Shown: piece by piece, positions 1 to 64,000 of the stretch
Numbering within the stretch: the first letter of the stretch is position 1
How the letters are laid out: each line of letters begins with the position of its first letter
NCBI GenBank assembly: GCA_018780145.1
Contig: JADMKA010000087.1
Coordinates: forward strand, 1-64,000
Source: Vitreoscilla sp.
GTDB lineage: Bacteria; Pseudomonadota; Gammaproteobacteria; Burkholderiales; Burkholderiaceae_C
Reading direction: 5' to 3'
Length of the DNA stretch: 64,000 nucleotides
The notes under the pieces: model-generated
What the model was told of the DNA's origin: nothing
The model's database searches: none
Seen by the model: only the letters and a program-made list of their open reading frames with translations
Position numbers and translations under genes: made by a program

Positions 1-54
1 GGTGAAGGCGTCAGGACCTAAACCTGGTGCGTCTACCAATTTCGCCACCCGCGC
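1..54 (-). tRNA. tRNA-Leu (anticodon UAG), 5' portion only
   Basis: Read on the minus strand from base 54, the sequence begins GCGCGGGTGGCGAAAT and continues through a D-loop of the class II leucine type (TTGGTAGACGCA) into an anticodon arm whose seven-base loop is TTTAGGT, giving anticodon UAG. The window begins before the variable arm is complete, so the 3' half with its T-arm and acceptor strand lies outside. The match to bacterial tRNA-Leu(UAG) is by recognition. The anticodon stem shows one C/A mismatch at its outermost pair. Confidence 0.88.
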
Positions 55-188
55 TGGGAAAGTCTCGGGCCACCGGGCGGGCGCGCCCGCCTGCCCTGCT
101 CAGCCTCCGAATGGATTGGTGTTGGCGCAGGCTGCCCAGAGGGCCGCCCGCGCCAGGCGAACCGGTAAACCGCGTATTCTACTGGCCC

Positions 189-3100
189 TCAGGGCGCGCC
201 ACGCCGGACGCGGAACCAGGCCGCATACATGGCCGGCAAGGCCAGCAGCGTCAGCACCGTCGCGACGATCAGGCCGCCCATGATGGCAACCGCCATCGGG
301 CCCCAGAAAACGCTGCGCGACAAGGGGATCATGGCCAGCACCGCCGCCGCCGCGGTCAGCACGATGGGGCGGAACCTTCGCACCGCGGATTCGACAATGG
401 CGTCCCAGCTCGGCACGCCCCGGCTGCGGTCTTGCTCGATCTGGTCGATCAGGATCACCGAATTGCGCATGATCATCCCCACCAGGGCAATGAACCCCAG
501 CAAGGCGACGAACCCGAAGGGCTGCCCCAGCAGCAGCAGCGCCCCGGCCACACCGGCGATGCCGAGCGGCGCGGTGAGAACCACCAGAACGGCACGCGAG
601 AAGCTCTGCAACTGCAGCATCAGCAGCGTCAGCATGATGAAGCCCATCAGCGGTGCGCCCGCAATGATCGAGCTGGTGCCCTTGGAGCTTTCGGCCACGG
701 CACCAGCGATCTCGATGTCCATGCCCTCAGGCAAGCGATCGCGCAGCTTGGCCAGCTCCGGCCAGACCTCCTTGGTCACGGTGGCCCCCTGCACGCCCTC
801 GACCACATCGCCCTGCACGGTCACGGCGTACTTGCGGCCTTCGCGCCACAGCACGCCCGGCTCCCAGCCGAAACCGACCTGGGCGATCTGCGTCAGCGGG
901 ATGCTGCGGCCGGTGGTGGTGGGCAGGTAGGCACTGCCGAGGTCGGTGATCGCGTTGCGTTCGTCGGCCGGTTGGCGCAGCACGATGTCGATCAGGCGGT
1001 CGTTCTCGCGGTACTGGCCGATGGTGCTGCCCGACAGCATCACCCGCGAGGCCTGGGCGATGGCCTGGCTGGAAACACCCAGCGCACGTGCCTTGTCCTG
1101 ATCCACCTCGAGCCGGAGCGACTTGACCTGTTCGTTCCAGTTGTCGTTCACCCCGCGCATGCTGGGATTGGCGCGCAGAATGGCCTTGGCCTCCTCGGCC
1201 CAGTGGCGGGTGACCTCCATGTCAGGCCCGACCACGCGGAACTGCACCGGATACGGCACCGGCGGGCCGTTCGGCAACAGCTTGATGCGCCCGCGCACCT
1301 CGGGAAACTCGGTGGCCAGGATCTCCGGCAGGCGCTTGCGGATGACCTCGCGGTCACGCAATGTCTTTGGCAGCAGGATGAACTGAGTGACGTTGGGCTG
1401 CGGGAAGATCTGGTCAAGAGGCAGGTAGAAACGCGGCACGCCGCTGCCGATCCATGCACTCACGGTGTCCATGCCGGGCTCGGTGGCCATGCGTTTCTCG
1501 AAGCGCCGCGCCACCTCGCCGGTGGACTGGATGGTCGAGCCCTCGGGCAGCCACAGGTCGACCAGGATCTCGGGCCGGCTCGAATCCGGGAAGAACTGCT
1601 GCTGCACGCGGCCCATGCCGACAATCCCCAGCGCGAAGGTCAGCAAGGTGATGCCGATGGTGGCCCAGCGGTGCTCGACGCACCAATCCACCACCTTGCG
1701 GAAGCGGCTGTAGAACGGGGTGTCGAAGAGTTCGTGCGCCTCGCCCTCGTGGGTCTTGCGGGTCTTCAACAGCCAGGCGCCCAGGAACGGCACGAAGTAG
1801 ACCGAGACCAGCCAGGAGATCACCAGCGCGGCCGAGGTGACCGCGAAGATCGCGAAGGTGTACTCGCCGGTGACCGACTTCGCCAGGCCGATCGGCAGGA
1901 AGCCAGCGGCGGTGATCAGCGTGCCGGTCAGCATCGGCATCGAGGTCACGTCATAGGCATGGGTGGCCGCGCTCATGCGGTCGTAGCCCTCCTCCAGCTT
2001 GCGCACCATCATCTCGACCGCGATGATGGCGTCATCCACCAGCAGGCCCAGCGCGATGATCAGCGAGCCCAGCGAGATCTTGTGCAGGCCGACGCCCCAA
2101 TAGAACATGGTCACGAAGGTGATGGCCAGCACCAAGGGAATGGTGATGCCCACCACCATGCCCGGCCAGATGTCCACCCGCAGCGGCTTCAGGTGCAGGC
2201 CCAGGCTCAGGAAGCTGACGGCCAGCACGATCACCACCGCCTCGATCAGTACGCCGATGAACTCGCCCACGGACCGCGAGACGGCCTTGGGCTGGTCCTG
2301 GATCTGCTGCAGTTCCACACCGATCGGCAGGCGTGCCTTGATCTCGGCCGTCTTGGCCTGCAAGGCCTTGCCCAGGTCGATGATGTCGCCACCCTTGGCC
2401 ATCGAGACACCCATCGCGATGACCGCCTGGCCCTGGTGGCGGACCATCGTGGTGGGCGGGTCGACGTACTCGCGCCGGATGTCCGCCAGGTCACCCAGGC
2501 GCAGCGAGCTCGCCACGCCGGTGGCCGGGTTCACCGCACGGATCGGCAACTGGCGCAGCTGCTCCACCGAGGTGAAGGCGCCCGCCACGCGCACCTGCAG
2601 GTTCTGCGTGCCGGCGTTCAAGGTGCCAGCGCCCTCGACGGCGTTCTGCGCGTTGAGCTGCGCGATGACCTGGTTGAAATCCAGCCCGAGCTGGGCCAGG
2701 CGCTTCTGAGAGATCTCGACGAAGACCTTCTCGGCCTGCACGCCGAACAGCTCCACCTTGGCCACGTTGGGGACACGCAGCATCTGCGAGCGCACATCCT
2801 CGGCGTACTGGCGCAGTTCCTCGGTGCTGAAGCCATCGGCCGACAAGGCGTAGATCGACCCGTAGACGTCGCCGAAGTCGTCGTTGAAGAACGGGCCGAT
2901 CACGCCGGCGGGCAGCGTGCCCCGCATGTCGCCGACCTTCTTGCGCACCTGGTACCAGACGTCGCTGACCTCCTTGGGAGGCGACGAGTCCTTCAGCTGC
3001 AGGATGGTCAGCGACTCACCCGGCTTGGTGTAGCTGCGGATGACATCCGAGTGCGGCACCTCCTGCAGCGTGCGCTCGATCTTGTCGGTCACCTGCTCGG

Positions 3101-3305
3101 CGATCTGCTGCGCCGACGCCCCCGGCCAAAAGACCTGCACCACCATCGCGCGGAAGGTGAAGGGCGGGTCCTCGTCCTGCCCCAGCTGGAAGTAGGCCGC
3201 CAGGCCCAGCACCATCAGCACCACCATCAGGTAGCGGGTCAGCGGCGCGTGCTCGAGCGCCCAGCGGGAGATGTTGAAACGCGAGCCTTGTGGAATATCG
3301 CTCAT
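189..3305 (-). CDS. RND-family efflux pump, inner-membrane permease subunit
   Basis: This 1038-residue protein is a proton-driven resistance-nodulation-division transporter that would expel hydrophobic compounds through a periplasmic adaptor and an outer-membrane channel. It has the family layout: a first membrane helix at about residues 22-40, a large periplasmic loop, a helix bundle from about 345, a second loop from about 560, and a final bundle. The paired aspartates of the proton relay are D424-D425 in the motif GLLVDDAII. I chose ATG 3305, preceded by GAGGA; a longer frame to 3356 adds only 17 unconserved residues. It lies 22 bp after the adaptor gene, so the two form one operon. No outer-membrane channel gene is present. 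Substrate cannot be read from the sequence. Confidence 0.93.
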   Translation of the reverse strand: MSDIPQGSRFNISRWALEHAPLTRYLMVVLMVLGLAAYFQLGQDEDPPFTFRAMVVQVFWPGASAQQIAEQVTDKIERTLQEVPHSDVIRSYTKPGESLTILQLKDSSPPKEVSDVWYQVRKKVGDMRGTLPAGVIGPFFNDDFGDVYGSIYALSADGFSTEELRQYAEDVRSQMLRVPNVAKVELFGVQAEKVFVEISQKRLAQLGLDFNQVIAQLNAQNAVEGAGTLNAGTQNLQVRVAGAFTSVEQLRQLPIRAVNPATGVASSLRLGDLADIRREYVDPPTTMVRHQGQAVIAMGVSMAKGGDIIDLGKALQAKTAEIKARLPIGVELQQIQDQPKAVSRSVGEFIGVLIEAVVIVLAVSFLSLGLHLKPLRVDIWPGMVVGITIPLVLAITFVTMFYWGVGLHKISLGSLIIALGLLVDDAIIAVEMMVRKLEEGYDRMSAATHAYDVTSMPMLTGTLITAAGFLPIGLAKSVTGEYTFAIFAVTSAALVISWLVSVYFVPFLGAWLLKTRKTHEGEAHELFDTPFYSRFRKVVDWCVEHRWATIGITLLTFALGIVGMGRVQQQFFPDSSRPEILVDLWLPEGSTIQSTGEVARRFEKRMATEPGMDTVSAWIGSGVPRFYLPLDQIFPQPNVTQFILLPKTLRDREVIRKRLPEILATEFPEVRGRIKLLPNGPPVPYPVQFRVVGPDMEVTRHWAEEAKAILRANPSMRGVNDNWNEQVKSLRLEVDQDKARALGVSSQAIAQASRVMLSGSTIGQYRENDRLIDIVLRQPADERNAITDLGSAYLPTTTGRSIPLTQIAQVGFGWEPGVLWREGRKYAVTVQGDVVEGVQGATVTKEVWPELAKLRDRLPEGMDIEIAGAVAESSKGTSSIIAGAPLMGFIMLTLLMLQLQSFSRAVLVVLTAPLGIAGVAGALLLLGQPFGFVALLGFIALVGMIMRNSVILIDQIEQDRSRGVPSWDAIVESAVRRFRPIVLTAAAAVLAMIPLSRSVFWGPMAVAIMGGLIVATVLTLLALPAMYAAWFRVRRGAP

Positions 3306-3327
3306 GGTCGTGTCCGTCCTCGAGGGC

Positions 3328-4461
3328 TCAGCGCGCGGCAGCGGAAGCCGCTGCAAGGGCCGACTTCGCGCCAGGCGCGACGGCCTCGACGAATGACTTG
3401 ACCTTCAGCCCCGGTGTCAGCACGTGCGTGCCGGCCACCACCACCTCGTCGCCTGGCTTGATGCCCGCTGTCACGACCACCGTGTTGCCGTCGGCGCCGG
3501 CCACGGCCACCGGCTGCGGCCGCACGGTCATGGCCTGCTTGTCGAGCACCCAGACGACCGACTTGCCCTGCGCTTCAGCCACCGCCGTCAGAGGCAACCG
3601 GATCACGCCGGCCACGGCCGGGTTGGTGACCTTCAGGGTGGCCGTCTGGCCCAGACGCACCGGCGCGCTGCCCAGATCCGCCTTGACCTGGAACGTGCGG
3701 GTGACCGGGTCCGCAGCGGCGGACACCTCGCGCACGGTGGCAGGCAGCAGCTCGCCGCTCCCCCACATCTGCAGGCTTACCCCGCCGGCCTGGCCCAGCA
3801 ACTGGCGCAGGGCGCCGACCCGGTCCTCCGGCACAGCGAAAACGGCATCGCGCGGGCCGTCGTGCGCCAGCCGGACCACCGGGGTGCCCGCACTGACGAC
3901 CTGGCCCGGTTCGGCGTCGACGGCCGTCACCACCCCGGCGGCTCCCGCCACCAGCGTGGCATAACCCGCCTGGTTGCCCTGCACGGAAGCCTGCGCCTTG
4001 GCCTGGTCGAGCTGGGCTCGGGCCGTCTTCACCGCCGTGTCGCGACGCTCCAGTTCGGCGGCGCCGATGAAGCCCTGGTCGCGCAATTCCTTGAATCGCT
4101 TGTAGTCGGCATTGACCTGATCGAGGTTGGTCTGTGCGGCTGCCAAGGCGGCGCGTGCAGCCTCCTGGCCCAGCCGCAGATCCTGCCCGTCCAGTTGCGC
4201 CAGAACCTGCCCGGCCCGTACCGTGTCTCCCAGGTTCACCGCGCGGCTCTGCAGCTTGCCGGCCACCCGGAAACCCAGCCGCGACTCGGTTCGCGCCTTG
4301 ATTTCGGCGGCGTAGTCATGGGTGGCGGCGGTCGACCCGCTGCTCACCGTGACCGTGCGGACTGCGCGCACCGGTTCGGGCGCGGCCTCCTTCTTGGCGC
4401 AACCCGCCAACAGCAAGAGGGGCAGGCTGAACATGACGGCAAGGGACCGGGTGTGCTTCAT
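3328..4461 (-). CDS. RND efflux pump periplasmic adaptor (membrane fusion lipoprotein)
   Basis: The 377-residue protein has a lipoprotein signal peptide with a hydrophobic core followed by LLLLAGC, so C21 is the expected lipidated residue. The mature part has the HlyD/AcrA layout: a lipoyl half-domain, an alpha-helical hairpin around residues 100-165, the second lipoyl half (AGAAGVVTAVDAEPGQVV), then a beta-barrel and a membrane-proximal domain. It would link the permease to an outer-membrane channel. I chose ATG 4461 because it gives a proper lipoprotein leader; an upstream TTG at 4494 would overlap the operator described below. It is the first gene of the pump operon. Confidence 0.92.
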   Translation of the reverse strand: MKHTRSLAVMFSLPLLLLAGCAKKEAAPEPVRAVRTVTVSSGSTAATHDYAAEIKARTESRLGFRVAGKLQSRAVNLGDTVRAGQVLAQLDGQDLRLGQEAARAALAAAQTNLDQVNADYKRFKELRDQGFIGAAELERRDTAVKTARAQLDQAKAQASVQGNQAGYATLVAGAAGVVTAVDAEPGQVVSAGTPVVRLAHDGPRDAVFAVPEDRVGALRQLLGQAGGVSLQMWGSGELLPATVREVSAAADPVTRTFQVKADLGSAPVRLGQTATLKVTNPAVAGVIRLPLTAVAEAQGKSVVWVLDKQAMTVRPQPVAVAGADGNTVVVTAGIKPGDEVVVAGTHVLTPGLKVKSFVEAVAPGAKSALAAASAAAR

Positions 4462-4493
4462 GGCGGAGCTCGGAGAAATGGCGACCGAATGCA

Positions 4494-4517
4494 ATTACTG
4501 ACTGACTGGTCAGTAAT
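4494..4517. promoter_or_regulatory. TetR-type operator upstream of the efflux operon
   Basis: A perfect inverted repeat with nine-base arms, ATTACTGAC and GTCAGTAAT, flanks a six-base centre TGACTG. This resembles operators of TetR/AcrR-family repressors of efflux pumps. It lies 33 bp upstream of the adaptor start and 80 bp before hpnC, so it could act on either side. No TetR gene is adjacent; a regulator encoded elsewhere is inferred. Confidence 0.7.
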
Positions 4518-4596
4518 ATAGATTCACTCCTGATCCTCGTCAATGCCCGTCGGCAGCGGACGTGCGAAGCCGGCCGCCGGGCACAATCGCGCCCCT

Positions 4597-5433
4597 GTGA
4601 GCGTCGAGCATTACGAAAACTTCCCGGTGGCCTCCTGGCTGTGCCCACCCGAATTGCGGCCGCCGATCACCGCCATCTACCACTTCGCGCGCACCGCCGA
4701 CGACATCGCCGACGAGGGCGATGCGCCCGCAGCCGAGCGCCGGGACACCCTGAACGCGTACCGGCGGGAACTGGCCCGGGTGGCACAGGGCGCGCAGCCG
4801 GGCGCCCGCTGGGCGCAGGTCTTCGAGCCCCTGGCCGCGGCGATGCGCAGCCACCGCCTGCCCGTGCCCGCCCTGGACGACCTGCTCGACGCCTTCCAGC
4901 AGGACACCGGCAATCCCATTTACCCCGACCGCGCTTCCCTGCAAGACTACTGCCGGCGCTCCGCCAACCCGGTGGGCCGCCTGCTGCTGCACCTCTATCG
5001 CGTCGACGACATGAGCTCGCTCCGCCAGTCGGACGCGATCTGCACCGCACTTCAACTCATCAACTTCTGGCAGGACCTGAGCGTGGACCTGCCTCGCGGC
5101 CGCCGCTATGTGCCGCAATCCGACGCGGCACGCCATGGACTGGACACCTTGGCGCTGCGTGCCGGTCATTCCACGGCGGCCGAACGCGCCCTGGTGCGCG
5201 ACCTGTGCCTTTGGGCCGAAGGCCTGATGCGCGACGGGGCACCGCTGGTGCACACCCTGCCAGGGCGCGCTGGCTGGGAGCTGCGCCTGGTGGTCCAGGG
5301 AGGCTTGCGGATTCTTGAGAAAATCGCCCAGATGGACCACGACACCTTGTTGCGCCGCCCGGCCCTGACCACCTGGGACGGGCTCCCGATGCTGTGGCGT
5401 GCTGCCACCGCGATGCGCAGCACCGCCGCATGA
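4597..5433 (+). CDS. hpnC: squalene synthase HpnC
   Basis: HpnC is a trans-isoprenyl diphosphate synthase-like enzyme. In bacteria with the HpnCDE route it turns presqualene diphosphate into hydroxysqualene, the step before HpnE. The 278-residue protein carries both Asp-rich metal-binding regions: FARTADDIADEGD near residue 35 and LINFWQDLSVDLPRGR near residue 160. I chose GTG 4597, since conserved sequence (VEHYENFPVASWL) starts directly after it; the frame extends to ATG 4543 without recognisable sequence. It heads an hpnC-hpnD-hpnE cluster on the plus strand. No squalene-hopene cyclase is in the window, so whether the squalene goes to hopanoids is not shown here. Confidence 0.9.
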   Translation: MSVEHYENFPVASWLCPPELRPPITAIYHFARTADDIADEGDAPAAERRDTLNAYRRELARVAQGAQPGARWAQVFEPLAAAMRSHRLPVPALDDLLDAFQQDTGNPIYPDRASLQDYCRRSANPVGRLLLHLYRVDDMSSLRQSDAICTALQLINFWQDLSVDLPRGRRYVPQSDAARHGLDTLALRAGHSTAAERALVRDLCLWAEGLMRDGAPLVHTLPGRAGWELRLVVQGGLRILEKIAQMDHDTLLRRPALTTWDGLPMLWRAATAMRSTAA

Positions 5434-5491
5434 GCGCGCCGGGCCGCTTCCACGCGCTCATCCCGAAGCGCGCAGCGCGGAGGATGGGCCC

Positions 5492-6340
5492 GTGAGCCCT
5501 GAGCAGTACGCGCAGAACAAGGCGGCCGGCAGCGGCTCGTCCTTCTACTACGCCTTCATGTTCCTGCCGCCGCCACGGCGCGCGGCGATCACCGCCTTCT
5601 ACGCCTTCTGCCGCGAGGTGGACGACGTGGTCGACGAGGTGCACGACCCACAGGTCGCACGCACCAAGCTGGCCTGGTGGCGCAACGAGGTGGCCCAGGC
5701 CTACGCCGGCGCGCCGCACCACCCGGTGATGCAGGCGCTGATGCCGCTGGCCGCCGACCACGCCATCGAGGCCCGCCACCTCGACGCCGTCATCACAGGC
5801 TGCGAGATGGACCTGACGCAGAACCGGTTCCTGGACTTCACCGCACTCCAGGGCTACTGCCACCTGGTCGCTGGGGTGGTCGGCGAGGTCGCCTGCAACA
5901 TCTTTGGTCGGCAGGAGGCGGCCACCGTCGACTACGCCCACAAGCTCGGCCTGGCCATGCAATTGACCAACATCATCCGGGATGTGGGTGAAGACGCACG
6001 CCGTGGCCGCATCTACCTGCCGATCAACGAACTGCAGCGGTTCGACGTCAAGGCCCACGAACTGCTGAAGCGCGATGCCCCTTGGGGCTACAGCGACCGC
6101 TTCCAGGCTCTGATGCACTTCCAGGCCGAACGTGCCCACGCCTTGTATGACGAGGCCTTCGACCTGTTGCCCGAGGCCGATCGCACCACCCAGAAGCCCG
6201 GCCTGATGATGGCCAACATCTACCGGACATTGCTGGTCGAGATCGAGCGAGGTGGTTTCCAGGTCCTGCATCAACGGACCTCGTTGACGCCACTGCGCAA
6301 GCTCTGGATCGCCGCGCGGACACACTGGCGTGGCCGTTGA
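5492..6340 (+). CDS. hpnD: presqualene diphosphate synthase HpnD
   Basis: HpnD condenses two farnesyl diphosphates to presqualene diphosphate, the first committed step of squalene synthesis. The 282-residue protein has the two Asp-rich motifs of the family, FCREVDDVVDEVHD near residue 40 and QLTNIIRDVGEDARRGR near residue 155, and the conserved opening PEQYAQNKAAGSGSSFYY. I chose GTG 5492, preceded at seven bases by GGAGGA. It follows hpnC by 58 bp and overlaps hpnE by 11 bp, which suggests translational coupling. It is a paralogue of hpnC, as is usual in this cluster. Confidence 0.93.
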   Translation: MSPEQYAQNKAAGSGSSFYYAFMFLPPPRRAAITAFYAFCREVDDVVDEVHDPQVARTKLAWWRNEVAQAYAGAPHHPVMQALMPLAADHAIEARHLDAVITGCEMDLTQNRFLDFTALQGYCHLVAGVVGEVACNIFGRQEAATVDYAHKLGLAMQLTNIIRDVGEDARRGRIYLPINELQRFDVKAHELLKRDAPWGYSDRFQALMHFQAERAHALYDEAFDLLPEADRTTQKPGLMMANIYRTLLVEIERGGFQVLHQRTSLTPLRKLWIAARTHWRGR

Positions 6341-7619
6341 GCCGATCGGGTCGAAGACCACGCCGCCACGCCGGGTCGCCGTGGTCGGTGCCGGATGGGC
6401 CGGGCTCGCCGCCGCGGTTCGTGCCACCGAGCAAGGCCATGCAGTGACACTGTTCGATATGGCAGCCCACGCTGGTGGCCGCGCGCGCTCGGTGACCCAT
6501 GCCGGCCAGACCATGGACAACGGCCAACACATCCTGATCGGCGCCTACCGCGACACCTTGGCGCTGATGCGGGCTGTGGGCGTCGACCTGGATCAGGTGC
6601 TGCACCGGCAGGCCCTGTCGCTTCGTTACCCGGATGGAACCGGCCTGCGCCTGCCCCCCGGCAACGCCCTGCCGGCTTTCGTGCGCGGTGTCTGGGCCTG
6701 GCGGGATCTGCGGCCGGGCGAACGATTGCGCCTGCTCATGCTGGCCGCCAAGTGGCGCCTACAGGGGTTCCGGTGCGCACCGGGCACCACCGTGTCCGAA
6801 CTGGCACGGCATTGCCCGCCGATGGCCTACCGCGATCTGCTGGAGCCCCTGTGTGTGGCGGCGCTGAACACGCCGGCCGAACGGGCCAGCGCACAGGTGC
6901 TGCTGACCGTCCTGCGCGACGCGTTGTTCAGTGGCCCGGGGTCGTCCGACCTGCTGTTGCCCAAGGCTCCCCTGGACCGCCTGTTTCCGGCACCCGCGCT
7001 GGACTGGCTGCGCCGGCACGGCGCCACGCTGCAAATGGGTCATCGGGTCATGGGCCTGGATCTGGCCCCAGGGCGTGTCGAGATCGACGGACTGAGCTTC
7101 GATCACGTGATCCTGGCTGCACCGCCCAACGAAGCGGCCCGCCTGATGGCGCCGATCGCGCCAGCCTGGAGCCAGGTGGCCGCCTCGTTCAGCTATCAAC
7201 CCATCGTGACGGCCTGGATCCGGGCGCCTGGGCTGACCTGGCCCGAGCCGATGACGGCGCTGCGTGCCGACGGCCTGCGCCCGGCGCAGTTCGCCTTCCA
7301 CCTTGGCGCTCTCGGCGGCCCCGCGGACACCTACGCGCTGGTCATCAGCGGGGCCGAGCGCTGGGTCGACGAGGGCGCCGAGGCAACCCGCCAGGCGTTG
7401 CTGGCGCAATGGGCCGAGCAATTCAGCGGGCCTGTCGACTGGTTGGGCAGCCGCACCGAGAAGCGGGCCACCTTCGCCTGCACACCGGCATTGGTTCGAC
7501 CGGGTTCGCGCCCGCACGCCCGCATCAGCGCAGCCGGCGACCATGTCCAGGGGCCCTACCCCGCGACGCTCGAGGGCGCCGTGCGTTCCGGTCTGGCAGC
7601 TGTGGCCGCCATCGCCTGA
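6330..7619 (+). CDS. hpnE: hydroxysqualene dehydroxylase HpnE
   Basis: HpnE is a FAD-dependent amine-oxidase-fold enzyme that reduces hydroxysqualene to squalene, completing the HpnCDE route. The 429-residue protein starts with a dinucleotide-binding fold (VAVVGAGWAGLAAAV at about residue 16) and a GG doublet with conserved Arg (AGGRAR), and ends with a second FAD contact (AAGDHVQGPYPATLEGAVRSG). I chose GTG 6330, which overlaps the end of hpnD by 11 bp. The 98-bp gap after it before the IclR gene shows no clear terminator. Confidence 0.9.
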   Translation: MAVEPIGSKTTPPRRVAVVGAGWAGLAAAVRATEQGHAVTLFDMAAHAGGRARSVTHAGQTMDNGQHILIGAYRDTLALMRAVGVDLDQVLHRQALSLRYPDGTGLRLPPGNALPAFVRGVWAWRDLRPGERLRLLMLAAKWRLQGFRCAPGTTVSELARHCPPMAYRDLLEPLCVAALNTPAERASAQVLLTVLRDALFSGPGSSDLLLPKAPLDRLFPAPALDWLRRHGATLQMGHRVMGLDLAPGRVEIDGLSFDHVILAAPPNEAARLMAPIAPAWSQVAASFSYQPIVTAWIRAPGLTWPEPMTALRADGLRPAQFAFHLGALGGPADTYALVISGAERWVDEGAEATRQALLAQWAEQFSGPVDWLGSRTEKRATFACTPALVRPGSRPHARISAAGDHVQGPYPATLEGAVRSGLAAVAAIA

Positions 7620-7717
7620 AGCCGGCGCGCAACAACGCCTCACGGCTTGTTGATGATTCCAGATGGACAGCACGCATTTCGCCATGCAAAAATCGCGGGC
7701 ATCCAGGAATCATCACG

Positions 7718-8485
7718 ATGACCAAGAAGGATCCTTCGACACCGAGCATCCAGGTGCTCGCACGCGCCTTCGGCCTGCTGGACGTGCTGGCGGCGCACCA
7801 GGACCCGGTCTCCCTCAAGGAGTTGAGCGAGCGCACCGGCCTGCACCCCTCCACCGCCCACCGCATCCTCAACGACCTGGCCGCCGGCCGCTTCGTCGAT
7901 CGGCCCGAGGCCGGCAGCTACCGGCTGGGCATGCGGATGCTGGAACTCGGCAACCTGGTGAAGGCCCGGCTGGATGTGCGCGACGCCGCGTTGGCGCCGA
8001 TGCGTGAGTTGCACAAGCTGACCCACCAGCCGGTGAACCTCTCCGTCCGCCAGGGAGACGAGATTGTCTACATCGAGCGAACCTACAGCGAACGCTCCGG
8101 CATGCAGGTGGTTCGTGCGGTGGGCGGCCGTGCGCCCCTGCACCTGACCTCGGTGGGCAAACTGTTCCTGGCCCACGACGACCCGCAGCGTGTGCGGGCC
8201 TACGCCACGCGCACCGGGTTGGCCGGTCACACCCGTAACAGCCTGACCGACTTGCCGGCGCTCGAACGCGAGCTGACCGCCGTGCGCCGCAACGCGTCGG
8301 CCCGCGACGATGAGGAACTGGAGTTGGGCGTGCGCTGCATGGCCGCCGGGATCTACGATGACCAGGGCAAGCTGGTGGCGGGCCTGTCGATCTCCGCGCC
8401 GGCCGACCGCCTGGAGGAAACCTGGATGGAGCGGGTCAAGTCGACAGCCGCCCAGATCTCGGCGGCACTCGGCCACCGAGCCTGA
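7718..8485 (+). CDS. IclR-family transcriptional regulator
   Basis: The 255-residue protein has the two IclR domains: an N-terminal winged helix (about residues 8-70, with LKELSERTGLHPSTAHRIL as the recognition region) and a C-terminal ligand-binding domain ending in the family signature region AAGIYDDQGKLVAGLSISAP. IclR proteins control catabolic or stress genes in response to small aromatic or organic acids; the target here cannot be read, as no catabolic operon adjoins it. I chose ATG 7718, nine bases after AGGA. Its stop codon directly abuts the stop of the convergent endopeptidase gene. Confidence 0.92.
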   Translation: MTKKDPSTPSIQVLARAFGLLDVLAAHQDPVSLKELSERTGLHPSTAHRILNDLAAGRFVDRPEAGSYRLGMRMLELGNLVKARLDVRDAALAPMRELHKLTHQPVNLSVRQGDEIVYIERTYSERSGMQVVRAVGGRAPLHLTSVGKLFLAHDDPQRVRAYATRTGLAGHTRNSLTDLPALERELTAVRRNASARDDEELELGVRCMAAGIYDDQGKLVAGLSISAPADRLEETWMERVKSTAAQISAALGHRA

Positions 8486-9559
8486 TCACAGGGTGGCGCG
8501 AGCCTCCGTGGCCGGAGCAGCCAGCGCCGCCGGGGCGGCCGGCATGCTGGTGGTCAGCCACTTGCGGATGCGCTCGGCGTCGCCAATGCGCGAATACCTC
8601 CCGGCAGAATCAAGCAGCACCATGATGAGCTTGCGGCCGGCCAACTGCGCTTGCATGACCAAGCACTGGCCAGCTTCGGAAATGTAGCCCGTCTTCTGCA
8701 GGCCGATGTCCCAGCTGGGGTTCAGCACGAGGCGGTTGGTGGTGTGGTACTGCAACTGTCGCGACCCCACGGCCACCTGGTACTCGGGCGAGGTGGACAG
8801 CTCCCGCATCAGCGGCACCTCGTGCGCCGTCTTGACCAACATGGCCAGATCGCGGGCGCTCGACTGATTCTGGCTCGACAAACCCGTGGGCTCGACATAG
8901 CGCGTATCGTTCATGCCCAGCGCGCGGGCCTTGGCGTTCATCGCGGCGACGAAGGCCGACAGGCCGCCGGGATAGTTGCGGCCCAGTGCGTTCGCAGCCC
9001 GGTTCTCGGACGACATCAGCGCCAGGTGCAGCATTTCGCCACGGGTGAGCTGCGTGCCGGGCCGCAGGCGCGAGGAACTGCCCTTCTCGGTGTCCACGTC
9101 CTCCTGGGTGATCGACAGGGTTTCGTCGAGCGGCAGATTGGCCTCGGTGACCACCAGCCCCGTCATCAGCTTGGTGATCGAGGCAATGGGCAGCACGGCC
9201 TTCGAGTTCTTGTTGAGCAGGACCTCGTTGGTCTCGGTATCCAGCACGAACGCGACGCTCGACTTCAAGTCGAGCGGATCGGCGGTGTCGTGCAGGCCGT
9301 ACAACTGACCGAAGGACTGTCGCGGCGGCTCCGCCACCCGGACCACCGAGCGCCGCGGTGCCACGTTGCGCACCACACGAGTCGAGGCCACGCGCGTGCG
9401 GCTGGCCGAGGTGGGCTTGGCCTTGGCTGACGTGGCGGCGCGCGCCTTTGCAGAGTTGCTGCTCTTGTTGGTGGCGGAAAACGCCGACCCGGCGAACGAC
9501 AGGCCGAGCAGAAGCCCCAACAACGTCACTGCGGACTTGATTTGTTCGATTCTCAGCAT
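8486..9559 (-). CDS. pbpG: D-alanyl-D-alanine endopeptidase (PBP7/PbpG type)
   Basis: This periplasmic serine peptidase (357 residues) would cut D-Ala-mDAP cross-links in peptidoglycan. All three penicillin-binding motifs are present: S127-I-T-K130, S184-E-N186 and K289-T-G291. A signal peptide occupies residues 1-28, and a basic Ala/Ser/Lys-rich linker of about 50 residues precedes the catalytic domain, as in burkholderial PBP7 homologues. I chose ATG 9559, the start that gives a normal signal peptide. D,D-carboxypeptidase activity is the alternative, but the S11 peptidase size without a C-terminal domain favours endopeptidase. Confidence 0.88.
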   Translation of the reverse strand: MLRIEQIKSAVTLLGLLLGLSFAGSAFSATNKSSNSAKARAATSAKAKPTSASRTRVASTRVVRNVAPRRSVVRVAEPPRQSFGQLYGLHDTADPLDLKSSVAFVLDTETNEVLLNKNSKAVLPIASITKLMTGLVVTEANLPLDETLSITQEDVDTEKGSSSRLRPGTQLTRGEMLHLALMSSENRAANALGRNYPGGLSAFVAAMNAKARALGMNDTRYVEPTGLSSQNQSSARDLAMLVKTAHEVPLMRELSTSPEYQVAVGSRQLQYHTTNRLVLNPSWDIGLQKTGYISEAGQCLVMQAQLAGRKLIMVLLDSAGRYSRIGDAERIRKWLTTSMPAAPAALAAPATEARATL

Positions 9560-9604
9560 TTGTTCTGTGCCTTTGGCCACTGCGGTCGGCGGGTTGAGTC
9601 TATT

Positions 9605-9647
9605 TGAAACAAAAAAGACATGCAAGATCAAAAACTTGCATGTCTTT
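9605..9647 (-). terminator. Rho-independent terminator of leuA
   Basis: On the minus strand a 13-bp perfect stem (AAAGACATGCAAG / CTTGCATGTCTTT) with an eight-base A/T-rich loop is followed by TTTGTTTC. It lies 35 bp after the leuA stop and before the pbpG start. Confidence 0.88.
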
Positions 9648-9681
9648 CCTCAAGTGGTCCGGCGCCGGCCGGACCGGTCAC

Positions 9682-11223
9682 TCAACCCTGCGCTGCGACC
9701 CGTTCGCCCTTGGCGTGCAACTTGTTCAGCGCCGCGAGGTACGCCTTGGCCGAGGCGACGACGATATCCGGATCGGCACCCACCCCGTTGACCACCCTGC
9801 CGCCATGCTGCAACCGGACGGTGACCTCGCCTTGAGATTCTGTGCTGCCCGAGGTGATGGCATTCACCGAATAGAGCAGCATCTCGGCGCCACTTTGGGC
9901 CTTGGACTCGATGGCCTTCAGGGTCGCGTCGACCGGGCCGTTGCCGTCACTGTCCACCGTGAACTCCTCCGATCCGATGACGAAGGCCACCCGCGCATGC
10001 GGACGCTCGCCGGTTTCGGAGCGTTGAGAGAGCGACAGGTATCGGTAGTGCTCGCGCTCGTCGGTCACGCTTTCGTCGCCCACCAGCGCGATGATGTCTT
10101 CGTCGAAGATCTCGGTCTTGCGGTCGGCCAGGTCCTTGAAGCGGGCAAAGGCGGCGTTCACCTCGGATTCGGATTCCAGTTCGACGCCCAGTTCCTGCAG
10201 GCGCTGCTTGAACGCGTTGCGACCCGAGAGTTTGCCCAGCACGATCTTGTTGGCGGACCAACCCACGTCCTCGGCGCGCATGATCTCGTAGGTGTCGCGG
10301 GCCTTCAGCACGCCGTCCTGGTGGATGCCCGAAGCGTGGGCGAAGGCGTTGGCACCGACCACGGCCTTGTTGGGCTGCACGACGAAGCCGGTGGTCTGGC
10401 TGACCATGCGCGAGGCCGGCACGATCTGGGTGGTATCGATGCCCACGTCGAGACCGAAGTAGTCACGGCGAGTGCGCACCGCCATCACCACCTCCTCGAG
10501 CGAGCAATTGCCAGCCCGTTCGCCCAGGCCGTTGATGGTGCACTCCACCTGCCGTGCTCCACCGATCTTGACGCCCGCCAACGAGTTGGCCACCGCCATG
10601 CCGAGGTCGTTGTGGCAGTGCACGGACCAGATCGCCTTGTCGGAATTGGGGATCCGCTCGCGCAGTTCGCGGATGAAGTTGCCATACAGCTCCGGCACGG
10701 CATAGCCCACGGTGTCGGGGATGTTGATCGTCGTCGCGCCCTCGGCGATCACCGCCTCCAGCACACGGCAAAGAAAGTCCGGCTCCGAGCGGTAGCCATC
10801 CTCGGGCGAGAACTCGATGTCGCCGCAGAGGTTGCGGGCGAAGCGCACGGCTTGCTTGGCCTGCTCGAAGACCTGGTCCGGCGTCATCCGCAGCTTCTTC
10901 TCCATGTGCAGCGGGCTGGTGGCGATGAAGGTGTGGATGCGGCCGCGGGCGGCGTGGGCCAGGGCCTCGGCCGAACGCGCAATGTCACGGTCGTTGGCAC
11001 GTGCCAGCGAGCAGATGGTGGACTCGCGGATGTGCTCGGCAATGGTTTTCACCGCCTCGAAGTCCCCGTTCGACGAGGCGGCGAATCCGGCCTCGATGAC
11101 ATCCACGCGCAGGCGCTCCAGTTGGCGGGCAATGCGCAGCTTTTCGTCCTTGGTCATCGAAGCGCCGGGCGATTGTTCGCCGTCGCGCAAGGTGGTGTCG
11201 AAAATGATGAGCTTGTCGGCCAT
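9682..11223 (-). CDS. leuA: 2-isopropylmalate synthase
   Basis: LeuA makes 2-isopropylmalate from 2-oxoisovalerate and acetyl-CoA, the committed step of leucine synthesis. The 513-residue protein has the DRE-TIM barrel opening ([13 protein letters not shown], residues 8-20), the metal ligands H202 and H204 in [10 protein letters not shown], the GERAGN motif, and the C-terminal LeuA dimer domain that binds leucine for feedback inhibition. Length is normal for the long proteobacterial form. It is the last gene of an ilvB-ilvH-ilvC-pssA-leuA series but has its own promoter, leader peptide and attenuator, so it can be controlled separately. Confidence 0.96.
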
Positions 11224-11254
11224 GGCAGTCTCTGTATGGTGGCGAGGTGAAATG

Positions 11255-11290
11255 AAAAACGGCCCGCTGCTTGACGCAAGTGCGGGCCGT
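11255..11290 (-). terminator. leuA attenuator hairpin
   Basis: On the minus strand, ACGGCCCGC and GCGGGCCGT form a nine-base perfect GC-rich stem with a 14-base loop, followed at once by TTTTTCATTT. It sits between the leader peptide and the leuA start, 32 bp before the ATG, so it would end transcription before leuA. Upstream, TGATCG (11326-11331) and CGATCA (11291-11296) could pair, and CCAGGA-GAT-TCCTGG (11338-11352) makes a hairpin just after the leucine codons, as expected for competing attenuation structures. Confidence 0.85.
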
Positions 11291-11328
11291 TGATCGGGGG
11301 GAAAGCGGTGTGTGAAGGACGAGTTCGA

Positions 11329-11391
11329 TCAGCGTGCCCAGGAATCTCCTGGCAGTAGCAGCAGGGCAATGGCGGTCGAGCCGGCGTTCAT
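11329..11391 (-). CDS. leuL: leu leader peptide (20 residues, four consecutive Leu codons)
   Basis: A 20-codon frame runs ATG 11391 to TGA 11329 on the minus strand. Codons 10-13 are CTG CTG CTA CTG, four leucines in a row, directly ahead of a hairpin and then the attenuator terminator. This is the classic arrangement in which scarcity of charged tRNA-Leu stalls the ribosome and favours read-through into leuA. An extended -10 element ends six bases before the ATG, so the message may be leaderless. The symbol is by functional analogy with enteric leuL; the sequence is not homologous by eye. Confidence 0.8.
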   Translation of the reverse strand: MNAGSTAIALLLLPGDSWAR

Positions 11392-11397
11392 GAGTTC

Positions 11398-11406
11398 AAT
11401 ATAGCA
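11398..11406 (-). promoter_or_regulatory. extended -10 promoter for the leuA leader transcript
   Basis: On the minus strand the sequence TGCTATATT fits an extended -10 element (TGnTATAAT with one mismatch). Transcription would start about six or seven bases on, at or next to the leader ATG at 11391. The -35 region is poor, which extended -10 promoters tolerate. Start site not measured. Confidence 0.5.
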
Positions 11407-11424
11407 CGCGCCCTGGCCCCGTGC

Positions 11425-12252
11425 TCAGTGCAGGCCGCGCTCGTCCGGATCGTCTGTCGAGGTGGCGATGACACTGACCGGTTTGCCCTTGGCCCGCTTG
11501 TAGGCGTAGACCACGTAGCCCGACAGGCCGTAGGCACAGAACAGCGCGAACAGCACGCGCGGCGGGTCCAGGCTGACCACCGCGATGCCCAGCGCAATGG
11601 CCACGAGCACGATGAACGGCACGGTGCGCCGCCCCCCGAACACCTTGAAGCTGTAGAACGGCGCATTGGTCACCATCGACAGGCCTGCATACAGAGTCAC
11701 AAAGAACGCCGACCAGGTGGCCCAATCCACCTTGCTGGCACCCCTGACGCCGGCATCGTCGACCACCCAGATCAGGCCCATGACCAAGGCGGCGGCGGCC
11801 GGGCTGGGCAGGCCCTGGAAGAAGCGCTTGTCGACCACGCCGATGTTGACGTTGAAGCGCGCCAACCTGAGCGCGGCACCGGCGATATAGACGAAGGCAG
11901 GGATCCAGCCCAGCTTGCCCATGTCCTTGAGGGCCCATTGGTAGACGATCAGGGCGGGGGCGGCACCGAAGCTCACCATGTCCGCCAGGCTGTCCATCTG
12001 TTCGCCAAATGCACTTTGGGTGTTGGTCATGCGTGCCACGCGGCCGTCCAGGCTGTCCAGCACGGCGGCCGCGAAGATCGCGATGCAGGCCGTTTCGAAG
12101 CGCCCGTTCATCGCCATCACGATGGCGTAGAAGCTGGCGAACAAGGCCGACAACGTGATCGCGTTGGGCAACGCATAGATGCCCTTGCGCCGCTGACGCG
12201 GGGGCACGTCGGGCCCGTCCGCCGGCTCGGCAGTTTCGTGGGGTTCGTCCAT
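11425..12252 (-). CDS. pssA: CDP-diacylglycerol--serine O-phosphatidyltransferase
   Basis: PssA makes phosphatidylserine from CDP-diacylglycerol and serine in the inner membrane, the step before phosphatidylethanolamine. The 275-residue protein has the full CDP-alcohol phosphotransferase motif: D66xxDGxxAR, then eight residues, G83xxxD87xxxD91. About six to eight membrane helices follow. It is the type II integral-membrane form. It sits between ilvC and leuA, an order common in Burkholderiales; a hairpin separates it from ilvC. Confidence 0.93.
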   Translation of the reverse strand: MDEPHETAEPADGPDVPPRQRRKGIYALPNAITLSALFASFYAIVMAMNGRFETACIAIFAAAVLDSLDGRVARMTNTQSAFGEQMDSLADMVSFGAAPALIVYQWALKDMGKLGWIPAFVYIAGAALRLARFNVNIGVVDKRFFQGLPSPAAAALVMGLIWVVDDAGVRGASKVDWATWSAFFVTLYAGLSMVTNAPFYSFKVFGGRRTVPFIVLVAIALGIAVVSLDPPRVLFALFCAYGLSGYVVYAYKRAKGKPVSVIATSTDDPDERGLH

Positions 12253-12282
12253 GGGGCGCGAGGATACAGCAGCACCAGCAAG

Positions 12283-12307
12283 AAGGGGCCGCCGTCGGCA
12301 GCCCCTT
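12283..12307 (-). terminator. possible weak terminator between ilvC and pssA
   Basis: AAGGGGC and GCCCCTT form a seven-base stem, with an inner GCC/GGC pairing and a three-base loop. No clear T-run follows (CTTGCTGG), so it may only attenuate or stabilise the ilvC mRNA 3' end. Confidence 0.4.
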
Positions 12308-12327
12308 CATCGGCAAGCAAGTGCCGG

Positions 12328-13371
<1,044 letters not shown>

Positions 13372-13863
13372 CTAGACGCGCAGAATGCGCTCGCCGCGAC
13401 CGATCCCGCTGGTGCCGGTGCGAACGGTTTCGAGAATGGCAGCGCGGTCGATGCCTTCGATGAAGGCATCGAGCTTGCCCGCGTCGCCGGTCAACTCGAT
13501 GGTGTAGCTCTTCTCGGTCACATCGATGATGCGGCCGCGGAAGATGTCGGCCATGCGCTTCATCTCCTCGCGCTCCTTGCCGACAGCGCGGACCTTGATG
13601 AGCATGAGCTCGCGCTCGGTGAACTGGCCTTCGGTCAGATCCACGACCTTGACCACGTCGACCAGGCGGTTCAGGTGCTTGGTGATCTGCTCGATCACCT
13701 CGTCCGAGCCGGTGGTGACGATGGTCATGCGCGACAGCGAGGCATCTTCCGTCGGGGCGACAGTGAGGCTCTCGATGTTGTAGCCGCGGGCGGAGAACAG
13801 CGCCACCACGCGTGACAGGGCGCCGGGCTCGTTTTCGAGCAGGACGGCAATGATGTGTTTCAT
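13372..13863 (-). CDS. ilvH: acetolactate synthase small (regulatory) subunit
   Basis: This 163-residue protein is the regulatory subunit of acetohydroxyacid synthase; it raises activity of IlvB and confers valine inhibition. It has an N-terminal ACT domain (IIAVLLENEPGALSRV, residues 4-19, with the Gly-Ala-Leu turn) and the C-terminal ALS-ss domain. I chose ATG 13863, preceded by GGAG; the open frame to 14010 lies in the intergenic region and has no similarity to the family. It is also called ilvN in some annotations. It is followed by ilvC. Confidence 0.95.
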   Translation of the reverse strand: MKHIIAVLLENEPGALSRVVALFSARGYNIESLTVAPTEDASLSRMTIVTTGSDEVIEQITKHLNRLVDVVKVVDLTEGQFTERELMLIKVRAVGKEREEMKRMADIFRGRIIDVTEKSYTIELTGDAGKLDAFIEGIDRAAILETVRTGTSGIGRGERILRV

Positions 13864-14027
13864 GAGGGACTCCGAAGCGCGCTCTTCAAGCCGGCGGCGG
13901 TAACCGCCAGCCCTTGGCCACGCTGGATGAATCGTTGAACGAAAGTCAGGTCCGGGTTGGTTCGGCGATCCGGCGGGGGCGGCGCCAGTGGCGGTAACCG
14001 CCGGCACCACGCCTTGCCTTCAGGCCG
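13864..14027 (-). ncRNA. candidate cis-regulatory RNA in the ilvB-ilvH gap
   Basis: A 164-bp gap between the ilvB stop and the ilvH start is unusually long for adjacent operon genes. It contains two copies of the self-complementary GGCGGTAACCGCC (13896-13908 and 13990-14002), each able to form a hairpin or pair with the other, plus a C-rich segment between them. The ilvH RNA motif described from comparative genomics is found upstream of ilvH in Betaproteobacteria, so this is the expected place for it. I cannot verify the match without its covariance model. Confidence 0.45.
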
Positions 14028-15827
14028 TTACAGGTCCTCGGACCCCAGCAGCATCTCCGAAATGCCCTTGCCCGCCTGCACCATCGGCCAGACGTTTTCG
14101 GTCGGGTCGGTGCGCACATCCAGGAAGACCGTGCGGTCCTTCAGGCGGATCATCTCGCGCAGCGCGGGCTCGACCTCGGAGGGCTTCTCGATCTTGATGC
14201 CGACATGGCCATAGGCCTCGGCGAGCTTGACGAAGTCGGGCAGCGCGTCCATGTAGCTGTGCGAGTAGCGCTTGCCGTAGTCCAGCTCCTGCCACTGCCG
14301 CACCATGCCGAGGTAGCGGTTGTTCAGCGAGATGATCTTGACCGGCGTCTTGTACTGCTGGCAGGTCGAAAGCTCCTGGATGCACATCTGGATCGAGCCT
14401 TCGCCGGTGATGCAGAACACGTCCGCGTCCGGCTTGGCCAGCTTGATGCCCATCGCGTAGGGCAGGCCGACGCCCATGGTGCCCAGGCCGCCGGAGTTGA
14501 TCCAGCGGCGCGGCTCTTCGAAGCGGTAGTACTGCGCCGCCCACATCTGGTGCTGGCCGACATCGGAGGTGACGTAGGCGTCCGTGCCGCGGGTCATCTC
14601 CCACAGCGCCTCGACCACCTGCTGCGGCTTGATCACGTCCGGGCTGCGCTTGTAGGCCAGGCACTCGCGCCTGCGCCACTCGTTGATCTGGCCCCACCAC
14701 GGCGCAAGCGCCTGGGCGTCCGGGCGCTGGGTGGATTCGCGCAGCTGGCTGATGAGCTCCTGCAGCACATCCTTCACGTCGCCGACGATGGGGATGTCGA
14801 CCTTCACCCGCTTGGAGATCGACGAGGGGTCGATGTCGATGTGGATGATCTTGCGTTCCACCGAGGCGAAGTGCTTGGGGTTGCCGATCACCCGGTCGTC
14901 GAAGCGCGCGCCCACCGCCAGCAGCACGTCGCAGTGCTGCATGGTCATGTTGGCCTCGTAGGTGCCGTGCATGCCCAGCATGCCGAGGAACTTCGGGTCG
15001 CTCGCCGCCGTGGCGCCCAGGCCCATCAAGGTGTTGGTCACCGGGTAGCCGAGCAGGTCGGTCAGCTGGCGCAACTCGGCCGTGGCATTGCCCAGGATCA
15101 CGCCGCCGCCGGTGTAGATGTACGGGCGGCGGGCGCCCAGCAGCAACTGCACGGCCTTGCGGATCTGCCCGCCGTGGCCCTTGCGCACCGGGTTGTAGGA
15201 GCGCATCTCCACCGTGTCGGGGTAGTGGAAGGCGGCCATCTTCAGCGAGACGTCCTTGGGCACATCCACCACCACCGGGCCGGGCCGGCCGGTACGGGCG
15301 ATGTGAAAGGCCTTCTTCATCGTCAGCGCCAGGTCGCGCACGTCCTTCACCAGGAAGTTGTGCTTGACGATCGGGCGGGTGATGCCCACGGTGTCGCACT
15401 CCTGGAAGGCATCCAGCCCGATCGCGGGCGTGGGCACCTGCCCGGTGATGATCACCATCGGGATCGAATCCATGTACGCCGTCGCGATGCCGGTGACGGC
15501 ATTCGTCACGCCCGGGCCGGAGGTGACCAGGGCCACGCCGACATCGCCCGTGGCGCGGGCATAGCCATCGGCCGCGTGGACGGCGGCCTGCTCGTGGCGC
15601 ACGAGCACATGCTCGATCGTGTCCTGCTGGTACAGGGCGTCGTAGATGTAGAGCACCGAGCCGCCGGGATAGCCCCAGATGTACTTGACGTTCTCGGCCT
15701 GCAGGCAGCGCACGAGAATCTGGGAGCCGTTGAGCTCCTTGGCGGTGGCGGAAGGGGGGGATTGGAGCGGCGGCGTGCGACCCTCATTGGGGGCGCCACG
15801 CTTGATGTCCGCGGCAGACATGTCCAT
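14028..15827 (-). CDS. ilvB: acetolactate synthase large (catalytic) subunit, biosynthetic
   Basis: IlvB is the thiamine-diphosphate enzyme that joins pyruvate to pyruvate or 2-oxobutyrate in valine, leucine and isoleucine synthesis. The 599-residue protein has the N-terminal PYR domain with catalytic Glu in VRHEQAAVHAADGYAR, a central FAD-binding domain, and the C-terminal PP domain with the ThDP motif beginning ITGEGSIQM and ending SLNN. I chose ATG 15827, preceded by AGAGG; conserved sequence begins about 30 residues later (NGSQILVRCLQAENV). A frame running to 15950 starts in TTG and lacks similarity. A plausible -10 (CAATAAT) lies upstream near 15980. It starts the ilvB-ilvH-ilvC operon. 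Confidence 0.95.
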   Translation of the reverse strand: MDMSAADIKRGAPNEGRTPPLQSPPSATAKELNGSQILVRCLQAENVKYIWGYPGGSVLYIYDALYQQDTIEHVLVRHEQAAVHAADGYARATGDVGVALVTSGPGVTNAVTGIATAYMDSIPMVIITGQVPTPAIGLDAFQECDTVGITRPIVKHNFLVKDVRDLALTMKKAFHIARTGRPGPVVVDVPKDVSLKMAAFHYPDTVEMRSYNPVRKGHGGQIRKAVQLLLGARRPYIYTGGGVILGNATAELRQLTDLLGYPVTNTLMGLGATAASDPKFLGMLGMHGTYEANMTMQHCDVLLAVGARFDDRVIGNPKHFASVERKIIHIDIDPSSISKRVKVDIPIVGDVKDVLQELISQLRESTQRPDAQALAPWWGQINEWRRRECLAYKRSPDVIKPQQVVEALWEMTRGTDAYVTSDVGQHQMWAAQYYRFEEPRRWINSGGLGTMGVGLPYAMGIKLAKPDADVFCITGEGSIQMCIQELSTCQQYKTPVKIISLNNRYLGMVRQWQELDYGKRYSHSYMDALPDFVKLAEAYGHVGIKIEKPSEVEPALREMIRLKDRTVFLDVRTDPTENVWPMVQAGKGISEMLLGSEDL

Positions 15828-16076
15828 TTTTCGAACCTCTGTGAATTTCTCTGACGAAAAACCTTTGGTGCCCCTCCTCTCGCCCTTGTGAGGCGGACTC
15901 GGAACCTGCGCGATCAAAACTGCCGACACCCGCGGTCGGGGCGGCTTCAAAGACCAGTTCGCAAATTGTGCGAAGCAGCATTATTGCACCGTTGCGAAGC
16001 GCCCGCGGCCCGCCCCCAGGCCGGATGACATAATCGCCGCCGATCTCCCGGGGCTCACACCGCCCTCCAGCCCGCC

Positions 16077-16643
16077 TTGGCCACCGACAAAGAACTCTCC
16101 GATTTCCTCAAGAACGTCGAGAAGCGCGCTTTCAAACGCACGGTGTATGCCGTGCGCGACGACGACGCGGCGCTGGACATCGTGCAGGATTCGATGATTC
16201 GGCTGGCCGAGAAATACGGGGACCGCCCCGCCGCAGAACTGCCGCTTGTTTTCCAGCGCATCCTGTCCAATGCCACGATGGACTGGTTCCGGCGCCAGAA
16301 AGTGCGCAATGCGGTGATGCAGAACATGTCGGATTTCGGCGGCTCCGACGAAGATGGCGACTTCGACCTGCTCGAGATGCTCGAGACCATGGAGGGCACG
16401 CTGGGCGCCGAAAGCGCGGCCGACACGGTGGGCAGGGAACAAATTTTGCTTTTGATCGAGAAGGAAGTGTCCCAGCTTCCGGGACGTCAACGCGAGGCCT
16501 TCCTCTTACGTTACTGGGAGGAACTGGATGTTGCTGAAACCGCTCAAGCCATGGGGTGCTCCGAAGGCAGTGTGAAAACGCACTGCTCGAGAGCAGTTCA
16601 TGCGTTGGCGAAGTCACTCAAGGCCAAGGGAATCACGCCATGA
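16077..16643 (+). CDS. ECF-type RNA polymerase sigma factor
   Basis: The 188-residue protein has sigma region 2 (ALDIVQDSMIRLAEKY and the segment to QKVRNAVM) and region 4 with a helix-turn-helix (LDVAETAQAMGCSEGSVKTHCSRAV). It lacks regions 1 and 3, as in extracytoplasmic-function sigma factors. The start appears to be TTG 16077; no better in-frame start is visible. Its stop overlaps the next gene by four bases (ATGA), and five more genes follow nearly without gaps, so it probably heads one transcript. The DUF3619 neighbour is a candidate partner or anti-sigma factor; that is inference from position and topology. Confidence 0.88.
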   Translation: MATDKELSDFLKNVEKRAFKRTVYAVRDDDAALDIVQDSMIRLAEKYGDRPAAELPLVFQRILSNATMDWFRRQKVRNAVMQNMSDFGGSDEDGDFDLLEMLETMEGTLGAESAADTVGREQILLLIEKEVSQLPGRQREAFLLRYWEELDVAETAQAMGCSEGSVKTHCSRAVHALAKSLKAKGITP

Positions 16644-17080
16644 CAACTCAAACGCGCCGGTCCGGCACGGATCCCGGCAACCTCGAGGCCCGCTTTGGGC
16701 TGCGCATCGGCGCCCTGCTCACCGAGCAGGCGCAACACACACCGCACGACGTGACCGAGCGCCTGCGCTTCGCTCGCGAACAGGCGCTGGCGCGTGCGCG
16801 TACCAGCCAGGCCGCCACGGCCACCGCCACGGTGGTCGTCGGCGCCGGTTCGTCACGGTCGGCCACGCTGGGCCGCCAACCGAGTTGGCTGACCCGCTTC
16901 GCGTCGCTGCTGCCCCTGGTCGCCTTGGTCGGCGGGCTCCTGCTGATCGACGAATGGCACGACCGTGCCGAGATCGAGGCGGCCGCTGACGTGGACTCCG
17001 CCCTGCTCGGCGATGTGCTGCCGCCCGACGCCTACTCCGACGCCGGGTTCGTCGAATTCCTGAAGCAAGGCCACGACTGA
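16640..17080 (+). CDS. DUF3619 family membrane protein, possible anti-sigma factor
   Basis: A 146-residue protein with a cytoplasmic N-terminal helix region (ARFGLRIGALLTEQAQHTP), an Ala/Thr-rich linker and one membrane helix at about residues 92-112 (LLPLVALVGGLLLID), then a short acidic periplasmic tail. Its length, single membrane span and ATGA overlap with the sigma gene fit a small anti-sigma factor. DUF3619 proteins regularly follow this sigma factor in Burkholderiales; their function is not established to my knowledge. Confidence 0.75.
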   Translation: MTTQTRRSGTDPGNLEARFGLRIGALLTEQAQHTPHDVTERLRFAREQALARARTSQAATATATVVVGAGSSRSATLGRQPSWLTRFASLLPLVALVGGLLLIDEWHDRAEIEAAADVDSALLGDVLPPDAYSDAGFVEFLKQGHD

Positions 17081-17081
17081 C

Positions 17082-17876
17082 GTGCGCTTCCCGGTTCCGT
17101 TCTCCCTGTCGCGATGGTTGTCGGCCGCATTGCTGGGTTTCGCCCTGCTTGGTGCCCAGGGCCAGCCTGCCGCGGCAGGTGGCCCATCCTGGGCCCAGCT
17201 CAGCCCCGCCCAGCGGACGGCGTTGGCCCCGCTGCAAGGCGAGTGGGATCGGATCGAGGCCGACCGTAAACAGAAGTGGCTCGAGGTCGCATCGCGATTC
17301 CACGCGATGTCCCCCGAGCGGCAAGCCCGGGTTCGCGAGCGCATGAACGACTGGGCACGAAAGACGCCCACCGAGCGCGGCGAGGCCCGGGTGAACTTCC
17401 AGCAGTCCAAGAAGGTGCCCAAGGAAGACAAGCAGGCCCGCTGGGAGGCCTACCAGGCCCTGCCGGCCGAGGAGCGAGCCGCGCTCGCCGCCCGTGCCAA
17501 GCCGGCTTCCCCGGCTTCCAGCCCGGCGCGGGCATTGCGGGCTGCTCCCGTCGACGCCCAGGCGCCGAAGTCGAACATCGTCGGGCCGACGGCCACGCCG
17601 GCATCTCCGCCACGGCCGGTCACGCCGACAGTCGTCCAGGGCAACACGGGCGCCACCACCTCGCTGGTCACCAAGACGCCGACACCCCCGGCCCACCAGC
17701 CGGCCGGGCAGCCCAAGATCGCCGCCTCGCCGAAGTTGGTTGACCGCACGACGCTGTTGCCCAAAAGCGGACCGCAGGCTGCGGGCGCTCGGCCGCAGGG
17801 TGCAGCCAAGGCCCCGGCGAGCATACCGGCGGCGCCCGGCCCCGCGCCGGCCGCGACACCGTCCTCGCCCCAGTGA
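17082..17876 (+). CDS. DUF3106 domain exported protein
   Basis: A 264-residue secreted or periplasmic protein with a signal peptide ending near QPAAAG (residue 29), a helical DUF3106 domain (about residues 33-125) made of repeated LSPAQR/LAPLQGEWD, MSPERQARVRERM and TPTERGEARVNF segments, and a long Pro/Ala/Thr-rich tail of low complexity. The helical part recalls Spy/CpxP-like periplasmic stress proteins with their L-x-x-x-Q-R turns, which is a comparison, not a family assignment. It starts at GTG 17082, one base after the preceding stop. The disordered tail may reach through the periplasm or bind cell wall. Confidence 0.72.
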   Translation: MRFPVPFSLSRWLSAALLGFALLGAQGQPAAAGGPSWAQLSPAQRTALAPLQGEWDRIEADRKQKWLEVASRFHAMSPERQARVRERMNDWARKTPTERGEARVNFQQSKKVPKEDKQARWEAYQALPAEERAALAARAKPASPASSPARALRAAPVDAQAPKSNIVGPTATPASPPRPVTPTVVQGNTGATTSLVTKTPTPPAHQPAGQPKIAASPKLVDRTTLLPKSGPQAAGARPQGAAKAPASIPAAPGPAPAATPSSPQ

Positions 17877-18415
17877 GACCTGTGGCCTCGGAGGCGAGCG
17901 CTGCCCAGGCGGCCCGCCAGCACAGCGTGGCGCCGTCCCTGAAGCGGCGCCTGGCCGCGCTGGTCTATGAGGGCATCCTGTTGTTCGGGGTGGGCATGGC
18001 GGCCACCTTCGCCTACTCCAGCCTGACCGACATGCGTCATGCCCTGCAGGGCCGCACCGGGTTGATGGCCTTCCTGTACGCCGTGAGCGCGGCCTACTTC
18101 GTCTGGTTCTGGACGCACGGTGGGCAGACCGTGGCCACCAAGGCCTGGCACATCCGGGTCGTGGACATCCACGGCCGCCCGGTCACTGCCATGCACGCGC
18201 TGGCCCGGTTCGTCCTCGCCAGCGTGGCTTGGTTCCTGGCCGCCCCCTCGATTGCCCAGTACGCCGGCTTGTCCACAGGTGGCGTGGCCGGCGTCTCTGC
18301 GATCTGGCTGCTGGCCTACGCCGCGGCCGCACGGCTGAACCCCGGTGGGCAGTTCTGGCACGACGTGGTGTGTGGTACCCGCCTGGTGGATGCCCGCCCG
18401 CAGAGAGCCGCATGA
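17873..18415 (+). CDS. RDD family membrane protein
   Basis: A 180-residue protein with the RDD domain: an Arg/Asp-bearing first helix region (LKRRLAALVYEGILLFG), two or three more membrane helices, and the conserved TVATKAWHIRVVDIHG segment, ending with FWHDVVCGTRLVD. RDD proteins are small membrane proteins of largely unknown role; some act in ion transport. It starts at GTG 17873, overlapping the previous stop by four bases, and overlaps dgkA by four bases. Confidence 0.85.
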   Translation: MRPVASEASAAQAARQHSVAPSLKRRLAALVYEGILLFGVGMAATFAYSSLTDMRHALQGRTGLMAFLYAVSAAYFVWFWTHGGQTVATKAWHIRVVDIHGRPVTAMHALARFVLASVAWFLAAPSIAQYAGLSTGGVAGVSAIWLLAYAAAARLNPGGQFWHDVVCGTRLVDARPQRAA

Positions 18416-18792
18416 ACCCTGACCAGAGCGGCGTGGGTGGGTTGGCGCGCCTGGTGTCGGCCTGGGGAAACTCGGTGCGCGGTCTGAGGCTGGCCTGGGC
18501 CGGTGAACGGGCCTTCCGCCAGGAAGCCCTGCTGGCGCTGGCACTGGTGCCCACCGCCTTCTGGCTTGGCCAGGGCTGGATCGAGGTCGCCTTGCTGGCC
18601 GGCAGCGTCGGGCTGGTGCTGATCGTCGAGCTGCTGAACTCGGCAGTCGAGGCGGCCATCGACCGCATCGGCCTGGAACGCCACGAGTTGTCCGGCCGCG
18701 CCAAGGATCTCGGCAGCGCCGCCGTCTGGCTGGCGCTGGTGCTGTGCGCTGGCATCTGGGCAGCCGCACTGTGGCAGCGGTTCGCGCCATGA
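18412..18792 (+). CDS. dgkA: diacylglycerol kinase
   Basis: DgkA phosphorylates diacylglycerol to phosphatidate in the inner membrane, recycling lipid left by glycan and osmolyte synthesis. The 126-residue protein has the amphipathic N-terminal helix, three membrane helices and the family motif around [13 protein letters not shown] ([16 protein letters not shown], residues 65-80) with the catalytic Glu and Asn. Start ATG 18412 overlaps the RDD stop. In this run of envelope-related genes it may be controlled by the upstream sigma factor. Confidence 0.93.
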
Positions 18793-19370
18793 CCCTCACG
18801 GTCTGCGTCTACTGCGGTTCGCGGAACGGCACCTCGCCGGCCTTTCGGGCGGCGGCGCAGGCCCTGGGGCGCTTGATCGGCGAGCGGAGTTGGCGCCTGG
18901 TCTACGGTGGCGGCAACGTCGGCCTGATGGGCGTGACGGCAGACGCGGCACTGGCGGCCGGGGCCGAGGTTGTCGGCGTGATCCCGGAACGCCTGGTCCA
19001 CCTCGAAGTCGGGCACCGGGCGCTGACCGAGCTGCATGTGGTGCCCACCATGCACGAACGCAAGCGGCTGATGGCCGAGCTGGCCGACGTGTTCGTCGCC
19101 CTGCCCGGCGGCATCGGCACCTTCGAGGAGTTGTTCGAGGTCTGGACCTGGCGCCATCTGGGCTACCACGACCAACCGATCGGGCTGCTCAACGTCGAGG
19201 GCTTCTATGACCCGCTGCTGACCTTCATGCGCCACACGCTGCAGGCCGGCTTCATCGACGCCTCGCAGCAAGCCATGCTGACCGTGCACGACGACCCTGC
19301 CACCTTGCTGGATCGCCTGGCTGCCGAGGCCGGCGGGTCCCACCAGGCCGACGATTTCAGCCGGCTTTGA
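18789..19370 (+). CDS. LOG-family protein (TIGR00730), predicted nucleotide 5'-monophosphate phosphoribohydrolase
   Basis: The 193-residue protein has the Rossmann-like fold of lysine-decarboxylase-like/LOG proteins, with the opening [10 protein letters not shown], the [10 protein letters not shown] loop and the active-site motif [12 protein letters not shown] (about residues 104-115). Characterised members release cytokinin bases or cleave nucleoside 5'-monophosphates to base and ribose 5-phosphate. Start ATG 18789 overlaps the dgkA stop by four bases. It is the last gene of the sigma-led run and converges with glnB. Confidence 0.9.
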
Positions 19371-19382
19371 ACCGGTGCGCGG

Positions 19383-19757
<375 letters not shown>

Positions 19758-21458
19758 TTAAGCACGGAACTTCGAGGTGATCGGGTAGCGCCAGTCGCGC
19801 CCGAAAGCCCGGTGCGTGACGCGGATGCCGACCGGCGACTGGCGGCGCTTGTACTCGTTGATCTTGATGAGCCGGGTGACGCGCTCGACATCCGCCCGCT
19901 CGAAGCCCGCGGCGACGATCTCCTCGATGCCCTGGTCGTCTTCCATGTAGCGGGCCAGGATGGCGTCCAGCACCTCGTAGGGCGGCAGGCTGTCCTGGTC
20001 TTTCTGGTCGGGCCGCAGTTCGGCCGACGGCGGCCGGGTGATGATGCGCTCTGGGATCACCGGCCCGACCGTGCCGTCCGCGCGCTCGGCGGGCTGGCGG
20101 TTCTTCCACTCGGCCAGGCGGTAGACCAGGGTCTTGGCGACATCCTTGATCACCGCAAAACCGCCGGCCATGTCGCCATACAGGGTGCAGTAGCCGGTGG
20201 CCATCTCGCTCTTGTTGCCGGTGGTCAGCACGATGGCGCCGGTCTTGTTGGACAAGGCCATCAGCAAGGTGCCGCGCACGCGCGCCTGGATGTTCTCCTC
20301 GGTGGTGTCTTCGGCCATGCCGGCGAACTGGCCCGCCAGGGCCTCGCGGAAGGCGCCGAACATCGGCGCGATGTCGATCTCGTCGTAGCGCACACCCAGG
20401 CGGGCGGCCATGTCGCGGGCGTCGAGCCAGGAGATCTCGGCCGTGTAGGGCGAGGGCATCATCACCGCCCTCACCTTGTCTGCGCCCAAGGCGTCCACCG
20501 CCACGGCCAGCACCAGGGCCGAGTCGATGCCGCCCGACAGGCCGATGATCGCGCCCGGGAAACCGTTCTTGCCGAGGTAGTCGCGCACGCCGGTGACCAG
20601 CGCGCCCCAGGCCTGCTCGTCCTGATCGGGCACCGGAGACACCGGGCCGTGCACCTGGCCGTCGCTGCCGACCTCCAGCATCAATGTTTCCACCTCGAAA
20701 CTGGCCGCACGCGCCTGGATCTCGCCGGTCGCGTCGACGGCGAACGAGGCGCCGTCGAACACCACCTCGTCCTGCCCACCCACCAGGTGGGCGTACAGCA
20801 AGGGCATGCCGCTGGCGCGTGCCCGGGCGGCCATGCGCTCCTCACGCTCGCCGTGCTTGTCCAGGTGAAAGGGCGAGGCGTTCAGCACGCACAGCACCTG
20901 CGCCCCCGCCGCCTGGGCCGCGGCGGCGGGCTCGTCGAACCAGGCGTCTTCGCAGATCAGCAGACCGAATCGCAAGCCGCCGGCCTCGAAGACCACCGCG
21001 CCACGCTGGGCATCTCGCCCGGAGGCGAAATAGCGGCGTTCGTCGAAGACCTGGTAGTTGGGCAGTTCGCGCTTGCAGTAGGTGGCCACGACCTGCCCCC
21101 CTGTGAGCACCGAGGCCGAATTGAAGCGCCGCGGCAGGGAGAACGACTTGGACCTAAGATCCGCCGCATCGCCCCAAGCCAGCGGGTGCCCCACCACCAC
21201 ATGCAAGCCCTCGCAATCGGCCAAGTCTTCAGCCAACTGCTGCAACTGCTGCTCGCAGGCCTGCATGAAGGCCGGCCGCAGCAACAGGTCTTCCGGTGGG
21301 TAGCCGGTCAGGCTCAGCTCGGGGGCCAGCACCAGCACCGCACCCTGCGCATGCGCGGCACGCGCACTCTCGGCGATGCGGCGTGCATTGCCGGGCAGGT
21401 CGCCCACCGTCGCGTTGATCTGCGCCAGAGCGACTGAAACGGTGACCGGGCTGGGCAT
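19758..21458 (-). CDS. nadE: glutamine-dependent NAD+ synthetase
   Basis: NadE amidates nicotinic acid adenine dinucleotide to NAD+ using ammonia from glutamine. The 566-residue protein has an N-terminal nitrilase-type glutaminase (Glu in LAPELSLTGYPPEDLL, Lys in YCKRELPNY, Cys in LLICEDAWFDEP) and a C-terminal synthetase with the ATP pyrophosphatase loop LSGGIDSALVLA. I chose ATG 21458, as conserved sequence (VALAQINATVGD) begins ten residues later; TTG 21467 adds three residues. The start codon overlaps that of the divergent gene at 21457, so no intergenic space exists. Confidence 0.95.
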   Translation of the reverse strand: MPSPVTVSVALAQINATVGDLPGNARRIAESARAAHAQGAVLVLAPELSLTGYPPEDLLLRPAFMQACEQQLQQLAEDLADCEGLHVVVGHPLAWGDAADLRSKSFSLPRRFNSASVLTGGQVVATYCKRELPNYQVFDERRYFASGRDAQRGAVVFEAGGLRFGLLICEDAWFDEPAAAAQAAGAQVLCVLNASPFHLDKHGEREERMAARARASGMPLLYAHLVGGQDEVVFDGASFAVDATGEIQARAASFEVETLMLEVGSDGQVHGPVSPVPDQDEQAWGALVTGVRDYLGKNGFPGAIIGLSGGIDSALVLAVAVDALGADKVRAVMMPSPYTAEISWLDARDMAARLGVRYDEIDIAPMFGAFREALAGQFAGMAEDTTEENIQARVRGTLLMALSNKTGAIVLTTGNKSEMATGYCTLYGDMAGGFAVIKDVAKTLVYRLAEWKNRQPAERADGTVGPVIPERIITRPPSAELRPDQKDQDSLPPYEVLDAILARYMEDDQGIEEIVAAGFERADVERVTRLIKINEYKRRQSPVGIRVTHRAFGRDWRYPITSKFRA

Positions 21459-22650
21459 GGGCGACAAGGGGAAGGGCGAAGCGGCGAATTATGTCATTCG
21501 GGTCCACCGCGACCCGGGTGAGATCGACCCGGCGGCGTGGAACCGCCTGCTGGCCGAACAGCCGTCGCCGACGCCCTTTCTGCGCCACGAATTCCTGGCC
21601 CAGCTGCACCAGAGCGGGTGCGCGGTGGCCGAGACCGGTTGGGCGCCGGCCTTCATTGGGCTGTACCGGGGCGACCAACTGGCCGGTGCGGTGGCGGCCT
21701 ACCTGAAGAGCCACTCGTACGGCGAGTACGTGTTCGACTGGGCCTGGGCAGACGCCTACCGCCGGCACGGCCTCGAGTACTACCCGAAGCTGCTGGCCGC
21801 GGTGCCCTTCACGCCGGTTCCTGGCTCGCGCCTGCTGGCCCGCGATGCGGCGGACCGGCGCATCCTGCTGCGTGCGTTGCAGTCTCTGGCCGCGCAATCG
21901 GGGCTGTCCTCGGTGCACCTGCTGTTTCCTCATGAAGACGACATCGAAGCCGCCAGCGCAGAGGGCTGGATGGTCCGGCGCGGTGTGCAGTTCCACTGGC
22001 GCAACCGGCCGGGTGTGCCCTATGCCGACTTCGGCGACTTCATCGCTGCATTGCAGCGCGAGAAGCGCAAGAAGATCCAGCAGGAGCGCCGGCGCGTGGC
22101 CGAGGCCGGTGTCGGCTTCCAGATCCGTGTCGGGACCGAGATCACCGAGATGGATTGGCGCTTCTTCCACCATTGCTACAGCCTCACCTACGCGGCGCAC
22201 GGCTCGTCGCCCTACCTGAGCCTGGAGTTCTTCCTGGGCGTTGGCCGGCAGCTTTCGCCACATTGGGTCATGTTCATCGCGTTGCGTGACGGCGAGCCGC
22301 TGGCGGCCTCGCTGGTGGCGATCGATGCCGAACGGCGGTGGGCTTGGGGGCGCTACTGGGGCGCGACCGAGCATGTGCCCTGCCTGCACTTCGAGGCCTG
22401 CTACTACCAGCCGCTCCAATGGTGCATCGCGCAGGGCTACCAGTGCTTCGAGGGGGGCGCGCAAGGGGAGCACAAGATGGCGCGCGGCCTGACGCCCACG
22501 CCCACCGCCTCCGCCCATTGGCTCGCCCACCCGCAGTTTGCCCGCGCGGTGGAGGATTTCCTGGCCCGCGAGGGCCAGGGCATCAGCGCCTACCTCGACG
22601 AGCTGCGTGAGCGCACGCCCTTCAAGCCGGGCGAGCTCACTTCCCCTTGA
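21457..22650 (+). CDS. FemAB/GNAT-like acyltransferase (peptidogalycan biosynthesis-like, PF04339 type)
   Basis: A 397-residue soluble protein of the FemAB-like group (DUF482/PF04339): conserved segments include TPFLRHEFLAQLHQSG near residue 40, HSYGEYVFDWAWADAY, the basic REKRKKIQQERRRV near residue 205 and FEGGAQGEHKMARGL near residue 345. The fold is a double GNAT domain; members are annotated as N-acetyltransferases or aminoacyl transferases, but substrate is unknown. ATG 21457 shares two bases with the nadE start on the other strand. Its 3' end overlaps the M16 peptidase gene by 14 bp in a convergent arrangement. Confidence 0.85.
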   Translation: MGDKGKGEAANYVIRVHRDPGEIDPAAWNRLLAEQPSPTPFLRHEFLAQLHQSGCAVAETGWAPAFIGLYRGDQLAGAVAAYLKSHSYGEYVFDWAWADAYRRHGLEYYPKLLAAVPFTPVPGSRLLARDAADRRILLRALQSLAAQSGLSSVHLLFPHEDDIEAASAEGWMVRRGVQFHWRNRPGVPYADFGDFIAALQREKRKKIQQERRRVAEAGVGFQIRVGTEITEMDWRFFHHCYSLTYAAHGSSPYLSLEFFLGVGRQLSPHWVMFIALRDGEPLAASLVAIDAERRWAWGRYWGATEHVPCLHFEACYYQPLQWCIAQGYQCFEGGAQGEHKMARGLTPTPTASAHWLAHPQFARAVEDFLAREGQGISAYLDELRERTPFKPGELTSP

Positions 22651-25408
22651 AGTCGCCGGCCACGGCCATCACGAACCGCTGCGGGTCGATGTACTTGCGC
22701 CAGGCTGATGCTGCCTGCTCGGGCGTGACGGCGGCAATCGCGTCGTCCAGCTGCTGCGCCACCTGGAAGGTGCGGCCCAGGTAGGTGTTGTTGGCCAGGC
22801 CACCGGCCAGCGCGCCGTCCTGGGCGCGGGACAGGCGCCGGAAGCTCAGCAGGCCTGCCTTGGCCTGGGCGATCTCGGCTGCCGTGAAGCCGGACTTCAA
22901 CGCCCGCTCGATCTCCTCCTTGAAAGCGGTCTCGACCTTGGCTCGGTTCTGCGGCGCGAAGATGGCGCTGGCCTGCCACAAGGTGTTGGCGTCCTGAGCG
23001 TTCCATTGCAGCTGGCTGCGCACGTCGTAGCTCAGGCCCTCGGTCTCGCGGATGCGCTTCCACAGGCGCGAATTGCCACCGCTGCCCACGGCGAAATTGG
23101 CCACCATCAGCGGCGCCTGGTCAGCGTCCAGTTCCTTCAGCGGCAGCGGCAGGCGCACCAGCATCGTTGCGTTCTGCTTGTCCGGCGTCTCGAAAACCAG
23201 CCGCGTGGGGGGCGGCGCCACCAGCGGCCGCGGAACACGGGCAAAAGCCACCCCCGAGCGCCAGCCGCCGAAGGCCTTCTCCAGGGCCGCGCGCACGGCG
23301 ACCGGATCCAGCGAGCCGACCGCGGCGAACTGCGCGGTGCCGGCGCCCACGAAGCGTTCGTGGAAGGCCTTGACCTGCGCCACACCGAGCGCCTTGGCTT
23401 CGGCCTCGGCCTGGTCGAAGTTGCGCGCATGGCGCACGTCGTCGGCGGGATACGGGTTGCCATGGCGGTCCAGCGCGTCGTCGGCGATCGCGCCGGGCTC
23501 CTTGCGAGCCTCCTCGATGCCGGAAAGCACCTGGCGGCGCACCTCTTCCAGCCCGTCGGCCGGGAAAGCCGGTTCACGCAGCATCTGGGCCATCAGCTCG
23601 ATGGCCGCCGGCAGGTTCTCGCGCGTCGTCAGCACGCTGGCCTGCAGCGTCTCGGCACTGCCGCCGAACTGGATCTCGGCCTTCAGCGCCGTCATCCTGT
23701 CTTGCAGTTGCTGGCGGCTCAGGTTGCGCGTGCCCTTGTCGAGCAGTGAGGCCAGCATCTCACCCGCGGTGGATTGGCCCTTCAGGCTGGCTTCGTCGCC
23801 CAGGCGCAACGACAGCTGCGCGGTGACCGCGTCGCCGCGGCTGGGCTTGGGCAGCAGCGCCACCTTCAGCCCCGGGGCGATCTCGAATCGCTGGGTGCGC
23901 GCCTCGATGTTGGCCGGCGAGGCGTCGAACGCGGCCACCGTGGCGAGGGTCTCGACCGCCTTGAAATCTTTCATCTCATGGGCCACATCCACATTCGCCG
24001 GCTTGGGCGCCCTGATGGGCTTCTCGGTGGGCACGTAACTGGCCAGGGTGCGGTTGTCGCGCAGCAGGCGCTCGGTGGCCACGCGGTTCAGGTCGGCGGC
24101 GGTGACCCCCTTGACCCGGTCACGCAGCAGGAAGAACAGGCGCCAGTCGCCTTGGGCCACCGTCTCGGACAGCGCCACGCCCACCGTCTCCGGATCGGTG
24201 TAGCGCAGTTCCCAATCTTTCAGCCACTTGGCGCGGGCCCGGTTGAGCTCCTCGTCGGTCACCGGCTGCTGGGCGATCGATTCCAGGGTCTCCAGCATCG
24301 CGACACGGGCCTTGTCGGCATCCTGCCCGGGGGCCAACTGGGCACCGAAGAGCATGAAACCCGGATCGGCCAGGGTCGCGTTCCACGAGAACACGCTGGC
24401 GGCGAGCTGAGCGTCCACCAGGCGCTTGTGCAGGCGGCCCGAGGGCACGTCGGACATCACCAGCCCGAGCAGTTCGAGGGCCGCCGTGCCGGGGTGCGGG
24501 CCGGGGGGCACGTGGTAGCTGGCGAACATCAGCGGCACGCCACCCTGGCGGCGCAGGGTGACGCTGCGCTCGCCGTCCTGCACCGGATCGATGGTGTAGA
24601 GGTGCGGGAGCTTGCGCTTGGGCGCCGGCACCTTGCCGAAATCGCTACGCACCCAGCCCAGCACCTTGGCCGGGTCGAACTTGCCGCTGACGATCAGCGT
24701 GGCGTTGTCCGGCTGGTAGTACTGGCGGTAGAAGGCCTGCAAGCGGCCGATGTCGACGTTTTCCACGTCTGCCCGGGCGCCGATGGTGTCGTGGCCGTAG
24801 TTGTGCCACTCGTACATCGTGGCCAGGGTCTTCTCCACCAGGATGCGCGAGGGGCTGTTCTCGCCCATCTCCATCTCGTTGCGCACCACCGTCATCTCGG
24901 TGTCGAGGTCACGCTTGGCGATGAAGCTGTTGACCATCGCATCCGCATGCCAGGACAGGTACCAGCGCAGGTTGTCGTCGTTGGCGTTGAAGCTGGCGAA
25001 GTAGTTGGTGCGGTCCAGCCAGGTGCTGCCGTTCGCCCGCAGGCCGCGCCTGGTGAACTCGGCCCAGGCGTTCGGGTTCTTCGGCGTGCCCTTGAAGATC
25101 AGGTGCTCCAGCAGGTGCGCCATGCCGGTCTCGCCGTAGTTCTCGTGCCGAGAACCGACACGGTAGGTCAGGTTCACCGTGGTGGTCGGTTTGCTGTCGT
25201 CCGGCGCCAGCAGCACCTGCAGGCCGTTGGGCAGCCGGTACTCGACGATGCCTTCGACAGAACGGGTGGCTGCCAGCGGAGCAGCTGGCGCAGCGGCCAC
25301 CACCGGCGCCTGGCGCTTGGGCGGCGGCTTGCGGGCGGGCGCCGCATGCACGGCGATGGACAACAACGCACCAGAGAGAACGAACCACACCGCGGCGGGC
25401 TTGCGCAT
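22637..25408 (-). CDS. M16 family zinc metallopeptidase (tandem pitrilysin-like)
   Basis: The 923-residue protein has a signal peptide (residues 1-22) and two full M16 clamshell halves, about residues 50-480 and 505-920. The first carries the inverted zinc motif H98-LL-E101-H102 and the downstream Glu in VVRNEMEMGEN; the second lacks HxxEH and would be structural. Such periplasmic enzymes degrade peptides within a closed chamber. A Pro/Ala-rich stretch links the signal peptide to the first domain. No obvious terminator follows, and its end overlaps the convergent neighbour. Confidence 0.9.
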   Translation of the reverse strand: MRKPAAVWFVLSGALLSIAVHAAPARKPPPKRQAPVVAAAPAAPLAATRSVEGIVEYRLPNGLQVLLAPDDSKPTTTVNLTYRVGSRHENYGETGMAHLLEHLIFKGTPKNPNAWAEFTRRGLRANGSTWLDRTNYFASFNANDDNLRWYLSWHADAMVNSFIAKRDLDTEMTVVRNEMEMGENSPSRILVEKTLATMYEWHNYGHDTIGARADVENVDIGRLQAFYRQYYQPDNATLIVSGKFDPAKVLGWVRSDFGKVPAPKRKLPHLYTIDPVQDGERSVTLRRQGGVPLMFASYHVPPGPHPGTAALELLGLVMSDVPSGRLHKRLVDAQLAASVFSWNATLADPGFMLFGAQLAPGQDADKARVAMLETLESIAQQPVTDEELNRARAKWLKDWELRYTDPETVGVALSETVAQGDWRLFFLLRDRVKGVTAADLNRVATERLLRDNRTLASYVPTEKPIRAPKPANVDVAHEMKDFKAVETLATVAAFDASPANIEARTQRFEIAPGLKVALLPKPSRGDAVTAQLSLRLGDEASLKGQSTAGEMLASLLDKGTRNLSRQQLQDRMTALKAEIQFGGSAETLQASVLTTRENLPAAIELMAQMLREPAFPADGLEEVRRQVLSGIEEARKEPGAIADDALDRHGNPYPADDVRHARNFDQAEAEAKALGVAQVKAFHERFVGAGTAQFAAVGSLDPVAVRAALEKAFGGWRSGVAFARVPRPLVAPPPTRLVFETPDKQNATMLVRLPLPLKELDADQAPLMVANFAVGSGGNSRLWKRIRETEGLSYDVRSQLQWNAQDANTLWQASAIFAPQNRAKVETAFKEEIERALKSGFTAAEIAQAKAGLLSFRRLSRAQDGALAGGLANNTYLGRTFQVAQQLDDAIAAVTPEQAASAWRKYIDPQRFVMAVAGDFKGK

Positions 25409-25446
25409 GCATCAACTCCTGAACGGGGGCCGACAGACCGCACACC

Positions 25447-25474
25447 AATGAAAACGCCGCCCGAAGGCGGCGTT
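25447..25474 (-). terminator. Rho-independent terminator of ppa
   Basis: On the minus strand AACGCCGCC-TTCG-GGCGGCGTT makes a nine-base stem capped by a UUCG-type tetraloop, followed by TTCATT. It lies 58 bp after the ppa stop. Confidence 0.85.
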
Positions 25475-25531
25475 GGCAGGGCTGTCACGCCGATGGGCGG
25501 ACGATACCTCAAGCGAGCGGCAGCCCCGGCA

Positions 25532-26068
25532 TCAGGCTTGCTTTGCCTTCCAGGCGGCCTGGCCTTCGCGCACCTCGGTGCGCGCGGCCTCGGTGCCCTC
25601 CCAACCTTCCACCTTCACCCATTTGCCGGGCTCGAGGTCCTTGTAGTGCTCGAAAAAGTGCTGGATCGTCTTCAGGCGCAGGGGGTTCAGGTCCTCGGGC
25701 TTCTGCCATTGGCTGTAGATCGACAAGATCTTGTCGATCGGCACCGCCAGCAGCTTGTTGTCGCCGCCGGCTTCGTCGGTCATGCGCAGCATGCCCAGCG
25801 GGCGGCAGGTGACCACCACGCCCGGGATCAGCGGCACCGGCGTGATCACCAGCACATCCACCGGGTCGCCGTCGGCGGCCAGGGTCTGCGGGATGTAACC
25901 GTAGTTGCAGGGGTAGTGCATCGCCGTCCCCATGAAACGGTCGACGAACAGCGCGCCGGAGTCCTCGTCGACCTCGTACTTGATCGGGTCGGCGTTCATC
26001 GGGATCTCGATGATGACGTTGAACTCGTCGGGCGCCTTGGCACCCGGGGTGACGTTATGGAGGCTCAT
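25532..26068 (-). CDS. ppa: inorganic pyrophosphatase, family I (soluble)
   Basis: The 178-residue cytoplasmic enzyme hydrolyses pyrophosphate to phosphate. It has the family I signature DGDPVDVLV (about residues 66-74) with its three metal-binding aspartates, the substrate contacts EIP near residue 20 and [15 protein letters not shown], and YGYIPQT. It is divergent from hppA with 220 bp between their starts, so a soluble and a proton-pumping pyrophosphatase share one intergenic region. Confidence 0.96.
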
Positions 26069-26288
26069 GATGTTCTCGGAAGTTGCACGGGGAAAACCCC
26101 GATTCTACGAAGTGCCCTTGCCACGCCCTGACACGCGGCGGCTTTGATGCACCGCAGGAAAACACCATGCCGACCCGGGATGCCTTCCCGTAGCATGCCT
26201 GCGCGACCCGGGGGCGGCAAGACGCCCGCCCCGCATGAGAGGGCGAAGATCAGAAATTCTGTGTCCGAGAGCGGAAGGAGAAACCTTG

Positions 26289-28454
<2,166 letters not shown>

Positions 28455-28481
28455 TCGCCAGCACGATCCGTCATCCCTCGG

Positions 28482-28510
28482 GGGCCGGCGCTTGCCGGCC
28501 CTTTTCTTTT
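28482..28510 (+). terminator. Rho-independent terminator of hppA
   Basis: GGGCCGGC-GCTT-GCCGGCCC makes an eight-base perfect stem followed by TTTTCTTTT, 27 bp after the hppA stop. Confidence 0.9.
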
Positions 28511-28596
28511 CTGGGGCCATCGGCCACCCCCTTTGACGATCGCAGCCCAAGTTCGTATCGTCGCTGCCGGCAACCCCTACAGCCTGAGGAGACAGC

Positions 28597-29064
28597 ATGA
28601 CCACCTTGACAGTGAACGGCCGCCGCATGACGGTCGACGCCGAGCCCGACAGCCCGCTGCTTTGGGTCCTGCGCGAGGACCTCGGGCTCACCGGCACCAA
28701 GTTCGGATGCGGCATGGCGCTGTGCGGTGCGTGCACCGTGCACCTGGACGGCCAGCCGGTACGCTCCTGTTCCACGCCCCTGTCTGCGGCCGCCGGCAAG
28801 AAGGTCACCACGATCGAAGGTGTCGGCGCCAGCGCCACCGGCAAGGCCGTGCAGGCGGCCTGGGCCGAAGTCGACGTGCCGCAGTGCGGCTACTGCCAGT
28901 CGGGCCAGATCATGAGTGCCTGCGCCCTGCTGGCCAAGAACAAGGCCCCGAAGGACGCCGACATCGATGCGGCGATGAGCGGCAACATATGCCGCTGCGG
29001 CACCTACAACCAGATCCGCGCCGCCATCAAGGGTGCGTCGATCCAACTCGTCAAGGGAGCCTGA
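28597..29064 (+). CDS. 2Fe-2S subunit of a molybdenum hydroxylase (isoquinoline 1-oxidoreductase alpha-like)
   Basis: The 155-residue protein carries two 2Fe-2S clusters: a plant-type N-terminal cluster with C38, C43, C46 and C58, and a C-terminal helical cluster with C97, C100, C132 and C134 (CGYC and CRC). It passes electrons from the molybdopterin subunit encoded next. The two-subunit layout without a FAD subunit is that of IorAB-type and related aldehyde dehydrogenases. The ribosome site is GAGGAGAC... eight bases before ATG 28597. The small subunit has no export signal and would travel with the Tat-exported large one. Confidence 0.92.
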
Positions 29065-29066
29065 CC

Positions 29067-31211
29067 ATGAGCGACACCCCCGCCGTGCAAGCCACCCGCC
29101 GGCAATTCCTGCAGGGCTCGGCCGCCTCCACCCTCGTCATCGGCTTCGCACTGCCGCAGTCCGGGCGTGCCGCCGTCGGGCCCGCCACCTTCAGCCCCAA
29201 CGCCTACCTGCGCATCACCCAGGACAACCGCATCACCGTGGTCTGCGGCTCCTCGGAGATGGGCCAGGGTGTGCTGACCTCCATCCCGATGCTGGTCGCC
29301 GAGGAGCTCGATGCCGACTGGCGCCTGGTCGGCGTCGAACAGGCTCCCGTCAGCGCGGCCTTCAACAACCCGATGTTCGGCATGCAGGCCACCGGGGGCT
29401 CCACCACCGTCCGCGCCCACTGGGAGCCGATGCGCAAGGCCGGTGCCGCCGCACGCGAGATGCTCGTGGCCGCCGCCGCCGCGCAATGGAAGGCCGGTAC
29501 CGACGAGTGCCGCACCGAGGCCAGCCAGGTCATCCACCGCAGCGGCAAGAAGCTCAGCTACGGCGCCCTCGTGGCTGCCGCCGCCAGCCAACCGGTGCCG
29601 GAGGCCCCGAAGCTGAAAGACCCCAAGAACTTCAAGATCCTGGGCAAGCCCACCAAGCGCCTCGACTCGGCGGGCAAGATCAACGGCACGGCCAAGTTCG
29701 GCATCGACGCCCAACTGCCCGGCATGCTGGTGGCGGTGATGGCACGGGCTCCGCAACCGGGTGCCAAGGCCACGGTGGTGAACGACACCAAGGCCAAAGC
29801 CATCAAGGGCGTGCAGCAGGTCATCAGCATCGACTCCGGTGTCGCCGTGCTGGCCACCGGCTACTGGGCCGCCAAGAAGGGCCGCGACGCGCTGGACATC
29901 ACCTGGGACCTGGGCAAGCTCGCCAAGCTGAGTTCGGCCGAGGTCTCCGACAAACTGCGCGAGGGCGCGCTGAACGCCGACGCCGTGGCCAAGGACGTGG
30001 GCAACCTGAAGGACGCCGCGGCCAGCAGCGCGCAGACCATCGGCGCCGTCTACGAGGCACCCTACCTGGCGCACGCCTGCATGGAGCCGATGAACTGCAC
30101 CGCCTGGGTCAAGGGCGACGAAGTCGAGATCTGGGCCGGCACGCAGAGCCAGGGCCCGGCGCAGGGCATCCTGAGCCAAGTGGCCCAGGTGTCGCCGGCC
30201 AAGGTCAAGGTCAACACCTTGATGCTGGGCGGTGGCTTCGGCCGTCGCTTCGCACCGGACTTCACCATCGACGCCACGGTGCTGTCGAAGATCTCGGGAA
30301 AGCCGGTCAAGCTGATCTACACCCGCGAGGACGACATGGCTGCCGGCTTCTACCGCCCGGCCTCCATCGCCCGCTTCGAGGGCGCGCTGGACGCGCAGGG
30401 CCAGGCCACGATGCTGCGGGTGGACGTGGGTTCACCCTCCATCATGGCGGCGTCGGGCTTCATGAAGATCCCGCCGAACGGGGTGGATCACTTTGCCCTC
30501 GAAGGCATCGACGACAACCCCTACGACATCGGCTCCTCGCGCATCGCCTACGGCCGCGTGGAGCCCGGGCCACAGGTCTGGTTCTGGCGTTCGGTGGGCC
30601 ACTCGCAGAACATCTTCTTCATGGAGAGCTTCATCGACGAGCTGGCCGCGAAGGCCAAGAAGGATCCGTTCGAGTTCCGCCGCGCGCTGCTCGGCAAGCA
30701 ACCGCGCTACAAGGCGGTGCTGGAACTGGCCGCCCAGAAGGCCGGCTGGGGCACCGCAACGCCTGCCGGTGTCTCCCGCGGCATCGCAGTGGCACAGAGT
30801 TTCGGCAGCTATGTGGCCGAGGTGGCGGAGGTGTCGATCGGTGCGGACGGCACGCCCAAGGTGCACCGCGTGGTGGCCGCGGTGGATTGCGGCATGACCG
30901 CCAACCCGCTGACCATCGCGCGCCAGATCGAGGGGGCCATCGTCTACGGCCTCAGCGCGGCGCTGTACGGCAAGATCTCTTTCAAGGACGGCCGGGTCGA
31001 GCAGGGCAACTTCCACCAGTACCCGGTGCTGCGGATGAACGAGATGCCGAAGGTCGAAGTACACATCCTGCCCAGCACCGAGGCGCCGGGCGGCATCGGC
31101 GAGCCGGGCACGCCGCCGATCGCCCCCGCCGTGACCAACGCCATCTTCGCGGCCACCGGCAAGCGCATCCGCAGCCTGCCCATCGACCCGGAGGCCCTGA
31201 AGCGCGTTTGA
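29067..31211 (+). CDS. molybdopterin-binding subunit of a molybdenum hydroxylase (isoquinoline 1-oxidoreductase beta-like)
   Basis: The 714-residue protein is the catalytic subunit of a xanthine-dehydrogenase-family enzyme. A twin-arginine signal (R11-R12 in [11 protein letters not shown], then a hydrophobic stretch) predicts export to the periplasm already folded. Cofactor-contact segments include [17 protein letters not shown] near residue 390 and the C-terminal [10 protein letters not shown] with the catalytic Glu. Substrate is an aldehyde or N-heterocycle by family; it cannot be narrowed. No cytochrome c partner, XdhC-type maturation protein or FAD subunit adjoins, so the electron acceptor and maturase must lie elsewhere. 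Confidence 0.91.
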
Positions 31212-31319
31212 TGGGGCACCCGGTGCCTGGAGTACCCGGCACCACCCGCCGAGCGGGTCGCGCGGCCGCTTGGGGCGGCCCGGCGCTGGCCGCGTCCGTT
31301 GGCGCTATGCTGGACGCCG

Positions 31320-32087
31320 ATGCAACTCCCCTGGCTGCTCGACGACACCCCGTTCCCGCCCACCGCCGGGGCCCAGGGCCCCGACTCCGGGGCGCCAGGG
31401 CTGCTGGCGGCCGGGGCGGATCTCAGCCCTCCCCGCCTGCTGGCGGCGTACCGCCAGGGCATCTTCCCCTGGTTTGGCGCGGGCCAGCCGGTGCTGTGGT
31501 GGAGCACGGACCCGCGCATGGTGCTGCGCGCGAGCGACTTCAAGCTGTCCCGGTCGCTGCGCAAGGTGTTGCAGCGCTTCCTGCGCACACCGGGATGCGA
31601 GATCCGCTTCGACCACGCCTTCGAGGCGGTCGTCGGCGCCTGCGCCAGCTCGCCGCGCGAGGGCCAATCCGGAACCTGGATCCTGCCCGAGATGGTGCGG
31701 GCCTACACGGCGCTGCACCGGCTGGGCCATGCCCACAGCATTGAGATCTGGATCGCGGGCGAACTGGCCGGTGGCCTCTACGGCATCAACCTGGGCCGCA
31801 TGTTCTTCGGCGAGTCGATGTTTTCGCGCCAGGCCGACGCCTCCAAGATCGCCCTGGCGTCGCTGGTGGCGTTTTGCCGCCGCGAGGGTATCGAGCTGAT
31901 CGACTGCCAGCAGGAAACCAGCCACCTGGCCAGCCTGGGTGCCCGGCCGATTCCGCGGGCCGCCTTCGAGGCCCACCTGAAGGCCACCGTGGATCAGCCG
32001 CGCCCGGCACACTGGGCCTATGATGCCGACTGTTGGGCGCACTTGGGGCTGAATCCCTCCGCGCCCGCTGCCGATAACCCGACGTGA
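31320..32087 (+). CDS. aat: leucyl/phenylalanyl-tRNA--protein transferase
   Basis: Aat adds Leu or Phe from aminoacyl-tRNA to proteins with N-terminal Lys or Arg, marking them for ClpAP. The 255-residue protein has the family landmarks [20 protein letters not shown] near residue 28, [22 protein letters not shown] and FGESMFSR. I chose ATG 31320, giving the usual opening LPWL. Its stop overlaps the GTG start of the next transferase gene, so the two N-degron enzymes are translationally coupled. Confidence 0.95.
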
Positions 32088-32824
32088 CCCACCCGAAAGA
32101 GCTCCCGTTCGCGTCGCTCCAGTTCTACGCGACGGCGCCCTATCCGTGCAGTTACCTGCCCGATCGCATGGCGCGCTCGCAGGTGGCCACGCCTGGGCAC
32201 CTGATCCACGCCGAGGCCTACTCGGCGCTGGTGGCTTGCGGCTTCCGCCGCAGCGGCATGTTCACCTACCGGCCCTTTTGCGACCAGTGCCGCGCCTGCA
32301 AGCCGCTGCGGGTGCCGGTCAACGCGTTCAAGAGCACCCGCAGCCAGCGCCGAGCCTGGGCGGCGCATTCGAACCTGAAGACACGGGTCATGCGCCTGGG
32401 CTTCGTGCCCGAGCACTACCAGCTCTACCTGCGCTACCAGGCCGGCCGCCACGCCGGCGGCGGGATGGACCACGACAGCGTGGACCAGTACACCCAGTTC
32501 CTGTTGCAGACCCGCGTCAACTCCCGCCTGATCGAGTTCCGCGAGCCGGCCGAGGACGGCCTGGGCGAGTTGCGCATGGTGGCCATCGTCGACATCCTCA
32601 GCGACGGCCTGTCGGCGGTCTACACCTTCTACGACCCCGACGCCCGCGCCAGCTACGGCACCTACTGCGTCATGTGGCAGATCGAGCAGACACGGCAGAT
32701 GAAGCTCCCGCACCTGTACCTGGGTTACTGGATCGCCGAGAGCCCGAAGATGGCCTACAAGGTCCAGTTCCGCCCGCACCAGGTGCTGGTGGACGGCACC
32801 TGGCAGGCCGGCGACGGCGCCTGA
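32084..32824 (+). CDS. bpt: bacterial protein transferase Bpt (aspartate/glutamate leucyltransferase)
   Basis: The 246-residue protein is of the ATE1-like family. In bacteria characterised Bpt transfers leucine to N-terminal Asp or Glu, feeding the same ClpS/ClpAP pathway as Aat; databases often label it arginyltransferase. It keeps the N-terminal Cys-containing segment [14 protein letters not shown], the [13 protein letters not shown] cysteine cluster, and the GNAT-like C-terminal part ([21 protein letters not shown]). GTG 32084 lies inside the aat stop (GTGA). Confidence 0.9.
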
Positions 32825-32935
32825 TCGTCGCCCGATCCTGCACCTCGCGCCGCAGGATCCGCCGCCCGTCGCAGCTGGCTGGCGCTTCACTGCCAGCGGC
32901 CTAGGATCGCGTCCATCGTGAACCAGGAGACCGCC

Positions 32936-33718
32936 ATGCCGACCCGCCGCCCCTTTGCCCTGCTGATGCTGCCGCTGGCCACCGCCGCCTTGACCATTGC
33001 CACCCTGGCCTTGCCCGCCTTCGCCCAGGCCGCCACCGTCGAGATCTCGACCGGCCTGTTCAGCGCCAAGGTCGCCGGCTCGGGCAAGATCATCGACGAC
33101 AAGCGCAGTGCTGCCCCCTTCACCCGCCTGCGGCTGGACAGCGCGATCACGGTGAACGCGCGGCCCGCCGCGGCCCCAGGCGTCACGGTACGGGCCGACG
33201 ACAACATCGCCCCGCTGATCCTGACCAGCGTCGAAGGCGACACGCTGGTGATCAAGCTGAAGCCCAACACCGGCATCCGCACCGACTCGCCGTTGGTGGT
33301 GACGGTGGACTTCACCCGCCTGACGCACGCCGACCTGCGCGGCAGCGGCGACCTGAACATTGCCTCGCTGAAGGGCGAGCAGTTCGAGCTGTCCCTGGCC
33401 GGCTCGGGCGATGTGCGCCTGGACGGCGCCGAACTCTCCCGACTGACGGCCCGCCTGGCTGGCTCCGGCGACATCTGGGTCAACGGCAAGGCCGACGAGG
33501 CCACCTACAACCTGGCCGGCTCGGGCGATGTGCACGCGGCGGACCTTGCCGCCAAGCGCGTCAGCGTCGACATCGCCGGCAGCGGTGACGTGAAGGTGAA
33601 CGCCACCGACTCGCTGGCCGTGCAGATCGCCGGCTCGGGCGACGTGGCCTACAGCGGCAACCCGCCCAAGGTGACCAGCCGGGTCGTCGGCTCGGGCGAC
33701 CTGCGCTCGGTGCGCTGA
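32936..33718 (+). CDS. exported GIN-domain (DUF2807) protein
   Basis: A 260-residue exported protein with a signal peptide (to about residue 33, ending AFAQAA) and a DUF2807 right-handed beta-helix-like domain. It contains at least seven copies of the turn GSGD (with GSGK once), each starting a strand, typical of the putative auto-transporter adhesin head GIN domain. I chose ATG 32936, six bases after AGGAGA; GTG 32918 is further from a ribosome site. Role unknown; a surface or periplasmic structural protein is likely. Confidence 0.85.
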   Translation: MPTRRPFALLMLPLATAALTIATLALPAFAQAATVEISTGLFSAKVAGSGKIIDDKRSAAPFTRLRLDSAITVNARPAAAPGVTVRADDNIAPLILTSVEGDTLVIKLKPNTGIRTDSPLVVTVDFTRLTHADLRGSGDLNIASLKGEQFELSLAGSGDVRLDGAELSRLTARLAGSGDIWVNGKADEATYNLAGSGDVHAADLAAKRVSVDIAGSGDVKVNATDSLAVQIAGSGDVAYSGNPPKVTSRVVGSGDLRSVR

Positions 33719-33831
33719 CCGCCCGGGTTGCGCAGCTTCGCACGGCAGGGGCCCCCGGCCGGCGTTGTCGACATGGCAGTTTCCGGCCATCATCGGCGGG
33801 CCCGATGCTTTGACAACGCCCTGCCCGACCG

Positions 33832-34644
33832 ATGCGACCCGACCCCCAACTGCGCAAGCTCGACATCGAGTTGCCCGCCAGCCCACCGGCCACCGTCCGG
33901 CTGATCAGCCTGCTGGCCAAGGACGACCTGGCCGTGAGTGAACTGGCCGAGGTCATCGAAGGTGACATGGCCCTCGCGGCGGCGGTGGTGCGCACCGTCA
34001 ACTCGGCGATGTTCGGCGTGCTGCGGCGCGTCGAGACGGTGGCCGAGGCAGTGGTCTACCTCGGCATGCGCGAGGTCGCGGGCCTGACCCTGGAACTGGG
34101 TCTGCGTGCCCGCTTCCCCCCATCCCCCGCGATGACCCGCATCTGGGACGCTGCGCGCCGGCGCGGCCTGCTGATGGGGCGCGCGGCTGCCAGCCTCGGA
34201 CTGCATGCCTGGCGCGCCCAGTCTGCCGGCCTGTTTGCCGAGAGCGGCCAGGCCGTCCTGTGCGTGCATGCGCCGGATGCGTACCCCACCATGCTGGCAC
34301 GCCACCCCGGCCAGATGCCCGCACTGCTGGCCGACGAGGCCGCGGCATTCGGGCTGACCCACGATGTGCTGGGCGCCTCGTTGTGCCGTGCCTGGGGCCT
34401 GGCCGGCGACGTTGCCGAGTACGTCCGCGAACGGCCGCACGACACCTTGCGCTGGGCCCAGCGCGGCCAGCCGGTGCGGGCGCTGCTGGCGCTTGGCGCC
34501 GTGGCCGATGCGCTGATGGCGGGCAGCGACGCGGATGCGATGGCCGAGCAGGTCGCCGCCGGCGCCGGGCTCAGGCCTGCCGTGCTGGTGCAGACCCTGC
34601 GCCAGCATGCAGAGCGGCTGCAAGGCAGTTCCGACGAGGACTGA
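33832..34644 (+). CDS. HDOD domain protein
   Basis: The 270-residue protein consists of one HDOD domain, a degenerate HD phosphohydrolase-like fold found in signalling proteins. It shows the opening LPASPPATVRLISLLAKDDL, the SELAEVIEGDMALAAAVVRTVNSA helix region and AEAVVYLGMREV. The conserved HD metal ligands are not present (no HD pair), as is usual for the family. HDOD proteins often work with two-component or cyclic-di-GMP signalling; here the nearest such genes are the diguanylate cyclases 1 kb downstream. Confidence 0.85.
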   Translation: MRPDPQLRKLDIELPASPPATVRLISLLAKDDLAVSELAEVIEGDMALAAAVVRTVNSAMFGVLRRVETVAEAVVYLGMREVAGLTLELGLRARFPPSPAMTRIWDAARRRGLLMGRAAASLGLHAWRAQSAGLFAESGQAVLCVHAPDAYPTMLARHPGQMPALLADEAAAFGLTHDVLGASLCRAWGLAGDVAEYVRERPHDTLRWAQRGQPVRALLALGAVADALMAGSDADAMAEQVAAGAGLRPAVLVQTLRQHAERLQGSSDED

Positions 34645-34728
34645 GCGTGCCGCTCTCATCCCCTCTCTTGGGGACGAGCACGACAGCACCCCGCACGCCC
34701 GGTGAGGCCCCCCTCACTAGACTGGGGC

Positions 34729-35754
34729 ATGACGAAGACCTTTCGCCTGGCCACCTTCAACGCCGAGAACCTGTTCAGCCGTGCGCGGGTCCTCAAGCTG
34801 GTCGATCCAGCCCGTCGCGGCGATGTCCTCGCACAGATCGCCGAGCTCGAAACCCTGCGGGCGTCGAGCCACCTGAACCCCACCGAGAAACGCCGCCGGG
34901 CCGAACTGGCGCGCAACCTGTCGCGCTACGTCGATGCGAACGGCACGGGCGTTGCCGGCAGGTTGAACCACCGGCGCACCGCCCTGACCGAGCAGCAACG
35001 CGAGAACACGGCCCAGGTGGTTCGCGCGGTCGATGCGGATGTGCTGTGCCTCCTGGAGATCGAAAGCCGAGACGCACTGGACGCCTTCAACCACCGGCAC
35101 CTGGGCCACGCCTTCCCGTTCAACATGCTGGTACAGGGCTTCGACGCGCGCGGCATCGACCCCGGCCTTCTCAGCAAGTGCCCCATCGTCGCACTGCGCA
35201 GCCACCTCTTCGACCAGGCTGCCGGCCACCGCCTGTTCACCCGGGACTGCCTCGAGGTGGACATCGACCTGGGCGGTGGGCACTGCCTGCATCTGCTGAT
35301 CAACCACTTCAATGGCCCGGGCCCCGGCTCCGAGCGTGAGCGAGACACCTTGCGGCGCCGGCAGGCGAGCGCCGTCGCGCAGATCCTGGCCACCCGCTTC
35401 GACCTCGCGTGTGATCTCGTCGCCGTGGTGGGCGATTTCAACGACACGCCGCAGCGTGCCCCTCAGGCCCTGGCACCGCTGCTGAAGATGAGTGGGCTGC
35501 ACGACGTGCTGGCATTGCAATTCCCGATCCCCGACGACCGCTGGACCTGCCACCGGCACAAGAACGAGCAGATCGATTTCATCCTGGTGTCGGATGCGCT
35601 GAAGGCGGCCTTCGGCCAGGCCGGGGTCGAACGCCGCGGCATGCCCGAGTTGCAGCGAAACACCATCGCCCAGGAGAGCCCTTTTCCGGGTGTGCGGTCG
35701 GCGGCCAGCGCCGCATCGAGCCACGCAGCGGTCTGGGCCGATTTCGCGCTCTGA
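34729..35754 (+). CDS. endonuclease/exonuclease/phosphatase family protein
   Basis: The 341-residue protein has the DNase I-like fold: the opening FRLATFNAENLF (residues 4-15), the catalytic Glu in LCLLEIESRDAL, LLINHFNGP, VVGDFNDTP with the Asp-Asn pair, and a C-terminal SSHAAVWADF with the catalytic His. An Arg-rich insertion near residues 40-80 (TEKRRRAELARN) is notable. No signal peptide is seen, so a cytoplasmic nuclease or phosphatase is likely. Substrate unknown. Confidence 0.85.
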   Translation: MTKTFRLATFNAENLFSRARVLKLVDPARRGDVLAQIAELETLRASSHLNPTEKRRRAELARNLSRYVDANGTGVAGRLNHRRTALTEQQRENTAQVVRAVDADVLCLLEIESRDALDAFNHRHLGHAFPFNMLVQGFDARGIDPGLLSKCPIVALRSHLFDQAAGHRLFTRDCLEVDIDLGGGHCLHLLINHFNGPGPGSERERDTLRRRQASAVAQILATRFDLACDLVAVVGDFNDTPQRAPQALAPLLKMSGLHDVLALQFPIPDDRWTCHRHKNEQIDFILVSDALKAAFGQAGVERRGMPELQRNTIAQESPFPGVRSAASAASSHAAVWADFAL

Positions 35755-35782
35755 CCGGCCGGGCGAACGGGCTCCGCGGGTC

Positions 35783-37948
35783 TCATGGGCTCGGGGCGCA
35801 GGCGGCGCACTCGAACCGGCTTCTGCCCGCCCGCTTGGCGGCATACAAGGCCGCATCGGCGCTGGCCATCATCGAGGCGGCGGTCGCCAGGTCCGGGCTG
35901 TCCGCCACGCCGACCCCAATGCTGGCGGAAACCAGCAAGATGTGGTGGTCCCATTGGATGGGCGCCACCATCCGATCCAGGATCTTGCGAGCGACGATCT
36001 GGGCCTCGTCGGGCTTGTGCATCTGTTCCAGCACGACCACAAACTCGTCGCCGGCCAGCCGGGCCACCATGTCGGAGCTGCGGACGCACGCCGACAAGCG
36101 CTGGCCGAACTCCACGAGAACCGCGTCGCCGGCCGCATGGCCGTAGGTATCGTTGATGTCCTTGAAGTGGTCCACATCGATGAACAACAAGCCGACGGGC
36201 CGCGCCCGGTGGCGTGCGCGCAGCAGAGCTGCATGCAGGCGCTCCTCGAACTGGTGCCGATTGGGCAGGCCGGTCAAGTGGTCAAAGCGCGCCAACTTCG
36301 TGAGTTGCCCTTCGACCACCTTCATCTCGGAGATATCCATGGTCAGTGAGTAGAGGCCCCGAACCTGACCATCGCTGTCGCAATCCGGCACGTAAGTCGT
36401 GCGCACGAAGCGTTTGACCCCGGCCATCTCGACTTCCGCCTCGAAGCTGACCCGTCGGCCCGAGGCAAGGACTTCTGCAGCCTGGTGCCTGTGTGCCTCG
36501 AACGCAACCGGGCCGAAGACCTCGCTTGCGCGCCGCCCGATCACCTCGCTGGGCGGTTGGCCCATCCACGTTTCGAAGGTCTGGTTCGCGAAGAGGATCC
36601 TGAGGTCCTTGTCGACATAGGCGATCAATGCCGGCAGGTTGTCGGCGATGGCCTGCAGGCGTTGCTCACTGGCAGCGAGCTTGGCTTCCGCCTCCTTGCG
36701 GACGCTGAGATCTCGGAGCATCAGATGGGTCTGCCAATTGCCGCTCGCGTCGCGGTAGCGCGCCAGCTGGCATTCAACGGGCAGCATCGCGCCATCGGCC
36801 TGCCTGAGCGAGAGGTCGACCCTCGCGTTCTCTGCCTGCTTCACCAGCCAGCCTTGGATCAAGTCGCCGTTGCCATGAGGCAGCGAGGACAGCACGCGCG
36901 ACTCGATCGGTGCATCCGGCAAGCCCAGCATGGACGCCGCTGCCGGATTCACCATCACCAGCGCGTGGTCCGGGCCGATCATGACAATGCCGTCGTGGGC
37001 ATGCCGCACCAATGCAGCAAGTTGCCGACGGTTCGATTGAAGCTCGGTTGCCATGCCACAGACCAACAGGCTGGTGCAGGCCTGTGCGGTGATGTAGCTC
37101 CACAAGGCCAGGATGCCAGCGTGAGCATGGTGCCCGGCGAAGGGCCCCAGCCCCTGCGCGGTGCCGAACGCTGCCGTGATCGACAACACCAGGACGGCCA
37201 CGGACGAACTGATGACACCACCGCGCAAGGCCAGCATGGTGATCAGGAAGAATGGCAACGACACCAGCGGGAACAACAGGGCCGAGTCCTGCTTCAGCCA
37301 TGGCGAGAAGGCGGCCAGCCCGCACAAGAGTACCGCGGCCTGGAGCAAGGCGTTGCCAGCGCCATCGCGCCCGACAAAGGTTCGCTTCAACGTGGGCTGG
37401 TTCATCGCCACGAGGGGAACCCCACCCAGCAGCGCCCCCACCGAGTCGCCAATCCACCAGCTCATCCAGGCCTGTGGCCATTGCGCAGCGTCCAGAACGC
37501 CAGCCACCAGCAACCACGTGGTCCCGTTGGTGGAGGTGACCAGCATGCCGAGCAGCACCGCCAGCAGAAAGGCCGCCAGATCGCTGCGGCGCACCAGCCG
37601 CCAGTCGAACCGCCACCGCTGCAACAAGAGGGTCGACAGCCAGGGGCCCAGCGTGTTGCCCAGCCCGACGGCGGCAGCCATCCACAGCGGCCCGCCGATG
37701 GCGGCATTGGCGCCCATCGCACCCACGAAGACCGCCGGGAGCATGCCTGCTCTCCAGCGGGTGTACGCCGCAATCGCGATGCCCGTCGGTAGCCAGACCA
37801 ACGAGACGTGCGTGCCGACGTACGGAATCAGCAGGCCCAGCCTGGCCGCCAGGTAGTAGCTCGCCGCCACGACGAGCAAGCGCACGATTGTGCGTTGCAG
37901 CGGCTGCGGCGAGAGATCGACATGATCAATCACACCAGATATGAGCAT
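35783..37948 (-). CDS. MASE1-PAS-PAS diguanylate cyclase with AGDEF active site
   Basis: A membrane sensor of about 721 residues: an N-terminal MASE1 domain of eight or more helices (about residues 15-305), two PAS domains (about 330-445 and 455-575) and a C-terminal GGDEF domain (about 585-715). The catalytic loop is RLAGDEF rather than GGDEF; Ala at the first position is tolerated in some active cyclases. The inhibitory site RxxD (RSSD) lies five residues upstream, so product feedback is expected. ATG 37948 is my start; a GTG at 38002 would add 18 residues. It is divergent from a second cyclase. Confidence 0.9.
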   Translation of the reverse strand: MLISGVIDHVDLSPQPLQRTIVRLLVVAASYYLAARLGLLIPYVGTHVSLVWLPTGIAIAAYTRWRAGMLPAVFVGAMGANAAIGGPLWMAAAVGLGNTLGPWLSTLLLQRWRFDWRLVRRSDLAAFLLAVLLGMLVTSTNGTTWLLVAGVLDAAQWPQAWMSWWIGDSVGALLGGVPLVAMNQPTLKRTFVGRDGAGNALLQAAVLLCGLAAFSPWLKQDSALLFPLVSLPFFLITMLALRGGVISSSVAVLVLSITAAFGTAQGLGPFAGHHAHAGILALWSYITAQACTSLLVCGMATELQSNRRQLAALVRHAHDGIVMIGPDHALVMVNPAAASMLGLPDAPIESRVLSSLPHGNGDLIQGWLVKQAENARVDLSLRQADGAMLPVECQLARYRDASGNWQTHLMLRDLSVRKEAEAKLAASEQRLQAIADNLPALIAYVDKDLRILFANQTFETWMGQPPSEVIGRRASEVFGPVAFEAHRHQAAEVLASGRRVSFEAEVEMAGVKRFVRTTYVPDCDSDGQVRGLYSLTMDISEMKVVEGQLTKLARFDHLTGLPNRHQFEERLHAALLRARHRARPVGLLFIDVDHFKDINDTYGHAAGDAVLVEFGQRLSACVRSSDMVARLAGDEFVVVLEQMHKPDEAQIVARKILDRMVAPIQWDHHILLVSASIGVGVADSPDLATAASMMASADAALYAAKRAGRSRFECAACAPSP

Positions 37949-38253
37949 AAAGATGACGCCAAAACCACCCGGTGCCGCGCGACTTGTCGTCGCGTCGGCC
38001 ACGCATCCCTGGATGTTCCCCCAGGCCCCAGACCTTGGCTGGCAGCCTCACTTCGCCTAGTGTGCTCCTATCCAGTCGCGAGGGCCGTCAATGAAGCACC
38101 ACCAGTTCATGGCATTTCGCCTGAACCGCGGCCCGGTGAAAGGCGAATCATGTGATCAAGAAATGATCGACCGACACCGCTGGATCGGCAACAATCACGG
38201 CCGACAGGCCGCGTTGTTTGCAGGCCGGTTGGAGTGGTGCGCCTGGAGGCCTG
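37949..38253. other. intergenic region between two divergent diguanylate cyclase genes
   Basis: About 300 bp without a convincing gene. It must hold the promoters of both cyclases, but I see no clear -35/-10 pair, operator palindrome or hairpin in it. Confidence 0.5.
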
Positions 38254-39282
38254 GTGAAGTACGAAGTCAGTGTCGAACGAAGCGCGGAACTGCTCCGCCT
38301 GGCCCTCCCCATGATGTCCAAGCAGGCCGCGGCCCTGCACCCGGTTAGCTACGCCGTCTGGTACGAATACGTCGCCCAGACGAACCCAGCATTGCGGACC
38401 GCCGTCGACCAGGCGCTGGCGCAACACGGCAAGCTGGACGAGGCGGGCACGCACGCCCTGTTTCGCCAGCATGTGGCCGACATCGACCCCGACACGGGCC
38501 AGCGCGTGGCCGACGGGTTTCAACGTGTGCTGTCGAGCATGGCCGAGTCGGCCGCGCAGGCCGGTGACCAGACGGCAAGGTTTGGGTCGTCGTTGTCACG
38601 CCTGAGCACCGAACTGGGTTCGAGCGACAACACGCTGGTGGGCGAGGTGTTGGGGCACACGCGTGACATGCAGGCCTCGATGGCCCATCTGCAGAAGCGG
38701 CTGGACGCGAGCCTGAACGAGATCAACACCCTGCGGTCCGAGGTTCGCCGTGCCCGCCACGATGCGTTGGTCGACAGCCTCACGGGTTTGGCCAACCGCC
38801 GAGCCTTTCAAGAGCAGCTCGCGGCCTGCCTGGCCGAACACGCGGCGGACACGCGGCGCGAAGCCCCCTGCCTCGTCGCTGGCGACATCGACCATTTCAA
38901 GCTGATCAACGACCGCTATGGCCACGGCTTTGGCGACCAGGTTCTTTGTGCGGTGGGCCAGATACTGAAGTCGGTGGTGGCCGAGCCGGGCCTGGCGGCG
39001 CGGGTCGGCGGCGAAGAGTTCATCCTGTTGCTGCCCGCAGCACCGTTGGCCGACGCCGAGCAGCTCGCCGAGCGTGTTCGGGCCACCGTGGCGGCGAGCC
39101 GTGTGCGCCGCAAGGGTGGTGAGGTGGTCGGAGAGCGCCTGACCATCTCGCTCGGCGTGACCCACTATGTGGCCGGCGAAGCCGTGAACGATTTTGTCGA
39201 GCGAGCCGACCGGGCGCTCTACGAATCCAAGAATGCGGGTCGGAATCGTGTGACCGTCATCGGCCATCACGGCGCGCACTGA
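38254..39282 (+). CDS. cytoplasmic diguanylate cyclase (GGEEF)
   Basis: The 342-residue soluble protein has an N-terminal helical region (about residues 5-165, KYEVSVERSAELLRLALP and a coiled-coil near 130-165) and a C-terminal GGDEF domain with the active motif RVGGEEFILL and substrate-contact FKLINDRYGHGFGDQ. It would make cyclic di-GMP. The residues before the active loop (VVAEPGLAARVGGEEF) contain no RxxD, so no product-inhibition site is expected. I chose GTG 38254, four bases after GGAGG. Confidence 0.9.
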   Translation: MKYEVSVERSAELLRLALPMMSKQAAALHPVSYAVWYEYVAQTNPALRTAVDQALAQHGKLDEAGTHALFRQHVADIDPDTGQRVADGFQRVLSSMAESAAQAGDQTARFGSSLSRLSTELGSSDNTLVGEVLGHTRDMQASMAHLQKRLDASLNEINTLRSEVRRARHDALVDSLTGLANRRAFQEQLAACLAEHAADTRREAPCLVAGDIDHFKLINDRYGHGFGDQVLCAVGQILKSVVAEPGLAARVGGEEFILLLPAAPLADAEQLAERVRATVAASRVRRKGGEVVGERLTISLGVTHYVAGEAVNDFVERADRALYESKNAGRNRVTVIGHHGAH

Positions 39283-39297
39283 CTCTGGAATGCCGGC

Positions 39298-41895
39298 CTA
39301 CCCGTTCATGTAGCCATCGAGCACGCGCAGCAGCTCCCGGAAGTCGATCGGCTTGGTCAGATAGGCTTCAAAGCCCCTGTCGATCGCCGCCTTGATCTGA
39401 TCCGGCAGCGCGTCGGCGGACAGGGCCACCAGATGGATGTGGGCCATCGCCGGGTCCCGGCGCAGCATGTCCGCAAGTTCCAGCCCGGTCATGTCGCCCA
39501 GATGCATGTCGACCAGCAGCAGATCGGGCGCCTCGGCACGCGCCATCTGAAGCGCCATTGCACCGCTGGTCGCCGCCCGCAGGCTCACCGCCGGCCGGAA
39601 CACCATGGCCTGCCTAACGAGTTCGACATTGACTTCGTTGTCTTCGGCATAGAGCACGTGCAGCTTGCCATCCAGACCACCATGCTGGCTCGGCATGAAG
39701 GGTGCCGGCGCATGCACGGTCGGCCGGCTGGCACGCTGCAACTGGACAGTCGCCACGGTGCCGCGCCCTACAGCGCTGTCGATCTCCAGGCTGCCCCGCA
39801 TCATGTCGACCAGATGCTGCGACAGCACCAGGCCGATGCCGGTCCCCTCGACGCCACTGCGTTCCGCCCCCAAGCGATTGAACGGCTCGAAGAGCCTGGC
39901 CAGTTGCTCCGGGGTCATGCCACCACCGGTGTCGGCGATGACGAACTCGCCCAGGCCCTCATGCGCGTTGAGGCTGAGGGTCACCCGCCCTCCGGTGCGG
40001 TTGTACTTCACGGCGTTGCTCAGCAGATTCACCAGCACCTGGCGCAAGCGCACACGATCCGCCACCACCCACGACGCGGGCGAACTCGGCAATGGTGTCT
40101 GGATGATGACCACCTCGGCGCTGACGGCCAAGGGTGAAACGATGGCCACGGCTTCGTCCGCGACGACCTGCATGTCGACGGCCTCCAGCGACAGGGTCAA
40201 CCGCCCTGCTTCCACCTGCGACAGGTCCAGGACATCGTTCACGAGCGCCAACAGGTGGGCGCCAGCGTGTTCAATATGCTGGACACGCTGCAGTTGGTCA
40301 ACGCTCATCGCGTGCTCGCGGTCCATCCGAAGCAGCTGCGCAAAGCCGAGCACTGCGTTAAGCGGCGTGCGCAACTCATGGCTCATGCGCGACAGAAAGT
40401 CGGTCTTGGCCCGGTTCGAGGCTTCGAGGGTCTCGCGTGCCTGACGCGCCTCTCGAATGGCGCGCTGCTCGCTGGTGTCGCGCAACACCACCGTGATCAG
40501 CAGGCCCTGGTCGGTCTGCAACCGGGACAGCGAGGCCTCCATCGGGAACTCCTCCCCGCCCGCGCGCAAGCCCGTCAGTTCGTGGACGCCAACCAGGATC
40601 CGAGTCTCCGCCTTGCCCCGCGAGAACTGCCGAAGCATGTCATGGTGCGCGGGCCGCTGCCGCTCCGGGATGAATCGTTCGAGCGGCTGCCCGACCGCCT
40701 CCGACGCCGGCGTGTGAAAGAGCCGCTCCGCGGCCCGGTTGAACAACACCACGTTTTCTTCGGCATCGACCGTGATGACACCATCGGCGACCGAGTCGAC
40801 CAGGCGCGACAGGCGCTTTTCGCTTTCGCGCAAGGCAGCCTGGGTACGCAGCCGCTCGCCGATGTCGAAGAAGGTGGCCACGGCCCCACGGACCTTGCCG
40901 TCCTGGACCACCGGGTGGGACCAGTATTCGACCGGGAAGGAGGCGCCCTCGCGGGTCCAGAACACTTCGTCCGTGACATGCACCGCCTCAACCAGGCGGT
41001 AGGCCTGGTACATCCGGCAGTCCTGGCCTGGGTACGGCCGCCCGTCGGCGTGGGTGTGATGAATCAGCCGGTGGATGTTCCGACCGACCAGGTCGGATTC
41101 GTGCCCGTAGCCCAGCATGGCCAGGGCCGACCGGTTGACGAAGGTGCAGTTCCCGTCCGTGTCGACGCCATAGAGACCTTCCGCCGTCGAGTTCAACAGC
41201 AGTTGCAGCGACTGTTCACGCCGACGCAGTTCGCCTTCGGCCGCGGCATGCGTTCGCAGGTTCTGCCGCACGAACGCCACGCCGATCAGCGCCAGCAGAA
41301 GCGCAAGCGCCAGGTTCAACCCCAGCAGCAGCCCCTTGGCTTGACGCGACGCGGCCCCCAGTTGCGCCGAAAAGTCGCTCTCCAGCTCGGTCAACCTCTT
41401 GTTGAGGATGGGCGCCTGGGTGAGCATCTCGCGCACGGCGGGCGCGTCGGGCTCGTTGGCCTGCAGGCGCTCCCGCGCACGATCCACCAAGGCCCGCATT
41501 TGCTCGATGACGCGATCACCTTCGGTCCAGGTGGCGATCGGGTCGGCCATGAACGGGACACGGTGAAACCAACGGAACAGGCGAATCAGGCCATCAATGT
41601 CATCGGGGTGGTTGCCACCCTCGATGAAGCCTTGCCTTGCACGCTCTACATCAGGTGGCTCCTGCTGCAGCGCCTCCCTGGCCTTGCGATCTCCCAGGGG
41701 CACGGCCAAGGCCACGAGAAAGCGTTGGTAGTGTTCATCCTGCTGGGTATCCGCGTAGTCCAGCAGGTGGATCTGCGCGTCCTTCTGCCCCTTGGAGTAC
41801 AGGCTCTCGCCGGTGACATAGGCCCGCACAGCTGACAACAGGTCGATGCTGAGCACGGCCACCAGCACCTGGAGCACGATGATGCCGGCAAGCAC
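39298..41895 (-). CDS. hybrid sensor histidine kinase (two PAS domains, receiver)
   Basis: An 865-residue inner-membrane kinase: first helix at residues 3-22, an all-helical periplasmic sensor to about 186, second helix 188-208, PAS domains at about 225-350 and 358-480, HisKA with phosphoacceptor H506 (RMSHELRTPLN), HATPase (NLLSNAVKYN; DTGGGM; GTGIGLVLS) and a C-terminal receiver with D796 (LLLVDMHLGDM) and its lysine in YLTKPID. The first available start is GTG 41895. No HPt domain is present, so a separate phosphotransfer protein or direct signalling is implied. It converges with the cyclase gene 15 bp away. Confidence 0.92.
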   Translation of the reverse strand: MLAGIIVLQVLVAVLSIDLLSAVRAYVTGESLYSKGQKDAQIHLLDYADTQQDEHYQRFLVALAVPLGDRKAREALQQEPPDVERARQGFIEGGNHPDDIDGLIRLFRWFHRVPFMADPIATWTEGDRVIEQMRALVDRARERLQANEPDAPAVREMLTQAPILNKRLTELESDFSAQLGAASRQAKGLLLGLNLALALLLALIGVAFVRQNLRTHAAAEGELRRREQSLQLLLNSTAEGLYGVDTDGNCTFVNRSALAMLGYGHESDLVGRNIHRLIHHTHADGRPYPGQDCRMYQAYRLVEAVHVTDEVFWTREGASFPVEYWSHPVVQDGKVRGAVATFFDIGERLRTQAALRESEKRLSRLVDSVADGVITVDAEENVVLFNRAAERLFHTPASEAVGQPLERFIPERQRPAHHDMLRQFSRGKAETRILVGVHELTGLRAGGEEFPMEASLSRLQTDQGLLITVVLRDTSEQRAIREARQARETLEASNRAKTDFLSRMSHELRTPLNAVLGFAQLLRMDREHAMSVDQLQRVQHIEHAGAHLLALVNDVLDLSQVEAGRLTLSLEAVDMQVVADEAVAIVSPLAVSAEVVIIQTPLPSSPASWVVADRVRLRQVLVNLLSNAVKYNRTGGRVTLSLNAHEGLGEFVIADTGGGMTPEQLARLFEPFNRLGAERSGVEGTGIGLVLSQHLVDMMRGSLEIDSAVGRGTVATVQLQRASRPTVHAPAPFMPSQHGGLDGKLHVLYAEDNEVNVELVRQAMVFRPAVSLRAATSGAMALQMARAEAPDLLLVDMHLGDMTGLELADMLRRDPAMAHIHLVALSADALPDQIKAAIDRGFEAYLTKPIDFRELLRVLDGYMNG

Positions 41896-41933
41896 GGAGA
41901 CGACCGGCCATGACCGGCTCGGGTGACGCGCGT

Positions 41934-42740
41934 TCAGGCGCGTATCCGCTCCGCAGGGTACGGCCGCGAATCCAGTGGCATCGGCTGAGACACGATGTCC
42001 TTGGCGTCAAGGCAGTGGTCCAGCGTGAGGCGCATGTAGCTGTAACTCGTGACCACGCGGGAGCGGATCAGCTCGACTCCGCGCGCCGTCGGGTTGGTCC
42101 CCATCAGCGCGCAAATGATCTCCAGCGCCTCCCACGGATGCGTGTCGTCGTACTTGGCATGCAGCTTCAACCACTTCATCGCCTTGGCGCGCACATCCGC
42201 CGCGAAGACCTGCTCATAGGCGTCGGAGGAGCAGACCAGGGTCGACCAATCTCCCGTGACACCTTCAATGGCGTAGTTGGTGGCCGCCATGCCGGCGGCA
42301 AGCGAATCACGCTCGCAAGTGTGCCAACACCAATGTGACAACGCATGCGTTTCCGGGGGAACCTCCCCGTGCAGCAGGTCGTCGCGCGTGACCCCGCTGG
42401 CCAGAGCCCACTCCAGCCAATGGTCGGCATGGTTCTGCTCGACGCGAATGTTGCGGATGAGGTAGCGCCGGGCCTCGTCATGCCCTCGAGTTCGACCGTA
42501 CTGGACCTTGAGGAGGTTTAGCGCCATGTACTGCGGAAACTGCTCGATCACGGGCCAGACACCGACCAGGAAGGTGCTCATCTGGCTATCGTCAAGCGCC
42601 GCATCGCGCATCCGCACGAACAGCTCATGCCGGGCGACGCGGCTTCGAGCCTGCGCGCAATTGGCCACCAGATCCTGAGCCCAGGCGGGATAGCTGTGGA
42701 TGTCATCCAACGCCCCCTGCCGAACGAACATATCGCTCAT
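41934..42740 (-). CDS. heme-oxygenase-like fold, iron-containing redox enzyme family protein
   Basis: A 268-residue soluble helical protein of the TenA/PqqC/CADD-like group. Conserved acidic and His residues suited to a di-iron or cofactor site lie in VEQNHADHWLEW (about residue 106), THALSHWCWH (about 137), AATNYAIEGVTGDW and KYDDTHPWEALEI (about 205). I chose ATG 42740; the frame upstream to 42782 adds little. Members range from pyrroloquinoline synthesis to fatty-acid-derived chemistry, and the substrate cannot be assigned. It lies 39 bp upstream of the kinase gene on the same strand and may be co-transcribed with it. Confidence 0.78.
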   Translation of the reverse strand: MSDMFVRQGALDDIHSYPAWAQDLVANCAQARSRVARHELFVRMRDAALDDSQMSTFLVGVWPVIEQFPQYMALNLLKVQYGRTRGHDEARRYLIRNIRVEQNHADHWLEWALASGVTRDDLLHGEVPPETHALSHWCWHTCERDSLAAGMAATNYAIEGVTGDWSTLVCSSDAYEQVFAADVRAKAMKWLKLHAKYDDTHPWEALEIICALMGTNPTARGVELIRSRVVTSYSYMRLTLDHCLDAKDIVSQPMPLDSRPYPAERIRA

Positions 42741-42866
42741 TGCGGTTCCCCAACGTGGTTTGAGTGGTGCCGCCGGCTGCATGGCTGGCGGTCATTTGTT
42801 GCCGAATCTATCAAGACTCGCGTGACTGTGCAATCTGTTCACTGGTTTGACGCAACGACTTGGTGG

Positions 42867-43622
42867 TCATGTCGGCGCCGGCAGGCCCTGATCAACAAGA
42901 TCGAGCTCCGGGTACCTGCGAAAGATGCCCTGTTCGCTGAACGGGATGCGCCGCTTGCTGCGCAGATAGGCGTCCACCCTCGGCAGCGTGGCTATCCTGT
43001 CATGCAACTGCACGACCGCTGGCGCCTTTGACAGCGCTCTTTCCGCAGCCTTCGGAAAGGCATACCTGAGGCCCTCGACCAACTGGAACAACGAAAGGTC
43101 GGCGTAGCTCAGCTTGCCACCGACCAGGTGCCGCGAGCCACCAGGGTTGCGCACCACGATGCGCTCGAACCATTGCAGGTACTTGGGCATGCGGTCGTTG
43201 CAGAACTCCCTCGCGCGACGCAGCGCTTCGGGCCTCTGATCCTCGTAGTACAGGCCCGTGCCGACCGGATGGTGCGTGTCGTGCGCTTCGGTCACCATGT
43301 CGGCGATGGTCAGCTGGATCTGCTGTGTCCAGAGGCGTGCCTGCTCGCTGCGCGCCACCAGCTTCAGCGGGGGCCCGAGGTACTGCAGGATGGCCGACGT
43401 CTGTCCGATCAGGACGTCACCGTCCCTCAGGAACGGCGGCGCGAACGGCGGATGCTTCACGCTGCTGTCCTGAAGACAGCGCAGCATCGCCGACACGCCT
43501 TGGCCCGAGCCTTCGGGGCCACGGGCCACATCGACGTAGGGTGCGCCTGCGGCCTCGAGCGCAAGCCGGACAAATTCGCCGCGCCCCTGAATGGTCGGCC
43601 AGTAGTGGAGTTCGTATGCCAT
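42867..43622 (-). CDS. glutathione S-transferase family protein
   Basis: The 251-residue protein has the N-terminal thioredoxin-like GST domain (YELHYWPTIQGRGEFVRLALE with Tyr7-like residue, and QTSAILQYLG for glutathione gamma-Glu contacts) and the helical C-terminal domain (VGGKLSYADLSLFQLVEGL). The order resembles the sigma/alpha-like group with GRGEFVRL. An insertion with GSGQGVSAMLRCLQ lies in the first domain. I chose ATG 43622. Substrate unknown; it is divergent from the CheB-CheR gene with 53 bp between starts. Confidence 0.88.
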   Translation of the reverse strand: MAYELHYWPTIQGRGEFVRLALEAAGAPYVDVARGPEGSGQGVSAMLRCLQDSSVKHPPFAPPFLRDGDVLIGQTSAILQYLGPPLKLVARSEQARLWTQQIQLTIADMVTEAHDTHHPVGTGLYYEDQRPEALRRAREFCNDRMPKYLQWFERIVVRNPGGSRHLVGGKLSYADLSLFQLVEGLRYAFPKAAERALSKAPAVVQLHDRIATLPRVDAYLRSKRRIPFSEQGIFRRYPELDLVDQGLPAPT

Positions 43623-43675
43623 GCAGGGGACTGTATCCCGCTGCCATCGGCCGTGCCGCACCCGCATACTTGCGC

Positions 43676-46234
43676 ATGGCTGATGCCCTCTTGCTTCCCC
43701 CTTTCGTCAAGGCGCCCACCGGCGTTCGGGTCGTCGGGCTGGGCGCGTCAGCCGGAGGGCTCGAACCGCTCGAACAGTTTCTGTCTGGCGTTCCAGGTGC
43801 GAGCGGCCTCGCCTATCTGGTGGTCCAGCACATGGACCCGACCCACAAGACCTTGCTCGTGGAGCTGTTGCAGCGCGCCACGTCGATGCCGGTGCACGAG
43901 GCTGTGAATGGCCAGCCCGTGGAAGCCAACTCGGTCTACGTCATCCCACCCGATGCTGAACTGACCGTCCTGGCCGGCGCGATGCGCCTGGCGAAGCCCG
44001 CCGAGCCGCGTGGGCAGCGGCTGCCCATCGACGTGCTGTTCAGTTCGTTGGCGCGCGAACTGGGCGAACGGGCTATCGGTGTCGTCTTGTCGGGCATGGG
44101 GTCGGACGGCACCCACGGACTGCAGGCCATCAAGTCGCAGGGCGGGCTGACCCTCGCCCAGTCGCCCGAGACGGCGCAGTTCGACTCCATGCCGAGGAGC
44201 GCCATCGCGGCAGGCTGTGTCGACATCGTCGCCACGCCTGGCGATCTGCCTTCGCGCATCCTGGGCATCACCGGGCCTCAGCTTCCTCCCGGGTCATTGC
44301 CAGCCGAACCCGCTGTCGAAGCAACGCTTGCCCTGGACACGATTCTCGCGCTGCTGCATGAACACACGCGGCACGATCTGACGCTCTACAAATCGAACAC
44401 GCTGGTCCGCCGGATTGCGCGGCGCATCGCCGTGCATGGCCTGGATTCGATGGCCGCCTACGCCGGCTTCCTGCGCTCGAACACGCAGGAGTTGGAACTG
44501 CTGTTCAAGGAGATGCTGATCGGTGTCACCTCGTTCTTCCGCGACCCGGAGGTCTGGCAGGATCTTCAGGACAAAGTCCTGCCGGTCTTGATGAAGCGCC
44601 ATGCCGCCGACACCGGCCCGCTGCGCGCCTGGGTGGTCGGTTGTTCGACCGGCGAGGAGGCCTACTCGTTGGCCATCGCCTTCACCGAAGCCCTGGACGC
44701 CTTGCCGGGGCCAGCACATCGTCAGTTGCAGATCTTTGCCACCGATCTCAACGCCGACGCGATCGCGTCGGCGCGAAGCGGCCGCTTTGCCGCGACGATC
44801 GCCCAGAACCTGACGCCGCAGCGCCTGTCGCGGTTCTTCTCCGAACGACCGGACGGGTATCAGATCGACAAGCGCATCCGGGACATGGTGCTGTTCGCCC
44901 AGCACGACGTGATCATGGATCCGCCGTTCACTCGGCTCGACATCCTGTCGTGCCGGAACCTGATGATCTACTTCGGATCCGCGCTCCAGAGGCGCCTGGT
45001 GCCACTCTTCCACTACAGCCTGCAACCAGGCGGCGTGCTGCTGCTGGGCAGCTCGGAGACCGTGGGACGCGCCCAGTCGCTGTTCGCGCCACTGCACCCG
45101 AAGTCGAGGCTGTACTGGCGAAGCGAGAATGGAGGCGCCGTCGGCGCCGTGGTCTTTCCAACCCACCGGCGCCCGACATTGCGATCGGCGTCGCAGGAGA
45201 CAACTCTGCCGCACCTCAACACGCCACCGGCGAACCTCCAATCGCTCGCCGATCAACTGCTGCTTCAGTCGCATGCGCCTCCGGCGGTGCTGGTGAATGA
45301 TGCGGGCGACATCGTCTACATCAGCGGCCGCACGGGCCGCTACCTGGAACCTGCCGCGGGCAAGGCGAACTGGAACATCCATGTGATGGCGCGGCCCTCC
45401 ATCCGCGCCCAACTTGCCGTCGCCTTGCGCACGGCCCTTCAGGACAAGGCAACGGTCGAACTGCGGGCCCTGCGGCTCGACGACGACACCACGGCTGCCG
45501 TCGACATCACGGTCCAGGCCGTCGTCCAGCCGAAGTCGCTCGAAGGCATGGCGATGATCATCTTCCGGGACCTGCCTGCCGCACCCAGCCGCCGCGGGCG
45601 GCGAACCAAGCCACCGGGTGCCACGGACCCCGGCGTCACCGAAGAGCTGCTGCGCTCCCGCGAGGAGATCAACGCGCTGCGCCAGGAGATGCGTGCATCG
45701 CAAGAGGAACTGCAGGCCGCGAACGAGGAACTCCAGTCGACCAACGAGGAGTTGCAGTCCGCGAACGAGGAGTTGACGACGTCCAAGGAGGAGGCGCAGT
45801 CGATGAACGAGGAGCTGCAGACCATCAACGCGGAGCTCCAGTCCAAGCTGGATGATCTCGCGCTCGCGCAGAGCGACATGCAGAACCTGCTCAACAGCAC
45901 GGACATTGCCACGCTGTTCCTCGACAACCAGCTCAATGTGCGCCGCTACACCGAACAGATCGCCAGGGTCATCCACCTGAGAGAGGGCGACATCGGCCGC
46001 CCGCTGAGTGAACTGGCCAGCACGCTGCTCTATCCTGAACTTCACGCGGATGTGAAGGAGACGCTGCGCACACTGGCGTTCAGCGAGAAGCAGATCGCCA
46101 CCAGTGACGGGCAGTGGTTCACCGTGCGCATCATGCCGTACCGCACACTGGCCAACGTCATCCAGGGCGTGGTGATCACCTTCGTGGACATCACCGTCGC
46201 CAAGGAGCTCGAGTCGCGCCTGCGCAAGGCGTAG
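43676..46234 (+). CDS. CheB-CheR-PAS fusion (methylesterase/methyltransferase sensor)
   Basis: An 852-residue soluble protein: CheB methylesterase domain (about 15-200) with the triad S25 (GLGASAGG), H52 (QHMDP) and D144 (GMGSDGTHG); CheR N-terminal and SAM-binding domains (about 215-485; VVGCSTGEEAYSLA, SCRNLMIYF); a PAS-like segment; a coiled coil rich in EELQxxNEEL heptads (about 665-730); and a final PAS domain. It lacks a histidine kinase domain that many larger relatives carry. These proteins are taken to modify chemoreceptor-like or kinase partners by Glu methylation. A PAS protein follows 36 bp on. Confidence 0.92.
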   Translation: MADALLLPPFVKAPTGVRVVGLGASAGGLEPLEQFLSGVPGASGLAYLVVQHMDPTHKTLLVELLQRATSMPVHEAVNGQPVEANSVYVIPPDAELTVLAGAMRLAKPAEPRGQRLPIDVLFSSLARELGERAIGVVLSGMGSDGTHGLQAIKSQGGLTLAQSPETAQFDSMPRSAIAAGCVDIVATPGDLPSRILGITGPQLPPGSLPAEPAVEATLALDTILALLHEHTRHDLTLYKSNTLVRRIARRIAVHGLDSMAAYAGFLRSNTQELELLFKEMLIGVTSFFRDPEVWQDLQDKVLPVLMKRHAADTGPLRAWVVGCSTGEEAYSLAIAFTEALDALPGPAHRQLQIFATDLNADAIASARSGRFAATIAQNLTPQRLSRFFSERPDGYQIDKRIRDMVLFAQHDVIMDPPFTRLDILSCRNLMIYFGSALQRRLVPLFHYSLQPGGVLLLGSSETVGRAQSLFAPLHPKSRLYWRSENGGAVGAVVFPTHRRPTLRSASQETTLPHLNTPPANLQSLADQLLLQSHAPPAVLVNDAGDIVYISGRTGRYLEPAAGKANWNIHVMARPSIRAQLAVALRTALQDKATVELRALRLDDDTTAAVDITVQAVVQPKSLEGMAMIIFRDLPAAPSRRGRRTKPPGATDPGVTEELLRSREEINALRQEMRASQEELQAANEELQSTNEELQSANEELTTSKEEAQSMNEELQTINAELQSKLDDLALAQSDMQNLLNSTDIATLFLDNQLNVRRYTEQIARVIHLREGDIGRPLSELASTLLYPELHADVKETLRTLAFSEKQIATSDGQWFTVRIMPYRTLANVIQGVVITFVDITVAKELESRLRKA

Positions 46235-46270
46235 AGTGAGTGATCCGAACACATCACCCAGAAGGCCCCC

Positions 46271-46909
46271 ATGCCCGACTCGTCCGACCCGACCGTCCAT
46301 GCCATCGAACCGGACCGCCTGGCCGATCTGCGCAGCCGGGCAGCCTCCCGCCTGACGGGGACCGCCGCCACCAAGGGCTCCGTCGCCATCGCCGCTGATG
46401 CACTGACCGTGCTGCATGCACTGGCCTCTTCCCCTGAAACCGCGTCGGACGCGCTGGCGTTGCTGCACGAGCTTCAGGTGCATCAGGTTGAACTCGACCT
46501 GCAAGCCCAGGAGTTGCTGGAATCGCGTGCGGAGCTGGAGTCCGCCTTGCGCCGCCAGATCGAGCTCTACGACTTCCAGCCGGTGGGCTGCTTCACGATC
46601 GATCCTCGATGCGTCCTTCGCGAGCTGAATCAGACCGGGGCCGACATGCTGGGGATCGGGCGCGATGACGCGTTCGGGTTGTCGCTCGACGCCTTCTTCT
46701 GCGCTGACAGCGCGCGTCGGTTCAGATTGGCGCTGGAGAGCCTTGGCCCAAACACGCGGCGAGTTGCATGCCTGCTCACGCTGTGCCCCAAGGGTGGGCC
46801 TGAGCGGCCGGTGATGGCCAGCATCGGCCCGGACCCCGCAGCGAACCGGTACCTGGTGAACTTGACGAACACCGCGGGCGAAGCAGAACACCTGTCCCTG
46901 GGATCCTGA
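46271..46909 (+). CDS. PAS domain protein
   Basis: A 212-residue protein with a helical N-terminal half (LLHELQVHQVELDLQAQELLESRAELESALRR, about residues 60-92, likely coiled coil) and a PAS domain (YDFQPVGCFTIDPRCVLRELNQTGADMLGI). It has no output domain, ending after the PAS fold. Such short proteins often follow CheB-CheR fusions and may be their sensor partner; the coiled coil offers a contact. ATG 46271 follows GAAGG. Confidence 0.85.
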   Translation: MPDSSDPTVHAIEPDRLADLRSRAASRLTGTAATKGSVAIAADALTVLHALASSPETASDALALLHELQVHQVELDLQAQELLESRAELESALRRQIELYDFQPVGCFTIDPRCVLRELNQTGADMLGIGRDDAFGLSLDAFFCADSARRFRLALESLGPNTRRVACLLTLCPKGGPERPVMASIGPDPAANRYLVNLTNTAGEAEHLSLGS

Positions 46910-46916
46910 GCGCGCC

Positions 46917-47273
46917 TCAACGATCAAACGGGGGCACGGCCCGGCGCAACTGGTCCAACGCGTCCATGCACTCGCGAAGTGCAGTGCCCGGCTCTTGCAG
47001 CGGCACGCCAATGCCGCCAGGCATCTCCTTCTCGACCGCCACGCGCGCCAGCAGGTCGAGTGCAGCGCGAAACAGGAGATCCCAGTCCTCGGGCGCGATG
47101 CCTGCCGCGCCCATGCTGCTGGTCGCGTCAGCGGCGGTTCGAGGCGGCGCCACATCACCATGCCGACCATCGGGCCGCTGGGCCAGCGGAATCATTGCGA
47201 ACTGTCTGCACACAGCTCGGAACAAGTCTCGCAGCGCCGGCCTGGCGGGTAGGCCGGTATCGGTCATCTTCAT
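46917..47273 (-). CDS. hypothetical protein
   Basis: An open frame of 118 residues that converges with the PAS gene, seven bases after its stop. I do not recognise a family. The ends look helical and amphipathic (ALRDLFRAVCRQFAMIPL and ECMDALDQLRRAV) with a Gly/Ala-rich middle. No good ribosome site precedes ATG 47273 or 47267. Codon use resembles the neighbours (GC-rich third positions), which favours a real gene, but weakly. Confidence 0.45.
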   Translation of the reverse strand: MKMTDTGLPARPALRDLFRAVCRQFAMIPLAQRPDGRHGDVAPPRTAADATSSMGAAGIAPEDWDLLFRAALDLLARVAVEKEMPGGIGVPLQEPGTALRECMDALDQLRRAVPPFDR

Positions 47274-47584
47274 CAGATCAGTCCGCGCGCCCATGCGCAT
47301 CCCGCCTCAAGGCCGAACAGCGATGCCGTTAGGCACCGACCCGACGCCGTTGACACCACGCGCCGGTCCGCCCAGTGCGGCGACCCTGGATCTTCGAATG
47401 GTCATGATGCTCTCCTACATTGGCTTTCACAGCCTGTCGCCGGGCTGCAACCGGCGGAAGTGCTGTGTCCAATGTGGCCCTGGATCGCGGGACGCTCTGT
47501 TCGGTACCGAACCCAGGTGGCGGCCCGACTTAAGCCACGTCAACCGATTGCCGTTTGGGCATCGGTGCAATCGACCTCATGTGG
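47274..47584. other. non-coding region with palindrome GTTCGGTACCGAAC
   Basis: About 310 bp without a supported gene. The one clear element is a perfect 14-base palindrome at 47499-47512, the kind of site bound by dimeric regulators such as Crp/Fnr-like proteins. It lies 73 bp beyond the 3' end of the truncated Crp/Fnr gene. Confidence 0.55.
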
Positions 47585-48088
47585 CTACCGGCGGTCGTAT
47601 TCCTTCTTGACGACGGCGTGGCACTCGCAGGATCGCCGTTCGAGCCCCACCCGGTCACGGACGGCGATCTGGCCGCGCGAGCAGTGGATTAACCCGGCCT
47701 CCTGCAAGTGACCGGCCGCCGCGGTCACGCTCTCGCGGCGCACGCCCAGCATGCCGGCGATGAGTTCATGCGTCACCGCCACCTCGCCGCTCTGCAGCCG
47801 ATCCAGGCTGTGCAGCAGGAAGCCACACAGTTGCTGCTCGATGGTGTGGTGGCGGTTGCAGATGGCGGTCTGCGCAATCTGTGCAGACAGCGCTTGGATG
47901 TATCGCAGCAAGACACGCCTCGCCGTGTCGGAACGGCCGAACTCGTTCTGAATCGCCCGAGCCCCGATGCGAAAGCCTTGCCCTGCGATCAGCACCGCGC
48001 TGCCATTGCTCGTGCGGCCGTCTCCCAGGAGGAGTGATACACCGATGACGCCTTCGTTGCCGACGACGGCAACCTCGGTCGACGCGCC
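47585..48088 (-). pseudogene. 5'-truncated Crp/Fnr-family regulator
   Basis: From about 48088 the frame encodes the C-terminal two thirds of a Crp/Fnr-type regulator: the end of the cyclic-nucleotide-binding-like domain (EVAVVGNEGVIGVSLLLG), the dimer helix (YIQALSAQIAQTAICNRHHTIEQQL) and the winged helix (HELIAGMLGVRRESVTAAAGHL). Relatives begin about 75 residues earlier; that first part of the sensory domain is absent in all frames, and the frame upstream (to 48199) is unrelated sequence shared with the next gene's promoter. Either the gene is dead or a shortened DNA-binding protein is made from an internal start. Confidence 0.75.
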
Positions 48089-48185
48089 ACTGGCAATCGC
48101 CGAGCCAAGTTGTGTTCGGTGACGCACGGAAAACCTGAGGCAAGGAGCGCAAATTGATCTCCCCAACAGGATTGAGAAGGAAAGC

Positions 48186-48599
48186 ATGATGACAAGCAAC
48201 TACGTGACCCGCGACAACTTCGGCATGTACGCGAACGGCGACTCAGGACCGGGCCCGGCCCTGATGGGTGCCAACACACTCCTGGGTAACGACGTCTACA
48301 ACAAGGACGGCGAAGATCTGGGTGACATCAAGGAGTTCATGATCGACATGGCCTCCGGCAAGGTCGCGTACGCGGTCTTGTCGTACGGCGGCCTTCTGGG
48401 CATGGGCGACAAGCTGTTTGCCGTGCCCTGGGCGGCACTGACACTGGACACCGAGAACAAGCGCTTCACGCTCAATGTCCTGAAGGATGCCTTGAAGGAC
48501 GCACCGGGGTTCGACAAGGATCGTTGGCCCGCGATGTCAGACAGGACATGGGCCAGCGGTGTGCACAAGTTCTACGGCACACCCTACTCGGCCGACTGA
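48186..48599 (+). CDS. PRC-barrel domain protein
   Basis: A 137-residue protein with one PRC-barrel domain (about residues 25-100; LLGNDVYNKDGEDLGDIKEFMIDM and YAVLSYGGLLGMGDKLFAVPW). The spacing to AGAAGGA suits either ATG 48186 or ATG 48189. PRC-barrel proteins of this size occur with CsbD and other general-stress genes in Burkholderiales, as here. Molecular role unknown. Confidence 0.88.
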   Translation: MMTSNYVTRDNFGMYANGDSGPGPALMGANTLLGNDVYNKDGEDLGDIKEFMIDMASGKVAYAVLSYGGLLGMGDKLFAVPWAALTLDTENKRFTLNVLKDALKDAPGFDKDRWPAMSDRTWASGVHKFYGTPYSAD

Positions 48600-48656
48600 G
48601 CCGATCCACAGGCCTGCGGCAACGCCGGCCTTTCAACTTCCACTCAAGGTGACATC

Positions 48657-48839
48657 ATGAACAAGGATCAAGTCAAGGGCACGCTCAAGGAAGCCGCCGG
48701 CAAGGTGCAAGAAGGCGCCGGCGTGGTGATCGGCAGCACCGAACAGCGGGTCAAGGGCATCAAGAAGCAGGTGGATGGCAAGGTGCAGAAGGCTGTCGGC
48801 GACATCAAGGAAGCCGTCACCGATTCCAGCAAGAAGTAG
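48657..48839 (+). CDS. CsbD-family stress protein
   Basis: A 60-residue, Lys/Glu-rich, probably unstructured or helical protein with the CsbD pattern: MNKDQVKGTLKEAAGK at the start, then repeated VKG/KEA units (RVKGIKKQVDGKVQKAVGD). CsbD proteins are abundant under general or osmotic stress; function is unsettled. It follows the PRC-barrel gene by 57 bp on the same strand. Confidence 0.92.
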   Translation: MNKDQVKGTLKEAAGKVQEGAGVVIGSTEQRVKGIKKQVDGKVQKAVGDIKEAVTDSSKK

Positions 48840-48913
48840 GCTCCACCGCAATGGAGGCCGATACCCGGCCTCCGTGCTGTCGCTCTCCTCTACGCGACGA
48901 CGCTGTTCATCCC

Positions 48914-51235
48914 TCAGGGTGCCGGCGCATTTGCCTCACGTTCGGGATGGCGGTGTCTGCCCAAGGCGACGATGAAGTTCGCCGCCGCGTGGTCCGCTTT
49001 GGCGGCGGGTTCCATCAGGATGCCCGGATCTGCGTCGCCGCTCGCAAGAGTCGGCGAAATGCCAGCCCGCTCGATCAGCGCCTTCGAGGCCCCGAGCGCG
49101 AGGAGGGTCTTGCCATGCCGGTACTGGTTCGAGATGAAATCCATCACCTCGAAACGGGCACCGAGGGCCTTCACGCTGCCGGCACCATCGGGCAACACGA
49201 GGCCATCGAACAGCACGGGGCTTGAGTTCTCCAGCGTTCCGGTGGCATCGAACGTCTCGCCGCCGTTGGGCTTCACCGGACCCAGGCGCGGCGCGATCAG
49301 ATGCACCTTGGCTCCTGCCGCCAGCAGCGCTCCTTGCACGGCTGCAACGGACTTCCCATCCACGCCATCGGCCACCAGGATGGCGACGCTGCGCGTGCGG
49401 ATGCCGCCATCGCCCGGCCTGGCCGTCAGCGACAGCGCTGCCGAGCTGGTGACCTCGGGCTTGGCGAGTTGCGCCTGCACCTTCGGCATCGCAGCGGGTA
49501 CGTCGATGCCCAGCCCCGCAGCGACGGTAGCGGCGAGTTCATGCGATACGTTGACCAGCGACGACACCATGCGCTCGCGGATCGCGGGCACCGTGACTTT
49601 GCTCAGCTCGAATCGGAAGCCGCCCGCGACGTGCGACTTCTCGACCGCGGTCTGGCTCTCGTAGAACAAGGTGGCCTGGGCGTAGTGCTCGGCAAACTTC
49701 TCGGGCTTGCCGCGCAGCTTGTCGCCCTGCCCCTGGTCCACCGACTGCGGGAACGAGACGAAACCCGCAACGCCGGCCTGGAACGGACAACCACCACCCA
49801 GCGAGTTGGGCTCGTAGGCGACACGGCCACGCGGGATGTCCTGGCGGTGCAGCCCGTCGCGCTGGTTGTTGTGCACCGGCGCGAGCGGCGCGTTGATTGG
49901 AATCTCATGGAAATTGGTGCCACCCAACCGCGTGATCTGAGTGTCCAGGTAGGAGTGAATGCGACCGGCGAGCAAAGGGTCGTTGCTGAAATCAATGCCC
50001 GGCACGACGTGCGCGGTGCAGAACGCCACCTGCTCGGTTTCGGCGAAGAAGTTGTCCGGGTTGCGGTTCAGCACCATGCGGCCCACCGGCGTCACCGGCA
50101 CCAGCTCTTCGGGGATCAGCTTGGTGGCATCGAGCACGTCGAAGCTGAAGCCCTCGGCCTGCGCCTCGGTGAATATCTGCAGGCCAAGCTCCCACTCGGG
50201 GTACTCGCCCGACTCGATGGCCTCCCACAGATCGCGGCGATGGAAGTCGGAATCGGCTCCGGAGATCTTGACGGCTTCGTCCCACACCAGCGAATGCGTA
50301 CCGAGCTTGGGCTTCCAGTGAAACTTGACAAAGTGCGACTCGCCCTTCGCATTGACCAGCCGGTAGGTGTGCACACCGAACCCCTGCATCATGCGCAGGC
50401 TGCGCGGGATGCCGCGGTCAGACATCACCCACATCAGCGTGTGTGTGGTCTCGGGCATCAGCGATGCGAAATCCCAGAAGGTGTCGTGAGCGGAGGCGGC
50501 CTGCGGCATGCCGTTGTGCGGCTCGGGCTTGACGGCATGCACCAGGTCGGGGAACTTCATCGCGTCCTGGATGAAGAAAACCGGGATGTTGTTGCCCACC
50601 AGGTCCCAGTTGCCTTCGTCGGTGTAGAACTTGACGGCGAAGCCGCGGATATCCCGGGCGGTGTCCGTGGAGCCTCGTTCGCCGGCGACGGTCGAGAAGC
50701 GCGTGAACACCGGCGTGATCTTGCCGGCGGCCTGGAACGGCGCAGCGCGCGTGAGCGCCGTCAACGGCTCGTAGGCCTCGAAGTAGCCGTGGGCCGCAGA
50801 GCCACGTGCATGAACGACTCGCTCGGGGATGCGTTCGTGGTCGAAGTGGGTGATCTTCTCGCGCAGGATGAAGTCTTCGAGCAGCGTCGGGCCACGCAGC
50901 CCGGCCTTCAGAGAATTCTGGTTGTCGCCGATGGCCACGCCCTGGTTCGTGGTCATCGCCAGGCCGGCGGCGTTCGAACGAGCGCGGTCGAGGGCGCTCG
51001 TCTTGGACGACGCATTGATCTCGCTCAGCGTGCCGGCCCCCGCCATGGGCGAGCTGCTCGACGCGTCGGCACCGCGTGGTGGCGCAACGGCGTTCTCGCG
51101 GCCGAACTCATGGGCCTTGCCGGTGTTGTAGGGCATCGACGCGGCCAGCGCCTGCACGGCAGCCAGCTGTTCGGCCAGCGGGGGGCCCTCTCGCCTCGGT
51201 GCTTCTGCGCCCTTGGCTTTGGCTATTGTCTTCAT
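48914..51235 (-). CDS. katE: large-subunit catalase HPII with C-terminal DJ-1/PfpI-like domain
   Basis: A 773-residue clade II catalase that decomposes hydrogen peroxide. The active-site His is in [12 protein letters not shown] (about residue 145), the Asn in [19 protein letters not shown] (about 217), and the heme ligand Tyr in [11 protein letters not shown] (about 430). The extra flavodoxin-like domain (about 610-760; [12 protein letters not shown]) marks the large-subunit form. It sits among stress genes and is a usual member of stationary-phase regulons. The N-terminal extension of about 100 residues is normal for the type. Confidence 0.96.
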
Positions 51236-51282
51236 GGGTGAGCTTTCCGAGTCTGTTGACTTCGACGTGGAGTGGACCGGCC

Positions 51283-51612
51283 TTAAGGCGCGCTTGCGGG
51301 CTTTGCCGGGCCGAGCGGTGCCGAGTGATCGTTGTTCTGCCCTGGCATCGGCATCGCTGTGGATTCCTGCGCGGCGCTCATCGTGCTGTTCGATCGTCCG
51401 AGCGTTGGATCCGCCTTGGTTGCGGTCGCAGGCGGCAAAACCGACTCGGCCGACGGCACCGACGGATTGGCGACAGCCCCTGCCGTTGCACCGGATTCGG
51501 TCGGTACCGTGGCGTTGACAATTGGCGTCGGAGGGCTCGTCGGTGTCTTGTCACAGGCGCCCAGCCACAGTACGCAGGCGCAGAGCGCGGTCCCGGCAAA
51601 TCGTGTGTTCAT
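51283..51612 (-). CDS. small lipoprotein, hypothetical
   Basis: A 109-residue protein with a lipoprotein signal: hydrophobic core and lipobox LGAC, so C20 would be lipidated. The rest is Pro/Thr/Ser/Ala-rich and low in complexity, probably unstructured. GGGGAA precedes ATG 51612. It lies 47 bp upstream of katE on the same strand. No family recognised. Confidence 0.7.
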   Translation of the reverse strand: MNTRFAGTALCACVLWLGACDKTPTSPPTPIVNATVPTESGATAGAVANPSVPSAESVLPPATATKADPTLGRSNSTMSAAQESTAMPMPGQNNDHSAPLGPAKPASAP

Positions 51613-51637
51613 TCAGTTCCCCTGTTGATGGGTAGGC

Positions 51638-51890
51638 TCATTGCGCGCGTACATACCGGCGCCATGGCCCGGCTTGCTGCCCGAGCCGGTCCGCGACCGC
51701 CGCAAGCACATCCCGGTTCCAGCCCATGCCGATGTGGCTGCCGCCTACCTCGATGTCATGGACGAGGCTCGACGGCTTGTCGTGGCGACAGGTCTGCCAC
51801 GCCACAACACCATCCGACCGGCTGTAGATCGAGGTGGTGCGGAGCGGTGGCGGTGTGCGCAGGCGCCCGCTCAGCACTGGCTCATGCGCA
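51638..51890 (-). pseudogene. C-terminal remnant of an alpha/beta hydrolase
   Basis: On the minus strand about 75 codons match by recognition the end of a lipase/PGAP1-like alpha/beta hydrolase: TTSIYSRSDGVVAWQ (with the catalytic Asp region) then IEVGGSHIGMGWNRDVL (with the catalytic His) and the terminal AVADRLGQQ. The upstream two thirds with the nucleophile Ser are missing; the frame runs into the glycine-zipper gene in the wrong frame. It is a deletion remnant. Confidence 0.65.
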
Positions 51891-51893
51891 CCA

Positions 51894-52373
51894 TCAGCTC
51901 GACGGGCTGACGCGGGTCCAGGCATCTCGCGCCGCATGTCTGGCCCGATCCCAACCCAGGTTGGATGTACCGTGGTTGGCGGCCCAATCTCTCGACATTT
52001 CGGATTCGACATCGTCGAAGGCGCGCCCCGGATAGCGGCCATAGGCATCCACCCCGAAGCCGTATGCGGGGCCGTAGTCGTCGAAGCTCGAACCCGTCTC
52101 GACGTAATCGCGCCCACTGAAGTTCTCGCTCCAGTAGTCTCGCTCGCGGGTCGGGTCGATCACCTCTGCCACGCCCTTTCCGGCCAGCCCGCCAACGACA
52201 GCGCCGATGGCCGCACCGACGAGGGTGCCAGCCGGCCCCGCCACCGTCCCGGTTGCCGCACCGGCCGCCGCGCCGCCGACGACAGCGCCGATGCCGGTGC
52301 CCACGGGGTGCGCGCCAGGTGCACCGCTGATCGGGTCGCGGTTCGCGCCGTCGTTGCGAAGGTCATTGGTCAT
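51894..52373 (-). CDS. glycine-zipper protein
   Basis: A 159-residue protein with a Gly/Ala-rich membrane-like zipper (about residues 24-70: GTGIGAVVGGAAAGAATG and VGAAIGAVVGGLAGKGVAE) and a polar C-terminal half rich in Tyr, Asp and Arg (DYWSENF, DDYGPAYGFGVDAYG, FDDVESEMSRDW). AAGGAG seven bases before ATG 52373 supports the start. Relatives occur beside stress genes in Burkholderiales. Function unknown. The gene seems intact though it is flanked on both sides by gene remnants. Confidence 0.8.
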   Translation of the reverse strand: MTNDLRNDGANRDPISGAPGAHPVGTGIGAVVGGAAAGAATGTVAGPAGTLVGAAIGAVVGGLAGKGVAEVIDPTRERDYWSENFSGRDYVETGSSFDDYGPAYGFGVDAYGRYPGRAFDDVESEMSRDWAANHGTSNLGWDRARHAARDAWTRVSPSS

Positions 52374-52573
52374 GGTGATCTCCTTGTGGTGTGTGGCTCT
52401 GGATCGAGCCGGATGGGTTTCAGCGCGCGGTGCCGCGCCGGAAGATGTTGACGACCGCCAGCAGGATGGCGGCGCCGACGAACCAAGCTGTCTATGGGGT
52501 CCCGAACGAAATGCACAGGAATGGCGCGACGATGTTCGGACTGGCACTCAGCCTGGTCTGTGCGGCTGCGCAC
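52374..52573. other. non-coding stretch with a possible membrane-protein tail
   Basis: No intact gene. On the minus strand, 52420-52488 reads as about 22 codons of hydrophobic sequence (FVGAAILLAVVNIF) ending in RRGTAR and a stop, which looks like the last helix of a small membrane protein whose front is gone. The evidence is composition only. Confidence 0.3.
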
Positions 52574-52997
52574 TCATTTCAGATGTTTGGCGCCGATCAC
52601 CGAAGCCAACCACTCGCCGAACCACTCGCGTACGGGCCTGACCAGCCACTTCGCATAGCTCACCCGGTGAGCCAGCACGAGATTGGACTCGGGGTCCGTG
52701 GTCTGATGGTGGCACCGGCGCTGAGCAGCGGCCCCAGGTGGTCCGCGACGCGCCGCGCACGGCGTCGCAGTCAATTCGCTTGCCCGGCAACACGATGCGC
52801 AGCTTGACTCCACGCTTCAGCACGTCGACGATCAGCAGCCTGCGGTGAGTGCGGTTGTTCAGGCGCCCCAGATGCGACCAGTGCGGGGGATGAAACCGCC
52901 TGACCTGGACGCCGGCCTGCGCCATCACGGGCACCAGGCTGTCTTCCATCTTCACGCTGCCCACCCAGTCGAGCAGCACATGGACCTTCGACCGGAG
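52574..52997 (-). pseudogene. deleted and frameshifted cardiolipin synthase/phospholipase D gene (ClsB-like)
   Basis: On the minus strand, 52997-52731 encodes HVLLDWVGSVKMEDSLV, GVQVRRFHPPHW, LGRLNNRTHRRLLIVD (first HKD motif, with Lys changed to Arg) and then jumps directly to GVKLRIVLPGKRIDCDAV, leaving out roughly 100 residues found between these segments in ClsB-like enzymes. After about 52731 the frame changes, and 52690-52574 holds a matching C-terminal end (YAKWLVRPVREWFGEWLASVIG) in another frame. The second HKD motif and N-terminus are absent, so no active enzyme can be made. Confidence 0.75.
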
Positions 52998-52999
52998 GG

Positions 53000-53179
53000 T
53001 CAACCCCTCCTTTTGGGTTTGGCCTTCGGAGCTGGTGGTGAGATCGCTTCGGAGATGGCAGCCTTCACCTGTCGCTTGGCCTGTGCCGTGGCCTGGCCGC
53101 GCCAGGACCCCGCGACACCGTTCGCAGCGCTGAGCCACATGCTCATGAACGGGTTCTTCTTCAACCATGGATTGGCCAT
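53000..53179 (-). CDS. small basic hypothetical protein
   Basis: A 59-residue protein starting MANPWLKKNPFMSMWLSAAN, followed by a helical basic segment (GQATAQAKRQVKAAISEA) and a Pro/Lys/Arg tail. AAGGAG lies six bases before ATG 53179, a strong ribosome site. Similar small proteins with the KKNPxMSMWLS opening occur in Burkholderiales beside stress genes, by recollection. Possibly DNA- or granule-associated; not known. Confidence 0.65.
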   Translation of the reverse strand: MANPWLKKNPFMSMWLSAANGVAGSWRGQATAQAKRQVKAAISEAISPPAPKAKPKRRG

Positions 53180-53208
53180 GTCACTCCTTCGATACGTTCG
53201 GTTGCACT

Positions 53209-53586
53209 TCAGCGGGTGAGGCGGGCGATCACGGCGCCCAGCGCCAGCGCCGCAGCGACACAAACCAGCGGGTTGCCGCGGATGGTGGTGCGCGCACCTT
53301 CGACCCATGCGTCCCGAGATTCGCGCAACTGGGCGGCCTTCGAATGCAGTGCATCCTCGGCGGCCGAGACGCTGTCGCCCAGTTGCCGCACCGCCGGTGC
53401 AGCACGGTCTGCGAGGCGGTCGATCGTGTCGTGTGCGCCCTGCACCGCACTCTTCAGCATGCCCACCGCTGCCGGCGGGGCCTTCTCGGTGCCCGGAAGC
53501 ATCGAGGTATCGGGCACTGGCATCCGTTGGTCACTGGTGGGCCAGGGGACAGTCGACGCGTTGCCGGGATAGGGGGTTTCGTTCAT
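53209..53586 (-). CDS. ElaB/YqjD/DUF883-like membrane-anchored protein
   Basis: A 125-residue protein with a disordered N-terminus, a long helical middle (about residues 40-95, ALHSKAAQLRESRDAWVEGARTTI) and one C-terminal membrane helix (CVAAALALGAVIARL). This is the layout of DUF883 proteins such as YqjD and ElaB, tail-anchored proteins that bind ribosomes in stationary phase in E. coli. The assignment rests on topology and the R-x-x-P/NPL turn before the helix. Confidence 0.75.
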   Translation of the reverse strand: MNETPYPGNASTVPWPTSDQRMPVPDTSMLPGTEKAPPAAVGMLKSAVQGAHDTIDRLADRAAPAVRQLGDSVSAAEDALHSKAAQLRESRDAWVEGARTTIRGNPLVCVAAALALGAVIARLTR

Positions 53587-53838
53587 GACATCTCCAATTC
53601 GGTTCGGGCTGGCTGGGCCAGCAGTTTCAGTGCACGTTCACGAGTGCACGACCATAGCGACGCGGTACATGGGCCGCTGTAGTCCGATGCCGTGCATGGC
53701 TGTAGGCACCATCCTCCGCCGCACAGTGTGCGGCAACGCACAGTCGGCGCCGTGCGGGCCTCCGATGATGGAAGAAGGCCCCAGTACCCATCCCATTGCT
53801 CGAAGACACGGCCGTGCCTATCTCGCAGGGACCCCCGC
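53587..53838. other. intergenic region between divergent genes
   Basis: About 250 bp that must hold promoters for the DUF883-like gene and the histidine kinase. I see no recognisable operator, hairpin or small gene in it. Confidence 0.5.
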
Positions 53839-54975
53839 ATGAAATTCAGCGCATTCATCAAGGACAACCTCGACGCGATCGTGGCCGACTGGGAGGCCTT
53901 TGCCAGGTCACTGCCCGCGGGCCGGGCGATGTCTGCCCTCGCACTGCGCGACCACAGCCGAGAGATCCTTCTGGCCATCGCTGGCGACATGGAGATTCGG
54001 CAGTCCGACCAGGAACGAGCCGAACAAGCGCAGGACATCGTTCCGACCGAAGCATCCACCGCCAGCGCGGCCGCAGAGCACGGTGCGTTGCGGCAGATGG
54101 CAGGCTTCGACCTCGTGCAACTGTTTGCTGAGTTTCGTGCCATGCGGGCCAGCGTCATGGCGTTCTGGCAACGGACCGAAGGTGCAGAGCCGGGATCCTC
54201 GTCGATCGAGGAGATCGCCCGCTTCAACGAAGGCATGGACAAGGCGCTGGCCGAGTCGGTGCAGCGCTACTCGAGCGAAGTCGCTGCGTCGCGCGACATG
54301 TTCCTGGCCGTGCTCGGCCATGATCTGCGGGGCCCGCTGTCGGGCATCGACATGTCGGCGATGCTGCTCGCCAAGGCTGGCCTGGCGGACTCGGCCAGGC
54401 AACAGGCTGCTGCGCGCATCAAGCGCGCCTCCCGGGACATGAACCGCCTGATCACCGACCTGCTGGAGTACACGCGCACCCGCTTGGGTGCCGGTATTCC
54501 GATCGATCGCTCGGTCTGCGATCTGGGCCCGGTATGCGAGGCGTCGCTCGAGGACATTCGTGCCGGCAATCCGGAGCAGCAGTTCGTGCAGCGGATGTCG
54601 GGCGACCTGATCCTGCAGGCGGACGCTGCCCGCATGCAGCAGGCGCTGTCGAACCTGCTGAGCAATGCGGTTCAGCATGGCAACCGGCGGTCACCGGTCT
54701 CGCTCACCGCCGACGGCGAGGTGGATGCCATCGTTGTGAAGGTCTGCAATTCGGGTGATCCGATTCCACCGGACGCACTGCAGGCGATCTTCGAGCCGCT
54801 GGTGCAGACGCCGAACGCCAGCTCTGAGGCACATGAACGTTCCAGAACCAGCCTGGGGCTGGGCCTGTTCATCGTGCGCGAAATCGTGCTCGCCCATGGC
54901 GGATCGATCACGGTGGAGTCGTCGGTCGCGGTGGGCACCGTGTTCACGATCCGCTTGCCGCGGGCGCCGGCCTGA
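53839..54975 (+). CDS. soluble sensor histidine kinase
   Basis: A 378-residue protein without membrane helices. The N-terminal domain (about 1-145) is all-helical and resembles the RsbR/RsbU N-terminal type (FIKDNLDAIVADWEAFARSL). HisKA follows with phosphoacceptor H161 (VLGHDLRGPLSGI), then HATPase with N box LSNLLSNAVQHGN, a changed G1 box (CNSGDPIPPD), the F box FEPLVQ and G2 GLGLFIVREI. No response regulator adjoins. Its position among general-stress genes suggests a stress input. Confidence 0.88.
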   Translation: MKFSAFIKDNLDAIVADWEAFARSLPAGRAMSALALRDHSREILLAIAGDMEIRQSDQERAEQAQDIVPTEASTASAAAEHGALRQMAGFDLVQLFAEFRAMRASVMAFWQRTEGAEPGSSSIEEIARFNEGMDKALAESVQRYSSEVAASRDMFLAVLGHDLRGPLSGIDMSAMLLAKAGLADSARQQAAARIKRASRDMNRLITDLLEYTRTRLGAGIPIDRSVCDLGPVCEASLEDIRAGNPEQQFVQRMSGDLILQADAARMQQALSNLLSNAVQHGNRRSPVSLTADGEVDAIVVKVCNSGDPIPPDALQAIFEPLVQTPNASSEAHERSRTSLGLGLFIVREIVLAHGGSITVESSVAVGTVFTIRLPRAPA

Positions 54976-55011
54976 GCGCCTCTTTCGTCGAAGCCACACA
55001 TCGGAGAAGCC

Positions 55012-55236
55012 ATGATCAGCACCGCGCGCATCACTGGAACGGTTGAGTACCGGGAGGGTGACGGTGCCAACATCACCATCCGACCCGGGCCATGCGAGGT
55101 CGAAGAGACGGCATTGGACGTGACGATCAGTTGGGCCGACGGCGATTCACACGGCTCGGCGGCCATGCCCATTGCCGACTACCGGCGCTACATCGCGAGC
55201 AAGGCCATTCAGGTCGATGCTGTGAAGGCCTCCTGA
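55012..55236 (+). CDS. small hypothetical protein
   Basis: A 74-residue protein, probably a small beta-barrel (alternating hydrophobic residues in ARITGTVEYREGDGANITI and TALDVTISWADG) ending in a helix (DYRRYIASKAIQ). GGAG precedes ATG 55012 at eight bases. It follows the kinase by 36 bp and may be co-transcribed with it. Family not recognised. Confidence 0.65.
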   Translation: MISTARITGTVEYREGDGANITIRPGPCEVEETALDVTISWADGDSHGSAAMPIADYRRYIASKAIQVDAVKAS

Positions 55237-55365
55237 AGCCAAGCGGTCGACGCTCGACCTCTTGTGAAGTGAACCGCGCGGTTCGCCATCGTGGCGACCG
55301 GCATCCGCGCCATCTTGTCGAAGTGGTCTTGCGCCTGCCGTGGCCCGCAGGACGCCCAGTCATGC

Positions 55366-55402
55366 TCCAATTGGATTCCAGGTAGATTCCAATCAGATTC
55401 CA
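55366..55402 (+). promoter_or_regulatory. iterated operator of the CopG-type gene
   Basis: Three direct repeats of GATTCCA start at 55374, 55385 and 55396, exactly 11 bp apart, and the first overlaps a palindrome TCCAATTGGA (55366-55375). The third merges into the ribosome site AGGAGG. Repeats at one helical turn are the usual binding pattern of ribbon-helix-helix repressors, so autoregulation by the next gene is inferred. Confidence 0.65.
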
Positions 55403-55411
55403 GGAGGAAGC

Positions 55412-55837
55412 ATGACAAGCAGCAGCGAGGTGGTCGAACACAGGCAACGCACGGGCGAGACCGAGAAGATGACGGTCAATGTCGGCGTGGTCGATCTCGG
55501 CCATGTCGACCTCCTGGTCCAGGAGGGCTTTTATTCGAACCGCTCGGACCTCGTGCGTACGGCACTCCGAAACCAGTTGGCCCTGCATTCGGACACGGTC
55601 AAGCAAACGGTGGCCCGCCGGACGCTCACGGTGGGCCTTCAGCACTACAGCCGCGCTGACCTCGAGGCCGTGGTGGCTGCAGGCCGGCGGCTCCAGGTCC
55701 AGGTCGTCGGCCTCGCCCGCATTGCCGACGACGTGCCGCCCGAGCTCGCGCGCGCTGCGATCGAATCCGTGACCGTGCTGGGCGCGTTCCAGGCGAGCCC
55801 GGCGGTGCGCCGGGCCCTGTCCGACCGCATCCATTGA
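55412..55837 (+). CDS. CopG-like (ribbon-helix-helix) transcriptional regulator
   Basis: A 141-residue protein with an N-terminal ribbon-helix-helix: strand KMTVNVGVVDLG, helix HVDLLVQEGFYSN and RSDLVRTALRNQL, the pattern of CopG/ParD-like DNA-binding proteins. The C-terminal part (about 70-141) is a small mixed domain (LEAVVAAGRRLQVQVVGLARI) that may oligomerise or sense. CAGGAGG precedes ATG 55412. It is probably autoregulated through the repeats just upstream. No toxin gene follows; the next gene is a hydrolase. Confidence 0.8.
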   Translation: MTSSSEVVEHRQRTGETEKMTVNVGVVDLGHVDLLVQEGFYSNRSDLVRTALRNQLALHSDTVKQTVARRTLTVGLQHYSRADLEAVVAAGRRLQVQVVGLARIADDVPPELARAAIESVTVLGAFQASPAVRRALSDRIH

Positions 55838-55865
55838 CCGCAGCGCCATCCACGGAGTGACCATC

Positions 55866-57056
55866 ATGAAAAGCCCCTTCAATGCCCGAACGCTGTCGTT
55901 CGACGCAGGCGCGATCAACGCGACCATTCAGCGGGCGCTCGCGTCCGCGGGACTCGACACGACCACAGGCCCGATGCACGACGTGACCGAGACCATCCGG
56001 CGCGCGTTGGCGAAGGTGCGCCTTGCCGAGGCCTCCCCGAGGTCCGACAACGAACCCGCCATCGATGTCGTCGCGCACGTTGTTCCCTCGGGCGAAGAAA
56101 CCAGCACAGCATGGGACCGCAAGCCGTCGATCGGTGAATCACCGCAACGGACCGGGAGCTTCGAGACCCACGAGTTCAGCAACGCTGCCGGCAGCCGGGC
56201 GTACAAGGTCTATGTCCCGGCGGGCGAGTCCGCAGCGCCACGCGCGATGATCGTGATGCTGCATGGTTGCACCCAGTCTGCGGACGACTTCGCCGCGGGA
56301 ACCCAGATGAATCGCCTGGCCGATGAGCACGGCTTCATGGTCGTGTATCCCGAGCAGGCCGCCCATGCGAATGCGTCGAAGTGCTGGAACTGGTTCAAGC
56401 CACAGGACCAACTGCGCGGTGCCGGCGAGCCTTCGCTGATCGCCGGCATCGTCGGCGAGGTTGCGTTCAGGCACGGCACCGACACGCGCCGCATCTATGT
56501 GGCAGGGCTGTCAGCCGGAGCGGCGATGGCCGTGGTGCTGGGCGAGACCTACCCGGAGCTGTTTGCCGGCATCGGTGTCCATTCCGGCCTCCCCTATGGC
56601 AGTGCGCACGACATACCGTCGGCCTTGGCCGCCATGAAAGGAGGGCGCAGCGGGATGCCGGGGCTGAAGAACGTACCTGATGCCACAACGCCGCGCAGGA
56701 AAGCCGTGCAGCCGGTGCCGGTCATCGTGTTCCATGGCGATCGGGACCACACCGTGCGGCAGACGAACGGCGCGCACATCGTGCAGCAGGCATGGGACGC
56801 GCACAGCGCTCAGGGTGGCGACTCCGGACTTCGTGTCAGCACACAGTCGGGCGCCACGCCCGCCGGCCGGCGGTTCAGCCGCACCATCCACGCTGACACC
56901 GAAGGGCAGGCCCGGATCGAAAGCTGGACACTGCATGGCGCGGGACACGCTTGGTCGGGAGGCCATCCGACTGGCTCCTACACCGACGGCACCGGCCCGG
57001 ATGCTTCAGCGGAGATGGTGCGATTCTTCATGGCACTGCCACGTGCAGCAAGATGA
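55866..57056 (+). CDS. PHA/PHB depolymerase family esterase
   Basis: A 396-residue alpha/beta hydrolase of the esterase PHB depolymerase family (PF10503). The nucleophile is S216 in AGLSAGAAMA; the oxyanion region is MLHGCTQSADDFAAGT; the catalytic His is in HGAGHAWSGG near the C-terminus and the Asp likely in FHGDRDHTV. There is no signal peptide; instead an N-terminal region of about 95 residues resembles phasin-like or linker sequence. Intracellular action on PHA oligomers or another polyester is likely. ATG 55866 is preceded by GGAG at eight bases. Its stop overlaps the insertion-sequence scar that follows. Confidence 0.85.
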   Translation: MKSPFNARTLSFDAGAINATIQRALASAGLDTTTGPMHDVTETIRRALAKVRLAEASPRSDNEPAIDVVAHVVPSGEETSTAWDRKPSIGESPQRTGSFETHEFSNAAGSRAYKVYVPAGESAAPRAMIVMLHGCTQSADDFAAGTQMNRLADEHGFMVVYPEQAAHANASKCWNWFKPQDQLRGAGEPSLIAGIVGEVAFRHGTDTRRIYVAGLSAGAAMAVVLGETYPELFAGIGVHSGLPYGSAHDIPSALAAMKGGRSGMPGLKNVPDATTPRRKAVQPVPVIVFHGDRDHTVRQTNGAHIVQQAWDAHSAQGGDSGLRVSTQSGATPAGRRFSRTIHADTEGQARIESWTLHGAGHAWSGGHPTGSYTDGTGPDASAEMVRFFMALPRAAR

Positions 57057-57226
57057 TCGCAGAAGCACTTCTCTTCCACCGCTGCGCCATGCTCGAGTTC
57101 GAGGGCAAGAGCTACCGCCTCTAGGCGGCCGCCGCCCGCCTGGCCATCATCTCAGACCCCGCTCAATCGCCCCGTCCGGCCTGGAGCAGTTTGGGTGGCC
57201 ACAAGTGGAGCACTTTGGGGTGGCCA
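57053..57226 (+). mobile_element. scar of an insertion sequence, probably IS21-like
   Basis: A short frame (57053-57124) reads IAEALLFHRCAMLEFEGKSYRL and then a stop, resembling by recollection the extreme C-terminus of an IstB-type helper ATPase; the codons after the stop (AAAARLAIISD) continue the likeness. At 57182-57201 and 57206-57226 two near-identical copies of TGGAGCA(C/G)TTTGGGGTGGCCA lie in tandem, like the multiple terminal repeats of IS21-family elements. Nothing else of an element remains. The scar joins the hydrolase gene to a fragment of another gene. Confidence 0.45.
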
Positions 57227-57546
57227 TCGGGGCACTGGACCCGCGGGACCTGAATGCCTGCGACAAGGTGCTGTCCACCAGCACCGTGCTGCTCAACCAC
57301 ACGCTGGATGAGGTGCTGGCAAACTGCCGCAAGGCTCGTTGCCTTGCGTTGATCGGTCCTGGCGCCGGGTGCCTTCCGGACGTGCTTTTCGAGGCCGGCG
57401 TCACCACGCTGGGCAGAACCTGGATCACCGACACGTCAGGCTTCAAGGAGGCGATGCACCTCGGCCTGCCGTGGAGCCGGTTCGCCCGCAAGTTCGCACT
57501 GAATGCCACGGATTGGCCAGGCGCATCGATGCGCAGATCGGTGTAG
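57220..57546 (+). pseudogene. C-terminal fragment of a DUF364/heavy-metal-chelation Rossmann-like protein
   Basis: About 108 codons from GTG 57220 resemble the C-terminal Rossmann-like domain of DUF364 (PF04016) proteins: TSTVLLNHTLDEVLANC, CLALIGPGAGCLPDVLFEAGVTTLG and TDTSGFKEAMHLG. The N-terminal domain is missing and the break is exactly at the insertion-sequence repeats, so an insertion or later deletion probably cut it. Family match is by recognition. Confidence 0.6.
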
Positions 57547-57595
57547 AGGGGTTGCTGACGACCACACGGCACGCAACCACCGTAGTTGGGGGCGC

Positions 57596-59065
57596 TCAAC
57601 GCGGGACGAAGAAGGTCGATTTCTCGCGCTGCACGACAGGCGAAGTGCGCGCGCTGTCGACCAGGCTCACCTCGAACTGCACTGGCACCGATTGCCCCAG
57701 CAGGGACTGGGCTGCGCTGTTCGGCAGGCGCAGGCTGACAACGACCGCGCTGATGCCTACCGGCGGCGCGCTGACCTCCGCAGGCGGCACCTCAAGGCCG
57801 GGAATGCCCCGGGCGCTGATGCGGTAGGTCTGCCGCAGTTCGGTGCGGTTCATGATCTGCAGGCGGTACACGTTCTCGATGGCCCCATCTTCGACAACCC
57901 GGGCCAACGCGCCGCGGTCCTTCACCACGTCGACCTGGAACGGGCTGCGCATGACCACGCTGGCGGCAAAGGCCACGCTGGCGGCCGACAGCAGGCTGCC
58001 GTAGATCAGCACACGCGGGCGCAGGGCACGCTTGAACATCTGCAGCTTCGACCAACCATGCACCACGCCGTTTTCAGTGGAGTAGCGGATCAGGCCCTTC
58101 GGGTAGCCCATCTTGTCCATCACATCGTTGCAGACATCGATGCAGGCTGAGCAGCCGATGCACTCGTTCTGAAGGCCGTCCCGGATATCGATGCCAGTGG
58201 GGCAGACCTGCACGCACAGGGTGCAGTCGATGCAGTCGCCCAGCCCCTGGGAAGCCGCGCTCGCCTTGCGTGAGCGCGAGCCGCGCGGGTCACCACGTGC
58301 GCTGTCGTAGGTGATGATCAACGAATCCTTGTCGATCAAGGCACTCTGGAAGCGGGCGTAGGGGCACATGTACTTGCACATCTGCTCGCGCAGGTAGCCC
58401 GCATTGCCATAGGTGGCGGCACCGTAGAACAGGATCCAGAAGGCGTTCCAGGGCGTCACCGTCAAGGTCAACACCGCCTGGCTCAGCTCGCGGATCGGCG
58501 TGAAGTAACCAACGAAGCTGAAGCCGGTGAACAGCCCGATGGTCACCCAGGCGACTTGCGTCGCACCCTTGCGGGCGACTTTCTCGGCCGACCATGCGGC
58601 CTGATCCAGCCGCATGCGGGCGATGCGGTCGCCCTCGAACCTGCGTTCGACCCACATGAAGATCTCGGTGTACACGGTCTGCGGACAGGTGTAGCCACAC
58701 CACAGGCGGCCCGCCACCGCGGTGAAGAAGAACAAGGCCAGCGCCGAGAGCACGAGCAAAGCCGCCAGGAAGATCAAGTCCTGCGGATAGAGCACCAGGC
58801 CGAGGATGTAGAAGCGTTGCGCCTCCAGGTCGAACAGCAGCGCCTGGCGGCCATCCCACAGCAGCCAGGGCATGCCGTAGAACAGCAACTGCGTGAGCCA
58901 GACGAAGGTCCAGCGCCAGGTGGCGAACCAGCCCTTCACCGCCCGCGGGTAGATGTCGGGCTGCTTCTGGACCATCGAAACGAGCTGCGTGCCGTCGTCC
59001 GGGTCATCAGCACTGGCGATCGGCCGGATCGGGATGACGGTGCGCGATGGGGCTTCTCGGGTCAC
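57596..59065 (-). CDS. ccoG: CcoG/FixG-type cytochrome c oxidase accessory protein
   Basis: CcoG is a membrane 4Fe-4S protein needed for copper delivery to cbb3 oxidase; it reduces Cu(II) to Cu(I). The 489-residue protein has four or five membrane helices, the conserved AVAGRLWCGYTCPQTVYTE and REQMCKYMCPYAR segments, two ferredoxin 4Fe-4S motifs (CIDCTLCVQVCPTG and CIGCSACIDVCNDV) and a C-terminal Ig-like FixG domain. I chose GTG 59065, 22 bp after the preceding gene; ATG 58975 is a possible shorter start. No ccoNOPQ genes adjoin it, which is unusual, and it instead follows a DUF2249 gene. Confidence 0.92.
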   Translation of the reverse strand: MTREAPSRTVIPIRPIASADDPDDGTQLVSMVQKQPDIYPRAVKGWFATWRWTFVWLTQLLFYGMPWLLWDGRQALLFDLEAQRFYILGLVLYPQDLIFLAALLVLSALALFFFTAVAGRLWCGYTCPQTVYTEIFMWVERRFEGDRIARMRLDQAAWSAEKVARKGATQVAWVTIGLFTGFSFVGYFTPIRELSQAVLTLTVTPWNAFWILFYGAATYGNAGYLREQMCKYMCPYARFQSALIDKDSLIITYDSARGDPRGSRSRKASAASQGLGDCIDCTLCVQVCPTGIDIRDGLQNECIGCSACIDVCNDVMDKMGYPKGLIRYSTENGVVHGWSKLQMFKRALRPRVLIYGSLLSAASVAFAASVVMRSPFQVDVVKDRGALARVVEDGAIENVYRLQIMNRTELRQTYRISARGIPGLEVPPAEVSAPPVGISAVVVSLRLPNSAAQSLLGQSVPVQFEVSLVDSARTSPVVQREKSTFFVPR

Positions 59066-59087
59066 GGGCTCGCACTCACGCGCCAGC

Positions 59088-59393
59088 TCAGCCGCAGCAC
59101 GCGCCGCCGGAGCAGCACGAGCCGGCGCTCGGCGGAGTGGCCTTGGCGCCGACACGCGTGATCTGCACCCGCCAGGCATGGGGGCCGGATTCCAGCGATG
59201 CCCACTCGAATTGGCCGAAGGCCCGGTCATCGAGCTGGAAACGCAACGGCTGCGGGTCATGGTCGTTGACCAGTTGCATCGACTGCCCCGGTTGCAGGGC
59301 ATCGAAGCAGCCGAAGACCAAGGCATGCCGATCGCGCGGTGCGATCGTGCGCAGGTCGATGGCGGCGGGCGTTGCGGTGGCGAGAGTGGGCAT
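59088..59393 (-). CDS. DUF2249 protein with cysteine-rich C-terminus
   Basis: A 101-residue protein with the DUF2249 core (about residues 10-80: IDLRTIAPRDRHALVFGCFDAL, LQPGQSMQLVNDHDPQPL, FEWASLESGPHAWRVQI), a TusA-like small alpha/beta fold. It ends in SCCSGGACCG, four cysteines in ten residues, a possible metal or persulfide site. DUF2249 genes often lie near denitrification and NO-stress genes; that is family knowledge, not proof. It is the first gene of a two-gene operon with ccoG. Confidence 0.85.
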   Translation of the reverse strand: MPTLATATPAAIDLRTIAPRDRHALVFGCFDALQPGQSMQLVNDHDPQPLRFQLDDRAFGQFEWASLESGPHAWRVQITRVGAKATPPSAGSCCSGGACCG

Positions 59394-59487
59394 GTTGGAG
59401 GTGCCTTTCAGTGTGTCGGTGGATTGAATCGGTCAGCGCCTGGGTGCAACTCGAGCCGCCAGGCGGCGGTAAAACATGGACAGCCGA

Positions 59488-59536
59488 TGCATCTTAAAGA
59501 CGACCCCCCATTAAAGCAATACCTTTCGTGCATCTT
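59488..59536 (-). promoter_or_regulatory. two AAGATGCA boxes upstream of DUF2249-ccoG (NsrR-like half-sites)
   Basis: On the minus strand AAGATGCA occurs at 59536-59529 and 59495-59488, starts 41 bp apart, about four helical turns, on the upstream side of the DUF2249 gene. The NsrR half-site is close to AAGATGCATTT; these match in about eight or nine of eleven positions. NsrR is the nitric-oxide-sensing repressor. The 173-bp gap is the only sizeable non-coding space in this cluster. Confidence 0.45.
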
Positions 59537-59566
59537 TAGGGGCGGCAAGCAGGCCTGCCACGGCCG

Positions 59567-61474
59567 TCAGCGTGGCTTCGAAGCCACCTGCGGCGCCGCC
59601 GGCAGGAAGGCATCGGTGAAGCACAATGCCTCGCCCATGCCGTGGGCCAGGAAATCCGGCACGGCCGCCTCGACCATCTTCATCGAGCCGCAGACGTAGA
59701 CCTCAAAGCCGCGCAGGTCGGCGAAGTCGGCGAGCATCGCCTCGTGCACCAGGCCCGAGCGACCGCCCCAGTCTTCGCCAGCATGCGACAGCACCGGTAC
59801 AAAGTGAAAGTTCGCGTGCTCGCGTTGCCAGGCCTGGGCGAGATCGAGCGCGTACAGGTCGCCCCGCTGGCGCACGCCCCAGTACAGCCACATCGGCCGC
59901 GTCAGGCCGCGTGCGAACGCATCCTCGACGATGCTCTTGATCGGCGCGAAGCCCGTCGCCCCGGCAACAAACAGCACCGGGTGCGTGCTCTCGCGCAGCG
60001 TGAAGTCACCCAGTGGACCCTCGAAGCGCAGGGTGTCTCCGACACGCATCTCGGTGAACACATGGCCGGTGAATCGCCCACCCGGAATGCGCCGCACATG
60101 CAGTTCGATATGGTCATTGCACTGCGGCGGGTTGGCGAACGAAAACGCGCGGCGCTGGCCGTCGTCCAGCAACACGTTCAGGTACTGGCCGGCTTTGAAG
60201 GCGATGCGCTTCGCGCCGGGCAGCGACAGGCGCAGCCGCACCAGGTCGTGGGTCAGGTGCTCGATGCGCTCGACCCGTGCCACCTGTTCTGCCATCGGCG
60301 GTCGGAGCGGCCCGCTGCTGGCTTCGAGCTCGATCACCAGGTCGCCCAGCGGCCGGGCACAGCACATCAGCGCCTGGCCTTGGGCGCGCCTGGCGTCTGT
60401 CAACACCACGGGCTGATAGGCACCGTGATCGACACGGCCCTGCAGCACCGTGCACAGGCAGACACCGCAACCGCCGTTGCGGCACTCATAGGGCAGCGCC
60501 AGGCCCTCGCGCAACCCTGCGTCGAGGATGGTCTCGCCCGCACGCACCGAGAATCGTGCATCGCCGGGGTGCACCGCGACCCGGTGGGTGCCCCCCACAC
60601 CTCGGCGCCAGCGCGGCGGAAGCCAAGGCAGGGCCACCAGCAGCGCGGTGCCGGCGCCCGCCAGCAGCCACACCTGCGTCAGTGGCCAGGCGTACAACAA
60701 GGGCAGCAGCGGCAGGTAGAACCAGTCGAACGCCAAGGTGCCGGCGGCCAGCGACAGATCGGCCGCACCGCCCTGGCTGAGGGCCGGCCGTACCAGCGAC
60801 AACGCCAGCAGCGTCAACGCCAGGCTGGCCATGATGGCCCGCGGCGGGCTCGTCCTCGCCTTCGGCACGCGCTGCACATGCACCCACAGCAGCAGCAGCA
60901 CCAACAGCGGCACGCCGATGTGCATGAATGCCAGCAGCGAGAACAGGCGGTCGTTGACGCTGCTGGCGTAGATGAAGTTGCGCATCAGCGCGCCACCGAA
61001 GCTGGGCAGCGCATCGAGCCACTCGAACACCGCGACGATGACGAACTGCGCGAGCCGGTCCCACGGCAGCATGTAGCCGTTGATGCCCGAGACGTAGACG
61101 AGCCAGATCAGGGCCACGCCGGTGAGCCACGAGAACCAGCGGAAGCCTCGCATGCGGTCGAATGCGAAGTGGCGCAGCATGTGCAGCAGCATCACCAGCA
61201 CCATCGCGTCCGACGCGTAGCGGTGCACGCTGCGCAGGATGCCACCCGCGAACCACTGGCGATGCGTCAACGCCTCGACCGAGTCATGCGCACCGGCCAC
61301 GCCGGTCTCGAAGAAGGCATAGAGATACAAGCCGCTGCCGGCAACGATCCAGAACAGGAAGAAGCCGATCTCGCCCAGGTGGTAGAGCGGGTTCAGGCGG
61401 TCGCCGAAGGCCCGGTTGAACAGCGCCTCGACGTGCATGAACAACCAGCGCAGCGACGCCTGGATTCGCGCCAT
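59567..61474 (-). CDS. fusion protein: diheme cytochrome b - 2Fe-2S ferredoxin - FAD/NAD(P)H reductase
   Basis: A 635-residue protein of three modules. Residues 30-205 form the four-helix cytochrome b N-terminal domain with all four heme ligands: H84 and H98 in helix two, H185 and H199 in helix four, each pair 14 apart, plus GYMLPW at 133-138. Two more helices lie at about 213-232 and 250-284. A plant-type ferredoxin follows (C331, C336, C339, C371) and then a ferredoxin-NADP reductase-like part with the FAD motif RAFSFANP (442-449), NAD loop VAGATGFAP (503-511) and CGSMKM (595-600). The bc1 PEWY quinol motif region is absent. Electrons would flow NAD(P)H, FAD, 2Fe-2S, hemes b. The start ATG 61474 overlaps the oxidase-like stop by one base. 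Confidence 0.88.
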   Translation of the reverse strand: MARIQASLRWLFMHVEALFNRAFGDRLNPLYHLGEIGFFLFWIVAGSGLYLYAFFETGVAGAHDSVEALTHRQWFAGGILRSVHRYASDAMVLVMLLHMLRHFAFDRMRGFRWFSWLTGVALIWLVYVSGINGYMLPWDRLAQFVIVAVFEWLDALPSFGGALMRNFIYASSVNDRLFSLLAFMHIGVPLLVLLLLWVHVQRVPKARTSPPRAIMASLALTLLALSLVRPALSQGGAADLSLAAGTLAFDWFYLPLLPLLYAWPLTQVWLLAGAGTALLVALPWLPPRWRRGVGGTHRVAVHPGDARFSVRAGETILDAGLREGLALPYECRNGGCGVCLCTVLQGRVDHGAYQPVVLTDARRAQGQALMCCARPLGDLVIELEASSGPLRPPMAEQVARVERIEHLTHDLVRLRLSLPGAKRIAFKAGQYLNVLLDDGQRRAFSFANPPQCNDHIELHVRRIPGGRFTGHVFTEMRVGDTLRFEGPLGDFTLRESTHPVLFVAGATGFAPIKSIVEDAFARGLTRPMWLYWGVRQRGDLYALDLAQAWQREHANFHFVPVLSHAGEDWGGRSGLVHEAMLADFADLRGFEVYVCGSMKMVEAAVPDFLAHGMGEALCFTDAFLPAAPQVASKPR

Positions 61475-62907
61475 CACGCGTGGGCCACCATCGCCGCCTG
61501 GCGCATCGAGCGGATCACGACCGCCACGAACAGCAGGCCGCCCAGGATCGCGATGGCACCACCCAGGCCCATCAGGCCCATGCCGGCGATCTCGCCGGTG
61601 CTGCGCAGCACCTGCTCGGCCCCGGCCACCTTGCGCTGCACGCCGTAACCACCCGACCAGACCAGACCGACGATGTGCATCAGCTGCCCCGCACCGTAGA
61701 GCCACGGCTGCAGCGTGGCCAGACGACCCTGCGGCGCCCCATAGCCCAGTTGCGGAAGCAGGTGAAACACCAGCCCCATCAACGCCAGTGTCACGCCGAC
61801 GATGCAGCCGTGGTAGTGCGCCGGGATGCGCACGTTGCTGCCGGCGATGAACACGCCGATCAGCCCGCCAGCGGCGAACAGCAGCACCGACGACAGCAAC
61901 GCGGCCCGCAGCGGCGCACCAGCGGCCCGCGGCGCTGGCGCCCGCGCCGACCCGACCACGACCGCAAGACCGATCGGCACGATCGCCACCCCGCCGCCCA
62001 GGCGCATCGCCCAGGTCAGCAGGCTGCGGTGCTCGACCGAGGCGATGTCGTACGCCAGGTAGGCATAGGGCGTGACGAACACCGCGAGCAGTGCCCCGGC
62101 CAGCATCAGCAGCGTGACGCGCGGGCTCAGTGGCACCGGCGCGCCGGTGGCACTGGCGAGCCAGAGCCAGCCGACCAGCATCAGCAGTGTCCAGGTGAAC
62201 TGCAGCGCGTGGCCGCCGCCCCAGAACAGGATCTCGTAGTAGGCGTTGCCGGCCAGCGTCGCCGGCACGGCGGCATACGACGCGGCGAAAGCCGCGATCG
62301 CCACCGCCGCGGACACGGCCGCCGCGTTGAGCCCGAAGCGCAGCGCGCCTTCACCTCCGAAGCGCACGCCCAGCGGCGGCGCGGTGAACAGGCTGCGCAA
62401 CACCAGCAGCACCGCGCCGGCACCGAAGGCCAGCAGCCCGGCCAAGAACAAGGGCCCGTCGAGCACCGGAATGTAGTTCGCCATCACCGCCGGCGCGCGG
62501 GCGACGAAGGGAGCCAGCGCCATCAGCCCCGTGCCGACCGAACACAGCCCCAGCGCCGCCCTGCCCCACGCCGCGCCGCGCGTCGAGCCGTTCAGGCTCC
62601 ACAGCAAGCCGGCCACGGCAACGAACCAGACCAGGACCGACAGATCCACATGCACGACGAGCGCGACGCGAAAGAAATCGGCCACCGGCAGCCACTGGTT
62701 CAGCCCCGGTGTGCGCGACAGCACCAGCAGCACCGAGAACAACCCGGAGCCCACCAGCGCGAGCATCGCCAGCGCCAACCAGCCGCGTGCCAGTGTGCGC
62801 TGCGCGCCCTGCGGCACGGCGAGCGAATAGTGCGACAGGCGCGCCGGTGCGGGCGTCGGGCCGACAAGGGCCACGCCGATCGTGGGGGCCTGCATGGAGG
62901 TGTTCAT
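61474..62907 (-). CDS. divergent heme-copper oxidase/NO reductase-like subunit I
   Basis: A 477-residue protein with about 12 membrane helices that aligns by eye with heme-copper oxidase subunit I. Low-spin heme ligands are H86 (VVHVDLSVLVW) and H366, and the high-spin heme ligand is H364, in AHYHGCIV, equal to the AHFH of helix X. H233 (FWGGGHALQF) fits the first CuB/FeB ligand in helix VI. The His-His pair expected in helix VII is missing: the matching region, about residues 280-292, has Tyr, Asp and Glu but no His. So the distal metal site is incomplete. Start ATG 62907 overlaps the previous stop. Possible roles are NO reduction or pure electron transfer; unproven. Confidence 0.75.
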   Translation of the reverse strand: MNTSMQAPTIGVALVGPTPAPARLSHYSLAVPQGAQRTLARGWLALAMLALVGSGLFSVLLVLSRTPGLNQWLPVADFFRVALVVHVDLSVLVWFVAVAGLLWSLNGSTRGAAWGRAALGLCSVGTGLMALAPFVARAPAVMANYIPVLDGPLFLAGLLAFGAGAVLLVLRSLFTAPPLGVRFGGEGALRFGLNAAAVSAAVAIAAFAASYAAVPATLAGNAYYEILFWGGGHALQFTWTLLMLVGWLWLASATGAPVPLSPRVTLLMLAGALLAVFVTPYAYLAYDIASVEHRSLLTWAMRLGGGVAIVPIGLAVVVGSARAPAPRAAGAPLRAALLSSVLLFAAGGLIGVFIAGSNVRIPAHYHGCIVGVTLALMGLVFHLLPQLGYGAPQGRLATLQPWLYGAGQLMHIVGLVWSGGYGVQRKVAGAEQVLRSTGEIAGMGLMGLGGAIAILGGLLFVAVVIRSMRQAAMVAHA

Positions 62908-63422
62908 TGCAATGTGATGCCGCCTTTCGCGGCGTCGAAGTCGATCACGAGAATGTGGGCCGGTGCCAGCGTCACGGTGGCCTCGCGCGCATGGTCGAAT
63001 CCGCCCGGGCCTGGGCTGTCCTTCATGCGAACCGCGATGCGATGCTCGCCAGCAGCCAGCTGCACCCGGTGGTAGACCGACGAGGCGCCGTCCTTGGACA
63101 GGCCCGAAGGCGCGGCCGAATGGCGATAGGCCGGCTGGCCATCGACATCGAGCTCGACCACCACCGGTGCCCGCTCGCGTGGGCACGACATCGGCGCGCG
63201 CATGTTGGGTGGCAGCTTCGCGAGCTCGGCCGGCGTCAGCTGCCGGCAAGGCGAGACCACCTGGCCGTGGTGTGTGAAGCTGAGCTTGATCAGTGCCTGG
63301 TCCGCGGCGAGATGGCGGTACGGCGGCCACTGCGAGAACACGCCGACCAGCAGTGCGAACAGGCCGTACAGCAAGACTTGGCCGAGCCAGGCGAGCGGGC
63401 GGATGCTTCGGCGCTCAGCCAT
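62904..63422 (-). CDS. membrane-anchored periplasmic protein of the oxidase-like operon, unknown
   Basis: A 172-residue protein with one N-terminal membrane helix (about residues 10-29, VLLYGLFALLVGVFSQWP) and a periplasmic, probably Ig-like beta domain (VVVELDVDGQPAYRHS, VQLAAGEHRIAVRMKD, ILVIDFDA). HHGQVVSPCR and MSCPRER give two cysteines and a His pair that could bind metal. It overlaps the upstream Fe-S gene by eight bases and the oxidase-like gene by four, so it is surely part of the same unit. Family not recognised. Confidence 0.7.
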   Translation of the reverse strand: MAERRSIRPLAWLGQVLLYGLFALLVGVFSQWPPYRHLAADQALIKLSFTHHGQVVSPCRQLTPAELAKLPPNMRAPMSCPRERAPVVVELDVDGQPAYRHSAAPSGLSKDGASSVYHRVQLAAGEHRIAVRMKDSPGPGGFDHAREATVTLAPAHILVIDFDAAKGGITLQ

Positions 63423-64000
63423 GGTCAGCAAGGGTCTCGGGAACGGTCGGGGCCAGGCTGCGAGCCGCGTCGCGCAGTTGATCCAGCGCACGGGCGAGCG
63501 CGAACGGGTCACTGGCGACGGGCCACACAAGCTGCAGCCGCTCGCGCGGCACGTTCGCACGCAGGTGCGGCTCACGCAGGCCAAGCAGGCGCTCCTCGGT
63601 CCAGCGCTGGCCGAGGCGGAAGGCGCAGTCGCCATCGCGGCAACCGGTCACGAGCACGCCGGCGGCGCCTTGGCGCAGCGCGTACTCGATGAACGAGGGC
63701 GGCAGCTGTCCCGTGCAGATCAGGCCCAGCACGAGCACGTCGCCGCCTGCCAGCGCAGCCACCGTGGGGCCCTGGTCGCAGCCGATGACGACGAACTTGT
63801 GCTCGGCCTTCAGCCGCACCAGGCCGGCGTCGAGTTGCCGCCGCAGGGCGTCGATGGGTTGCTGCGGCATGTCGATGCCGGTCAGCAGCCTGGCACCGCT
63901 GCGGAACGGTGTCGACGACGGGCAGGCCCCGACACAAATGCCGCAACCCGCGCACAGGTCGGCGTCGACCTGCGCGAGCTGACGGATCGGCCGCCCGGGC
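63415..64000 (-). CDS. 4Fe-4S / MvhD-type iron-sulfur protein (5' end outside window)
   Basis: The visible 194 codons are the C-terminal part. A ferredoxin motif (LCAGCGICVGACPSS) at about 63915-63960 is followed by an MvhD domain (PF02662-like): FVVIGCDQGPTVAAL, VLVLGLICTGQLPPSFIEYAL and GVLVTGCRDGDCAFRLGQRW. In methanogens MvhD passes electrons from a hydrogenase to heterodisulfide reductase; in bacteria it is found with various flavin or Fe-S partners. Here it heads, or is upstream in, the operon of the oxidase-like and cytochrome b fusion proteins. The start and any further domains lie beyond the window. Confidence 0.85.
   Translation of the reverse strand, partial: PGRPIRQLAQVDADLCAGCGICVGACPSSTPFRSGARLLTGIDMPQQPIDALRRQLDAGLVRLKAEHKFVVIGCDQGPTVAALAGGDVLVLGLICTGQLPPSFIEYALRQGAAGVLVTGCRDGDCAFRLGQRWTEERLLGLREPHLRANVPRERLQLVWPVASDPFALARALDQLRDAARSLAPTVPETLADHG

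Follow-up and report, generated by a model that had tools for sequence, protein, structure and literature searches.

The window analysed here comprises 64,000 nucleotides, bases 1-64000 of a contig of 77,970 bases in total, and it ends inside a run of four minus-strand genes, here called A to D. This locus raises the question of whether the four genes encode an undescribed redox complex of their own, as proposed in the initial annotation, or belong to a larger operon that is cut by the window end. In the comparisons the locus is L006, and a window position equals the L006 position plus 59000. The genes are as follows:

Gene A: 63415-64971 on the contig, of which only the 3' part (63415-64000) lies in the window, minus strand, 518-aa fusion of a b6-type diheme cytochrome b, two 4Fe-4S and FlpD/MvhD
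Gene B: 62904-63422, minus strand, 172-aa periplasmic protein, a beta-sandwich behind a single N-terminal membrane helix, with C59 and C80 as invariant cysteines
Gene C: 61474-62907, minus strand, 477-aa homologue of subunit I with the heme-copper oxidase fold and without a full CuB site
Gene D: 59567-61474, minus strand, 635-aa fusion of a b6-type diheme cytochrome b, a 2Fe-2S ferredoxin and an FAD/NAD(P)H reductase

The overlaps described earlier were recovered from the sequence, with 8 bases shared by A and B (63415-63422), 4 bases by B and C (62904-62907) and a single base by C and D (61474). Since the median spacing of A-B, B-C and C-D in relatives is -4 bp each, the coupling of the four genes is conserved, and their assignment to a single transcription unit, with all of them present and overlapping, is upheld.

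Proteins A and D share related cytochrome b parts (51% identity), both b6-type with two bis-His heme sites, while their soluble ends differ: 2[4Fe-4S] and FlpD in A versus 2Fe-2S, FAD and NAD domains in D. The description of D as a cytochrome b-ferredoxin-reductase fusion was borne out by Pfam matches to Cytochrome_B, Fer2, FAD_binding_6 and NAD_binding_1, and its ligands H84/98/185/199 and C331/336/339/371 are kept in 74/74 rows. Protein A had been called an MvhD-type Fe-S protein. An FlpD domain (1.2e-14) with its cysteines, a feature of MvhD and Hdr proteins, is indeed present, but A is a larger cytochrome b-2[4Fe-4S]-FlpD fusion (Cytochrome_B 1.7e-16, Fer4 families) of which only the end lies in the window. 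Its heme ligands H83/97/184/198, eight ferredoxin cysteines and FlpD cysteines C398/419/444/449 are identical in 71/71 rows. The soluble half of A matches the C-terminal ferredoxin-FlpD part of HdrA2 (E 1e-23, far below the model cut-off); unlike the HdrA2/MvhD modules of methanogen-type electron transfer, however, it is fused to a membrane cytochrome b, and no hydrogenase or Hdr/HdrABC partner genes were found among the 17 cluster proteins scanned.

Upstream of A, beyond the window end, the contig carries five further minus-strand genes:

sco: 64968-65804, minus strand, upstream of A
ctaB (heme O synthase): 65840-66742, minus strand, upstream of sco
eNOR subunit I: 66758-68458, minus strand, 566-aa complete heme-copper subunit I
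Subunit II (CuA): 68469-69008, minus strand, 179 aa, COX2 Pfam match of 2.1e-6
Small membrane ORF: 69034-69189, minus strand, 51 aa with one helix, upstream of subunit II

The operon thus reads small membrane ORF - CuA subunit II - subunit I - ctaB - sco - A - B - C - D. In subunit I the six His ligands are kept (H69 in 65/66 rows; H231, H280, H281, H385 and H387 in 66/66), and the position of the Tyr or Glu after the first CuB His is occupied by Gln (GHSSQQ), with Q235 in at least 97% of the 66 rows. The CuA residues C161, E163, C165, H169 and M172 of subunit II are likewise kept in at least 97% of 64 rows. A Gln in place of the oxidase Tyr is given as the defining criterion of the eNOR in the available text of PMC8756737, and on this criterion, together with the six His of subunit I and the CuA residues of subunit II, we assign the two proteins to an eNOR, the glutamine-type NO reductase with CuA in the heme-copper superfamily. 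The locus resembles the eNOR of that report, as far as it is described in the text available, in the six His, the Gln for Tyr and the cupredoxin CuA subunit encoded directly upstream, and differs from it in that the operon here also contains ctaB, sco, A, B, C and D. Genes of this type are also carried by Gallionellaceae, according to the accessible part of PMC10734462.

The genes A-D are therefore, with high confidence, the accessory end of an operon for a nitric oxide reductase. An independent redox complex was rejected as a candidate in view of the eNOR genes directly upstream, and the proposal of a novel system was largely overturned by the same contig sequence, which reveals an NO reductase, of the eNOR type and not a canonical cNOR or qNOR, with a CuA subunit, ctaB and Sco. 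Likewise, the statement that no CuA subunit is present holds inside the window, but such a subunit is encoded about 4.5 kb past its end. The conserved accessory set and the family of C are still unusual; the eNOR itself is already known.

Further features of the locus and of the genome bear on the setting in which this enzyme would work. A palindrome with up to 2 mismatches to an FNR-like consensus lies in the 400 bp upstream of subunit II in 52/62 loci, against about 8 expected from doublet shuffles. In 59/62 loci an ORF of 38-70 aa that includes a hydrophobic segment has its end no more than 60 bp from subunit II, and the twelve of these sequences shown are clearly alike. Beyond the small ORF, a divergent COX15-like gene and a CRP/FNR-type regulator are located on the plus strand, followed on the minus strand by heme d1 genes encoding NirJ (above the curated cut-off), siroheme-decarboxylase-type proteins, which we read as NirD/L/G/H, and D1-propeller proteins. 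Elsewhere in the genome (C172), a 577-aa frame gives a Cytochrom_D1 match of 456 bits and is likely NirS, and eNOR subunits I and II would accordingly be predicted to reduce the NO that this enzyme produces. No NosZ match was found above the cut-offs of the two models used. In our reading of their translations, the seven COX1 matches of the genome are eNOR subunit I and C, together with aa3-type subunits, two pieces of CcoN and one short fragment of an oxidase, and none was recognised as a subunit of a cNOR or qNOR (assembly 96.5% complete).

We next consider how widely the operon is conserved. Of 254 relatives of C, 80 were kept, and all 80 loci were thus found through C; their titles name Pseudomonadota, mostly Burkholderiales and relatives, with some Lysobacterales and other Gammaproteobacteria. 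Subunit I is present on 70 of the 80 loci (five of them partial), and on the remaining ten the contig stops upstream before the operon is complete. B and D were each found in 79 loci, sco in 74, A in 72, ctaB in 67 and the COX15-like gene in 54. All eight genes occur together in 56 loci, in the order described in 52 of them and as D-B-A(-B)-C in the other four.

The co-occurrence of the families was also checked in a sample of 300 genomes of the order, using thresholds of 1e-10 for C and 1e-60 for subunit I; because the genomes are related, they do not count as independent cases. C was detected in 24 genomes and eNOR subunit I in 23, and all 23 have both. The lone genome with C and without subunit I contains only a 39% relative, adjoining CcsA-type cytochrome c assembly genes. 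In 20/23 genomes C and subunit I share a contig and are about 11 kb apart at most, with C on the opposite strand in one (G187); in G030, G126 and G170 they are on different contigs. Full-length D is present in 21 genomes of the sample, 20 of them among the 23; it is absent in G011, G266 and G295, and G153 has D without subunit I. In five of these 20, D lies outside the operon run, either divergently upstream (G102, G179, G270) or 10-15 kb off (G039, G118). The operon of Castellaniella defragrans is without A; strain DSM 12141, a cultured denitrifier, has B-C-D.

Outside these groups the set becomes smaller. Of 11 eNOR loci taken from other lineages in the phylum, all have subunits I and II and Sco, nine have ctaB and six have both A and B; none has a linked C or D. 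Defluviimonas has an eNOR-ctaB-Sco-A-B arrangement without C and D, Thermomicrobium an eNOR and a fusion annotated as heme O synthase with none of A-D, and Thermus subunits I and II alone, with no ctaB, sco or A-D adjoining. Two further loci are different. At L182, subunits II and I are accompanied by sco, a pair of A-like genes, B, C and a COX15-like gene; at L184, CtaA and ABC genes lie in the roughly 5 kb between C and the eNOR. The operon set looks nested, in that A and B appear to be older and C and D later additions. Since eNOR is found in other lineages with only part of the A-D set or with none of it, NO chemistry itself is unlikely to depend on these proteins.

The electrons of the proposed complex had been suggested to end in protein C, and its similarity to oxidase subunit I is confirmed by a weak COX1 match (E 6e-10) and by its structure. 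The AF2 model (pLDDT 85.8) has the heme-copper subunit I fold over its whole length, with Z scores of 28-31 at 10-19% identity (3omi_C: Z 30.8, rmsd 3.4, 421 residues aligned; 1ehk_A: Z 28.3). H86, H233, H364 and H366 are present in 80/80 rows, and H86, H364 and H366 correspond to the His ligands of the low- and high-spin hemes. Only H233 remains of the three His of the CuB/FeB site; the His pair is replaced, by A282/Y283 according to MAFFT or by V278/T279 in our reading of the HMMER alignment against ba3. The former placement is favoured by the spacing of 49-50 residues from H233, as in subunit I. None of the C homologues compared has the pair at its position. Outside eNOR operons, a single His near 283 occurs in some homologues, and the pair in none of those shown; an HH found in a few, at 293-294, lies ten residues later and, in the model, at the start of the next helix, beside the conserved E292/H293. 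These two residues, kept in 77/80, could serve another metal site. At the active-site position that would hold Tyr, Glu, Gln, Asn or Asp, C has F237, and the homologues shown have Phe except for L153, which has Tyr. With the CuB His pair and the active-site Tyr/Glu/Gln missing, C is most probably not a terminal reductase, and the suggestion that it forms the electron end point probably does not hold.

By profile the closest solved relative of C is the ba3-type (family B) subunit I (E 2e-11), which shares its fold over about 420 residues; C differs from it in lacking the CuB His pair and the cross-linked Tyr, and in belonging to its own clade. In a tree that covers eNOR, ba3 and aa3 subunits I and leaves out cbb3, cNOR and qNOR, C and its homologues form one clade apart from all three with 100/100 support (row L198 has a long branch and may be misplaced). 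A recent origin of C as a copy of eNOR subunit I was rejected, given the separate clade and 25% identity.

Relatives of C outside eNOR operons were located in a phylum sample of 398 genomes, 61 of which have a match to the C profile and 30 an eNOR subunit I; 29/30 of the latter also have a C match distinct from subunit I. A gene of the COX15/CtaA family is present in 53/57 of the C-match genomes searched (51/55 outside the class). In 24/55 genomes outside the class, and outside eNOR operons, a relative of C lies within 300 bp of a canonical-scoring CtaA. This arrangement occurs in 6/15 family groups, with one family contributing 13/24, and 31/55 genomes are without it. One further genome, not among the 24, has C beside a variant COX15 only (G560); in G431 and G493 one C copy lies beside each type. 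Relatives of C also adjoin an ABC-2 transporter, an aa3 operon or DUF420, and those fused to TPR adjoin CcsA/Ccm genes; no relatives of C were found on plasmids. These neighbourhoods are suggestive, though not proof, of a role in heme and cytochrome biogenesis rather than in respiration.

The COX15-like protein linked to the eNOR is itself altered. The catalytic Glu of its ExxHR motif is Arg in 48/49 rows, whereas ExxHR is found in 6/6 other CtaA compared, and in our reading of a gapped alignment stretch an Asn occupies the place of the heme-site His in 49/49. The second CtaA of the genome scores higher (242 versus 106 bits). Since the catalytic Glu is lost, the eNOR-linked protein may not make heme A, and it would either make another heme or no longer modify heme. 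As heme A synthase needs O2, according to the available text of PMC12808453 and PMC9145763, the supply of heme to a low-oxygen enzyme is a real question.

Protein B matches no family in Pfam or NCBIfam, and among 36 relatives there was one weak match (E 0.005). Its cysteines C59 and C80 are present in 80/80 rows, and the AF2 model (pLDDT 94.6) is a membrane-anchored beta-sandwich. No fold relative was significant (best Foldseek E 9.5e-3, best Z 8.9), and no function was therefore drawn for B.

For A-D as a whole we favour a role in maturation of the eNOR over direct electron supply, and consider it close to an even chance. They would be accessory proteins with a part in building the heme and copper centres of the enzyme, in reducing them or in putting them in place. 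D, with NAD(P)H, FAD, 2Fe-2S and two b hemes, and A, with 4Fe-4S/FlpD and two b hemes, would move electrons from the cytoplasm across the membrane; B would be their periplasmic partner, and C, a CuB-less heme-binding copy of an oxidase subunit, might act as heme holder or redox partner together with a protein of the CtaA/COX15 type. This role is supported by the position of C near CtaA, by the association of ctaB, sco and the COX15-like gene with the eNOR and by the eNOR that lack A-D elsewhere. It is weakened by the genomes without a nearby CtaA and the weight of one family, over half, among the positives, as well as by the absence of A in Castellaniella defragrans and the position of D outside the run in five genomes of the order. 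The altered COX15-like protein, which may not make heme A, and the possible other metal site at E292 and H293 of C also speak against it. Moreover, full conservation of the redox centres of A and D in all aligned rows would be expected of an electron donor acting stoichiometrically no less than of an assembly factor. Hence A-D could also be extra subunits that pass electrons from NAD(P)H and an FlpD partner through the b hemes of D and A and through B/C to CuA, resulting in an NAD(P)H:NO oxidoreductase, a possible but more doubtful explanation. The conserved heme and Fe-S ligands, the tight gene coupling and the occurrence of C with subunit I, and mostly of full-length D, across the genomes of the order all agree with it. 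However, the usual electron donors of CuA subunits are cytochrome c or cupredoxins, B has no recognisable carrier site, eNOR exists without A-D in other lineages, and relatives of C exist without eNOR, A or D.

Two further explanations turn on C. It could be a heme-based sensor or buffer of NO or O2, as it retains H364, the ligand of the high-spin heme, but has lost the copper ligands, and a gas-binding heme could remain; C has no signalling domain, however, and its neighbours outside eNOR operons are genes for heme A and cytochrome c biogenesis, which makes this quite unlikely. An independent membrane oxidoreductase that ends in C as a reductase of O2, NO or another oxidant would agree with the whole heme-copper fold and both heme sites of C. 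It is highly improbable, since the homologues compared lack the CuB His pair and have Phe at the Tyr/Glu/Gln position, L153 excepted, and the operon already encodes a complete NO reductase.

The maturation role would place A-D beside the assembly factors Sco, Surf1 and CtaM, as these are presented in the available text of PMC9145763, and genes for Sco and DUF420 (the CtaM domain) do occur in the same neighbourhoods. A-D differ from these and from CcoG in matching none of these families in Pfam and NCBIfam. D also resembles the yeast mitochondrial ferredoxin Yah1 and ferredoxin reductase Arh1, electron donors to the heme A synthase Cox15 (PMC7140478, from the part available), in joining a 2Fe-2S ferredoxin to an NAD(P)H reductase and in being located with heme O synthase and COX15-like genes. 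It differs in being a membrane diheme cytochrome b, and the resemblance is one of function only. A bolder version of the maturation role, which we put forward as speculative and rather unlikely, is that C represents an unrecognised class of the heme-copper fold without O2 or NO chemistry that works with CtaA/COX15-type enzymes in making or placing modified hemes, and that with D, A, B and the altered COX15 (Glu to Arg) it constitutes a dedicated, possibly oxygen-independent cofactor builder for an NO reductase.

CcoG is an assembly factor of heme-copper oxidases, and a CcoG gene lies next to the cluster (57596-59326); it was rejected as part of the set, with a ccoG match in just 2/80 loci, at 22-25% identity.

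Neither A-D nor the CuB-less clade was seen to be described in a literature search covering titles and the openings of abstracts. The diversity of NO reductases is reportedly the subject of a PNAS paper of 2024, which may describe eNOR gene clusters, possibly including this gene set. To our knowledge, the electron donor of bacterial heme A synthase is an open question, and if C and D serve heme chemistry, the operon bears on the reductant of this enzyme. It would then also bear on how a modified heme enters subunit I, which is not known according to the accessible text of PMC9145763. The eNOR is a little-studied route to N2O, and the accessory genes conserved with it indicate further requirements that such cells may have. 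These genes would also help annotation, as the database records on hand name eNOR subunit I cytochrome c oxidase.

The gene immediately 5' of the CuA subunit II gene of the eNOR (NO reductase) operon and the two genes bordering the operon were located as follows, L006 denoting the source locus, which extends past the window:

L006:10034-10189 (contig 69034-69189): unannotated 51-aa ORF with one helix
L006:10306-11322 (contig 69306-70322, beyond the window): COX15-like gene, transcribed divergently to the operon
Window 57596-59326, same strand as D (the cytochrome b-reductase fusion gene): CcoG-family gene, 3' of D

A short hydrophobic ORF was found at the position of the 51-aa ORF, upstream of CuA subunit II, in 59/62 loci, and the 51-aa ORF is possibly a small eNOR subunit. 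In the alignment of the COX15-like protein, the catalytic Glu is replaced by Arg in 48 of 49 rows. The position of the CcoG-family gene is not kept in the relatives' loci. The operon of the cultured strain Castellaniella defragrans DSM 12141 (L089:6199-13328) lacks gene A and has no ctaB inside it.

The source genome encodes a likely NirS together with eNOR, while no NosZ match exceeded the cut-off with two models and neither cNOR nor qNOR was seen; the organism is therefore a possible partial denitrifier that gives off N2O.

Relatives of C, the subunit I homologue, carry a C-terminal extension in L114, L115, L116 and L117. This was identified as TPR by Pfam in L114, which the other three resemble by eye. 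CcsA-type genes adjoin all four relatives, and CcmA/CcmC genes three of them. In L193, L194, L196 and L197, the genes for a C relative, CtaA and an MFS transporter stand in a single run that also holds a cupredoxin-like gene; ctaB lies close by and, in three of these loci, so do aa3 genes.
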